This document shows positions 1 through 36,128 of a stretch of DNA of 36,128 bases, one piece after another. The first letter of the stretch is position 1. Each line of letters starts with the position of its first letter. Below the pieces are notes generated by a model, which was given only the letters and a program-made list of their open reading frames with translations, ran no database searches and was not told the DNA's origin. Both the position numbers and the translations under genes were made by a program. Where the stretch lies: positions 1 to 36,128 of the IMG/VR virus record IMGVR_UViG_3300034158_000061; one strand, given 5' to 3'. The stretch is from a virus.

Positions 1-23
1 CGCCGGTGGGGAAGGTCGAGTGA
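1..23 (+). CDS. C-terminal end of an upstream gene (partial)
   Basis: A reading frame open from the window edge ends at TGA 21-23, which overlaps the GTG start of the next gene at 20 (GTGA overlap). Only six codons are visible, so its product cannot be named. By position it would be a capsid-region gene. The inference rests only on the overlap style, which recurs throughout this genome. Confidence 0.3.
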
Positions 24-220
24 GCAGGCAGCGCCCGCACCGCCCGGACTGTGTGTGCTTCGGGTGCAAGGTTTCCGCCATCGGGTTCGACGGCGGCACC
101 CGGACCCGCACCGTTCGGGACGAGAACGGGCACGACATCACCGAGCACCGGTCCGGCAGGACCGATGTCCAGATCAACGCGAAACCCATTCACGTCAAGC
201 CGTTCTCTCGCACGGCCTGA
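20..220 (+). CDS. Small Cys-containing phage protein, unknown function
   Basis: This 66-residue protein starts at GTG 20. The N-terminus carries the cluster HRPDCVCFGCK, followed by a short basic and polar tail with no membrane segment. Small proteins with a C-x-C-x2-C cluster of this kind recur in actinophage structural regions, but I know no assigned role. It lies between the unseen capsid-side genes and the 148-residue protein at 246, so a minor structural or assembly role is inferred only from place. The overlapping frame starting at 51 is a low-complexity shadow. Confidence 0.6.
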   Translation: MSRQRPHRPDCVCFGCKVSAIGFDGGTRTRTVRDENGHDITEHRSGRTDVQINAKPIHVKPFSRTA

Positions 221-245
221 TCTCTTAGAAAGGTAGGGGCGGACA

Positions 246-692
246 ATGGCCGTCACCGTATCCGGGCTGTACGTCCCGACCTTCCGGGACGCGCTCGACG
301 CCAGCGCCAACAACCTGGACCTGACCGCGGCGAGCAAGATCGCGTTGTTCGACAACACGATCGCCCCGAACTTCACGACAGATACCGCCTACGGCGTCGC
401 TCCGTACAACGCCGGTGAAGTGACCGGTACCAACTGGGCCTCGGGCGGAATCACCATCACGTCGCCCACCTTGACCGCCTCGGGCGGCGCACTCGTGTTC
501 GATGCCGCCGACGTGTCCGTGGCGAGCGCCACCTTCACCGGAGCCGTCTGCTGCCTGATCTACGCCGATACCTTGGCCGGTAACGAGGCGATCATCCTCG
601 TCTACTTCGGCGGCACCGCCTACTCGCCGGTCGCCGGTACCTTCGGCATCACCTGGGGTACCTCGATCTTCTCGCTCGACCTGACCCCGTAA
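246..692 (+). CDS. Putative capsid or head-decoration protein
   Basis: This 148-residue protein starts at ATG 246, with a purine-rich site (gaaaggtaggggc) just upstream. It is rich in Ala, Thr, Gly and Ser with alternating beta-strand-like segments, no Cys cluster apart from a CC pair, and no membrane helix. It sits ahead of the long fibre-like gene and the head-tail connector genes, where siphoviruses of actinobacteria often keep capsid decoration or minor capsid proteins. That assignment is positional; I do not recognise a named family. A strong hairpin follows the gene. Confidence 0.5.
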   Translation: MAVTVSGLYVPTFRDALDASANNLDLTAASKIALFDNTIAPNFTTDTAYGVAPYNAGEVTGTNWASGGITITSPTLTASGGALVFDAADVSVASATFTGAVCCLIYADTLAGNEAIILVYFGGTAYSPVAGTFGITWGTSIFSLDLTP

Positions 693-711
693 CAGACCGA
701 GGTAGGGATGG

Positions 712-763
712 CGCCGACGCGCCGGGCCGGTGGCATAGAGCCCGGCTCGGCGCGTCGGCGTTT
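712..763 (+). terminator. Hairpin terminator after the 148-residue gene
   Basis: The arms 712-722 and 750-760 pair perfectly over 11 bp, and an inner CGGGC/GCCCG pair adds to the stem. A short T run (TTT, 761-763) follows. It lies between the stop at 692 and the GTG at 787, so it can limit readthrough into the long fibre gene. Confidence 0.6.
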
Positions 764-786
764 CGCGTGCGAGAGAGGATGACCGG

Positions 787-3700
787 GTGACCATCGCGTC
801 GGTACAGACGGCGGCAGCGCAGAGCGACGCCGGGGCATCCTCGGTATCGACGACGTACGCCAGCACGCCGACGGCGGGCAACATGCTCATATGCGCCGTT
901 GCCTTCGACAAGGACGCCGGGACGATCACCCCACCGAGCGGGTGGGGTGAGGTCTTCAGAAATAGCGGGACCTCGGTAAGCATCTGGGTCGGATGGAAAA
1001 TCTCGGCCGGAACCGAGTCGACCGTGACGGCCGGTCGCTCGAACACGGCCGGGATGAACGGCGACACGCTCTGGCTCTCCGAGTTCTCGGACTCGGCATC
1101 CGGGAACTGGACGATCCTCACCTCGACGGCCAACTACTCCGACAACTCGTCGGTGAAGAGCTGGGCATCGGGCACGGTGGCCGCCCCCGGCCGGGCATGC
1201 GCAGCGATCACCTTCTTCGGCATCGACTCGACGCAGATGGCCCGGACGTCCCAGGCGTTCAGTAACTCTTACGCCACGCTGCGAGCCTGGGTTGCTAACG
1301 CGGGCAACTACCGGGCGGACATGGCGGTCGGATGGCTGTCCGCTTTCGCCGGTGGCTCGACAACATCCTCGACGCACACGCACGAGCCGGACGCGGACCA
1401 AGTCACCGGCGCGATCTTCACGTTCTGCCGGGTCGCCTCGGCCGTCACCGTCACCCCGAGCCCCGTCCTCGGGTCCGTCGCAATCCCGGCCCCGACCGTG
1501 ACCGCGGTGAGCGGGCCGCTCGCGGATCCGGTCCTCGGGGTGGCGAGCGTTCCCGCTCCGACCGCTACGGCCGGGGCCGCGGCCACCGCTACCCCGGTGG
1601 CCGGAGCCGTGGCGGTCTCGGACGTAGCGGTCTTGTGCGAGAAGCCGCTTTACATCGACGACCACTTCACGGGCTCGGACGGCGATCCGCTCGGCGCAGC
1701 CTGGGCATCGTCGGCCGCGACGGCCGGGACGTCGGCGACCATCAACGGCAACCGGCTGCGACTCAACTCGGGGTCGGCCACCGGGTACGCCGGGAAGAAG
1801 GCCATCCGGTTCGCCGACGGACCCCTCATCGACACGGAGCTCTACGGGCTCATCAACTACCCGGACCTGACTGACTGCCGGGTCGAAGTGTGGGCACGCA
1901 CCCCGGGCCCGACGGACGACAGCTCGACCGGATACTTCGCCAACATGCCGCGGTCCGGAACGATCGGGATCGGCAAGGCGGTCGCCTACACCTACACGGA
2001 CTTGGGTACCGCCTCGGTCACGATCCCGAACGCCACCGACTACCGGTTCCGGTTCCGGTGCGTCGGTACGTCCATCAAGTTGAAAGTGTGGGCTGCGGCC
2101 GGAGCCGAGCCGTCGTCCTGGTCGGTCGAAGTAACTGACTCCGCCATCACCGGCCAGGGGTACAACCACGCCCATCTGCAAGGTGGGAACACGGCCGGTG
2201 GCGTCGTCGACTTCGACGACATCCGACTCACCAACGGGACCGAGACGGCCACCCCGAGCGCGGTCGCCGGAGCGGTCACGATCCCGGCCGCTACTCCCGG
2301 GATCGGCGCCACGGCCACCCCGTCGGCCGTGGCCGGGGCGGCCACCATCCCGGCTCCGACCGTCACCGGCAACGGCGCCACGGCCACCCCGTCGGCCGTG
2401 GCCGTGGCGGCCACCATCCCGACCCCGAGCGTCACGGCCGGTGCCGTGGCCATGCCTGGCCAGGTGGCCACGGCCGTGGCCATCCCGGCCGCCACGGCGT
2501 CGGCCGGTGTCACGGCCGTGGCCACGGCCGTGGCCGGTGTGGCCACGGTCCCGGCCATGTCCGGCACGGCCTCGGCCACGGCCACCCCGGCCGTGGCCAC
2601 CGGTGTGGCCACGGTCCCGGCTATGTCCGGCACGGCCTCGGTCATGGCCACGGCCGTGGCCATTGCGGCCACGGCGTCGATCCCCGCGCCGACAGTCACG
2701 GGGTCCGGGTCCATCGCCACCCCCGGTGCCGTGTCCGGCGTGGCCACGATCCCCGCACCCGTGGCCACGGCAGGCGTGTCCGGGGCCGCCACGCCGGTAG
2801 CGGTGGCCGCCACCGTCCCGGCCGTGACCATCGCGGCCGGTGCCGTGGCCACGCCTGGCCGGGTGGCCACGGCCGTGGCCATCCCTGTGGCCACGGCCGT
2901 GGCCGACGCCGTGGCCACCCCTGGCCAGGTGGCCACGGCCGTGGCCATCCCGGGTGCCACGGCCACGGCCGGTGCCGGAACCGTGGCCACGCCTGGCCAG
3001 GTGGCCACGGCCGTGACCATTCCCGTGGCCACAGTCACGGCCGATGCCGTGGCCACGGCCACCCCTGTGGCCACGGCCGTGGCCATCCCGGCCGCCACGG
3101 CATCGGCCGGTTCCGGAACCGTGGCCACGCCTTCGGCCATCGTGGCCACGGCCACGATCCCGGCGCCGGACGTGTCCGCCAGCAAGGTCGCCACCCCGTC
3201 GGCTGTTGCCGGCCAAGTCAGCATCCCGACCGTCACGGCCACGGCCGAGGCGGTGGCCGCCCCCGCTTCGGTGGCCGGGACGGTGGCGATCCCGGTCCCG
3301 TCCGTGGTCGCGGGCACGGCCGACATCGCGGCGCCCCAGCCCGTGATCGTCTACGCTTCGATACCGACCCCGGCCGGTGTCGCCGAGGCGACGGCCGGAC
3401 CGGCCGGGGTCGATGGGTCCGTGGCCATCCCGGACCCGACCGTCACGGCCGCCTCGTCCGTCTCCCCGGCGGAGCTGGTCGCCGTCGTCACCGTCCCGGC
3501 CCCGGCCGTCGTGGCCGAGGCTGGCGCCTCGCCGTCCGCGCTCACCGGAACGACCACCATCCCGACCCCGACCGTCCTGGCCGGGGTGTCCGCGGTCGCC
3601 TCGCCTTCGCCGGTCGAAGGGTCCGTGCTGGTCGCCGCCCCGACGCTCACGGTCGTGCGGACGCCGGTCGGGTCAGGTGGTTGGTACGGCCTTCTCTCGA

Positions 3701-3843
3701 TAGTTCGTGAAGCCGAGCAGATCGCCCGAGCCGAGGCGAACGCCCCGACGACCACCTGCCCGGACGACGGCGAAGTGCTGCTCGCCGCCCCAGGTGGGGG
3801 CCGGTTCTGTCGGTTCTGCGGGTGGCGGACCGACGGCCGCTAG
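787..3843 (+). CDS. Very long repetitive head-fibre-like protein with C-terminal zinc ribbon
   Basis: This 1018-residue protein starts at GTG 787. Residues 1-210 form a beta-rich domain. About residues 285-490 look like a concanavalin/jelly-roll fold (starts YIDDHFTGSDGDPLGAAW, ends VDFDDIRLTNG). From about 490 to 955 there are degenerate repeats of roughly 18-22 residues built on ATPxxVAGxVxIPAPTVTA. The C-terminus has CPDDGE and then CRFCGW, a partial zinc-ribbon pattern with three Cys. It lies before the head-tail connectors, so a capsid fibre is more likely than a tail fibre; both remain possible. The repeat DNA is full of the palindrome GGCCACGGCCGTGGCC, which leaves spurious long frames open on the other strand. 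Repeat number is likely to vary between relatives. Confidence 0.7.
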   Translation: MTIASVQTAAAQSDAGASSVSTTYASTPTAGNMLICAVAFDKDAGTITPPSGWGEVFRNSGTSVSIWVGWKISAGTESTVTAGRSNTAGMNGDTLWLSEFSDSASGNWTILTSTANYSDNSSVKSWASGTVAAPGRACAAITFFGIDSTQMARTSQAFSNSYATLRAWVANAGNYRADMAVGWLSAFAGGSTTSSTHTHEPDADQVTGAIFTFCRVASAVTVTPSPVLGSVAIPAPTVTAVSGPLADPVLGVASVPAPTATAGAAATATPVAGAVAVSDVAVLCEKPLYIDDHFTGSDGDPLGAAWASSAATAGTSATINGNRLRLNSGSATGYAGKKAIRFADGPLIDTELYGLINYPDLTDCRVEVWARTPGPTDDSSTGYFANMPRSGTIGIGKAVAYTYTDLGTASVTIPNATDYRFRFRCVGTSIKLKVWAAAGAEPSSWSVEVTDSAITGQGYNHAHLQGGNTAGGVVDFDDIRLTNGTETATPSAVAGAVTIPAATPGIGATATPSAVAGAATIPAPTVTGNGATATPSAVAVAATIPTPSVTAGAVAMPGQVATAVAIPAATASAGVTAVATAVAGVATVPAMSGTASATATPAVATGVATVPAMSGTASVMATAVAIAATASIPAPTVTGSGSIATPGAVSGVATIPAPVATAGVSGAATPVAVAATVPAVTIAAGAVATPGRVATAVAIPVATAVADAVATPGQVATAVAIPGATATAGAGTVATPGQVATAVTIPVATVTADAVATATPVATAVAIPAATASAGSGTVATPSAIVATATIPAPDVSASKVATPSAVAGQVSIPTVTATAEAVAAPASVAGTVAIPVPSVVAGTADIAAPQPVIVYASIPTPAGVAEATAGPAGVDGSVAIPDPTVTAASSVSPAELVAVVTVPAPAVVAEAGASPSALTGTTTIPTPTVLAGVSAVASPSPVEGSVLVAAPTLTVVRTPVGSGGWYGLLSIVREAEQIARAEANAPTTTCPDDGEVLLAAPGGGRFCRFCGWRTDGR

Positions 3844-3950
3844 TCGCCCGCCTCGGGTGGCATACTGGCCGTGCGCGTGGAGGCGTACAGCCGAATATCC
3901 ATAGACCGTCCGGGGTCAACTCGGGCTAGGCCAGAATGCAAGGCGGGGTC

Positions 3951-5003
3951 ATGGGCACGCTCTACTCCACGGTCGAGGCCGTGCGGTCCGCGATGGGATC
4001 GAAGCCGACAGCGGCAGACACGCGCCGGATCATCTCGGTGATCGAGGCAGCGAGCCGCGATGCCGACTCGGCGACCGGCCGACCCGAGGGAGCGTTCCGT
4101 CCCCAGGTTGCGACCATCGCTACCGAGTGGCCGGACTGGCAGACGACCGAGGCGCACCGACTCTGGCTCGACGCCACGACCGCGATCTCTGTATCTACGC
4201 TCACGTCCGGCGGGGTCCCGATCCCGGCCGCCGACTTCTTCCTCGAGCCCCAGCAGTACGGGCCGCCGTACGACCGAATCGAGGTCGACCTCTCGTCGTC
4301 GTCCGCCCTCTCGGTCGGCGACACGACGCAGCGCGCCGTCAGCATCACCGGCCTGCTCGGGTACCGCGACGACCGCGAGGCGGTCGGCACTCTGACTGCC
4401 GGTGTCTCGTCGGCCGCGACCACCTTCCCCTTGAGCGGCGGGGCGGTCGCCGGGATCGGCGACCAGCTCGTGCTCGGTGACGAGCGCGTCGAAGTGACGG
4501 GCCGCTCGTGGTCGGCATCCGGTCAGACGCTCTCGTCGGCGCTCGCGGCGAGCGCTGCCGGGACGACGCTCGCGGTTGCCACCCCGAGCGCCTTCGCTGT
4601 CGACGAGGTCTTGCTGGTCGACGGTGAGCGCATGCTGGTCACCGACGTCACGGGGTCTTCGGTCATCGTCCGGCGTGCTGTCGACGGGTCGGTCCTGGGT
4701 GCGCACGCTTCGGGCGCGACCGTCTACGCCTACCGGTCTTACGTCGTCACGAGGGGCGCGTCCGGGACGGCCGCCGTTGCCCACTCGGGCGGCGATGCCG
4801 TCGAGCGGCACGTCGTCCCCGGCCAGGTGCAGGAGTACGTCATCGCCCTGGCCGTGACGCACCTGCTGTCGGGCGCGTCCGGATGGTCCCGGGAGTACGG
4901 CCCCCAGGGTGCCGGGACGAAGCTGGGTGCCGGGGTCGACACGTTGCGGCGCAGCCTGACCGAGGCGTTCGGTCGGCGCGGCTCGCGCACGCGGGTGATC
5001 TAG
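3951..5003 (+). CDS. Head-tail connector protein with inserted beta domain
   Basis: I chose ATG 3951 (350 residues) over ATG 3936 because AAGGCGGGG lies directly before it. The first ~145 residues are helical with a mixed end, resembling gp6-like connector/adaptor proteins of HK97-type phages. About residues 145-260 hold repeats of the form TLTAGVSSAATTFPL and LVDGERMLVTDV, a beta-rich insertion of the 'viral hub' kind seen in phage structural proteins. The C-terminal helix returns to adaptor-like sequence. Its position just before a gp10-like and a terminator-like gene supports a connector role. The stop TAG overlaps the next GTG (TAGTG). Confidence 0.6.
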   Translation: MGTLYSTVEAVRSAMGSKPTAADTRRIISVIEAASRDADSATGRPEGAFRPQVATIATEWPDWQTTEAHRLWLDATTAISVSTLTSGGVPIPAADFFLEPQQYGPPYDRIEVDLSSSSALSVGDTTQRAVSITGLLGYRDDREAVGTLTAGVSSAATTFPLSGGAVAGIGDQLVLGDERVEVTGRSWSASGQTLSSALAASAAGTTLAVATPSAFAVDEVLLVDGERMLVTDVTGSSVIVRRAVDGSVLGAHASGATVYAYRSYVVTRGASGTAAVAHSGGDAVERHVVPGQVQEYVIALAVTHLLSGASGWSREYGPQGAGTKLGAGVDTLRRSLTEAFGRRGSRTRVI

Positions 5004-5389
5004 TGGCCGCCATCGACATCGAACTGTCCGGACCGATCTTCTCTGGCGCGGCCGACGTGGCCGTGATGGACATGGCCGTCGATGCCGTCGAGTCGGTGGC
5101 AGCGTTCGCTCTCGAGCGCGTCCAATTCAACCTGGACGCCTCCATTCGGGTACCGACCCCGTATTACGAAACGCAGATCGCCATGTTCGCCCCGGCCATC
5201 TTCGACCGGACCGTGAGTGACCGCGGCGTCATCTACGGGCCGTGGCTCGAAGGCACGTCAAGCCGAAACCGGACGACCCGGTTCCGGGGGTACGCATCGT
5301 TCCGTCGCGCACACCAGGCGACCGAGGCGGCCGTCCCGGCGATCCTCGACCGGGTGGCCGCGAGGGCCGCCCCACGGATGGGAGGCTGA
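5003..5389 (+). CDS. Head-tail closure / gp10-like minor structural protein
   Basis: The start is GTG 5003, overlapping the previous stop; the open frame extends upstream but that part is Arg/Gly-rich shadow. The 128-residue protein begins VAAIDIELSGPIFSG and carries the segment YGPWLEGTSSRNRTTRF, a signature I associate with small tail-completion/connector proteins of actinophages next to the tail terminator gene. Its N-terminal helix and mixed beta body suit the HK97 gp10 class. Function is inferred from that motif and from synteny. Confidence 0.6.
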   Translation: MAAIDIELSGPIFSGAADVAVMDMAVDAVESVAAFALERVQFNLDASIRVPTPYYETQIAMFAPAIFDRTVSDRGVIYGPWLEGTSSRNRTTRFRGYASFRRAHQATEAAVPAILDRVAARAAPRMGG

Positions 5390-5390
5390 C

Positions 5391-5849
5391 GTGGCGGTCA
5401 ACGTTCTCGCCATCATCGACGCGATCATGTCCCCGATGATGGCGTCCGGCAGGTTCGCCAGAGTCAACGGGTTCGAGCCGAAAGGCTCGCCCGGCTCGGG
5501 GCTTACGGCCGCCGTCTGGCTCGACGCGATGACGGCCGCCCCGGCAGCGAGCGGCCTCGCCGCCTCGTCGGCCCGGATCGTTTTCAAGATCCGGCTCTAC
5601 ACGTCGATGCTTTCCGAGCCGCAGGACGCCATCGACCCCGAAGTGCTCGATGCCGCCGTGGCGCTGTTCGGGATTTTCGCCGCCGACTTCGACCTGTCCG
5701 GCACCGTGCGCAACGTCGACCTGCACGGCGGGCACGGCCCGGCCTTGTCGGCCCAGGCCGGTTACCTGAACGTGTCGGGACAGATGATGAGGGTCGTCGA
5801 TGTGACCTTGCCCGTGATCGTAAATGACGCCTGGGAGCAGAGCGCATGA
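5391..5849 (+). CDS. Putative tail terminator protein
   Basis: The start is GTG 5391, one base after the previous stop (152 residues). The sequence begins VAVNVLAIIDAIMSPMM, has a central strand-helix body, and ends with QMMRVVDVTLPVIVNDAWEQS. An N-terminal helix, conserved 'vnDaw' ending and location directly before the major tail protein are typical of siphovirus tail terminators, which cap the tail tube and join it to the connector. The gene overlaps the next one by 4 nt (ATGA). Confidence 0.6.
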   Translation: MAVNVLAIIDAIMSPMMASGRFARVNGFEPKGSPGSGLTAAVWLDAMTAAPAASGLAASSARIVFKIRLYTSMLSEPQDAIDPEVLDAAVALFGIFAADFDLSGTVRNVDLHGGHGPALSAQAGYLNVSGQMMRVVDVTLPVIVNDAWEQSA

Positions 5850-6580
5850 CCAAACAGAACGGGCTCGGCGCCCGCCTTTTCGTCGGCGGATACAACCTGT
5901 CCGGCGACACCCAGTCCGTCGGCAGCATCGCCGGACCCGTCTCCCCCATCGACGTGACCGGCATCGACAAGCAAGCGTATGAACGGATCGGTGGACGCCG
6001 CGACGGCCGTATGGCCTGGACGAGTTTCTTCAACCCGGACGGCGCGCACCCGGTCCTGTCAGCGCTGCCGAGGACGGACATCGTCACGTCCTACTTCGCC
6101 GGGACGACGATCGGAAACCCGGCCGCCTCCCAGGTAGCCAAGCAAGTCGGGTACGACGTGACCCGCCCCATTGACGGGGCCATCACCATCGGGATCGAAG
6201 CCCAGTCCAACGGGTACGGGCTGGCCTGGGGAGTCATGCTCACGGCCGGGGAGCGGACCGACACGGCCGCCACCGACGGGGCGACGCTCGACCAGGCCGC
6301 GGCCACGTCGTTCGGGTGGACCATGTTCGTCCACCTAACCTCGCTCACCGGGACCGATATCGAGATCAAGGTGCAGGACTCGGCGAACGGTTCCACCTGG
6401 GCCGACCTCGCGGGCGCCACCACCGGTGCGCTCACGACCGAGGGGTCGGCCCGAGTTGCTGCCACGACGACGACGGCCACCGCGCGGCGCTACGTCCGGG
6501 CCGTGACGACGACGACGGGTGGCTTCACGAGCGCGACGTTCGCCGTCATGTTCGTGAAGCCACCCGTGGCGGTGGCGTGA
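5846..6580 (+). CDS. Major tail (tube) protein with C-terminal Ig-like extension
   Basis: This 244-residue protein starts at ATG 5846 (ATGA overlap). Residues 1-155 match the tail-tube type (MTKQNGLGARLFVGGYNLSG, then IDVTGIDKQAYERIGG). The Thr/Ala-rich last ~90 residues (DIEIKVQDSANGSTWADL) look like the Ig-like or carbohydrate-binding tails often fused to phage tube subunits. It begins with nearly the same residues as the protein at 7006 (M-x-KQNGLG, VTG-x-DK-x-A-x-ERI). Expected to form the tube hexamers around the tape measure. Confidence 0.75.
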   Translation: MTKQNGLGARLFVGGYNLSGDTQSVGSIAGPVSPIDVTGIDKQAYERIGGRRDGRMAWTSFFNPDGAHPVLSALPRTDIVTSYFAGTTIGNPAASQVAKQVGYDVTRPIDGAITIGIEAQSNGYGLAWGVMLTAGERTDTAATDGATLDQAAATSFGWTMFVHLTSLTGTDIEIKVQDSANGSTWADLAGATTGALTTEGSARVAATTTTATARRYVRAVTTTTGGFTSATFAVMFVKPPVAVA

Positions 6581-7002
6581 TGTTCCGGGTCCCCCCGGCC
6601 GGGCCGGTGCAGGCGTACAAGACGTACGCGGTGCGGCGCCGTCCCGACGTCGACCGCCCGGCCGCCTGCTACGAAGTCGGGTGCGAGGCGTTCGTCAAAG
6701 GCTGGCTCACCTCGGTCGACGAGTCGACCGAGCAGGGGCTCGCTATCGGCCGGTACATCCGAACCGAGTCGGGTCGCACTTTCCGAGAGAGCCGGTCGGC
6801 CGAAGGTCTGACCGTGTTCCGGTTCGAGGCTGGGCAGCGATGTTTCGCCGACCATCGGACGGTGGCCGAGGACTACCGGGTTCGCCTCGGCGACCACCGG
6901 GGGAACCTCGGCGGCCTTCGGGTCCACACACGTGCCGTTGATTGGGTCGAAGATTTCGGCGAGCACCAGCAACTTCTAGTCGAGCAGATAGAGAAGGGGT
7001 AA
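6580..7002 (+). CDS. Conserved tail-region protein of unknown function
   Basis: The start is ATG 6580, overlapping the previous TGA (140 residues). The sequence MFRVPPAGPVQAYKTYAVR leads into a Cys pair (CYEVGC), basic and aromatic segments, and HTRAVDWVEDFGEHQ. No membrane helix or signal peptide is visible. It lies between the two tail-tube-like genes, a conserved place in many actinophage genomes, so a structural or assembly role is likely. I cannot assign a family. Confidence 0.6.
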   Translation: MFRVPPAGPVQAYKTYAVRRRPDVDRPAACYEVGCEAFVKGWLTSVDESTEQGLAIGRYIRTESGRTFRESRSAEGLTVFRFEAGQRCFADHRTVAEDYRVRLGDHRGNLGGLRVHTRAVDWVEDFGEHQQLLVEQIEKG

Positions 7003-7005
7003 GTC

Positions 7006-7413
7006 ATGGCGAAACAGAATGGCCTCGGCTGGACAGCGGCCACCATCGACGACGCGGCCGGGTCCCCGGTCACTCTGGTGAACGGGTTCACCAACTTGGC
7101 GTTCGCCACCCCCCGCGGGGTGCAGGACGTTACGGGTCTCGACAAGTCGGCGATCGAGCGGATCCTCGGCTTGGCCGACATGTCGGTCACCCTCTCGGGT
7201 CCGTTCGATCCGGGGGCGGGCGGGACGCACTCGGTGTTCAGCACGGTGCCGAGCACGAGCGTTGCCCGGACGGTGACGCTCACGATTGCCGGCAAGACGC
7301 TGGCGGCCGAGATCCTGTTCACGGACTACCCGCTCACCCGGGCGGCGTCCGGCGAGTTCACGTTCACCGCGCCCGGCGTGCTGGCGAACGGCACCGTACC
7401 GACCTGGGCCTGA
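7006..7413 (+). CDS. Second tail-tube-like protein
   Basis: This 135-residue protein starts at ATG 7006, with GAGAAGGGG upstream. It shares the N-terminal MxKQNGLG and the core VTGLDKSAIERI with the 5846 product but lacks the Ig-like extension. It could be a short tube subunit, a tube-cap/initiator ring protein or a decoration form. Duplication of the tube gene is the simplest reading. The chaperone genes follow, as expected for a tail module. Confidence 0.65.
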   Translation: MAKQNGLGWTAATIDDAAGSPVTLVNGFTNLAFATPRGVQDVTGLDKSAIERILGLADMSVTLSGPFDPGAGGTHSVFSTVPSTSVARTVTLTIAGKTLAAEILFTDYPLTRAASGEFTFTAPGVLANGTVPTWA

Positions 7414-7455
7414 CCGGCCCAGGCTAGTTCGCACTACCGATGTGGAGGTAAGGCA

Positions 7456-7932
7456 GTGGGGTTCGTCAAGAAGACCAAGGTCTACACGATCGAGTTCGAG
7501 GGCGAGTATGAGGGGCTCGTCGTGCGGGCGCGCGGCGCCAGCGCTGGCGAGTACCTCGACATCGCCCAGCTCGTGACGTCGCTCGATACTCCCCAGTTGT
7601 CGAAGAAGGCGCGGGGCCGCGGGGCGAAGAAGCCCGACGACCTGAAAGACGTCGCCGGGGTGTTCGAGTTGTTCCGGGACTTCGGGAAATACCTCGTCTC
7701 CTGGAATATGCAACGGCAGTTGCCGGACAGTGACGAGATCGTCGATGTTCCGGCAACTGCCGAAGGCATGCTCTCGTGTGACCTCGAGGACGTCCTCGTC
7801 GTGATCTCCGGGTGGATGGATGCCGTTGGGGGTGTTGCCGCCCCTTTGGAGAGCAGCTCGCCGTCTGGAAAGCAACCGGCGAAGGGTTTACAGATTCCGA
7901 TGGAAACCCTATCCGGAAGCCCCCTGAGCTGA
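7456..7932 (+). CDS. Tail assembly chaperone, short form
   Basis: The start is GTG 7456 with GGAGG (tgtGGAGGtaaggca) ahead of it; 158 residues. It begins GFVKKTKVYTIEFEGEYEGL and ends in a hydrophilic Ser/Pro tail. It lies between the tail-tube genes and the tape measure and overlaps a second frame by about 120 nt, the layout of lambda gpG/gpGT. The short form should bind nascent tape measure and keep it soluble during tail assembly. Confidence 0.8.
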   Translation: MGFVKKTKVYTIEFEGEYEGLVVRARGASAGEYLDIAQLVTSLDTPQLSKKARGRGAKKPDDLKDVAGVFELFRDFGKYLVSWNMQRQLPDSDEIVDVPATAEGMLSCDLEDVLVVISGWMDAVGGVAAPLESSSPSGKQPAKGLQIPMETLSGSPLS

Positions 7933-8084
7933 TACATGCGCAACTCGTCCTCAGACTGTGCGAGAGATTCCACTGTCTACCGAGTGCGCTCGAGGCGGAA
8001 GACGCGAGCTTCTTGCAGCTCGTGCTTATCGACGCACTAGGAACAGATAGGGGCGGGGACGAGGGTGAGCGGCAACGCGATTGA
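7456..8084 (+). CDS. Tail assembly chaperone, long form by -1 frameshift
   Basis: The frame that opens by 7812 and ends at 8084 is -1 relative to the short form. Its product segment (GEQLAVWKATGEGF, then HAQLVLRLCERFHCLPSA) is a typical gpT-like C-terminal domain and has no good start of its own. Slippage at the heptamer C_CCT_TTG (7842-7848) would give a 209-residue fusion reading VAAPL-GEQLAVWK. A second perfect heptamer, G_GGT_TTA, sits at 7884-7890. The long form overlaps the tape-measure start at 8065. Which heptamer is used cannot be told from sequence alone. Confidence 0.75.
7842..7848 (+). other. Slippery heptamer for -1 ribosomal frameshift
   Basis: In the zero frame the bases read GCC_CCT_TTG, so C_CCT_TTG fits X_XXY_YYZ exactly. 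After slippage the next codon is GGA at 7848, entering the open downstream frame. The alternative heptamer G_GGT_TTA at 7884-7890 also fits exactly and also leads into the same frame. Confidence 0.6.
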
Positions 8085-10260
8085 GATCACGGTCAGGATC
8101 AGTGACCGTGTTCCGACGTTCGCCCGAGTCCGGGAAGACGCTTCGTCGATGGAGCGTTCGATCCGGGACTCGGGCGAACGCTCGGGCGGGCACCTCGAGC
8201 GCCTGGCCGAGAAGGCCAAGGAGTTCGCGGTCGCGGCCGGACGGGGGCTCGTCACGGCCGCCTCGGGCCTTGCCTCGGTGGCGTCGATGGCAGGCATTGC
8301 CGCCCCGGCCGTGGCCGGGGTAGCGAGCGCCCTCGTTGCCGTAGCCGGGACGGTCGCCGACCTGACCCCCATCATCGCGTTCGCCCCGGCTCTGGTCGGT
8401 GGCTGGCTCTTGCTGAAAGCGGCCGTGATCTCGAGCGCCTCGGCAATCGGCGAGGCGCTCGAACCGGTCGTGACCAAGTTCCAGGCGGCCACCGTTCACG
8501 CGCAAGCCCTCGCGCAAGTGGGCATCGCCAAGGTGGGCGAAGAGTTCAACAAGGTCAACATGCCCCAGGTGGCGGGGTTCCTTGACCAGATCGCCCGGAC
8601 GGCGAACCGGGCGGCGATCGAGTTCGGAGGCTGGGTCAACTCGGCCCCCGGAATCTCCCTGATCGAGCGAGTGACCCGGCTCACGGGGAATGCCTTCGAG
8701 GACGCCGCACCTTCGATCACGCGCGCCGCAATCGCCCTCGGCAACATGGCAGGGCGGGCCAACATCGAGGGCACGATTCGGATGATCGGTGACGCAGTCG
8801 AGTTGACGGCCCGTCGGTTCGCCGAATGGGCAGACTCCAAGTCGGCCGATCAGATCAACGAATCCATGAGCAAGGTCGAGCGCGCCTTCGGGTTCGTCAT
8901 CGACAAGATCAGGGCGCTCGTCGAGGTCATCAAGTGGCTCGCCTCCCACGAAGAAGAAGTGAAGAAGTTCGGTGACGCTTTCGCCGTCGCCGGGATCGCC
9001 ATCGGCCTAGCCACAGGCAACTGGGTTGCCGTCATCATGGGCGCCGGAGGCTTGATCCTCTCCCACTTCGACGAGGTCAAGGCCGGGATCTCGAAAGCCT
9101 GGGAGGCGATCTCGAATGACCCGTCGGTGCAGGGGATCGCCGACGCGGTAAAGGACATAGCGAAGATCATCAAGGAGGATTTCGTCTCGGCCTGGGAGGC
9201 GATGCAACCGGCCTTGCAGAAGTTCGGCGAAGCCGCCTCGGAAGCCTGGGACAAGATCGGTCCGTTCGTCGAAGACTTCTTGCGCAACCCCGAAGTGATC
9301 GACGGACTGCGCACCATCGCTGCCGTCGTCGGGATCATCGTCGTCGCCTTCATCGCGCTCGGCGCCACCGTGACGGTGGCAACCGGGGCGATCGTTGCCG
9401 CGATCGGCGGCCTGCTCGTCTGGCTTCTCGGTGACTTCGTCGACGGGGTGAAGGAGTCCGTCGAAGGATTCATGTCGGCCTGGGACTACCTGTCCGAGCT
9501 GCCGGACAGGATCGGCGAATGGCTCTCTGCGCTGCCCGAGAGGATCGGCGAATGGCTCTCTGAGGCGGCTAACACGGCCGCCTACTGGGCCGGGTACGCG
9601 GTCGGTTGGGTGATCAACGCCTTCATGGAACTTCCGGACAAGGTGTCCGAGGCGATCTCGTCGGCCCCAGACAAGATCGCCGCGACCCTCAAGGAGACCG
9701 CGGCCGAGGCCAAGAAGGGCGCGACGAACGCGGTCAACTCCTTGCGGACGGCGCTCTCGAACGCGCCGTCGGCGATCTCGTCCGCGTTGTCCTCGGCCGG
9801 GGCCAACGTCCGCAAGGCGTTCTCGGGCGCCGGGTCCTGGCTCACCCAGGCGGGCCGCGACGTCATCAACGGCCTCATCAACGGGATCAAGTCGATGGCC
9901 TCGGCCGCGTTCAATGCGGCGCAAGGCGTCGTGAGCTCCGCCATCCGTGGGGCCACCGGCGGGCTGGCCGGCAAGAGAACCGGTGGCGTCATCGGCATGG
10001 CCGCCGGTGGCGGACCCCGGAACGGGCTCACCCTCGTCGGCGAAGACGGGCCCGAGCTCGTCGACCTCGCCCCCGGGTCGACGGTGCATAGCAACGCCGA
10101 CTCGCAGCGCATCCTCGCCGACTCGGGCGGAGGCGGGGGCGGGGGCCGTACCGTGATCGAGTTCGTCGGTGCCAGCGATGCCGAGCAGGTGCTCGTCGAC
10201 TTGCTGCGCCGAATCGTCCGAGTCCGTGGAGGTAGTGCCGAAGTGGTGTTCTCGTCATGA
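8065..10260 (+). CDS. Tape measure protein
   Basis: This 731-residue protein starts at GTG 8065 inside the end of the chaperone long form. The helical Ala-rich N-terminus holds strongly hydrophobic stretches (about residues 50-125, 300-330 and 415-455), as in tape measures that insert in the host membrane. Amphipathic repeats such as LPDRIGEWLSALPERIGEWL follow, then a Gly-rich C-terminal part. At the usual ~1.5 A per residue the tail would be about 110 nm, so a short-tailed siphovirus. It overlaps the next gene by 4 nt (ATGA). Confidence 0.85.
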   Translation: MSGNAIEITVRISDRVPTFARVREDASSMERSIRDSGERSGGHLERLAEKAKEFAVAAGRGLVTAASGLASVASMAGIAAPAVAGVASALVAVAGTVADLTPIIAFAPALVGGWLLLKAAVISSASAIGEALEPVVTKFQAATVHAQALAQVGIAKVGEEFNKVNMPQVAGFLDQIARTANRAAIEFGGWVNSAPGISLIERVTRLTGNAFEDAAPSITRAAIALGNMAGRANIEGTIRMIGDAVELTARRFAEWADSKSADQINESMSKVERAFGFVIDKIRALVEVIKWLASHEEEVKKFGDAFAVAGIAIGLATGNWVAVIMGAGGLILSHFDEVKAGISKAWEAISNDPSVQGIADAVKDIAKIIKEDFVSAWEAMQPALQKFGEAASEAWDKIGPFVEDFLRNPEVIDGLRTIAAVVGIIVVAFIALGATVTVATGAIVAAIGGLLVWLLGDFVDGVKESVEGFMSAWDYLSELPDRIGEWLSALPERIGEWLSEAANTAAYWAGYAVGWVINAFMELPDKVSEAISSAPDKIAATLKETAAEAKKGATNAVNSLRTALSNAPSAISSALSSAGANVRKAFSGAGSWLTQAGRDVINGLINGIKSMASAAFNAAQGVVSSAIRGATGGLAGKRTGGVIGMAAGGGPRNGLTLVGEDGPELVDLAPGSTVHSNADSQRILADSGGGGGGGRTVIEFVGASDAEQVLVDLLRRIVRVRGGSAEVVFSS

Positions 10261-13007
10261 CGTTCCCGGAGACCCCCCTGGACCGAGCCGTCGAGCTCTA
10301 CATCGGCGGCTCCTGGGTGGACGTCACCGACCAGCTCTACCTTCGGGACGCCGTCACCGGGTTCCGCGGCGTGTCGTCCGAATCGTCGGCCACGGCCGAG
10401 CCGAGCCGCCACTCGTTCACCCTCAAGAACCACGACTACCGGTGGTCGCCCCGCAACCCGACCGGTCCTTACTTCGGACTCATCGGGCGCAACACGCCGG
10501 TGCGCCACTCGGTGCGCCTCGGCCCGAAGCGGGGGCTGTTCACCGAAGGTACCGACTACTTCGAGGCCGCCGACTCTGCGGCCCTCTCAATCACCGGCGA
10601 CCTCGACCTCCGGGCCGACGTCACCCTCGACAACTGGCGGCCCGGCCCGCCGACTGAGGTCTTCGTCCTCGGCATCACGAAGTCAACGAGCTACGGGCTC
10701 TATATCACCCGGACCGGACTCGCCTGTCTCTACTGGTCGACGACCGGGGCCGACTGGTTCTACATCTACTCGACCGAGCCGATCCCGGGCGGAGCGTCCG
10801 GGCGCAAGTCGGTGCGCGGGACCCTGGACGTCGACAACGGGGCCGGTGGCTACACGGTCACGTTCTACTACTCGGACTCCGGCACGATGTCCGGGACCTG
10901 GGTCGCCTTCGGCGATCCGACCGTGACGACGGCCGGGACGACGAGCATCTACAACTCGGCGACTGGCTTGCGAGTCAAGGTCGGAAACCCCCAATTCAGC
11001 GCAGAGATCGACGACATCGAAGTACGGTCCGGGATCGGCGGGACGATCGTCGCTAAACCCGACTTCCCGAACCAGGCCGAAGGGGCGACCACCTTCGCCG
11101 ACGCCTACTCGAATACCTGGGTGGCGTCCGGGAATGCTGTCGTCACGAACCGCCACTACCTGTTCCACGGCGAGGTTTCGTCTTGGCCGCCCGACGCGGA
11201 CAAGACCGGCACCGACGTCTATACCCAGCTCGATTGCTCCGGCATCACGAGGCGCCTCGTGCAAGGGGACTCCCCGGTCCCGTCCCCGTATTACCGGGGC
11301 GTGATGTCTCTCGGCGCGAACCTCGTCGCGTACTGGCCGCTCGAGGTCGGGGATTCCGCGGACTGGGTGAGCCCTGGTACCGACGGAACGGCTGTCGGCC
11401 AGGTGGTCGGTGAAGTCGACTTCGCCGCCTACTCCGGGTTCGTCGGGTCCGCGCCGATCGCCGAGGTCGGCACCGGGCAGATCTTCTTCCCGGTCCCGGC
11501 CTACGCAGGTACCGGGGAGTTTCAGGTCCGCTGCCTGGTCGATGCCGGGAGTTCGGTCACCGATCAGGCCGTCATCCTGCGGATCGGTACCGGCTCATCG
11601 TTCGGCCGCCTCGATCTCGTTTACAACGCGGGCGGCTCGTACACGATGAATGCCTACACGAACGGTGGCGCCCTCATCTCGACGAGCGGTCCGTTCCTGC
11701 TCGATGACACGACCATAGACAAGCAAAAGCAAATGCTGCACATCGGCTTCACTCAGAACGGGGCGGACGTCGACATCCTCGCGGCCGGGATCAATCAAGG
11801 CGATACGTCCGGCTTGCTGTCCGGGCTGACGGCGAGCGGCGTAACCCTCGGCGCGTGCACGTATATCTACGTCAACCCGGCCGGAGTCGACCTTGGCGGC
11901 CTCGCTATCGGGCACCTGTCGGTAGAGAAGGCGATCACTACGGTGTTCGCGCTGGCTAAGCAATTCAACGCGTACACCGGAGAGTCGGCCACCGTGAGGA
12001 TGACTCGACTGTGCACCGAGAAGTCGGTGCCGCTCGCCATCATCGGGGCGGGCGGCAAGTCGGAGATGCTCGGGCACCAGGGGCGCATCGACTTCGTGGC
12101 CTTGCTGCGCGAGGCGGCCACGTCGGACGGCGGGATCCTGAGCGAACGCCGTGACGCCTCGTCCTTGCTGTACCGCACGTGCGAGAGCCTGGCCCGGCAA
12201 GACCCCGTGTTCACCTTGTCCTATGCCGACGAGTGCTTCTCCGACCTCAAGTCCGCGGACGACGATCGAGACATCCGCAACAAGGTCACCGTCACTCGAG
12301 CCTCGGGCGCGTCCGCCACCGTGACGGCCGACGCCGGGCCGCTGTCCGTGCTGGCGCCACCTGACGGGGTCGGCGAATACGACGAGGCCAAGACGATGAG
12401 CCTGGCCCGCGACGCCCAGGCCAAGCAGCGCGCAGCGTGGGCCGTCCACCTGGGGACGGTGGATGAGCCGCGGTGGCCTTCGATCGAGGTCAACCTGGCG
12501 CACCCCCATTTCGCCGGGAACCCGGCCAGGTTGCGAGCCGTCCTGTCGGCTGACATCGGGGACCGGATCGTCATCACGCACCCCCCGCCCTGGGTATCGC
12601 CCGAATCCATCGACGTCCTTATCGGCGGCGTGACCCTGGTCAAGTCGACACAGTTCGAGCACCGGATCCGGTTCAACGTGATCCCGGCCCGGCCGTTCGA
12701 GCTGGGCGCCTTCGACTCGGCAACCACTGGCGAGACCAGGTACGCGAACGACAACACGGCCGTGAACGGTGTTCACACTTCGACGACGACGAGCCTGTCC
12801 GTAGACATCACGACGGGCCCACTCTGGACGCATGCCGACGGGGACTTCGACGTCATGGTGGCGGGCGAGCGCATGACCGTGACCGGCGTCGCGGGGGCGA
12901 CGAGCCCGCAGACGTTCACCGTCACTCGGTCCATGAACGGGGTCGTGAAAGCCCAGGCCGACGGGGCCGCCGTTAGCCTGGCCGACCCGTCTTACTTCTC
13001 GAAGTAG
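10257..13007 (+). CDS. Minor tail protein with lectin-like domains
   Basis: This 916-residue protein starts at ATG 10257. The N-terminal ~90 residues (ELYIGGSWVDVTDQLYLRD, then HSFTLKNHDYRWSPRNPTG) are a common entry in actinophage distal-tail proteins. At least one concanavalin/LamG-like segment follows (about residues 100-265), and a second Gly-rich beta region lies near 360-560. The C-terminal third contains baseplate-hub-like sequence. Its place directly after the tape measure supports a distal tail/hub role with glycan contact. No catalytic motif is evident. Confidence 0.7.
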   Translation: MTFPETPLDRAVELYIGGSWVDVTDQLYLRDAVTGFRGVSSESSATAEPSRHSFTLKNHDYRWSPRNPTGPYFGLIGRNTPVRHSVRLGPKRGLFTEGTDYFEAADSAALSITGDLDLRADVTLDNWRPGPPTEVFVLGITKSTSYGLYITRTGLACLYWSTTGADWFYIYSTEPIPGGASGRKSVRGTLDVDNGAGGYTVTFYYSDSGTMSGTWVAFGDPTVTTAGTTSIYNSATGLRVKVGNPQFSAEIDDIEVRSGIGGTIVAKPDFPNQAEGATTFADAYSNTWVASGNAVVTNRHYLFHGEVSSWPPDADKTGTDVYTQLDCSGITRRLVQGDSPVPSPYYRGVMSLGANLVAYWPLEVGDSADWVSPGTDGTAVGQVVGEVDFAAYSGFVGSAPIAEVGTGQIFFPVPAYAGTGEFQVRCLVDAGSSVTDQAVILRIGTGSSFGRLDLVYNAGGSYTMNAYTNGGALISTSGPFLLDDTTIDKQKQMLHIGFTQNGADVDILAAGINQGDTSGLLSGLTASGVTLGACTYIYVNPAGVDLGGLAIGHLSVEKAITTVFALAKQFNAYTGESATVRMTRLCTEKSVPLAIIGAGGKSEMLGHQGRIDFVALLREAATSDGGILSERRDASSLLYRTCESLARQDPVFTLSYADECFSDLKSADDDRDIRNKVTVTRASGASATVTADAGPLSVLAPPDGVGEYDEAKTMSLARDAQAKQRAAWAVHLGTVDEPRWPSIEVNLAHPHFAGNPARLRAVLSADIGDRIVITHPPPWVSPESIDVLIGGVTLVKSTQFEHRIRFNVIPARPFELGAFDSATTGETRYANDNTAVNGVHTSTTTSLSVDITTGPLWTHADGDFDVMVAGERMTVTGVAGATSPQTFTVTRSMNGVVKAQADGAAVSLADPSYFSK

Positions 13008-13022
13008 TGGAGGATCACTGTC

Positions 13023-13493
13023 ATGTCTACTCTCGCCGGGGCCAAGCTGGACGCCACCGACTTCGCCTTGCCCGATGTGGTCGCGGCGCACGGCAACGGA
13101 ACCAACACGATCACGAGCGCGACGTTCGCCGCGCTGCCGACCAACACCGTAAGCGCAGCCATCACGAACCCTCACCCGACGGCAACCATGCTGTGCCTGG
13201 TCACCTATGGCGCGTGGATGTCGGCCTCGTCCGGCGATGTTCGGTACGCGCTCAACGTGTCGGGCTCGGCGACGATCGCGGCCGGGATCGGTGGAGGCGC
13301 GGCCATCGGGTACGGCGAGATCCCGATCTCGTCCGTGTCGGCTTCGATCCTCGGGTCGGGATCTTTCACGGTCGAGCTCCCCGCCTCGGCGACGGCCGCC
13401 ACCTTCACGGGGTACGCCATGCGCACCGGGTCCGGCACCGTTGTGTGTAACTACCCAACGGTGCGCATTGTCCCATTGCGCTTCTTGTTCTGA
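13023..13493 (+). CDS. Small minor tail / tail-tip beta protein
   Basis: The start is ATG 13023 with GGAGG nine bases ahead; 156 residues. Composition is Ala/Thr/Ser/Gly-rich with short hydrophobic strands, ending VRIVPLRFLF, which resembles trimeric tail-tip or receptor-binding accessory proteins. No catalytic or metal motif is seen. It lies between the large minor tail gene and the endolysin. Role inferred from position and composition. Confidence 0.55.
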   Translation: MSTLAGAKLDATDFALPDVVAAHGNGTNTITSATFAALPTNTVSAAITNPHPTATMLCLVTYGAWMSASSGDVRYALNVSGSATIAAGIGGGAAIGYGEIPISSVSASILGSGSFTVELPASATAATFTGYAMRTGSGTVVCNYPTVRIVPLRFLF

Positions 13494-13533
13494 TTCGTGG
13501 GAAGATGCCGCGAGCAACCGTGGAGGTAACGAA

Positions 13534-14400
13534 ATGGCCGGTGCGGCCTTGTGGCCGAAAGCCAACCGAACCGCGCAATGGTTCGGGAAGGTTTATCCCG
13601 GTTCGCCCTTTTCCGCCGTTGAGAAGTTGGTACTTCACACGACCGAAGGTTCGGGGTGGCCCGCCTATTCGGGGGGCGCCTCGGCCCCGCACTTCACCGG
13701 CCGACTCAACTACTCGGCCAAGGTCATCGAGTGGCGTCAGCACTTCGTCGTTACAGCCAGCGCCCGCGCTCTCATGAACGCGCCCGGTGGAGTGCAGACC
13801 AATCTCGACGGCGCGGTGCAGGTCGAGCTCATCGGCACGTGCGACCCGAGCAGCAAGGCCACCCCGTACTGGCCTGCTGCCCCGCTCTGGGCGCTCGCCG
13901 GGGTGGCGGAGCTGGTCGCCTGGCTTCACGCCGAGCACGGCCTCGCGCTGCGCGCTGCGCCCCGGTGGCTGCCCTACCCGAGCAGCTACGGCCGCACGTC
14001 GGCCCGGATGGCCGGCAAAGAGTGGGACGCATTCCGCGGCGTAGTCGGGCACCAGCATGTGCCTGAGAATGACCACGGCGACCCCGGGGATTTCCCGATC
14101 GCGGCCGTCTTGGCGTACGCGGCCGGGGCGCGCGGGTCCGCCTCCATCCCGACCGAGGAGGACGACATGCCCTTGACGAAGCAAGACCTCGACGCGATCG
14201 CCTCGGCCGTCTGGGGGGCGACGTTCGGATCCGCCACCGAGACGGCCGGGGCCCGGCTCGCCCGTGCGTCCTCGCCCGAGGCGATCGCCGCCGCGGTGGC
14301 CGGGAAGCTGGTCGCCGCCGGGTGGTCCCCGGAGGACCCGGGAGTCGAGTCGGTGAAACAGGCCGTGCGTGAAGTGTTGCGTGACGGCGTCGGATCATGA
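13534..14400 (+). CDS. Endolysin, N-acetylmuramoyl-L-alanine amidase
   Basis: I chose ATG 13534 because TGGAGG lies just upstream; 288 residues. Residues 30-195 are an amidase_2/PGRP-type domain with probable zinc ligands H35 (LVLHTTEGSG), H173/H175 and the H181-G-D183 motif (GHQHVPENDHGDPGDFP). It would cut the amide bond between MurNAc and the stem peptide. A linker near 196-211 (Gly/Ala, then TEEDD) leads to a C-terminal helical region (MPLTKQDLDAIASAVWG), probably wall-binding or oligomerising. No signal peptide is present, so release should depend on the holins downstream. A strong internal start precedes residue 212. Confidence 0.85.
   Translation: MAGAALWPKANRTAQWFGKVYPGSPFSAVEKLVLHTTEGSGWPAYSGGASAPHFTGRLNYSAKVIEWRQHFVVTASARALMNAPGGVQTNLDGAVQVELIGTCDPSSKATPYWPAAPLWALAGVAELVAWLHAEHGLALRAAPRWLPYPSSYGRTSARMAGKEWDAFRGVVGHQHVPENDHGDPGDFPIAAVLAYAAGARGSASIPTEEDDMPLTKQDLDAIASAVWGATFGSATETAGARLARASSPEAIAAAVAGKLVAAGWSPEDPGVESVKQAVREVLRDGVGS
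14155..14169 (+). promoter_or_regulatory. Internal Shine-Dalgarno and ATG inside the endolysin gene
   Basis: GAGGAGG at 14155-14161 stands five bases before an in-frame ATG at 14167. It could produce a separate 77-residue C-terminal fragment. The same bases must encode Glu-Glu-Asp-Asp, so the match could be chance. Confidence 0.4.
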
Positions 14401-14661
14401 GTGCGAACGCGATCGGCGATGATGGACGCTATTCCGTGGTCGATGCTTTCCTCGGCCGGGCCCGCCTCGATTGGCTGGGGGCTGGTGGCCTACTTCGTCC
14501 ACCTGCTGTTCGCTGGCAAGCTAATACCGCTCTCCATCTACCAGGACCAGCGGGACGCGGTGATCGCATGGCGGAAGGCGTTCGAGGCGGAGCGCGAGGC
14601 GAAGCTGGACGCGATCGCCCCGATGGCGTCGGCCCTCGCCACGCTGCCGCCCCGCGAGTAA
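14401..14661 (+). CDS. Lysis-cassette membrane protein with one TM and a charged helix
   Basis: The start is GTG 14401 directly after the endolysin stop; ATG 14419 or 14422 are alternatives, and no strong ribosome site separates them. The 86-residue product has a membrane segment around residues 22-42 (SIGWGLVAYFVHLLFAGKL) followed by a charged helix (QDQRDAVIAWRKAFEAEREA). This one-TM-plus-helix plan is common beside actinophage endolysins and suggests a holin or holin partner. Confidence 0.65.
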   Translation: MRTRSAMMDAIPWSMLSSAGPASIGWGLVAYFVHLLFAGKLIPLSIYQDQRDAVIAWRKAFEAEREAKLDAIAPMASALATLPPRE

Positions 14662-14804
14662 GCCGCCTACCGTGGCGGCGCCTGGCCGACGAGCGACGGG
14701 CTCTCGCCGACGAGGTTCGCTGCGCGCTGACGGCGTACCATACGGCCGTCGCGGAACGTGCCGCTATTGCCCAGGTCATCGACGGAAGGATCTCCCGTGG
14801 GTAA
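14568..14804 (+). CDS. Possible hidden helical protein in the -1 frame of the lysis cassette
   Basis: From 14661 to the stop at 14802-14804 the frame reads like real coding sequence (RRLADERRALADEVRCAL and AVAERAAIAQVIDGRIS), with mostly G or C at third positions. It resembles short helical proteins often found between the two membrane genes of actinophage lysis cassettes. The only upstream canonical start in frame is ATG 14568, which would add an implausible Gly/Arg-rich N-terminus. A frameshift from the 14401 gene, a non-canonical start or a sequence error could explain this. Only the 3' half is supported. Confidence 0.35.
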   Translation: MAEGVRGGARGEAGRDRPDGVGPRHAAAPRVSRLPWRRLADERRALADEVRCALTAYHTAVAERAAIAQVIDGRISRG

Positions 14805-15027
14805 CTCGATCGTTCGTACTCTCGTCCCCTGGCTCGTCGCCCTGCTCGGCCCCCAGGCGCTCGCCGTGGCCGGGATCGGCGAGGCCGATCTGTCGGCCGT
14901 CTTGACCGTGCTCATCGGCGCCGCGTACTACGTCGTCGTGCGCCTCGTCGAATCCGTCTGGCCGTCGGCCGGGTGGCTTCTCGGCTCGGCCGTTCAGCCC
15001 GAGTATCCGGCCAAGCACGCCGCCTGA
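14797..15027 (+). CDS. Holin
   Basis: I chose GTG 14797 because GGAAGGA lies six bases upstream; 76 residues. Two hydrophobic segments are visible: about residues 8-25 (TLVPWLVALLGPQALAVAG) and 29-47 (LSAVLTVLIGAAYYVVVR). A polar C-terminus follows. Small size, two TM helices and position after the endolysin are typical of phage holins, which form membrane lesions that release the endolysin. It is the last gene of the late block and is followed by a perfect hairpin. Confidence 0.75.
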   Translation: MGNSIVRTLVPWLVALLGPQALAVAGIGEADLSAVLTVLIGAAYYVVVRLVESVWPSAGWLLGSAVQPEYPAKHAA

Positions 15028-15036
15028 CCGGGCAGC

Positions 15037-15074
15037 ACGAAGCCCCTCGAGCCCGCGGGCTCGAGGGGCTTCGT
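15037..15074. terminator. Bidirectional terminator between converging late and minus-strand blocks
   Basis: These 38 bases form a perfect palindrome (19-bp arms, no loop bases left over). It lies between the holin stop at 15027 and the stop of the minus-strand HNH gene at 15084, so it can end transcription from both sides. Confidence 0.85.
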
Positions 15075-15083
15075 CGTTCCTGA

Positions 15084-15755
15084 CTAGCGGCCGGTCGCGG
15101 CATTGCCTGCCTGCTCGGCGCGCTCGAGGACGATGGTCTCCATCTCGAGCAGGACGGCCCGCAGGACCCGATCCCCGTACCGCTCCGGCTCGAGCCAGTT
15201 CCCCGAGGCGGGCGGGGCGAGCAGGTAGGTGAGACCGGCGAGCAGCATCCGGGCCGAGTCGAACCCGGCGCCGAGCAGGTCGTGGTTGCACCGCTTGCAG
15301 AGCAGCCCGCGGACATCGCCGGTTCCGTGGTGGTGGTCAACGGCGATGGCTCGGTCACGCTGCCGCTTACGGCAGATCGCGCACGTCCCGCCCTGGGTCT
15401 TCTCGAGGGCAGCGAACCCTGCAGGGTCGAGCCCGTAGGTGGCCTCGCGGTGCGCGGCCTGTCGGGCCGCTGAAGCGCACGCCCGGCACCTGCTGCCGCT
15501 CGCGTACCAGAGCGGTACGAACGTCTGGCACCCGGAACACCACCGGGCGCCGATCGGCCAGTCACCGGGCGAGACGCGGTCGCGGTGCGGGATCCCGGCC
15601 GCGACCGCTTCGGCCAGGCGGCGAGCCGCGAGCTTCTGCTGGTCGGCCATCGCCATTCGGGCCGCGCGATGCCACCGGCAGTAGCGGTTACTCCCGGGGA
15701 CGAGCAGCTCGCCGCACACATCTGGGCCGACCAGCTCTCGACAGGTTCCGGCCAT
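15084..15755 (-). CDS. HNH endonuclease, recombination endonuclease VII type
   Basis: I chose the ATG at 15755 because TGGAGGT precedes it; 223 residues. Residues 120-165 carry the endonuclease VII zinc/HNH pattern: C125-x2-C128, the VDHHHGTGDVRGLLC segment with D140-H141-H142-H143, and C153-x2-C156-N157. Additional Cys clusters lie near residues 5-26 and 73-93. The family resolves branched DNA such as Holliday junctions or acts as a nicking nuclease at phage replication and packaging. It is the last gene of the minus-strand block, behind its own hairpin, so it may be transcribed separately. A homing role cannot be excluded. Confidence 0.8.
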   Translation of the reverse strand: MAGTCRELVGPDVCGELLVPGSNRYCRWHRAARMAMADQQKLAARRLAEAVAAGIPHRDRVSPGDWPIGARWCSGCQTFVPLWYASGSRCRACASAARQAAHREATYGLDPAGFAALEKTQGGTCAICRKRQRDRAIAVDHHHGTGDVRGLLCKRCNHDLLGAGFDSARMLLAGLTYLLAPPASGNWLEPERYGDRVLRAVLLEMETIVLERAEQAGNAATGR

Positions 15756-15775
15756 GGTTACCTCCACTAAGACGG

Positions 15776-15808
15776 AACCGGCCGCCCCCGTTGAGGGGGC
15801 GGCCGGTT
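15776..15808 (-). terminator. Hairpin terminator between minus-strand genes
   Basis: The 14-bp arms 15776-15789 and 15795-15808 pair perfectly around a five-base loop. It follows the 83-residue gene and precedes the ribosome site of the HNH gene, with no long T run. Confidence 0.7.
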
Positions 15809-15813
15809 CGGGT

Positions 15814-16065
15814 TTACCACCGAGTGGTGAGGAGTCTTTCGGCTTTCCCGGCCTCGATCGCCATGATGAGGATTGCTTCCGGCGGGATCGTCTCCACCCA
15901 GGCGGACGGGTGAATCGCGTCGATCTCACCAGCGATCCTGACCCGAACGAGCGGATCGAACAGTGCCTCGGCGGCTGCTGGCGAGAGCTCGACGATGTAG
16001 GACGTCGTCAGCCCGACCGGGGGGTCCGGCAGCGCGAGGCCGCCCGGGTCCGTGTCAGGCGCCAT
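15814..16065 (-). CDS. Small protein of unknown function
   Basis: This 83-residue protein starts at ATG 16065, inside the end of the preceding gene (11-nt overlap), so it is probably translationally coupled. Composition is Ala/Pro/Ile-rich with the segment IVELSPAAAEALFDPLVRVRI and a basic end. I recognise no family, membrane helix or metal motif. Confidence 0.55.
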   Translation of the reverse strand: MAPDTDPGGLALPDPPVGLTTSYIVELSPAAAEALFDPLVRVRIAGEIDAIHPSAWVETIPPEAILIMAIEAGKAERLLTTRW

Positions 16066-16360
16066 CGGTCGGGGTCCCGTACGTGATGGGGCTGGGGGCC
16101 GTCTCTTCGACGCGCCGCTCGTTCGCCAGCAGGTCGGCGTGCTGCATCTGCTCTTCGACGTTGCGCAAGACGCCGGACCCCGCGGCCTCGATCACGGCCG
16201 GGTGCGCGTGGTACATGCGCAGCTCAGCGATCAGACTGGCTTCGGCCTGGGAGGCCACCGCGTGGGCATCGGCCGCGCGCAGAACGCGCAGCTTGGCCTT
16301 CACGAGCCGCTCGTTCAGCTTCTCGACGGTGGCGATGACCTTCTCGCTAGACAGTGCCAT
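16055..16360 (-). CDS. Small helical protein of unknown function
   Basis: I chose ATG 16360 with AAAGAGAG upstream, because the frame beyond it is Arg/Pro-rich shadow. The 101-residue protein begins MALSSEKVIATVEKLNERLV and is strongly helical and Ala/Glu-rich through residue 75, suggesting a coiled coil. The C-terminus is polar. A hairpin separates it from the ssDNA-binding-like gene upstream. No function can be assigned. Confidence 0.6.
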   Translation of the reverse strand: MALSSEKVIATVEKLNERLVKAKLRVLRAADAHAVASQAEASLIAELRMYHAHPAVIEAAGSGVLRNVEEQMQHADLLANERRVEETAPSPITYGTPTDGA

Positions 16361-16393
16361 GATCGTTCTCTCTTTCGCTGGGTGGAGATGGAG

Positions 16394-16440
16394 CCGCCCC
16401 CGGCCGGGCCCGTGCTCGCGGGTGGACCGGCCGGGGGCGG
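16394..16440 (-). terminator. Hairpin after the ssDNA-binding-like gene
   Basis: The 14-bp arms 16394-16407 and 16427-16440 are perfectly complementary, with a further small CCCG/CGGG pair inside the loop. It lies downstream of the stop at 16464 on the minus strand and may reduce expression of the genes that follow. Confidence 0.65.
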
Positions 16441-16463
16441 GGTGTTGCGGGCGAGGCGTGGCC

Positions 16464-16922
16464 TCAGTCGAACAGGTCTTCCTTCTTCGACTTCTCGGCG
16501 AGAGCCGCCAGGTACTTCCGTGCCTTCGCCTTGTCGGCATCGGTCGGGTCGCCAAGGATCCACGAGTCGGAGAAGCCGCGTTGCTGCGCCTTCTTCTTGG
16601 CCAGGCGACCGAGCACCTTCTTGCCCCGGCGAATCTTCGGCTTCAACTGGCCAACCACGTTGACCCCGGCGAATTGGAAGTCTTCGAGGACATCCCCGGC
16701 CACAACCATGTCGGTGGCCTCGCCGTCCAATACGTGCACGTCGCATACGACGAACTCGTATTCCTTGCCGTCCGCCCCCGGGAGGGTGGACTTGCGCGAG
16801 CCGGTCTCGTGCGGCTGCACGAGCAGCAACCGGCCCTCGAGGTCCTCGCTCTTGACGAACGCGCTGCGCGCGTCATCGAAGTCTTCGTCAAGATCGTTGC
16901 TGTCGAACAGTTCGTCAGACAT
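16464..16922 (-). CDS. Putative ssDNA-binding protein
   Basis: I chose ATG 16922 (152 residues) because GGAGAG precedes it. The N-terminus is very acidic (SDELFDSNDLDEDFDDA). The centre is beta-rich (GRLLLVQPHETGSRKSTL, EYEFVVCDVHVLDG), compatible with an OB fold. A basic stretch (KPKIRRGKKVLGRLAKKK) follows, and the protein ends in KKEDLFD, an acidic-hydrophobic tail like those of SSB and T7 gp2.5. It lies next to the RecB-like nuclease, fitting a recombination/replication pair. This is a fold-level inference, not a recognised family hit. Confidence 0.5.
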   Translation of the reverse strand: MSDELFDSNDLDEDFDDARSAFVKSEDLEGRLLLVQPHETGSRKSTLPGADGKEYEFVVCDVHVLDGEATDMVVAGDVLEDFQFAGVNVVGQLKPKIRRGKKVLGRLAKKKAQQRGFSDSWILGDPTDADKAKARKYLAALAEKSKKEDLFD

Positions 16923-16973
16923 GTGTTGCTCTCCTTGATCTGTACTGCTCTGCACTGGAATCTTGCTAGTAGG

Positions 16974-17002
16974 ATCCTACCATGAATCAGGGCAGGATCT
17001 CC
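16974..17002 (-). promoter_or_regulatory. Possible promoter for the ssDNA-binding-like gene
   Basis: On the minus strand TAGGAT (16979-16974) matches the -10 form used elsewhere in this window. The start at 16922 would then have a ~45-nt leader with a ribosome site. The -35 position (GGAGAT) is weak. Confidence 0.35.
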
Positions 17003-17874
17003 ACCTTGGCCGCGATCGACTCGCGCAAGGTGGCCGCGTGCGTCGCGCTCGCTCGCCGAATCGCCTGACCATCGAGCAGCACCCGCGCGATCCGCACGCG
17101 CCCGGTGGCGAGCTGCACACCGGCGATATACCCGACGTCTGCGCTCGCCGCGTGAGGGGTCCGCTCGCCGGTAACGAGCGAGTAATGCTCGGCCTCGGCG
17201 TAGCCTTCGAGCTGGGCAATGTGGGTGGGCCAAGACTCGCGGCCCGTCTTCTTGTCAAGCACGTGCATCGTGCCGATCGCTCTGTCGACCACAATGTGAT
17301 CGTAGGTACCGGCGAGCCCGAGCCCGTCGTGCACGACGTGCCGCTCGGACGAGACGATCTCGAGCCCGAGACGGTCGAGCTCGACGCGTAGTGCATCGAG
17401 AGCGACGCGGTGCTGCGCCAAGTCGGGACCGTGGGCCGGGTCCGGCTCCGGGCAACCGGGGGTCGAGAACTGGTGGAACGCCGTCCCCAGGTTGCTCGCC
17501 AGGAGCTTGCACTCAACGTCCGTGTCGTCGTCCTTGGCCCGCATGAGCGCCTCGTCGATGACGGCCTGCACTTGCTTGCCCTGCTGGTAGGTGAGCCCGC
17601 AGAGCAACGCGATCAGGTCGGGGCGCCTGGCGATGGCGAGCGCGCCGTGGCGCTGCTGCCAGACGCCCAGGCCGTAAGCCGGATCCGCGTACTGGGCGAT
17701 CGTCGAGATACGGCCGTACGCGACCAGGCCACCGACCGAGGCGCGGCCCGCGGTGGCGCGGCCCACGGGCGGGATGATGAGGGCCCGGCCGTACTGCCCT
17801 CGAGGAAAATCTTCGAGCTCTGCCGAGACGTACCCGTCATTGATCGGGTCGAAATCGTCGTCAATCAAGGTCAT
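16987..17874 (-). CDS. RecB/Cas4-family PD-(D/E)XK exonuclease
   Basis: This 295-residue protein starts at ATG 17874 (AGGACAGGCAGCC upstream). The nuclease core is complete: motif GTAFHQF with H135, D192 in GTYDHIVV, the D207-x-K209 motif in HVLDKKTG, and Q221-x3-Y225 (QLEGY). That order (GxxxH, D, DxK, QxxxY) is the RecB-like/Cas4-like pattern. Such phage nucleases usually process DNA ends for recombination; a role in host takeover is also possible. It lies between a WhiB gene and the ssDNA-binding-like gene. A segment near residues 137-150 (STPGCPEPDPAHGPD) is an unusual Cys/Pro loop. I see no clear four-Cys iron-sulfur set. Confidence 0.8.
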   Translation of the reverse strand: MTLIDDDFDPINDGYVSAELEDFPRGQYGRALIIPPVGRATAGRASVGGLVAYGRISTIAQYADPAYGLGVWQQRHGALAIARRPDLIALLCGLTYQQGKQVQAVIDEALMRAKDDDTDVECKLLASNLGTAFHQFSTPGCPEPDPAHGPDLAQHRVALDALRVELDRLGLEIVSSERHVVHDGLGLAGTYDHIVVDRAIGTMHVLDKKTGRESWPTHIAQLEGYAEAEHYSLVTGERTPHAASADVGYIAGVQLATGRVRIARVLLDGQAIRRASATHAATLRESIAAKVEILP

Positions 17875-17886
17875 GGCTGCCTGTCC

Positions 17887-18207
17887 TTACTCGTCGCTGT
17901 TGTCCGCTGCCGTGCGGAACCCGCTCGGCATGAGCCCGCCGTAAATCCCGTAGGCCGAGCCGGTCTCGTCGCCGTACGCGGCGCACGTTTCCTTCACCGG
18001 GCACGGGGTGTTGCAGAGCGCGATTGCCCTGCGGTAGTCGGCCCGAGGGTCGTCCGGGATCGCCTTGCTCTTGGGGAACCATGCCTCACTAGTGAGGTCA
18101 CACTCGGGCCGGTCACAGAGCGCCTGGTCCCGCCAGAGCGAGCCGTCCCTCGCTGGCTCGTCGATGAGTGGATGCTTCATCCTGCGGACGTAGCTGGGCC
18201 GGGTCAC
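17887..18207 (-). CDS. WhiB-family transcription regulator
   Basis: I chose GTG 18207 because it overlaps the previous stop (GTGA); ATG 18180 is the alternative (97 residues). The 106-residue product has the WhiB plan: a first Cys in ALCDRPEC, aromatic WFPK, the cluster CNTPCPVKETC, then YGIYGGL in place of the usual G-[IV]-W-G-G turn, and a short tail. WhiB proteins carry a [4Fe-4S] cluster and bind the primary sigma factor. Phage copies are known to alter host transcription and superinfection. The spacing is C-x3-C rather than the common C-x2-C, and the C-terminal basic DNA-binding tail is short. Confidence 0.8.
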   Translation of the reverse strand: MTRPSYVRRMKHPLIDEPARDGSLWRDQALCDRPECDLTSEAWFPKSKAIPDDPRADYRRAIALCNTPCPVKETCAAYGDETGSAYGIYGGLMPSGFRTAADNSDE

Positions 18208-18689
18208 GACGCGGCCTCGGCGTGCTCGTGCGGCTGTAGCACCGGGGCTGCCGCGTGCGCGGCCTCGAGGTTGCTGTCGATGTCGAGGTCCGGGGGCAAG
18301 TCGTGGAACACGAGCAGGTGGGCGAACGCGGTCGCCCGGTCCGGCGCAGGGCCGACGACGAACGCGCCATCCTCGGTTGCTCGGCGCCCCAGCTCGACAC
18401 CCCCGAGCATGACCCGCACGAGCGCCTCGGCGGCCCCCGGCCCGACGAGGCGGGCGACGTTGCCTGCCTTCTCGTTCTCGGCCGTGACGATGTAGTGAGG
18501 ATCGTCCGGGGTGACGATCCGGACGGGACGTTCCGGGGTCACCTGGCCCGGCTTGCTCGAGACGGTCTGTCCGGACTTGGTCCGGAGCTGGACGATCCCG
18601 TCGGTGAGGGGCGCATCGACGATGAAGACTTGCCCTTTCATCATCACCTGATTGCCGCGCTTCACGGCGTACCACTGGCTCTCGATCAC
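18204..18689 (-). CDS. Protein of unknown function
   Basis: This 161-residue protein starts at GTG 18689 (GTGA overlap with the previous gene) and overlaps WhiB the same way. The N-terminus is beta-rich (ESQWYAVKRGNQVMMKGQVF). The middle has KPGQVTPERPVRIVTPDD, and the end is helical and His/Ala-rich. No Cys, membrane helix or known catalytic motif is visible. Operon position suggests early function with its neighbours. Confidence 0.6.
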   Translation of the reverse strand: MIESQWYAVKRGNQVMMKGQVFIVDAPLTDGIVQLRTKSGQTVSSKPGQVTPERPVRIVTPDDPHYIVTAENEKAGNVARLVGPGAAEALVRVMLGGVELGRRATEDGAFVVGPAPDRATAFAHLLVFHDLPPDLDIDSNLEAAHAAAPVLQPHEHAEAAS

Positions 18690-19105
18690 GGCTTGACCTC
18701 CACGTCATCCGGATGGGCCGGGCCGTTAACGGAAACCCACGGGCCGGTTAGTGCACGATAGTGCACCTGGGTGAAGTCATGTATGCCAATCAGGTCTCTT
18801 GCGACAAGAGCGATGGTCGCATTCAATACGGCATCGAGTGCGTAGCGGCGAAGCGGGGTATCCCAGGCTTCGGATCCGGAAAGGTTCCGGACATCTCCGA
18901 GCGCGGCCCACCATTGGTGGCCTCGCTCGCTGCGGACAATGGAATCGACCCCGGCCGCGATGGTCAGTCCCCAGCGGGTCGGCGAGAGTTGCCACTCCTT
19001 CTGCCAGGCTCGCGCCAGCGCCTTTACCTCGCTCGCCGTGAGCGACTCGACGCGCTCTTGGAGAAACTCGATCTCGGCAGTCTGCGGGCCATACCGATCG
19101 GTCAC
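18686..19105 (-). CDS. Tandem family member 4 (GPQTA...HPDD family)
   Basis: This 139-residue protein starts at GTG 19105. It has the family plan seen in four consecutive genes: N-terminal YGPQTAEIEFLQERVESL, a variable Ala/Trp-rich middle (here with two helical Trp segments), and C-terminal ALVARDLIGIHDFTQVHYRA ending in GPAHPDDVE. DNA encoding the ending (CCACGTCATCCGGATGGGCC) is repeated exactly in the neighbouring paralogue. Role unknown; the small soluble helical plan could suit a binding or regulatory protein. Confidence 0.65.
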   Translation of the reverse strand: MTDRYGPQTAEIEFLQERVESLTASEVKALARAWQKEWQLSPTRWGLTIAAGVDSIVRSERGHQWWAALGDVRNLSGSEAWDTPLRRYALDAVLNATIALVARDLIGIHDFTQVHYRALTGPWVSVNGPAHPDDVEVKP

Positions 19106-19503
19106 GGCCGGTCCTCCACGTCATCCGGATGGGCCGGGCCGACGACGTTCGCCCACGACCCGGTAAGAAGTCGGTACTGCTCTTGGGTGAAGTAACCCTC
19201 GTCGTCGACAAGATCCCGGACGACGAGGGCTGCGGCAGCGTCGGCCGCCGCGTGCCTGGCCGAAAGCCAGGAGTCCCCCCGGTAACCGTCGCGCGCGAGG
19301 CTGCGCGCTCGCTGCTGCCAGGTGGTGCGACCGGCGACGTTCGCTGCCTCGCGGCAGGCGCCTCTCGCCCGATACCTATCGACGTCGCACGAAGACCACA
19401 TGACGAGGCAGAGCTGCCGCCCATCCTCGTTGTCGAGCCACTCGACACGATCAAGTAGCGCCTCGACCTGGGCCGTCTGCGGACCCTGGTATTCCTCGCT
19501 CAC
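19102..19503 (-). CDS. Tandem family member 3 (GPQTA...HPDD family)
   Basis: This 133-residue protein starts at GTG 19503, which overlaps the TGA that would end the preceding family member. N-terminal YQGPQTAQVEALLDRVEWL, a middle with Cys and many Ala/Arg, and C-terminal ALVVRDLVDDEGYFTQEQYR then GPAHPDDVE mark it as a close paralogue of its neighbours. It is the best match to the broken copy upstream and so serves as the reference for that frameshift. Confidence 0.65.
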   Translation of the reverse strand: MSEEYQGPQTAQVEALLDRVEWLDNEDGRQLCLVMWSSCDVDRYRARGACREAANVAGRTTWQQRARSLARDGYRGDSWLSARHAAADAAAALVVRDLVDDEGYFTQEQYRLLTGSWANVVGPAHPDDVEDRP

Positions 19504-19899
19504 GGCTGCGCCTCCCCTACGTCGTCCGGATGCTCCGGCCCCATGACGTCCCCCCAGGGGGACGTCATCAAGCGGTAGTGCTCGAGGGTGAGGCCTTGCT
19601 GCCCGACGAGGTCTCGGACGACGAGGGCGCAAGCCCTCGGCGGCCGAGAAGCCTGCCTCGGGCCAGAGCTTGTGCGGGTTGCGTGACTGCGCCGCGCGCA
19701 AGAGCCTGCTCTGCATGTGCTCGCGCCCGACGCCGCCCATTGCGCGCCAGGCTTCGGCCCGGGCCAGGCGGTCGGACCGTTCCTGCATGGCCTCGAATCT
19801 GACCAGCGCCAGCGTCCGCGCCTTGTCCTCGGTGAGGTTCTCTAGGCGCGTGAATAGCCCTTCGATCTGGGCGGCTTGCGGCCACCATGCCTCAGTCAC
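19500..19899 (-). pseudogene. Tandem family member 2, frameshifted copy
   Basis: The gene starts at GTG 19899 (GTGA overlap) with WWPQAAQIEGLFTRLENL. It runs in frame to about 19632 (GFSAAEGL) and then continues in another frame as ALVVRDLVGQQGLTLEHYR and GPEHPDDVGEAQP, ending at TGA 19502-19500. Both parts match the paralogues in order, and the total is 132 codons plus one base. Removing a single base near 19628-19632 restores a full-length protein whose stop forms a GTGA overlap with the next gene. A real mutation, a programmed +1 shift and a sequence error remain possible. Without repair, ribosomes would read on in the wrong frame into the next gene's frame. Confidence 0.7.
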
Positions 19900-20207
19900 T
19901 CTGCCCCCTCCTGTACGTCGTCGGGGTCGAAGTCGACCAGGACCGGTGATCCGATCGGGTCGAAGTTGAGGGCCACCCGGGAGGCGTTCGTGCTCGCCCC
20001 GGATCGAGTGGTCTCGGTGGGGAGCTCGAACTCCGGCTTATCCACGGGCGGCCCGGCTAGGCCGAAAGCCATCATCGACAATGCGTCGAAGATGGTTCCG
20101 AGTTGCTGCAAGTCACGCTTTCCCAGGTGACTCAGCGCCTCGAGGGCTGCGTCCGTGTCGTCGGCGTACATCGCCTCGACCGCGGATCGAACGTCACGAA
20201 GGATCAC
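19896..20207 (-). CDS. Small acidic protein of unknown function
   Basis: The start is GTG 20207, overlapping the previous stop (GTGA); 103 residues. The first 50 residues are helical (RDVRSAVEAMYADDTDAALE, HLGKRDLQQLGTIFDAL). The rest is acidic and extended, ending in VLVDFDPDDVQEGAE. It lies between two members of the tandem family but does not share their N-terminal motif. No family recognised. Confidence 0.55.
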   Translation of the reverse strand: MILRDVRSAVEAMYADDTDAALEALSHLGKRDLQQLGTIFDALSMMAFGLAGPPVDKPEFELPTETTRSGASTNASRVALNFDPIGSPVLVDFDPDDVQEGAE

Positions 20208-20599
20208 GACTGGCCACCCACGGCCGGGTCGTCGGGGTGCACCTGGCCGACAGCCTCGCGCCACGGGAGGGTCATCGCTCGGTAGTGCTCCCAGGTGAAG
20301 GAGCCGCTGTCGGCCAAGTGTCGGGCGATCAGGGCGATAACGGCGTCACCAACTCCGATGAGCCCCTCACTCGAGACGATCCTCATGACGGCACTGCTGA
20401 CCGCCCCATCCTGGATGCGGAGGTCGTTCTCGAAGATGGCCTCGAGGCAGGAATAGTAAGCGACATCGAGCTCCCCTCGGGTGTCGATGACCGCCCGATC
20501 CATGCAGTCCTTCTGGCCCGGACTCAGCCGGGCTGCGCGCTCGAGCAGCGCTTCGACCTGGGCCGTCTGCGGCCCATATCTCTGTTCGGTAGGTGTCAT
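20204..20599 (-). CDS. Tandem family member 1 (GPQTA...HPDD family), first gene of minus operon
   Basis: This 131-residue protein starts at ATG 20599. N-terminal YGPQTAQVEALLERAARL, a helical middle with two Cys, and C-terminal IALIARHLADSGSFTWEHYR then GQVHPDD define the family. It is the first gene of the operon, and its ATG lies exactly six bases after a TAGGTT -10 box, so the message is probably leaderless. Function unknown. Confidence 0.65.
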   Translation of the reverse strand: MTPTEQRYGPQTAQVEALLERAARLSPGQKDCMDRAVIDTRGELDVAYYSCLEAIFENDLRIQDGAVSSAVMRIVSSEGLIGVGDAVIALIARHLADSGSFTWEHYRAMTLPWREAVGQVHPDDPAVGGQS

Positions 20600-20605
20600 G
20601 AGGAC

Positions 20606-20635
20606 AACCTACTAGGTAGCTACCGGACAGAGCAA
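20606..20635 (-). promoter_or_regulatory. Promoter of the minus-strand operon (leaderless)
   Basis: On the minus strand TTGCTC (20635-20630), an 18-base spacer and TAGGTT (20611-20606) are followed by six bases and then the ATG at 20599. The spacer holds the palindromic CTACCTAGTAGG element. Transcription would start at or next to the A of ATG. Confidence 0.5.
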
Positions 20636-20692
20636 GGGCCGACGGTCCCGGCGCCCCGGGTAGATACTGCCCAGGTGGCCGGGGCGAGTCGC

Positions 20693-20721
20693 CTAGGGTC
20701 CTGGTAGCATCCTATTAGGAT
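20693..20721 (+). promoter_or_regulatory. Possible promoter of the replication block
   Basis: TAGGAT at 20716-20721 matches the -10 form used elsewhere here; the -35 position (CTAGGG) is poor. It would give a ~24-nt leader with AAAGGGG before ATG 20752. It lies opposite the minus-strand promoter, so the 150-bp gap is a divergent control region. Confidence 0.35.
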
Positions 20722-20751
20722 CTCTCACGCAATCATCGAAAGGGGCACGTC

Positions 20752-20997
20752 ATGGCCGTCTTCACGCGACAGATCAGTACCCAGGTAACCGAGGCGACGA
20801 AGGAGGTCCTCGGCCGGATCGTCGCCGAAGACTCCACCCGGGGCCGGGCCCGAGAGGCGGACGCCGTCCGGGCCGCCCTGCACCTGGGCCTCGAGGTCCT
20901 CACCGAATGGGACCCGCGACAGCGGGTCGAGCTGTACGCCTCGCTACGGTCCGGGCTCGAGGCCGAAGACGGCGGCAGCGACTCGTCTCCCCTGTGA
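20752..20997 (+). CDS. Small ribbon-helix-helix-like DNA-binding protein
   Basis: This 81-residue protein starts at ATG 20752 with AAAGGGG upstream. A short strand (FTRQISTQVTEATKEVLG), a helix, then READAVRAALHLGLEVL gives the strand-helix-helix plan of MetJ/Arc-like repressors. The tail is acidic. It heads the primase-helicase block and is a likely regulator of that block or of the divergent operon, by binding in the gap on its left. The family call is by pattern, not by a database hit. Confidence 0.55.
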   Translation: MAVFTRQISTQVTEATKEVLGRIVAEDSTRGRAREADAVRAALHLGLEVLTEWDPRQRVELYASLRSGLEAEDGGSDSSPL

Positions 20998-21004
20998 CAA
21001 AAAC

Positions 21005-21034
21005 GAGGCCGCCGAGAAGTGACCTCGGCGGCTC
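21005..21034 (+). terminator. Hairpin between RHH gene and primase-helicase
   Basis: GAGGCCGCCGAG (21005-21016) pairs with 21024-21034 except for one bulged base, with a seven-base loop. It lies between the stop at 20997 and the ribosome site of the primase-helicase, so it may act as an attenuator. Confidence 0.5.
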
Positions 21035-21052
21035 GCTTACGGAAGGACAGCC

Positions 21053-23737
21053 ATGCCCGATACCAAAGTAACATCCGACGTCTACGGTCGCGCGGCCCGC
21101 GCCTACTGGCGGGCCGGATGGTCTTGTCCGTTGCCGCTCCCCGCCGGGGAGAAGTGGCCGCCCCCCAAGGGGTACACGGGTGGATGCGCGCGCATCGTGT
21201 CGGTGAAAGACATCGCCGGATGGGAGCGGCAACTCGCCGCCTCGAACCTGGCCGTCCGGCTCGTCGGCCCGATGATCGGTATCGACGTCGATGACTATGT
21301 GACGGCCGACGGGATCGAGAAGCGCGGGGCCGCCACCATCGCGGCGGCCGAGAAAGACCTGGGCCCGCTGCCCGCCACCTGGCGGTCATCGAGCCGAGGG
21401 GCCGACAGCGCGAGCGGGATCCGGCTCTACCGGTTGCCGCCCGGGGTGCTGCTCGGGGCGGGCGCCGAGCGCGCCCTCGTCGACACCTACGGGTATCACG
21501 TCGAGATCATCCGGCCCGACCACCGGTATCTCATCGCCTGGCCTTCGGTGCACGACGAGACGGGCGCCACCTACCGGTGGATCTCCCCGGACGGTACTGA
21601 GCTCGACGAAGGCGACATCCCACCGATGACCTCCGTACCCGAATTGCCGGCAAGCTGGGTGGCCTTCTTCACGGGGGCGCCCATACCCGAGCGCTCCTCG
21701 GCTCAGGCCTCGACCTCCTCGGCTCAGGCCTCGACCTCCTCGGCTCAGGCCTCGGACGAGGACGACGAGTTCGATACCCCGGGTGCGGTCGAGCGGACGT
21801 TCTCTCGGGCCGAGGCCGCCTCGGTCATCACGAGGACGCTCGACGAGCTGTCGCGCGTCAAGCGCGGACAGATCAACGAGGCGCTCAACCGTGACGCCTA
21901 CTACCTGTTCCACTTCACGCCCGTGTTCATCGACCGGCGCGACCTAGCGCGCCGCCTGCTCGAAGCGCAGCGCACCGCCTGGGTAGCGAGCGGCGGCAAG
22001 GACGACAAGGACTACACGAAAGCCCAGAGCACGATCCGGCGTGCTGCCGCCTCGGCGGCCGGACCCGGACAGTGGGTGGCGATGGAGGACGAGGACGGGG
22101 AAGACCCTCTCGTCAAGCTGTCGGCCGAGGCGGCCGACGATGACGACGAAGACGAAGGTGCCGGGTCGACGAAGACGACCGGCGTCTTCTTCACCGACGC
22201 CGCGTTCTCCGAGCACCTGGCTGAGAAGGTGCTCGCGCACCGGTTCGTGCATGTGCTGCGCACCGGGTGGATGTCCTGGGTTCCGTCGCCCGGTGGCGGA
22301 CTGTGGCGGGATGCCGATGAGTCCCAGGTGCTCGAAGCGGTCCGGACGTACTGCCTGGCGATGTTCCGGCGGGCCGTCCTGAAAGCCGGACGCCTCGAAG
22401 GGGACGACGACGCCGGAGCCGCCGAGCGCGAGCAGGCCACCGCCCTCGCCGACGCCTGGCGTGCCTTGTGCTCGCGGTCCCGACTCTCGGCCGTGACCGC
22501 CCTCACCGCGGCGCAAGATGTCGTGAGCATTCGGATTGACGCGCTCGATGCCGACCCCGACTTGCTGAACACGCCGTCCGGGGTTGTCGACCTGCGGACC
22601 GGGCAGGTGCGGCCCGGTCGACCCGCCGACCTCATGACGAAGATCACGAGGGCGCCGTACCGGGGACTCGACTACGCGCACCCCGTGTGGGAGCAGGCGA
22701 TCGAGGCGATCCCGGACGACGTCCGGGACTGGGCCCAGACCTTTATGGGCCAGGCGATCACCGGGCACCTGAATACCGAGGACCGCCTATTGCTGCTGGA
22801 CGGCGAAGGCAAGAACGGAAAAGGGGTCCTCACGAACGACGGGATCGCCTGGGCGATCGGGACGTACGCCTACCTCGTGCCAGAGACGTTGCTCATGTCC
22901 GCCTCCCAGGTGCACCCGACCGAGTTCATGAGCCTGCGAGGCGTGCGCCTCGCCTTGATGGACGAGACCCCCGAAGCGCGAGTGCTCGACACTCAACGCC
23001 TCAAGAGGGTTGTCGGCCAACCGCAGATGACGGCCCGCGAGCTGTACCAGCGCAACGTCACGTTCGACCTACGGCACACGATGGTGATCTCGACCAACCA
23101 CCTGCCCCGGGTCACCGAGACCGACCACGGGACGTGGCGGCGCCTGGCTCGGCTCCGGATGCCCTACACCTACCGGACCGGGACCGAGGCGATCCGGGAT
23201 GAGCACGACCGGGTAGGGGATCCCGGGATCAAGGCGGCCCTCAAGCTGGACGAGGACGTCCAGGCTGCCGCCCTGTCCTGGGTCGTGCGGGGCGCACGCG
23301 CCTGGTACGCGGCCGATCGTCGCCAGCTCGACCTCCCGCCCCGGGTGGCCACCGATACGGACACGTGGCGCTCGGAGAGCGACCCGATGTGGATGTTCGT
23401 TGAAGAGTTCCTCGAGTTCGACCCGAGTAAGCACGTAGTCGCCCGCGAGCTGTGGCAGCACTATTGCTCGTGGCTCGAGAGCCGCGGGCACAAGCCGTGG
23501 TCGGATCAGACGTTCGCCGACCGCTTCGCCTCGCACGCGCTCGTGCGCGCCCACGGCGCGCGGGTCAGTAAGGCGAGGGTCGTGGCCGGTGGCCCGCTCG
23601 GGGCGGCGAGTCGGTCGCCCGAGAGGTTCAAGGCGGGCACGCTCGAGACGAGCACGAGGTACATGGCCTGGGTCGGGGTGGCGTACGCCGGTGACGGTCC
23701 GGCCGACAGCGGATCGGACGTCTTCGACGTACCCTGA
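21053..23737 (+). CDS. Primase-polymerase / D5-like helicase fusion
   Basis: This 894-residue protein starts at ATG 21053 (GGAAGGA upstream). Residues ~10-210 are a Prim-Pol (AEP) domain: WSCPLPLPAGEKWPPPKGY, the metal-binding GIDVDDY near residues 75-82, and HVEIIRPDHRYLIAWPS. A linker near 215-235 has three SSAQAST repeats. A D5_N-type region follows, then an SF3-like ATPase: P-loop GEGKNGKG near 583-590, Walker B LMDET near 635, sensor STNHLP near 680 and an RRL arginine region. It should prime and unwind at the phage origin. The P-loop has GKG instead of GK[ST]. It precedes a strong terminator and the candidate origin region. Confidence 0.85.
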   Translation: MPDTKVTSDVYGRAARAYWRAGWSCPLPLPAGEKWPPPKGYTGGCARIVSVKDIAGWERQLAASNLAVRLVGPMIGIDVDDYVTADGIEKRGAATIAAAEKDLGPLPATWRSSSRGADSASGIRLYRLPPGVLLGAGAERALVDTYGYHVEIIRPDHRYLIAWPSVHDETGATYRWISPDGTELDEGDIPPMTSVPELPASWVAFFTGAPIPERSSAQASTSSAQASTSSAQASDEDDEFDTPGAVERTFSRAEAASVITRTLDELSRVKRGQINEALNRDAYYLFHFTPVFIDRRDLARRLLEAQRTAWVASGGKDDKDYTKAQSTIRRAAASAAGPGQWVAMEDEDGEDPLVKLSAEAADDDDEDEGAGSTKTTGVFFTDAAFSEHLAEKVLAHRFVHVLRTGWMSWVPSPGGGLWRDADESQVLEAVRTYCLAMFRRAVLKAGRLEGDDDAGAAEREQATALADAWRALCSRSRLSAVTALTAAQDVVSIRIDALDADPDLLNTPSGVVDLRTGQVRPGRPADLMTKITRAPYRGLDYAHPVWEQAIEAIPDDVRDWAQTFMGQAITGHLNTEDRLLLLDGEGKNGKGVLTNDGIAWAIGTYAYLVPETLLMSASQVHPTEFMSLRGVRLALMDETPEARVLDTQRLKRVVGQPQMTARELYQRNVTFDLRHTMVISTNHLPRVTETDHGTWRRLARLRMPYTYRTGTEAIRDEHDRVGDPGIKAALKLDEDVQAAALSWVVRGARAWYAADRRQLDLPPRVATDTDTWRSESDPMWMFVEEFLEFDPSKHVVARELWQHYCSWLESRGHKPWSDQTFADRFASHALVRAHGARVSKARVVAGGPLGAASRSPERFKAGTLETSTRYMAWVGVAYAGDGPADSGSDVFDVP
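21695..21757 (+). repeat. Three 21-bp direct repeats in the primase-helicase linker
   Basis: The unit TCCTCGGCTCAGGCCTCGAC(C) occurs three times in tandem at 21695, 21716 and 21737, the third slightly diverged at its end. It encodes SSAQAST repeats between the Prim-Pol and helicase parts, so it probably sets linker length and may slip between relatives. Confidence 0.85.
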
Positions 23738-23755
23738 AACCGGCCCGTCACGGCC

Positions 23756-23797
23756 GAGGCGGTCCCCCCGCGTGGACAGGGGGGACCGCCTCTTTTT
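23756..23797 (+). terminator. Strong intrinsic terminator after the primase-helicase
   Basis: The 14-bp arms 23756-23769 and 23779-23792 pair perfectly and are followed by TTTTT (23793-23797). It is the most classical rho-independent terminator in the window and isolates the repeat array that follows from upstream transcription. Confidence 0.9.
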
Positions 23798-23825
23798 CTG
23801 CCCGCACGAGGTAGGCAACCCAGGT

Positions 23826-24010
23826 GCGCATACGCGCGCATACGTATGCAGGCAGGCGCATGCACGCGCATGCGCAACCACGGTGTAAATGATCTAGGTG
23901 TCAGGCGCATGCGGGCGCATGCGTGCGCATGCGTTACTTGGGTTCCATGTTGTGTTACGATTCGGTCTCGGGCGCATGCCCGTGCATGCGAACGCATACG
24001 GACGCATGCG
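23826..24010. repeat. Array of eleven 9-bp GCGCATGCG-like units at 10-bp pitch
   Basis: Units close to GCGCATGCG or GCGCATACG start at 23826, 23836, 23856, 23866, 23905, 23915, 23925, 23972, 23982, 23992 and 24002. Within each of the four groups the pitch is exactly 10 bp, near one helical turn. Five units are exact GCGCATGCG or differ at one base. The array lies between a strong terminator and the RHH-like gene at 24041 in otherwise non-coding DNA. It is best read as a multi-site protein-binding region: operator, origin iterons or a partition site. Confidence 0.8.
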
Positions 24011-24011
24011 T

Positions 24012-24029
24012 ACCTAGGTGCAATAGAGG
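24012..24029 (+). promoter_or_regulatory. ACCTAGGT-type promoter of the RHH-like gene
   Basis: ACCTAGGT (24012-24019), four bases, then TAGAGG (24024-24029) repeats the layout of the cassette promoters at 31-34 kb. The expected start is about 24036, leaving a leader of only some five bases before ATG 24041. The last unit of the repeat array covers the -35 position. Confidence 0.5.
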
Positions 24030-24040
24030 GGATTCTCACA

Positions 24041-24310
24041 ATGAGTAACGTCGTCATGGTGCGGCTCACGGAGGAAGCACGCCGGGAGCTCCGGGCGCAC
24101 GTCCACCGGATGTCCGACGAGCAGGGCCGCATCGTCACCTACTCCGAGGCGGTACTCGACCTGACCGGGCGCGTCACCCCAGGTCAGTCGATGGCCATCA
24201 ACGGGGAACTGACCATCACTGCCCCGGAGGCCACCGCTAACGGGGTTGTCGCGGCCGACGAGGATGACCGCTGGTTGGACGACTTCGATCCACTCGGTCA
24301 GGATAACTGA
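24041..24310 (+). CDS. RHH-like DNA-binding protein next to the repeat array
   Basis: I chose ATG 24041 because the open frame upstream consists only of the repeat array. The 89-residue protein begins MSNVVMVRLTEEARRELRAH and continues RMSDEQGRIVTYSEAVLDL, a strand-helix-helix plan like CopG/ParG-type repressors. The last 40 residues are acidic (DEDDRWLDDFDPLGQD). Proteins of this class bind short tandem sites about one helical turn apart, matching the array directly upstream, so autoregulation or nucleoprotein assembly there is a natural inference. Confidence 0.6.
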   Translation: MSNVVMVRLTEEARRELRAHVHRMSDEQGRIVTYSEAVLDLTGRVTPGQSMAINGELTITAPEATANGVVAADEDDRWLDDFDPLGQDN

Positions 24311-24354
24311 GAGTCATTCTAGCGAGGATGGTTCGGTAAACGAGCGTTGCGTCC

Positions 24355-24496
24355 CAAGATCATCTGGCAGGGGTGGCAGGGGTAGTTGGGAATTTTACGT
24401 GTGTGCGCAAGATCAACTATTTTATTAGGGATACGGGTAAAATCTGAAATTTCAGAAGTTTCCGAATACCCCTGCCACCCCTGCCAGATGATCTTG
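24355..24496. repeat. 30-bp perfect inverted repeat around an AT-rich core (origin candidate)
   Basis: Arms 24355-24384 and 24467-24496 are exact reverse complements over 30 bp. Each arm holds two direct copies of GGCAGGGGT. The 82-bp interior has only about 37% G+C by my count and contains a 14-bp palindrome (24443-24456) and the pair ATTTTAC/GTAAAAT (24392-24398 and 24437-24443). It lies in a 475-bp non-coding gap between the RHH-like gene and the sliding clamp. Symmetric iteron pairs flanking an easily melted core fit a replication origin. A small mobile element is less likely because I see no target duplication. Confidence 0.75.
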
Positions 24497-24533
24497 AAAT
24501 GCCTGCCGATCAAGGATCCGAGCGGACCGAGCC

Positions 24534-24614
24534 GTCCCGCACCGAGCCGCTGTGCCGACCTCTCCGCCCGTGGTGGCCCCCCGTCGGGGGGAGGCGCGCG
24601 GCTCGGTGCGGGAC
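24534..24614. repeat. Large hairpin with 16-bp perfect outer stem
   Basis: Arms 24534-24549 and 24599-24614 pair perfectly over 16 bp. Inside them CCCCCC (24577-24582) pairs with GGGGGG (24586-24591). It could be a terminator for the RHH-like gene, part of the origin, or a structured RNA. Confidence 0.65.
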
Positions 24615-24645
24615 CGCCCTCGAGGGGCGCCTGATTGGGCGCCTG

Positions 24646-24678
24646 CTGGCCGGTGCGGGGCTGACGGGGACCGGCCAG
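24646..24678. repeat. 9-bp inverted repeat in the non-coding region before the clamp
   Basis: CTGGCCGGT at 24646-24654 pairs with ACCGGCCAG at 24670-24678 around a 15-base loop. With the two upstream dyads it makes three consecutive inverted repeats in the gap. I see no gene between 24311 and 24785. Confidence 0.5.
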
Positions 24679-24750
24679 CCCTTCGCCTGGGTCGCGCCAG
24701 TGAGGGCCGTGGCGGGCCCCTGGCGGCCTCGAGCCGTACCGTCACCCAGG

Positions 24751-24779
24751 TTGCATACCTACTGGGAACCAAGTAGGAT
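24751..24779 (+). promoter_or_regulatory. Leaderless promoter of the sliding clamp gene
   Basis: TTGCAT (24751-24756), a 17-base spacer and TAGGAT (24774-24779) are followed by six bases and ATG 24786. The transcript should therefore start at or beside the start codon, and no ribosome site is present. Confidence 0.65.
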
Positions 24780-24785
24780 GAGCAC

Positions 24786-25496
24786 ATGACATACATCGTG
24801 AACCCGAAAGCCCTACTCGATGTGCTGAGCGCGGTCACCCCGCTCGCCGATGGGGCCAAGTTCTGCCCCGTCCCCCAGCTCGGCACCATCAAGCTCGTCA
24901 TCTCCCGCGAGTGGATCACGGGGTACGCCACTGACCGCTATGTCGGCGGGGTCGCACACAAGGCGACCGGGTACGAAACCGGCGCTGACGGCACGGACGG
25001 CGGCGACATCCTCGCCGACTACTCCGAAGGCAAGATCAAGGTGGGAGACGTCAAGCCGCTGCTGCCGTTCCTGCGGAGCATCAAGCGGGGATGCGTCACC
25101 GTCGACTTCGGCGAGCGCGCCGTGACGTTCGGGGAAGAGTACGGAGAGCGGCGGATCGTCGCCCCGCTCTACCTGCCGGACGAGACCGAGGCGGACGTAC
25201 ATAAGGCCGTGGCCACCTTCATTGCCAAGAGGCTCGAGCTCGACCTCCGGCCGTCGACCATCACGGCCGTCGATATCAGCAAGGTCGCCCAGTTCTCGGC
25301 CGCCGCGAAAGCTTTCGGCTCGAGCATCAACGGCCTCGACATCTCCGCGGCCGGTCGGGATCCCTGGATCCTCACGTCCCCGGCCGATCCGACGTCCGGG
25401 TTCGTCGGAATCCTCATGCCGGTCCGCCTCCCCGACGAGGCGGACCTGCCCGAGATCCGGCGCAACGCGCGTCAGTTCTGGGCAGGTGTCCTGTGA
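24786..25496 (+). CDS. DNA polymerase sliding clamp (beta-like)
   Basis: This 236-residue protein starts at ATG 24786. It has a DnaN-like feel: TIKLVISREWITGYATDRYV in the N-terminal part and a C-terminal WILTSPADPTSGFVGILMP followed by VRLP, reminiscent of the MPMRL end of bacterial beta clamps. It is shorter than the ~370-residue host clamp, as are other phage clamps. It should give processivity to a polymerase. None is visible in the window besides the Prim-Pol domain, so it may recruit a polymerase encoded elsewhere or the host enzyme. The next gene overlaps by GTGA. Confidence 0.65.
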   Translation: MTYIVNPKALLDVLSAVTPLADGAKFCPVPQLGTIKLVISREWITGYATDRYVGGVAHKATGYETGADGTDGGDILADYSEGKIKVGDVKPLLPFLRSIKRGCVTVDFGERAVTFGEEYGERRIVAPLYLPDETEADVHKAVATFIAKRLELDLRPSTITAVDISKVAQFSAAAKAFGSSINGLDISAAGRDPWILTSPADPTSGFVGILMPVRLPDEADLPEIRRNARQFWAGVL

Positions 25497-25696
25497 CCGG
25501 CCGGGCCGATCGCTTCGCTGGCCTCGACAAGATCATCGAAGGGATGAAGCGGGAAGCCAAGGCCAAGCGGGACCTTGCCCGTACGGTCTCGTGCCGCACG
25601 TGCGGCGCCCAAGCGGGCGAGCCGTGCCGCACCGCTCGCGGCGTTGTGACCGCCCCACACGGGCCCCGGTATTACGACGCGAGGGCGCAGCGATGA
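25493..25696 (+). CDS. Small zinc-finger-like protein
   Basis: This 67-residue protein starts at GTG 25493 (GTGA overlap). A basic helix (KIIEGMKREAKAKRDLA) precedes the motif SCRTCGAQAGEPCRTARG and a His in APHGPRYYDAR. The C-x2-C-GA-x3-GEPC-x-H pattern is common in small actinobacterial and phage zinc proteins of unknown role. It sits between the clamp and another Cys-rich gene in one operon. Confidence 0.65.
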   Translation: MTGRADRFAGLDKIIEGMKREAKAKRDLARTVSCRTCGAQAGEPCRTARGVVTAPHGPRYYDARAQR

Positions 25697-26175
25697 CCGG
25701 CGACCTCATGCCGGGCTGCGCCTGGTGTGGCGGGCCCCGTGACGATGGCCGCGCAGACGGCCGTCGTCACGGCGGGCGCGGCTTGTGCGACCCGTGCTAC
25801 GGCGCGGCCCGTCGAGGCGGCACCCTCGACCAGTGGCCCGCCGAGCGAGCGCCTGTCGCCGAAGTCGTCGAAGACATCCGGCTCATGATCTCGGCGGGCG
25901 AATCCACCGAGCGGGTCGCGGCCCGGATGGGCCGCTCGCCGGGCGCCCTCGCTCACGTGCTGTATCGAGGCGGCGCGCGCGAGCTTGCCCCCGCCTTCGC
26001 CGCGGCGGCCCGGCGAGCGCACCGCGAGAAGACCCGCTCGACCCGTACGCGGTCGCCGCGTAAGCGGGCAGGCAAGTGCTGGAGTTGCCACCACGACTGG
26101 GGCAAGGGGGTCGCCTGGAACTCGGTCATCAAGGGCAGCTACTCGGGGTGCCCAACCTGCGGATACTGCATCTGA
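25693..26175 (+). CDS. Zinc-binding protein with HTH-like middle
   Basis: The start is ATG 25693 (ATGA overlap), 160 residues. The N-terminus has CAWCGG and LCDPCY, a four-Cys zinc site. The middle contains an HTH-like segment (STERVAARMGRSPGALAHVL). The C-terminus, after a basic stretch, has CWSCHHDWGKG and CPTCGYC, a second zinc ribbon. Two zinc sites around an HTH suggest DNA binding and regulation. It ends the operon before a 17-bp hairpin. Confidence 0.65.
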   Translation: MTGDLMPGCAWCGGPRDDGRADGRRHGGRGLCDPCYGAARRGGTLDQWPAERAPVAEVVEDIRLMISAGESTERVAARMGRSPGALAHVLYRGGARELAPAFAAAARRAHREKTRSTRTRSPRKRAGKCWSCHHDWGKGVAWNSVIKGSYSGCPTCGYCI

Positions 26176-26200
26176 CACTCGACCCGTACGTGATGCCCCT

Positions 26201-26239
26201 CGATGGCCCGGATTCATTCCCGATGAATCCGGGCCATCG
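26201..26239 (+). terminator. 17-bp perfect hairpin terminator
   Basis: Arms 26201-26217 and 26223-26239 pair perfectly around five loop bases. It follows the stop at 26175, and no T run follows it, as is usual for terminators in this genome. Confidence 0.75.
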
Positions 26240-26254
26240 GCCTGACCAGCGCAC

Positions 26255-26284
26255 TTGTGCACTCCATTAGGTACCTAGTAGGAT
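26255..26284 (+). promoter_or_regulatory. Leaderless promoter before the 92-residue gene
   Basis: TTGTGC (26255-26260), an 18-base spacer containing GTACCTAG, and TAGGAT (26279-26284) are followed by six bases and ATG 26291. It has the same geometry as the clamp promoter. Confidence 0.6.
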
Positions 26285-26290
26285 GAAGTC

Positions 26291-26569
26291 ATGAGGACGA
26301 ACTCAGCGGGTCAGAGCATGACGGTCGGCGAGCTCCGAGAGGCGCTCGCCTCCACGGACGACCGGGCGACCGTCGCATTCGAGGACGGCATCACCGAACT
26401 GGTCGGCATCACCGTCTGGCCGCAGGACGTCGTCTTGCACGTCGAGCACGAGGCCGACCTCGAGGCACGCGTCGCCGAGCTCGAGGCGTTCCTCGAGCTG
26501 ATCGTCGACAAGGACGCGACGGCGCGGAAGCTGTCCGACATCCGGGCGAAAGCCGAGGAGTTGCTGTGA
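26291..26569 (+). CDS. Small acidic coiled-coil protein
   Basis: This 92-residue protein starts at ATG 26291; a second Met (residue 10, SMTVGELREAL) is possible, but the promoter spacing favours the first. A compact N-terminal part (VAFEDGITELVGITVWPQDV) is followed by a long charged helix (EADLEARVAELEAFLELI) likely to form a coiled coil. Role unknown. Its GTGA overlap with the helicase gene suggests a coupled partner. Confidence 0.6.
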   Translation: MRTNSAGQSMTVGELREALASTDDRATVAFEDGITELVGITVWPQDVVLHVEHEADLEARVAELEAFLELIVDKDATARKLSDIRAKAEELL

Positions 26570-28293
26570 CGATCAAGCTCCGGCCCTACCAGTCCGAAGC
26601 GATTGCCGCCGTCATGGCAGCCATCGCCGACGGCTCGAACCGCCCGGCCGTCGTGCTCCCCACGGGCGCGGGCAAGACGGTCGTGTTCTCTGCGCTCGCC
26701 TCTCAGTGGCAGGCAGAGCATGGCGGCCGGGTCGTCATCCTCGCCCACCGGGAAGAGCTCATCCGACAGGCGGCCGACAAGTACCGGTCCGTCAACCCGA
26801 ACGCCGTTGTCGGCATCGTGAAGGCCGAGCGCAACGAGACCTCGGCCCCCGTCGTCGTCGCCTCGGTGCAGACGCTCGCCGGGCAGCACCGCCTCGACCA
26901 GCTCGACGACGTCTCCCTCGTGATCGTCGACGAATGCCACCATGCGACCGCGCCCAGTTACCGGCGAGTGCTCGACCACTTCGGCGGCACCGCCGTCGGC
27001 TTCACCGCCACGATGGCCCGAGGCGACGGCGCTGCGCTCGGCACCGTCTGGGATCAGATCGCGTACGAACGCTCGATCCTTCGGATGATCCGGGACGGGT
27101 ACCTCGTCGATGTCGCCGGGGTGCGGATCGAGGTCCCCGACCTCGATCTATCCGGTGTCCGCAAGATCGGGGGCGACTACTCCGAAGGCGTCCTCGGCGA
27201 CAGGATCATGGACTCGATTGCCCCCGCCACGGTGGCGAGCGCCTACCGGCAGCACGCGGCCGGGAAGTCGGCCATCCTGTTCGCCCCCACCGTGCAGACG
27301 GCCCAGGTTTTCGCCGAGGCGTTCGAGGCCGAAGGCTTCACGTCCCGCGCCGTCTGGGGCGACATTCCGAAAGACGAGCGGCGCCAGGTGCTCGCCGACT
27401 TCGACGCCGGGCGGGTCGACGTCTTGTGCAACTGCATGGTGCTGACCGAGGGCTTCGACTCCCCTCGGGCCGAGGTATGCATCATCGCTCGCCCGACCGC
27501 CAGCGCCCCCCTGTACGTACAGATGGTGGGCCGGGTACTTCGGCCCTGGCCCGGCAAGGCGCGGGCCCTGGTGCTCGATGTGGTGGGCGCGGCCGGGCGG
27601 CACGAGCTCGCCACCCTCGCCGTATTGGGCGGCGAGCAAGACATCAAGCCGAAGACCGGCCAGACCTTGCTCGCCGCCCTCGAAGACCTCGAGGCGGAAG
27701 CCGAGCCCGAGTCGCTCATCGAAGGCGGATACGTCGGCGAAGTCGCGGCCGTCACCGTCGACCTGTTCGCCGGGTCCCGGCAGCAGTGGCTACAGACGGC
27801 GGCCGGGTACTGGTTCCTCCCGGCCGGGTCCCGCTTCATCGTGCTCATGCCGTGCAAGCCCGAGGCGGGCGACCAGGAGAAGTCCTGCCCGTCCGACTGT
27901 GACGGCTGCTCGTGCCACCTGGGCCACGCGCCGTGCGGTTGCTGCTCGGACCACTGGGAGGCGCCCGACGCGCCGCCGTCCTGGGATGTCGCCTGGGCCT
28001 CGACCCGCAACCGCAGTGGCGGCTACATCGCTCGAGGCGTGACCGATCTCGGGTACGCGATGGCCCAGGGCGAGGGCGACATCACGGACGACGAAGAGAT
28101 CCTCGCCCGCAAGGAAGGCGCCTGGCGCAAGCGCAAGGCGACCGAGAAGCAAATCAGCTACGCGCGAGGGCTGCGGATCGCCGAGCCCGAGGGCGGCTTC
28201 GATTCGCTGCGGGCCGGGGCGCTCGGTGACCTGATCTCGTGTGCCCTCGCCAGCAAGCGGGTAGACAAGGCGATCACTGCGCGGCTCGCCTGA
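26566..28293 (+). CDS. DEAH-type superfamily 2 helicase
   Basis: The start is GTG 26566 (GTGA overlap), 575 residues. Visible motifs are: I PTGAGKT at ~32-38, Ia ILAHREEL, II DECHH at ~122-126, III FTATMARGD, V TEGFDSP, and VI QMVGRVLRP at ~319-327. This is the layout of phage SF2 helicases related to UvsW/RAD25-like enzymes. Around residues 440-465 a Cys-rich insert (CPSDCDGCSCHLGHAPCGCC) probably binds metal. The C-terminal ~55 residues (ATEKQISYARGLRI) form a small helical domain. It likely acts in replication fork restart, R-loop removal or recombination. Confidence 0.85.
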   Translation: MTIKLRPYQSEAIAAVMAAIADGSNRPAVVLPTGAGKTVVFSALASQWQAEHGGRVVILAHREELIRQAADKYRSVNPNAVVGIVKAERNETSAPVVVASVQTLAGQHRLDQLDDVSLVIVDECHHATAPSYRRVLDHFGGTAVGFTATMARGDGAALGTVWDQIAYERSILRMIRDGYLVDVAGVRIEVPDLDLSGVRKIGGDYSEGVLGDRIMDSIAPATVASAYRQHAAGKSAILFAPTVQTAQVFAEAFEAEGFTSRAVWGDIPKDERRQVLADFDAGRVDVLCNCMVLTEGFDSPRAEVCIIARPTASAPLYVQMVGRVLRPWPGKARALVLDVVGAAGRHELATLAVLGGEQDIKPKTGQTLLAALEDLEAEAEPESLIEGGYVGEVAAVTVDLFAGSRQQWLQTAAGYWFLPAGSRFIVLMPCKPEAGDQEKSCPSDCDGCSCHLGHAPCGCCSDHWEAPDAPPSWDVAWASTRNRSGGYIARGVTDLGYAMAQGEGDITDDEEILARKEGAWRKRKATEKQISYARGLRIAEPEGGFDSLRAGALGDLISCALASKRVDKAITARLA

Positions 28294-28324
28294 GCCGAGC
28301 AACCTACGGACCGTGGAGGTTCAC

Positions 28325-28549
28325 ATGGAATGGATCATCGGCGGGTTGCTCGTCGCCGGGACGGCCGTCGTCGCCATCGGCGGGGGCAAGCTGATCCGGA
28401 CGGTGCTCGGCCCCGAGCGGATCGAGTCCGGCCTGGGGCGGCACTCGCTGCCGCCGTGCTGCGCGCCGTCCGGGTATGAGTGGATCGTCACTGCCGGGAT
28501 GGCGCCGTACCTGGCTCGAGCCCGAGAGGACGACCCGTGGCCGACCTGA
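28325..28549 (+). CDS. Small membrane protein
   Basis: I chose ATG 28325 because GTGGAGG lies before it; 74 residues. One TM segment covers about residues 2-24 (EWIIGGLLVAGTAVVAIGGG), then a polar tail with a CC pair. The tail overlaps the next small gene by 13 nt. Function unknown; superinfection exclusion and envelope modification are common roles of such proteins, but there is no direct evidence here. Confidence 0.6.
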   Translation: MEWIIGGLLVAGTAVVAIGGGKLIRTVLGPERIESGLGRHSLPPCCAPSGYEWIVTAGMAPYLARAREDDPWPT

Positions 28550-28659
28550 TCGTCTTCTTGCTGTTCGTCCAGTGGTCGGCCGTGTTCCTCACTTGGGGGT
28601 CGGCCGAGCCGGGGCCGTACCGGCCCAGGCATGCGCGCTATACAACCAAGGTGAGATAG
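28537..28659 (+). CDS. Very small membrane protein (40 residues)
   Basis: GTG 28537 opens a frame of 40 codons ending at TAG 28657-28659, overlapping the previous gene by 13 nt. The product MADLIVFLLFVQWSAVFLTW is a single hydrophobic segment, followed by a short basic tail (PRHARYTTKVR). Hydrophobic start, basic end and tight overlap support it as real. Its stop lies within the -10 box of the next promoter. Confidence 0.5.
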   Translation: MADLIVFLLFVQWSAVFLTWGSAEPGPYRPRHARYTTKVR

Positions 28660-28662
28660 GAT
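28645..28662 (+). promoter_or_regulatory. ACCTAGGT-family leaderless promoter
   Basis: ACCAAGGT (28645-28652), four bases and TAGGAT (28657-28662) are followed by six bases and ATG 28669. It combines the cassette-promoter core with the leaderless spacing. Confidence 0.5.
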
Positions 28663-28668
28663 GAGGGA

Positions 28669-29382
28669 ATGACGATCTCGACTGTGGGGGACGCTCGGGT
28701 ACCCGAGCCGGTCGACCCCTTGACGCTCCCGCTCCCTGAGCGCCCGCTCCCGATCACCCGCGGACTGAGCGCCTCGGGGTACCGCGAGCGGGCGCTCGCC
28801 ACCCGCTACGTGACGCACGAATGTGACTGCCTGCCGAGCGCCGGGGCCCACTACTTCACGCCCGGGGTCGGCCTCGTGCTGGTCGCCAAAGACGGCACGT
28901 CCGGTCCGTGCCCGACGGCGCGTGAAGTGATCCGCGCGCCCACCCTCACGTCGAAGGCCGAGAGAGTGGCGGCCGAGAATGAGACGAAGCGTCTCGCCGT
29001 CTCGAGAGCCCTCGAGGCAGATGAGCGGGTTGGGCGGATCGGGCCCCGCAAGGTCATCGCCTCGGAGCTCGAGCTGCCTCGCAGCGCTAAGCCGTTCTGG
29101 CCGTTGGCGACTAGGGCGACGTCGGCCCTGGGCCGGATCACCCCGGACGGTCCGCTCGTCACGTCGGTGATCCTGCGAGGTCCCAACTGGCAGGCGCTCT
29201 GGCGGGACGGCAAGTTCATCTCGGCCTACACCGGCCACGAGTCGACCTCGAAGATGGGGGTCCTCAAGTGGCGGCTCGGTCTCGGCCTCGAACCGGCCGG
29301 GTGGAATGAGCCTCGCCGTCCGGCGAAGCGGCCTTCGGCCCGCCGAGGCGATGCCCTCGGCGGGAGCTACTCCGAGCGCTAG
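28669..29382 (+). CDS. Protein of unknown function
   Basis: This 237-residue protein starts at ATG 28669. The N-terminal half has a CDC pair (HECDCLPSAGAHYFTPGVGL) and a charged helix near residues 85-115. The C-terminal half is beta-rich and basic (RGPNWQALWRDGKFISAYT). I see no membrane helix or known motif. It probably starts a leaderless message. It converges with the Acb2-like gene, overlapping its stop by 4 bp. Confidence 0.6.
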   Translation: MTISTVGDARVPEPVDPLTLPLPERPLPITRGLSASGYRERALATRYVTHECDCLPSAGAHYFTPGVGLVLVAKDGTSGPCPTAREVIRAPTLTSKAERVAAENETKRLAVSRALEADERVGRIGPRKVIASELELPRSAKPFWPLATRATSALGRITPDGPLVTSVILRGPNWQALWRDGKFISAYTGHESTSKMGVLKWRLGLGLEPAGWNEPRRPAKRPSARRGDALGGSYSER

Positions 29383-29606
29383 GCGACCGGACCCTGGTCG
29401 GGCTTGCGGGCGATGCCAGCGTTCGCCCACATCATCGCGTCCTCAAGGTGGGTGATGGCGAGGGACTTCTCTCGCCCTTCGGGGACAAGGTCGTTCAGCT
29501 CGAGGGCCACGGCAAGGCAGATATTGCGGACGGCTTCGTGTCGGGCCACCTTGCCCCCGTGGGGCGCATGGTAGGCGAAGCGGTTGGTCAGTTCGGCAGC
29601 ATCCAT
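29379..29606 (-). CDS. acb2: Acb2-like anti-CBASS cyclic-nucleotide sponge
   Basis: This 75-residue helical-hairpin protein starts at ATG 29606. It carries the features I know from the Acb2/Tad1 hairpin family: an N-terminal RFAYHAPHGG with Y12-H13, a basic helix (KVARHEAVRN), then the signature PEGREKSLAITHLEDAMMWA followed by NAGIAR. Acb2 proteins (including T4 Vs.4) bind cyclic di- and trinucleotides made by CBASS systems and so block abortive signalling. It stands alone on the minus strand among plus-strand genes, as accessory counter-defence genes often do. Its ATG lies six bases after TAACCT, hinting at a leaderless promoter, but I see no good -35. Ligand range cannot be read from the sequence. 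Confidence 0.75.
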   Translation of the reverse strand: MDAAELTNRFAYHAPHGGKVARHEAVRNICLAVALELNDLVPEGREKSLAITHLEDAMMWANAGIARKPDQGPVA

Positions 29607-29635
29607 CCCGGCAGGTTACCCAGGTCGCACACAGA

Positions 29636-29670
29636 GAACCCCCCTCGCCGGGCCACGGCGAGGGGGGTTC
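29636..29670 (-). terminator. 15-bp perfect hairpin terminator
   Basis: Arms 29636-29650 and 29656-29670 pair perfectly around a five-base loop. It ends the minus-strand HTH gene and separates it from the Acb2-like gene. Confidence 0.8.
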
Positions 29671-29683
29671 GGTCTTGCGTGAG

Positions 29684-29917
29684 TCAGCCCTCGGCCTGGG
29701 TCGCGGCCTTCGCCTTAGCCCGCGCGCCGACGAACTTGCCGAGCGCGCTGTAAGACAGGCCGAGCAGGTTCGCCATCCGGTAGGCGGTCACGCCTCGGTC
29801 GGCGAGCGCCCGCATCGTCACGGTCCGCTCGGCCACCCGCGCGCGGTAGGCGGCCTCGGCTTCGGTGACGAGCCGGTGCTCGTTGATCAGTTGTTCGAGT
29901 AGCTCGTCGGTATCCAT
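29684..29917 (-). CDS. Small HTH regulator
   Basis: I chose ATG 29917 (77 residues) over ATG 29938, because a TACCGT box lies exactly six bases before 29917 and the upstream Met would overlap the promoter. The sequence is helical throughout (DELLEQLINEHRLVTEAEAA), with an HTH-like segment VTAYRMANLLGLSYSALGKF and a basic Lys/Ala tail. It is divergent from the small membrane genes across a symmetric operator, so it is a likely autoregulator of both directions. Confidence 0.6.
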   Translation of the reverse strand: MDTDELLEQLINEHRLVTEAEAAYRARVAERTVTMRALADRGVTAYRMANLLGLSYSALGKFVGARAKAKAATQAEG

Positions 29918-29923
29918 ACCCCA

Positions 29924-29969
29924 ACGGTACATCACCATGGTTGCTCATTCAACCCCGGTGATGTACCGT
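29924..29969. promoter_or_regulatory. Symmetric operator with two divergent promoters
   Basis: The 46-bp element has 13-bp arms (29924-29936 and 29957-29969) that are perfect reverse complements, plus an inner GGTTG/CAACC pair on the same centre. Reading right, TTGCTC (29941-29946)-N17-TACCGT (29964-29969). Reading left, TTGAAT (29952-29947)-N17-TACCGT (29929-29924). Both -10 boxes lie inside the arms, so one repressor on the dyad could shut both promoters. Confidence 0.7.
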
Positions 29970-29995
29970 AGAGATCACCCAACGGAAGGAACACC

Positions 29996-30157
29996 ATGAA
30001 CCGCCTGTACGTCATCGCCTCGGCCACATTCTCGGCTGCCGTCTGGTGGCTGGCTACGTCCCTCGAGCTGGTCGGCGATGTCGCGGCCGGGATCGCCGTC
30101 TTCGTCGGCTTCGTCGGCAGCATTGTTGCCGGCCATGTCTGGGAGGCGCAGCGATGA
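29996..30157 (+). CDS. Small membrane protein (53 residues)
   Basis: ATG 29996 follows ACGGAAGGA and opens 53 codons ending at TGA 30155-30157, which overlaps the next ATG (ATGA). Two hydrophobic segments are visible: LYVIASATFSAAVWWLA and VAAGIAVFVGFVGSIVAG. It is the first gene of the rightward unit of the divergent promoter. Function unknown. Confidence 0.6.
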   Translation: MNRLYVIASATFSAAVWWLATSLELVGDVAAGIAVFVGFVGSIVAGHVWEAQR

Positions 30158-30777
30158 GCAAGCATCCGATCACCGTCTCTGCCTACTCGGCGGCTGCGGA
30201 CAGTTCAAGCTTCGTCCGGTGCGACCGGTGCGGAACCGCGTGGTCCGGCCCGATGGATCACAACGAGGCGGACGCGCTCGCTCGGCTCATGAACGCACGC
30301 CGGGTCGTCGACGACCCGGCCTTGCTCCGATCCTCCTTGTGCTGCGAGCTCATGCCCGAAGAAGTGGCTGCCGAGGAGGTCACCACCGGCTATGCGATGG
30401 GCGCCCTGCGGGCGAGCCTGGCGGCCGGGCGGGTCGGCTTCTTGTCGGCCGCCGTCATCGTCCGGATCATCCCCCGGATCGCGCGCTCGGTCGGAGTCTT
30501 CGCCCTCGGCGCCGGGGCGCTGCTCGCGCTCACGCTCGGCGCCACCGCGGTGGCACCCCAGGCCGTCGGCCTGGTGCGCACCGTCGCGGCCATCGCCGTC
30601 TTCTTCGGGGCGATCGGTCTGGTCGTATGGCTGGCATGGTTGGCCGTGACCGAGCCCGTTGTCGACGAGGACGAGGCCGAGGCGCCCGTCCTCGTCGTCC
30701 GTAGGCTCGACGAGGACGGCGCACTCGAGCCCGTCCTCGTCGCTACCGCCACCGCAGAGAAGGAGATCACCCAGTGA
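30154..30777 (+). CDS. Membrane protein with N-terminal zinc-ribbon-like segment
   Basis: The start is ATG 30154 (ATGA overlap), 207 residues. The N-terminus holds CDRCGTAWSGP and later LCCEL, a possible zinc site on the cytoplasmic side. Two or three TM helices lie at about residues 90-175 (GVFALGAGALLALTLGATAV, IAVFFGAIGLVVWLAWLAV). The C-terminal 35 residues are acidic. It lies in the operon under the symmetric operator. Function unknown. Confidence 0.6.
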   Translation: MSKHPITVSAYSAAADSSSFVRCDRCGTAWSGPMDHNEADALARLMNARRVVDDPALLRSSLCCELMPEEVAAEEVTTGYAMGALRASLAAGRVGFLSAAVIVRIIPRIARSVGVFALGAGALLALTLGATAVAPQAVGLVRTVAAIAVFFGAIGLVVWLAWLAVTEPVVDEDEAEAPVLVVRRLDEDGALEPVLVATATAEKEITQ

Positions 30778-31076
30778 CCGAGCCGAGACGTGCGAAAGTC
30801 CGGGCCGAGGCGAGCGCCTCGGTTGCTGCCGACGAGGGGCCGCGGGTGACGAGCGAGACGGTGATGCTCACGCCCGTGCGGCCCGTCTCGCGGGCTGCCG
30901 CTGCTCGCCTGGGCGCTGCCCTGTTTCGCGCCCATCCGGGCGTCCTGTCGGCCACCTACCTCGTCTCGGACCGGACGGGGCGCTCGTCCCGGGTGCGGAT
31001 CGAGCGGGTCGCCATCGAAGGCGGGGGGCACGTCGTCCGCACTGTCGAGATCGCCTCCCTCGAGCCACCCGAGTAG
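30774..31076 (+). CDS. Small basic protein of unknown function
   Basis: This 100-residue protein starts at GTG 30774 (GTGA overlap). It has a basic/Ala-rich N-terminus, a helix (RAAAARLGAALFRAHPGV) and beta-type ends (SRVRIERVAIEGGGHVVRTV). No Cys or membrane helix. It ends the operon before a hairpin that abuts the first cassette promoter. Confidence 0.55.
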   Translation: MTEPRRAKVRAEASASVAADEGPRVTSETVMLTPVRPVSRAAAARLGAALFRAHPGVLSATYLVSDRTGRSSRVRIERVAIEGGGHVVRTVEIASLEPPE

Positions 31077-31093
31077 CTCGAGCGGCTCGGCCA

Positions 31094-31130
31094 CGAACGG
31101 ACCTCCGGGGATTCCCCGGGGGTCCGTTCG
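31094..31130 (+). terminator. 17-bp hairpin terminator abutting cassette promoter 1
   Basis: Arms 31094-31110 and 31114-31130 pair with a single mismatch around a three-base loop. Its end overlaps the -35 position of the next promoter, the first of the terminator-promoter junctions that recur to 34 kb. Confidence 0.75.
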
Positions 31131-31156
31131 CATATACAACCCAGGTGTGATAGAGT
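31128..31156 (+). promoter_or_regulatory. Cassette promoter 1
   Basis: The family core is present: ACCCAGGT (31139-31146), GTGA, TAGAGT (31151-31156), then the shared leader CTTATCAGCAAGGGCCGC. The -35 position (TCGCAT) is weaker than in the other copies. Confidence 0.65.
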
Positions 31157-31196
31157 TTCACTTATCAGCAAGGGCCGCTAGAAAAAGGAGACAGCC

Positions 31197-31757
31197 ATGC
31201 ATGCCTCGATCGGATCCTTCGACTCGACAGCCTCGGTCCGCGTAGCGACCTCGAGCGAGTCGGGCCGGGTCACGGTGAGCGTCGACCCGACCCGTCCGCG
31301 CGAGGGGACCTTCGACGTCACCTTGCCCCCGGAGCTCTGGGTCAAGATCGTTGAGGCGCTCACCCAGGAGCTCGCCCCGGAACCCGAGGCATCGGCCGAG
31401 CGCCTCGCCGAGTTGCGCGAGGCGCTCGCCGCCATCCCGCCGAAGGCGACCGAGCCCGGCCATGGCGGACGTGAGATCTACCTGGGGGCCGAGCGTCCGG
31501 CGCCGGTGGCCGGGGATCCCGAGGCGACCCGGGTCCCGAGGATGAGCGACCGCGAGGACCGCGTGCGGCAGAACGCCTGGCGCGACCCGGAGCACGCGGC
31601 CCGTGTCCTCGCACGTCTGCGCGAGGCGGCCTCCCTGCGGGCCGCGGCGTTGATACGGCGGGCCGACGCCTACCCGGTGGCGGACTGCCCGCGCTGCGGG
31701 CGGGCAACGGTCGAGTGCGCCCTCGACCCGTGCGAGCCGTGGCGAAACATCGGGTGA
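31197..31757 (+). CDS. Cassette 1 protein, unknown function
   Basis: This 186-residue protein starts at ATG 31197 with AAAAAGGAG upstream. The N-terminus is beta-rich and Ser/Thr-rich (IGSFDSTASVRVATSSESG). The middle is an acidic Ala/Glu helix (ASAERLAELREALAAIP). The C-terminus has CPRCGRATVECALDPCEPW, a probable zinc site. It is the longest cassette gene apart from 33917. No family recognised. Confidence 0.6.
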   Translation: MHASIGSFDSTASVRVATSSESGRVTVSVDPTRPREGTFDVTLPPELWVKIVEALTQELAPEPEASAERLAELREALAAIPPKATEPGHGGREIYLGAERPAPVAGDPEATRVPRMSDREDRVRQNAWRDPEHAARVLARLREAASLRAAALIRRADAYPVADCPRCGRATVECALDPCEPWRNIG

Positions 31758-31763
31758 CCTAAG

Positions 31764-31795
31764 CCCTAGTGCACCTACACCTAGGTGCACTAGGG
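31764..31795. repeat. 13-bp perfect inverted repeat containing ACCTAGGT
   Basis: Arms 31764-31776 and 31783-31795 pair perfectly around six bases. It may terminate cassette 1. It also contains ACCTAGGT (31779-31786), four bases and TAGGGT (31791-31796), the core of the cassette promoter family, so it could serve as terminator and promoter at once. Confidence 0.65.
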
Positions 31796-31801
31796 TTACC
31801 A

Positions 31802-31858
31802 AAGAAGGACCCGCACGGGCGGATCGGGAAACCGAGAGACCCCCGTCGGGTCCTTCTT
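31802..31858 (+). ncRNA. Candidate 57-nt structured RNA
   Basis: The 12-bp ends 31802-31813 and 31847-31858 are perfectly complementary (AAGAAGGACCCG and its complement), and an inner ACGGG/CCCGT pair extends the stem. The left end lies six bases after the TAGGGT box of the preceding element, where transcription should begin. No reading frame with a start is present before the next cassette. It may be a stand-alone RNA or simply a large terminator. Confidence 0.4.
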
Positions 31859-31879
31859 CAATTTCATCGCACCTAGGGG

Positions 31880-31908
31880 TTGCGTATGCAACCTAGGTGA
31901 GATAGAGT
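31880..31908 (+). promoter_or_regulatory. Cassette promoter 2
   Basis: TTGCGT (31880-31885)-N17-TAGAGT (31903-31908), with ACCTAGGT at 31891-31898. The leader CTTATCAGCAAGGGCCGC follows and contains a second AAGGGCCGC copy. Confidence 0.8.
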
Positions 31909-31957
31909 TCTACTTATCAGCAAGGGCCGCAAGGGCCGCTACACAAGGGAGATCGCC

Positions 31958-32290
31958 ATGAACGCCAACGTCGCCGCCATCGCCGCCAAGATCGCCGACC
32001 TCGCCCTCGTCGGGGACAGGCTGATCGAGCACGAAGGCTTCTCCTTCAAGGTGTCCGTGCGGGGCGACGCAATCCGCGCTCAGGTCAGCATCCTCGGCCG
32101 GGTCGTCTCGGTGGTCGAGCTTGACGAGGTCGTCATGGAAGGCGACACCCCGGCCAAGATCGCCGCCGTCGCGGCCGAGTTGGCCGACGAGGCGCACGAA
32201 GAGGCGAACGCCTGCTTGCCCGCCGTGATCTCGGCCGCGCAAGCCGAGGCCGAGGTCGCCTCGAGGATCCTCGCCCGGCTCTACCGGTAG
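31958..32290 (+). CDS. Cassette 2 protein, unknown function
   Basis: This 110-residue protein starts at ATG 31958, with AAGGGAG upstream. It has a helical Ala-rich N-terminus (NVAAIAAKIADLALVGDRL), a beta-type centre (FKVSVRGDAIRAQVSILGRV) and a long Ala/Glu helix at the end. It looks like a small soluble alpha/beta protein. No metal site, membrane helix or known family. Confidence 0.6.
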   Translation: MNANVAAIAAKIADLALVGDRLIEHEGFSFKVSVRGDAIRAQVSILGRVVSVVELDEVVMEGDTPAKIAAVAAELADEAHEEANACLPAVISAAQAEAEVASRILARLYR

Positions 32291-32297
32291 GCGATCC

Positions 32298-32336
32298 ACC
32301 TAGGGGGCCGGTCCGCTATGGACCGGCCCCCTAGGT
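32298..32336 (+). terminator. 17-bp perfect terminator abutting cassette promoter 3
   Basis: Arms 32298-32314 and 32320-32336 pair perfectly around five bases. The last base of the right arm is the first base of the next promoter's -35 box. Confidence 0.85.
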
Positions 32337-32364
32337 TGTGTATGCAACCTAGGTGTGATAGAGT
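32336..32364 (+). promoter_or_regulatory. Cassette promoter 3
   Basis: TTGTGT (32336-32341)-N17-TAGAGT (32359-32364), with ACCTAGGT at 32347-32354. The leader variant is CTTGTCAGCAAGGGCGAAGC. Confidence 0.8.
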
Positions 32365-32402
32365 CTGACTTGTCAGCAAGGGCGAAGCGAAAGGGCGAGA
32401 TC

Positions 32403-32726
32403 ATGAGCGAGATCACCACCTGCGGACGGTGCGGCCGGGAGTTGCGGTCGGCCAAGAGCAAGGCTCGCGGCATGGGCGCCACGTGCGCTCGGCGCGCTCG
32501 CGCCGAGGCCACCTTCACCGAGGCCCAGGTCGAGAAGGCGCACGAGGTCATCTCTGACCGCGCGATCGCTCGGGTGGGCACGACTGCCGGTGGCCGCCCC
32601 CTGTTCCGCGTGGTGGCCGCTGACGGCGCGTCGGCCTACCTGTCGACGCGGCTCGCCTGCACCTGCAAGGCGGGTCAGCACCGGCGCCCGTGCTATCACC
32701 GGCTCGCCTCGGTCTTGGCGGCCTGA
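32403..32726 (+). CDS. Cassette 3 protein with zinc ribbon and SWIM-like finger
   Basis: I chose ATG 32403 because frame extension upstream covers only the promoter leader; 107 residues. The N-terminus TTCGRCGRELRS then GMGATCARRAR is a DUF6011-like zinc ribbon. The C-terminus CTCKAGQHRRPCYH has the C-x-C...C-x-H spacing of SWIM fingers. Both are small protein- or nucleic-acid-binding modules. A role in host takeover is possible but not shown. Confidence 0.7.
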   Translation: MSEITTCGRCGRELRSAKSKARGMGATCARRARAEATFTEAQVEKAHEVISDRAIARVGTTAGGRPLFRVVAADGASAYLSTRLACTCKAGQHRRPCYHRLASVLAA

Positions 32727-32731
32727 CCGGT

Positions 32732-32766
32732 CCGGGAGGCCGGTCGAAACCGGACCGGCCTCCCGG
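32732..32766 (+). terminator. Hairpin terminator abutting cassette promoter 4
   Basis: The 13-bp arms 32732-32744 and 32754-32766 pair perfectly. The next -35 box begins at 32768. Confidence 0.8.
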
Positions 32767-32767
32767 G

Positions 32768-32796
32768 TTGCGTATGCAACCTAGGTGTGATAGAGT
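32768..32796 (+). promoter_or_regulatory. Cassette promoter 4
   Basis: TTGCGT (32768-32773)-N17-TAGAGT (32791-32796), with ACCTAGGT at 32779-32786 and the leader CTCATCAGCAAGGGCCGC. Confidence 0.8.
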
Positions 32797-32847
32797 TCTA
32801 CTCATCAGCAAGGGCCGCAAGGGCCGCGACACAAAGGAGAGTCAGCC

Positions 32848-33102
32848 ATGAACCTCGACCCGAACAGCACGGACCCGATGGTCATCAGCGTGAACGCCGT
32901 CGTCACCGCACTCGGCGACCTCGCCGAAGACTGCCTCATCATGCCGCTGACCGACACGACCGTCTCGATTGTCGCCCCGTACGCGGCGGCCGTCCGGGCC
33001 GGTGCTGCTCTCGGCCGGGCGCGCGGCCTGGCCTACGGCCGGACCTCGAGCCGGACCTTCTTCGTCACGGTCGACCCGAGCACCGCGGGTGGTGCGGCGT
33101 GA
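32848..33102 (+). CDS. Cassette 4 first protein, unknown function
   Basis: This 84-residue protein starts at ATG 32848 with AAAGGAGAG upstream. It is a compact Ala/Thr/Val-rich sequence with helices at VISVNAVVTALGDLAEDCLI and AVRAGAALGRARGLAYGR. No motif recognised. It overlaps the second gene of the cassette by GTGA, so the pair is coupled. Confidence 0.55.
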   Translation: MNLDPNSTDPMVISVNAVVTALGDLAEDCLIMPLTDTTVSIVAPYAAAVRAGAALGRARGLAYGRTSSRTFFVTVDPSTAGGAA

Positions 33103-33548
33103 GCACCGTGTGGGCCGTCGTCGCCCCCAGCGCGGACGGGGACGACGACCGGTGGATGATCCGGCGCTCGGACGTCGAGGCACCGATCGAGCTCGTGCCC
33201 GGCGAGTATGACGCCTGGGAGGTCTTGCAGATCGCCCAGGCGCACGCGGGCCAGGCGCTCGCCTGGGCCCTCGATGACGAGGGCGGGTTCGTCGCCACCG
33301 GGCGGACCGTCGGGACCGCGCTCGCCCCGACCGCGCACGAGCTGTTCCGGCTCGAGGTCTCCTTGGCCTCCATCGAGCGAGTGAAGGCCAGGCTTCGGGA
33401 CCTCGGCGACGAGGCGGGCGACACCCCGGCGCCGACCGTCCCGGCGACCAGCGTGGAGGCCGCGGCCTCGATCTATGAGTGGAGCGAGCTCTACACCGAC
33501 CTGTGCGCCAAGGTCGCCGCGATAGAGAAGGAGCGGCTCGGCCGCTGA
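33099..33548 (+). CDS. Cassette 4 second protein, unknown function
   Basis: The start is GTG 33099 (GTGA overlap), 149 residues. The N-terminal part STVWAVVAPSADGDDDRWMI is beta-rich with several Trp. The centre is helical and acidic, and the end (SELYTDLCAKVAAIEKERLG) is a charged helix. No family recognised. Confidence 0.55.
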   Translation: MSTVWAVVAPSADGDDDRWMIRRSDVEAPIELVPGEYDAWEVLQIAQAHAGQALAWALDDEGGFVATGRTVGTALAPTAHELFRLEVSLASIERVKARLRDLGDEAGDTPAPTVPATSVEAAASIYEWSELYTDLCAKVAAIEKERLGR

Positions 33549-33557
33549 GGCGGCAAG

Positions 33558-33586
33558 GGAGGCCGGTCCGTAACGGACCGGCCTCC
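33558..33586 (+). terminator. 13-bp perfect hairpin terminator abutting cassette promoter 5
   Basis: Arms 33558-33570 and 33574-33586 pair perfectly around TAA. The next -35 box begins at 33591. Confidence 0.8.
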
Positions 33587-33590
33587 TGGG

Positions 33591-33619
33591 TTGTGTATGC
33601 AACCTAGGTGTGATAGAGT
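33591..33619 (+). promoter_or_regulatory. Cassette promoter 5
   Basis: TTGTGT (33591-33596)-N17-TAGAGT (33614-33619), with ACCTAGGT at 33602-33609. Promoter and leader are almost identical to cassette 3 up to the start codon. Confidence 0.8.
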
Positions 33620-33657
33620 CTGACTTGTCAGCAAGGGCGAAGCGAAAGGGCGAGACG

Positions 33658-33801
33658 ATGGACGAGATCATCACCTGCGAGAACTGCGACAACGAGGCAG
33701 ACCCCAACTTCGTTTACCGGCCCGAGTGCTCGCTCGACATGCTCATGTGCGGCGAGTGCTTCGCCGGGCACGCCAGCGAGTGCGGCATCTGCTGCGACTG
33801 A
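33658..33801 (+). CDS. Cassette 5 zinc-binding miniprotein (47 residues)
   Basis: The start is ATG 33658 after GCGAAAGGGCGAG. The short protein has CENCDN, a central ECSLDMLMCGEC and a C-terminal ECGICCD. With eight Cys in 47 residues it should fold around two zinc ions, like a small double zinc finger (RING/MYND-like spacing). It has its own promoter and terminator, unusual investment for so small a gene. Confidence 0.65.
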   Translation: MDEIITCENCDNEADPNFVYRPECSLDMLMCGECFAGHASECGICCD

Positions 33802-33807
33802 CCGACC

Positions 33808-33839
33808 AGGCCGCCCCCCACTTCCCCGGGGGGCGGCCT
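33808..33839 (+). terminator. 12-bp perfect hairpin terminator abutting cassette promoter 6
   Basis: Arms 33808-33819 and 33828-33839 pair perfectly around an eight-base loop. The next -35 box begins at 33846. Confidence 0.8.
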
Positions 33840-33845
33840 CCTTCG

Positions 33846-33874
33846 TTGCGTATGCAACCTAGGTGTGATACTGT
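33846..33874 (+). promoter_or_regulatory. Cassette promoter 6
   Basis: TTGCGT (33846-33851)-N17-TACTGT (33869-33874), with ACCTAGGT at 33857-33864 and leader CCTATCAGCAAGGGCCGC. The -10 box differs from TAGAGT, so strength may differ. Confidence 0.75.
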
Positions 33875-33916
33875 TCTACCTATCAGCAAGGGCCGCAACA
33901 CGAAGGAGCGCCAGCC

Positions 33917-34501
33917 ATGACGAAGAGCCTGCCGACCGAAGGTCAGATCGCTTTCATCGCCGACCTGCGGGCCGGGTGGGAAGAAGCCCGCCGCGAGATC
34001 GCCGACCTGCGGGGCGAGGCGTACGTCTCCCCGGCCTGGGTCGACCCGGCCACCCGCGCCGAGGCGTCCGCCATGATCGAAGGCGGCAAGGCCGCTCGCC
34101 GCACGGCCCGCTCGGTCCTGGCCGGGATACGTGCGCTGGCACTCAAGCAGTCCGGGCCGGAGCGCGACCGGGACGAGGACCCCGGTCAGTCCCGGCCCGC
34201 CGAGGCGGCCCAGACCGATGGCCTGTTCATCGGCACGGACGGGTCGACGTGGAAAGTGCAGTACGCGCGGACCGGCACCGGCCGCCTGTACGCAAAGCGC
34301 CTCGATGTCGAGACCGGAACCTTCGAGTACACCCCGGGTGGCATCACCGTGCTGCGGCGCATCGGGTCCCGCCCCATGACGGAGGAAGAGGCGTCCGGGT
34401 ACGGCATGCTCTACGGCCGGTGCGTCGTGTGCGGCCGGACCCTCACCGACGAGGGCTCGATCGCGGCCGGGATCGGCCCCATCTGCGCCGAGAAGTTCTG
34501 A
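33917..34501 (+). CDS. Cassette 6 protein with C-terminal DUF6011-like zinc ribbon
   Basis: This 194-residue protein starts at ATG 33917 with CGAAGGAG upstream. Residues 1-85 are helical and basic (TEGQIAFIADLRAGWEEARR). Residues 100-160 are beta-rich (KVQYARTGTGRLYAKRLDVE). The end CVVCGRTLTDEGSIAAGIGP followed by ICAEKF is a DUF6011-type zinc ribbon. Proteins of this shape are frequent in actinophages and actinobacterial mobile elements; function unknown. Confidence 0.7.
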   Translation: MTKSLPTEGQIAFIADLRAGWEEARREIADLRGEAYVSPAWVDPATRAEASAMIEGGKAARRTARSVLAGIRALALKQSGPERDRDEDPGQSRPAEAAQTDGLFIGTDGSTWKVQYARTGTGRLYAKRLDVETGTFEYTPGGITVLRRIGSRPMTEEEASGYGMLYGRCVVCGRTLTDEGSIAAGIGPICAEKF

Positions 34502-34514
34502 CCGGGTGCACAAT

Positions 34515-34548
34515 CCGAAGGCCGCCCCCAGCTGGGGGCGGCCTTCGG
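34515..34548 (+). terminator. Perfect 15-bp hairpin terminator ending the cassette array
   Basis: Arms 34515-34529 and 34534-34548 pair perfectly around AGCT. It follows cassette 6 and is not followed by another copy of the cassette promoter. Confidence 0.8.
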
Positions 34549-34567
34549 CGTTTGGGAAGGTGCCGTC

Positions 34568-35125
34568 ATGCGCGATGCCCCTACCGATCGGATCGACCTC
34601 GGCCTCCCGGCCACGGCCACCCTCGAGCTGGGCCGCCCGGCCGAGGCCGCGATCCCGGCCGCCCCGGCCACCCGTGTGATCCGCGCTCGCCGCGCCTGGG
34701 TGCTCGTGCTGTCCGCGCTCGTCGGCACGGCCGGTGGCCTACTGGCGGCCGTCGTCACCGAGCCGCTCCCCGACCTGGCCGGGATGCCGTCGCCGATCCC
34801 GCGGGTGGCCTGGCCGACGGGGTGGCCGGATCCGGCCACCCCCGGCCGACCGGCTGCCAGCACGGCCACCCCCGGCCGACCGGCCGCCAGCACGGCCACG
34901 GCCGACCGGCCGGTCACGGCCACGGCCACCCCGGCCACGGCCGCCAGCACGGCCACCCCCGGCCGGTCGGCCACGGTCACCCCCCCACCGGCCACCCCCC
35001 CACCGGGCGTCCCGGCCGAGCCACCGGCCGAACCCCAACCGGCCACGCCACCGACCGACCCCGGGACGCCCGAGCCGGTGTCGCCGACCCCGGCCGACCC
35101 GACCGGCTCTCCGAGCGCGGGCTGA
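34568..35125 (+). CDS. Membrane-anchored Pro/Ala/Thr-rich protein
   Basis: This 185-residue protein starts at ATG 34568. A cytoplasmic stretch of ~42 residues precedes one TM segment (AWVLVLSALVGTAGGLLAAV). From about residue 85 the protein is a long Pro/Ala/Thr/Ser spacer with repeats like TPGRPAAST, probably outside the cell. It could be a surface or wall-spanning protein of the infected cell. The repeat DNA is GGCC-rich like that in the head-fibre gene. Confidence 0.6.
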   Translation: MRDAPTDRIDLGLPATATLELGRPAEAAIPAAPATRVIRARRAWVLVLSALVGTAGGLLAAVVTEPLPDLAGMPSPIPRVAWPTGWPDPATPGRPAASTATPGRPAASTATADRPVTATATPATAASTATPGRSATVTPPPATPPPGVPAEPPAEPQPATPPTDPGTPEPVSPTPADPTGSPSAG

Positions 35126-35149
35126 CCAGTTGCCGGCCAAGGAATGACA

Positions 35150-35179
35150 GAGCGCCCCGGCCAGTAGGCCGGGGCGCTC
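35150..35179. terminator. 13-bp perfect bidirectional terminator
   Basis: Arms 35150-35162 and 35167-35179 pair perfectly around AGTA. It lies between converging genes (stops at 35125 and 35198). Confidence 0.8.
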
Positions 35180-35197
35180 GATGTCGCGGGACACCTG

Positions 35198-35698
35198 CTA
35201 CGTCAGGTGTAGCAGCAGATGTAAGGACCAGGCAACGGAGGTCGCCCCGAAGGCGAGCGTGCCGAGCGCCTCGCTGACCGAGTGCCCACCGGGCACGGTG
35301 TCCGACGTGACCCGGTACCCGAGGCCGACGCGTCGCCCCCGCCTCGTCGGCCAGACCGGGACCCCTCGGGGGATCGAGCGACCGCCCTTGCCCCACACGG
35401 CATCAACGGCGACGTGCGACCCCCAGGCGATCGCCGGTCCGTAGGCGACCAGCGGGAGGCCAGCGAGCCAGCACGTGACCGCCCAGGCAACGGGCCACCC
35501 CCACCAGTGCGTCGCCCCACGGTGGCCCAGGGCGCTGCGCAAAGGCTCGCGCTGGTCGCCGTCGGGGGATGCCACCCCGGCCGAGAACATCGCCGCTACG
35601 ACGGCGGTAACGGCGGTCGAGCCGGGGGTGGCATCGACGATGGCGGCCACCGTGAAGGCGGCCGTGAAGGCTGCGGCCCGATGGCCGGGGGCCATCAT
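35198..35698 (-). CDS. YdjM-like membrane-bound metal-dependent hydrolase
   Basis: The start is ATG 35698 (ATGA overlap; a second Met is adjacent), 166 residues. Several hydrophobic segments are present. The metal-site motifs of the YdjM/DUF457 family appear in order: ASPDGDQ, HRGATHWWGWP, and WGSHVAVDAVWGKGG then IPRGVPVWP. The family comprises membrane proteins with conserved His/Asp residues and unclear substrates; one E. coli member is under SOS control. Phage copies may act on the envelope. Confidence 0.7.
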   Translation of the reverse strand: MMAPGHRAAAFTAAFTVAAIVDATPGSTAVTAVVAAMFSAGVASPDGDQREPLRSALGHRGATHWWGWPVAWAVTCWLAGLPLVAYGPAIAWGSHVAVDAVWGKGGRSIPRGVPVWPTRRGRRVGLGYRVTSDTVPGGHSVSEALGTLAFGATSVAWSLHLLLHLT

Positions 35699-36128
35699 CG
35701 GTTGTCACCTTTACGGCCGAGGCGGCCACGGCGACGCGAGCGCGCGGCGTCGCGGCTGATACCGAGGCGCTGCCCGAGCTCGGGATCGAGCATCGGCCGA
35801 TCCGTCTCGGCGCGCTCGGCCCACTCGGCCCACACGGCCTCGTCGTCGACCGGCCGGTCAAGGGTGGCCGTGATCCGGCCGGGGGTGGCCGACTCGGCCG
35901 CGGCCACCTTGAGTCGGACCGGCCGGTCGGCCGGGGTGGCCGTGGCCGAGTCGGCCGGTACCGGCCGGGTGGCCGTGGCCGAGTCGGCCGGTACCGGCCG
36001 GGTGGCCGTGGCCGGGGCGGCCGGTACCGGCCGGGTGGCCGTGGCCGAGTCGGCCGGTACCGGCCGGGTGGCCGTGGCCGAGTCGGCCGGTACCGGCCGG
36101 GTGGCCGTGGCCGGGGCGGCCGGTACCG
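35695..36128 (-). CDS. C-terminal part of a repeat-containing protein with HTH-like end (partial)
   Basis: The frame is open from the window edge to the stop at 35695. Codons from 36126 inward read ATATRPVPADS-type repeats. From about 35910 follow VDDEAVWAEWAERAETDRP and LGQRLGISRDAARSRRRGRL, an HTH-like basic end. A GTG at 35907 could start a short 70-residue form, but open repeats upstream suggest a longer protein whose start lies outside. It overlaps the YdjM-like gene by ATGA. DNA binding is inferred from the last 25 residues. Confidence 0.55.
   Translation of the reverse strand, partial: VPAAPATATRPVPADSATATRPVPADSATATRPVPAAPATATRPVPADSATATRPVPADSATATPADRPVRLKVAAAESATPGRITATLDRPVDDEAVWAEWAERAETDRPMLDPELGQRLGISRDAARSRRRGRLGRKGDNR
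35935..36128. repeat. 33-bp tandem repeats running off the window
   Basis: A 33-bp unit containing the palindrome GGCCGGTACCGGCC occurs about six times. Two variants (GAGTCG or GGGGCG at one place) alternate with a 99-bp higher-order period. It encodes the repeating ATATRPVPA segments of the minus-strand gene, and the array continues past the edge. Confidence 0.8.

Follow-up and report, generated by a model that had tools for sequence, protein, structure and literature searches.

A tandem array of eleven units at 10-bp pitch before a small regulator-like gene of an actinophage-like virus: a candidate cooperative operator

Results

Genetic context of the array

The window analysed here is the whole of IMG/VR virus record IMGVR_UViG_3300034158_000061 (36,128 nt, G+C 69%), which is probably an incomplete fragment because end repeats are not reported for it. 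The virus is uncultivated and actinophage-like; an actinobacterial host is likely, since, among named phages, those whose primases resemble its own most closely infect actinobacteria. The left half of the window contains tail-like genes and an amidase gene, and the minus strand carries a WhiB-like gene (17887) and a Cas4-like exonuclease gene. Long tandem repeats occur within a tail-region gene (787-3843), and a tandem array of 33-bp units occupies the right-hand end (35920-36128). The right half opens with a Prim-Pol/D5 primase-helicase gene, a second helicase gene being located at 26566-28293. The small gene 24041, named after the position of its ATG, stands alone 3' of a strong terminator and forms its own transcription unit (Table 1).

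The original prediction described a non-coding stretch behind a strong terminator, filled with tandem units whose last copy leads into the promoter of 24041, and this anatomy was confirmed. The terminator folds with -35.3 kcal/mol (z -5.4 against shuffles), and the array begins behind it and stops 30 bp 5' of the ATG. The reading frame of 24041 stays open upstream to 23846, through the array; despite this, the part before the ATG probably does not encode protein, because codon repeats would not give a 10-bp pitch.

Table 1. Features of the array locus and related elements (positions refer to the window unless a contig is named)
Feature	Position	Strand	Basis or remark
Prim-Pol/D5 primase-helicase	21053-23737	+	protein family searches
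Intrinsic terminator 3' of the primase-helicase gene	23756-23792	+	14-bp stem, 9-nt loop, T run
Array group 1	23826-23844	+	units 23826, 23836 (GCGCATACG)
Array group 2	23856-23874	+	units 23856 (GCGCATGCA), 23866 (GCGCATGCG)
Array group 3	23905-23933	+	exact GCGCATGCG three times, at 23905, 23915, 23925
Possible -10 (TACGAT) between groups 3 and 4	23956-23961	+	weak promoter-scan match, anchor 23948
Array group 4	23972-24010	+	23972 GCGCATGCC, 23982 GTGCATGCG, 23992 ACGCATACG, 24002 ACGCATGCG
Promoter core of 24041, ACCTAGGTGCAATAGAGG	24012-24029	+	match to the repeated promoter family of the virus
Predicted 89-aa protein, N-terminal strand-helix-helix (RHH-like), acidic C-terminus	24041-24310	+	single-sequence model; candidate array binder
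Inverted repeat, likely replication origin	24355-24496		30-bp perfect arms around an AT-rich centre
Examples of 10-bp-pitch repeats in MerR-like promoters of relatives	L080 2633, L096 3398, L111 3389, L137 3360, L113 and others

Layout and composition of the units

Allowing up to two mismatches to GCGCATGCG, eleven units were found in four groups (2+2+3+4), with seven adjacent pairs exactly 10 bp apart. Distances of 20 and 30 bp between units occurred four and three times, respectively, and the larger steps between groups were 39 and 47 bp; groups 1 and 2 share a common 10-bp register from which one unit is absent. In 1000 dinucleotide shuffles of the local sequence (23800-24041), the mean number of units was 3.1 (maximum 9) and that of 10-bp pairs 0.03 (maximum 2), compared with the 11 units and 7 pairs observed, and 300 shuffles of the whole window gave 0.6 such pairs (maximum 4).

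Columns 3-6 (GCAT) and 8 (C) of the unit are invariant. The conserved core, CGCATRCG, forms an 8-bp palindrome, CGCATGCG, as expected for a symmetric dimer, while the first base is G or A in every copy and its mirror position is free, which makes the unit slightly asymmetric relative to a pure dyad. At the tenth position the base is random, with an information content of 0.18 bit. With a conserved core and a free tenth base, the units look like selected protein binding sites separated by a free spacer base. The same two features oppose an origin of the array as a slippage repeat; in the 10-bp arrays of Paenibacillus, Burkholderia and Streptomyces all ten bases are repeated, as expected from slippage.

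A role for the shape of the nucleic acid itself, either as alternating purine-pyrimidine (Z-prone) DNA or as a structured leader RNA, was also considered. Alternating runs are longest inside the array, which contains the top three of the whole window (27, 21 and 20 bases), and the leader at 23967-24045 folds with a z of -2.2. However, neither Z-prone DNA nor a leader RNA needs a strict 10-bp pitch, the alternation is broken by the tenth base in three of the eleven units and a longer leader is ordinary compared with shuffles (z -1.4), which leaves this explanation very improbable. Rfam gave no match.

The promoter of 24041 and the repeated early promoters

An early promoter core is present in seven copies (28639, 31125, 31877, 32333, 32765, 33588 and 33843), six of which are embedded in a 76-nt cassette; many early genes therefore appear to have their own promoter. 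Its architecture is TTGCGT-17-TAGAGT, with the -35 lying within the dyad GGTTGCGTATGCAACC, and in several cassettes a GC-rich hairpin is found just 5'. No copy of the cassette was detected when other contigs were scanned. The promoter of 24041 has the ACCTAGGTG-ATAGAG core in common with these seven. Using a matrix trained on them (GGTTGCGTATGCAACCTAGGTGTGATAGAGT), it reached 17.4 bits for the half from AGGTG to the -10 and ranked ninth in the window, the eight higher scores belonging to the seven cassettes of the training set and to one further site. The -35 of this promoter is occupied by the last array unit, at the place where the cassettes have their 16-bp dyad. Gaps between the groups contain weaker promoter-like words (anchors 23881 and 23948).

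The centre of the cassette dyad, CGTATGCA, resembles the array unit (9.9 bits vs 13.0), which hints at a wider regulon, and GGCATGCG occurs close to another promoter (28628). A small HTH-like gene on the minus strand (29684-29996) is divergent from 29996, and the divergent promoter holds a cassette-like dyad, GGTTGCTCATTCAACC, inside the long dyad ACGGTACATCACC..GGTGATGTACCGT; because of this similar dyad, the HTH protein may be a regulator of the cassettes. Given this gene, the cassettes were ambiguous as support for binding by 24041. These likenesses speak for the array being an operator or activator array of a different regulator, from the phage or from the host, which would control 24041, possibly along with the repeated early promoters. 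In the virus itself, the RHH-like product of 20752, the HTH protein 29684 and the WhiB-like protein 17887 could be such binders. On the other hand, the unit matches the cassette centre at no more than 6 of 8 bases, the cassettes duplicate one another, and similar or higher unit-like scores were obtained at 16742, 12829 and 1194. Control by a different regulator is thus considered unlikely, though not negligible.

The predicted 24041 protein

Searches of Pfam, PHROGs, NCBIfam and PDB sequences gave no meaningful family match for 24041 and no RHH hit. Domains of the RHH type are short, and their sequences diverge rapidly. The full-length AlphaFold model, made from the single sequence, contains a beta strand at residues 4-8 and helices at 11-28 and 34-42, good confidence being restricted to the N-terminal part; when residues 1-46 were modelled separately, the mean pLDDT was 85 and the strand was not assigned. 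Foldseek found no significant match for the models and the fold search with the full-length one was uninformative. In a second-look alignment of residues 1-46, NikR, an RHH protein, came first with a Z of only 4.1 (rmsd 2.5, 40 residues aligned), followed by sigma factors and TCP domains with Z around 3. The RHH-like character originally assigned to 24041 is thus weakly supported by the predicted strand-helix-helix topology and the NikR match, and the sequence searches lent it nothing; RHH is a plausible, and the best, reading of the predicted fold. A weak match of phiBT1 gp1.1 to the C-terminus lies outside the strand-helix-helix part.

Search for relatives of the array and the gene

Two alignment-based scans with the primase recovered about 70 distinct relatives, mostly 35-43% identical, and neither a GCGCATGCG array nor a homologue of 24041 was found among them. 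Homologues of 24041 were likewise not found in searches of IMG/VR, of named phages, of 297 genomes from the same class as a Streptomyces genome, of the contigs of 18 relatives and of the ORFs of 131 loci, and thus no gene-bearing relative was found in which the co-occurrence of 24041 and the array, proposed as a check by the original prediction, could be compared. Comparison with plasmids and phages at the DNA level returned nothing useful, and two relatives of like size have only the primase and the helicase in common with the virus of the window. Scanning for patterns of two or three units returned unrelated coding sequence, short 10-bp repeats identical in all ten bases and one marine viral contig, L063, at the end of which five GCGCATACG-like units follow one another at 10-bp pitch, interrupted by one register gap (6370-6428). 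In the literature, GCGCATGCG is encountered mainly as the unrelated human NRF1 motif. Upstream of RHH-looking genes in two contigs, L013 and L014, single perfect dyads were seen, those of L013 being a 28-bp palindrome at 9637-9664 and 18-bp arms at 6899-6946; they count in favour of the operator reading. A further contig, L110, contains repeated blocks resembling tRNA 3'-ends (GGTTCGAGTC.CCGGCACC) with short repeats of the GGCAAGGC type between them (8500-8950).

10-bp-pitch promoters in primase relatives

A search for short-pitch repeats in the relatives, in which single hits were near chance level, pointed to a small HTH_17/MerR-like gene just 5' of the primase. Across a non-redundant set of 34 regions upstream of this gene, lag 10 had a z of 10.7 against single-base shuffles and the other lags between 6 and 15 did not exceed 3.1; in 188 control upstream regions, the z of lag 10 was 0.3 and the codon lags 9 and 12 were visible. 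Judged from these upstream sequences, this virus group habitually has 10-bp-pitch arrays before small regulators, which supports reading the array of 24041 as an operator. The fold of the relatives' regulator (BldC/MerR-like) differs from the one predicted for 24041, which was not matched by a MerR-like HMM built here; in the window this HMM matched only 29687-29944 on the minus strand, weakly (E 2e-4) and 5.6 kb off. At the place of the relatives' MerR-like gene, directly 5' of the primase, the window has a second small gene with a strand-helix-helix-looking, RHH-like sequence (20752-20997), and its promoter region contains ATCCTATTAGGAT.

An origin-like inverted repeat behind the primase

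About 18 of the primase relatives (raw count; among them L012, L013, L014, L015, L017, L018, L098, L118, L121-L123, L130, L131, L133, L138 and L139) have an inverted repeat soon 3' of the primase stop, its arms carrying repeats of 8-10-bp pitch and lying about 40-54 bp apart in most. The element at 24355-24496 is of the same kind and of different sequence; it is located 3' of gene 24041 and has two TGGCAGGGG copies at 9-bp pitch in each arm. The inverted repeat behind the primase is probably a family-wide replication origin, and the window element is likely to be a better origin candidate than the array, so that the array and 24041 would sit between the primase and the probable origin.

This element bears on the possibility that the units are iterons of a replication origin, to which the primase-helicase or an accessory initiator would bind. 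As in the iteron origins of primase-helicase elements, tandem repeats lie here beside an initiator-type gene, the array being directly 3' of it, and one further contig (L005) has two GCGCATGCG-like units in a non-coding repeat region near an ORF that looks Prim-Pol-like by eye. In contrast to such origins, the conserved origin-like element of the primase group lies elsewhere, and the array is missing from the relatives in which that element is conserved. Iterons are accordingly an improbable explanation, and the origin switch suggested originally is not supported.

Discussion

The region 23826-24029 is best explained as the control region of 24041, in which eleven tandem operators, with a length of about one helical turn apiece, would precede a promoter. 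A small DNA-binding protein, most likely that encoded by 24041, would occupy adjacent units one turn apart as dimers, and neighbouring dimers would touch and coat the groups cooperatively. Once group 4 is filled, the -35 of the promoter would be covered and 24041 shut off. The position over the promoter, the dyad core, the free spacer base and the separate transcription unit argue for an operator array of 24041. That the array serves as an operator of some protein, 24041 or another, appears probable; for the full proposal, a cooperative autoregulatory operator of 24041 itself, we see an even chance. Coating and autorepression by 24041, as originally proposed, are thus supported in part, in so far as the anatomy and the 10-bp-pitch layout of the relatives fit an operator array. 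The array with its statistics, the terminator, the match to the promoter family and the place of the last unit are observed; the identity of the binder, its RHH-like fold, the cooperativity and the repression outcome are inferred.

MetJ and CopG are RHH repressors with tandem operators. The operators of RHH repressors (MetJ met boxes, CopG, omega of pSM19035 and SSV1 F55) likewise consist of short tandem sites over the small regulator's own promoter, for which cooperative coating has been proposed. RHH proteins are reported to act cooperatively on multiple operator sites and to repress their own promoters, and F55 binds tandem repeats at early promoters as well as at its own (PMC5569661). The present array differs from these in its GC-rich palindromic word, its 10-bp pitch and its eleven units in four groups; the RHH fold of 24041 is only predicted and the unit array is absent from the related viruses searched. 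BldC-type regulators of Streptomyces assemble cooperatively into head-to-tail multimers on direct repeats spaced by about one turn, with 9 bp per subunit (PMC5859096), and the MerR-like regulators of the primase group have 10-bp-pitch promoters, but 24041 is not MerR-like and its unit is palindromic, whereas BldC sites are asymmetric.

The centromeres of RHH partition systems (ParR/parC, omega/parS) are also alike in that short tandem repeats, 10-bp ones included, overlap the promoter of their binder (PMC5016525), and the array could be a centromere of this type coated by a ParG/omega/ParR-like protein. Nevertheless, no ParA/ParM-like motor gene was seen among the scanned proteins of the window, which is a fragment and may lack such a partner gene, and the partition-like complex of the original prediction is very unlikely.

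A broader reading, which we hold to be doubtful, is that the viruses of the primase group share one promoter design, a 10-bp-pitch operator array placed before the gene of a small regulator at the primase locus, in which unrelated folds (BldC/MerR-like in most, strand-helix-helix here) have the same role; with the unit recurring singly at early promoters of the window, the array protein would time the whole early programme.

If the operator reading is true, the locus would offer a compact example of cooperative operators, open to direct testing, in which the site is new and the small regulator unclassified, and the array would sit at the replication control point of a large uncultivated actinophage-like virus group. 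The origin-like inverted repeat and the 10-bp-pitch BldC/MerR-like promoters, two features common to the group, could serve to locate replication control, and to test it, in viruses that have no cultured relative.
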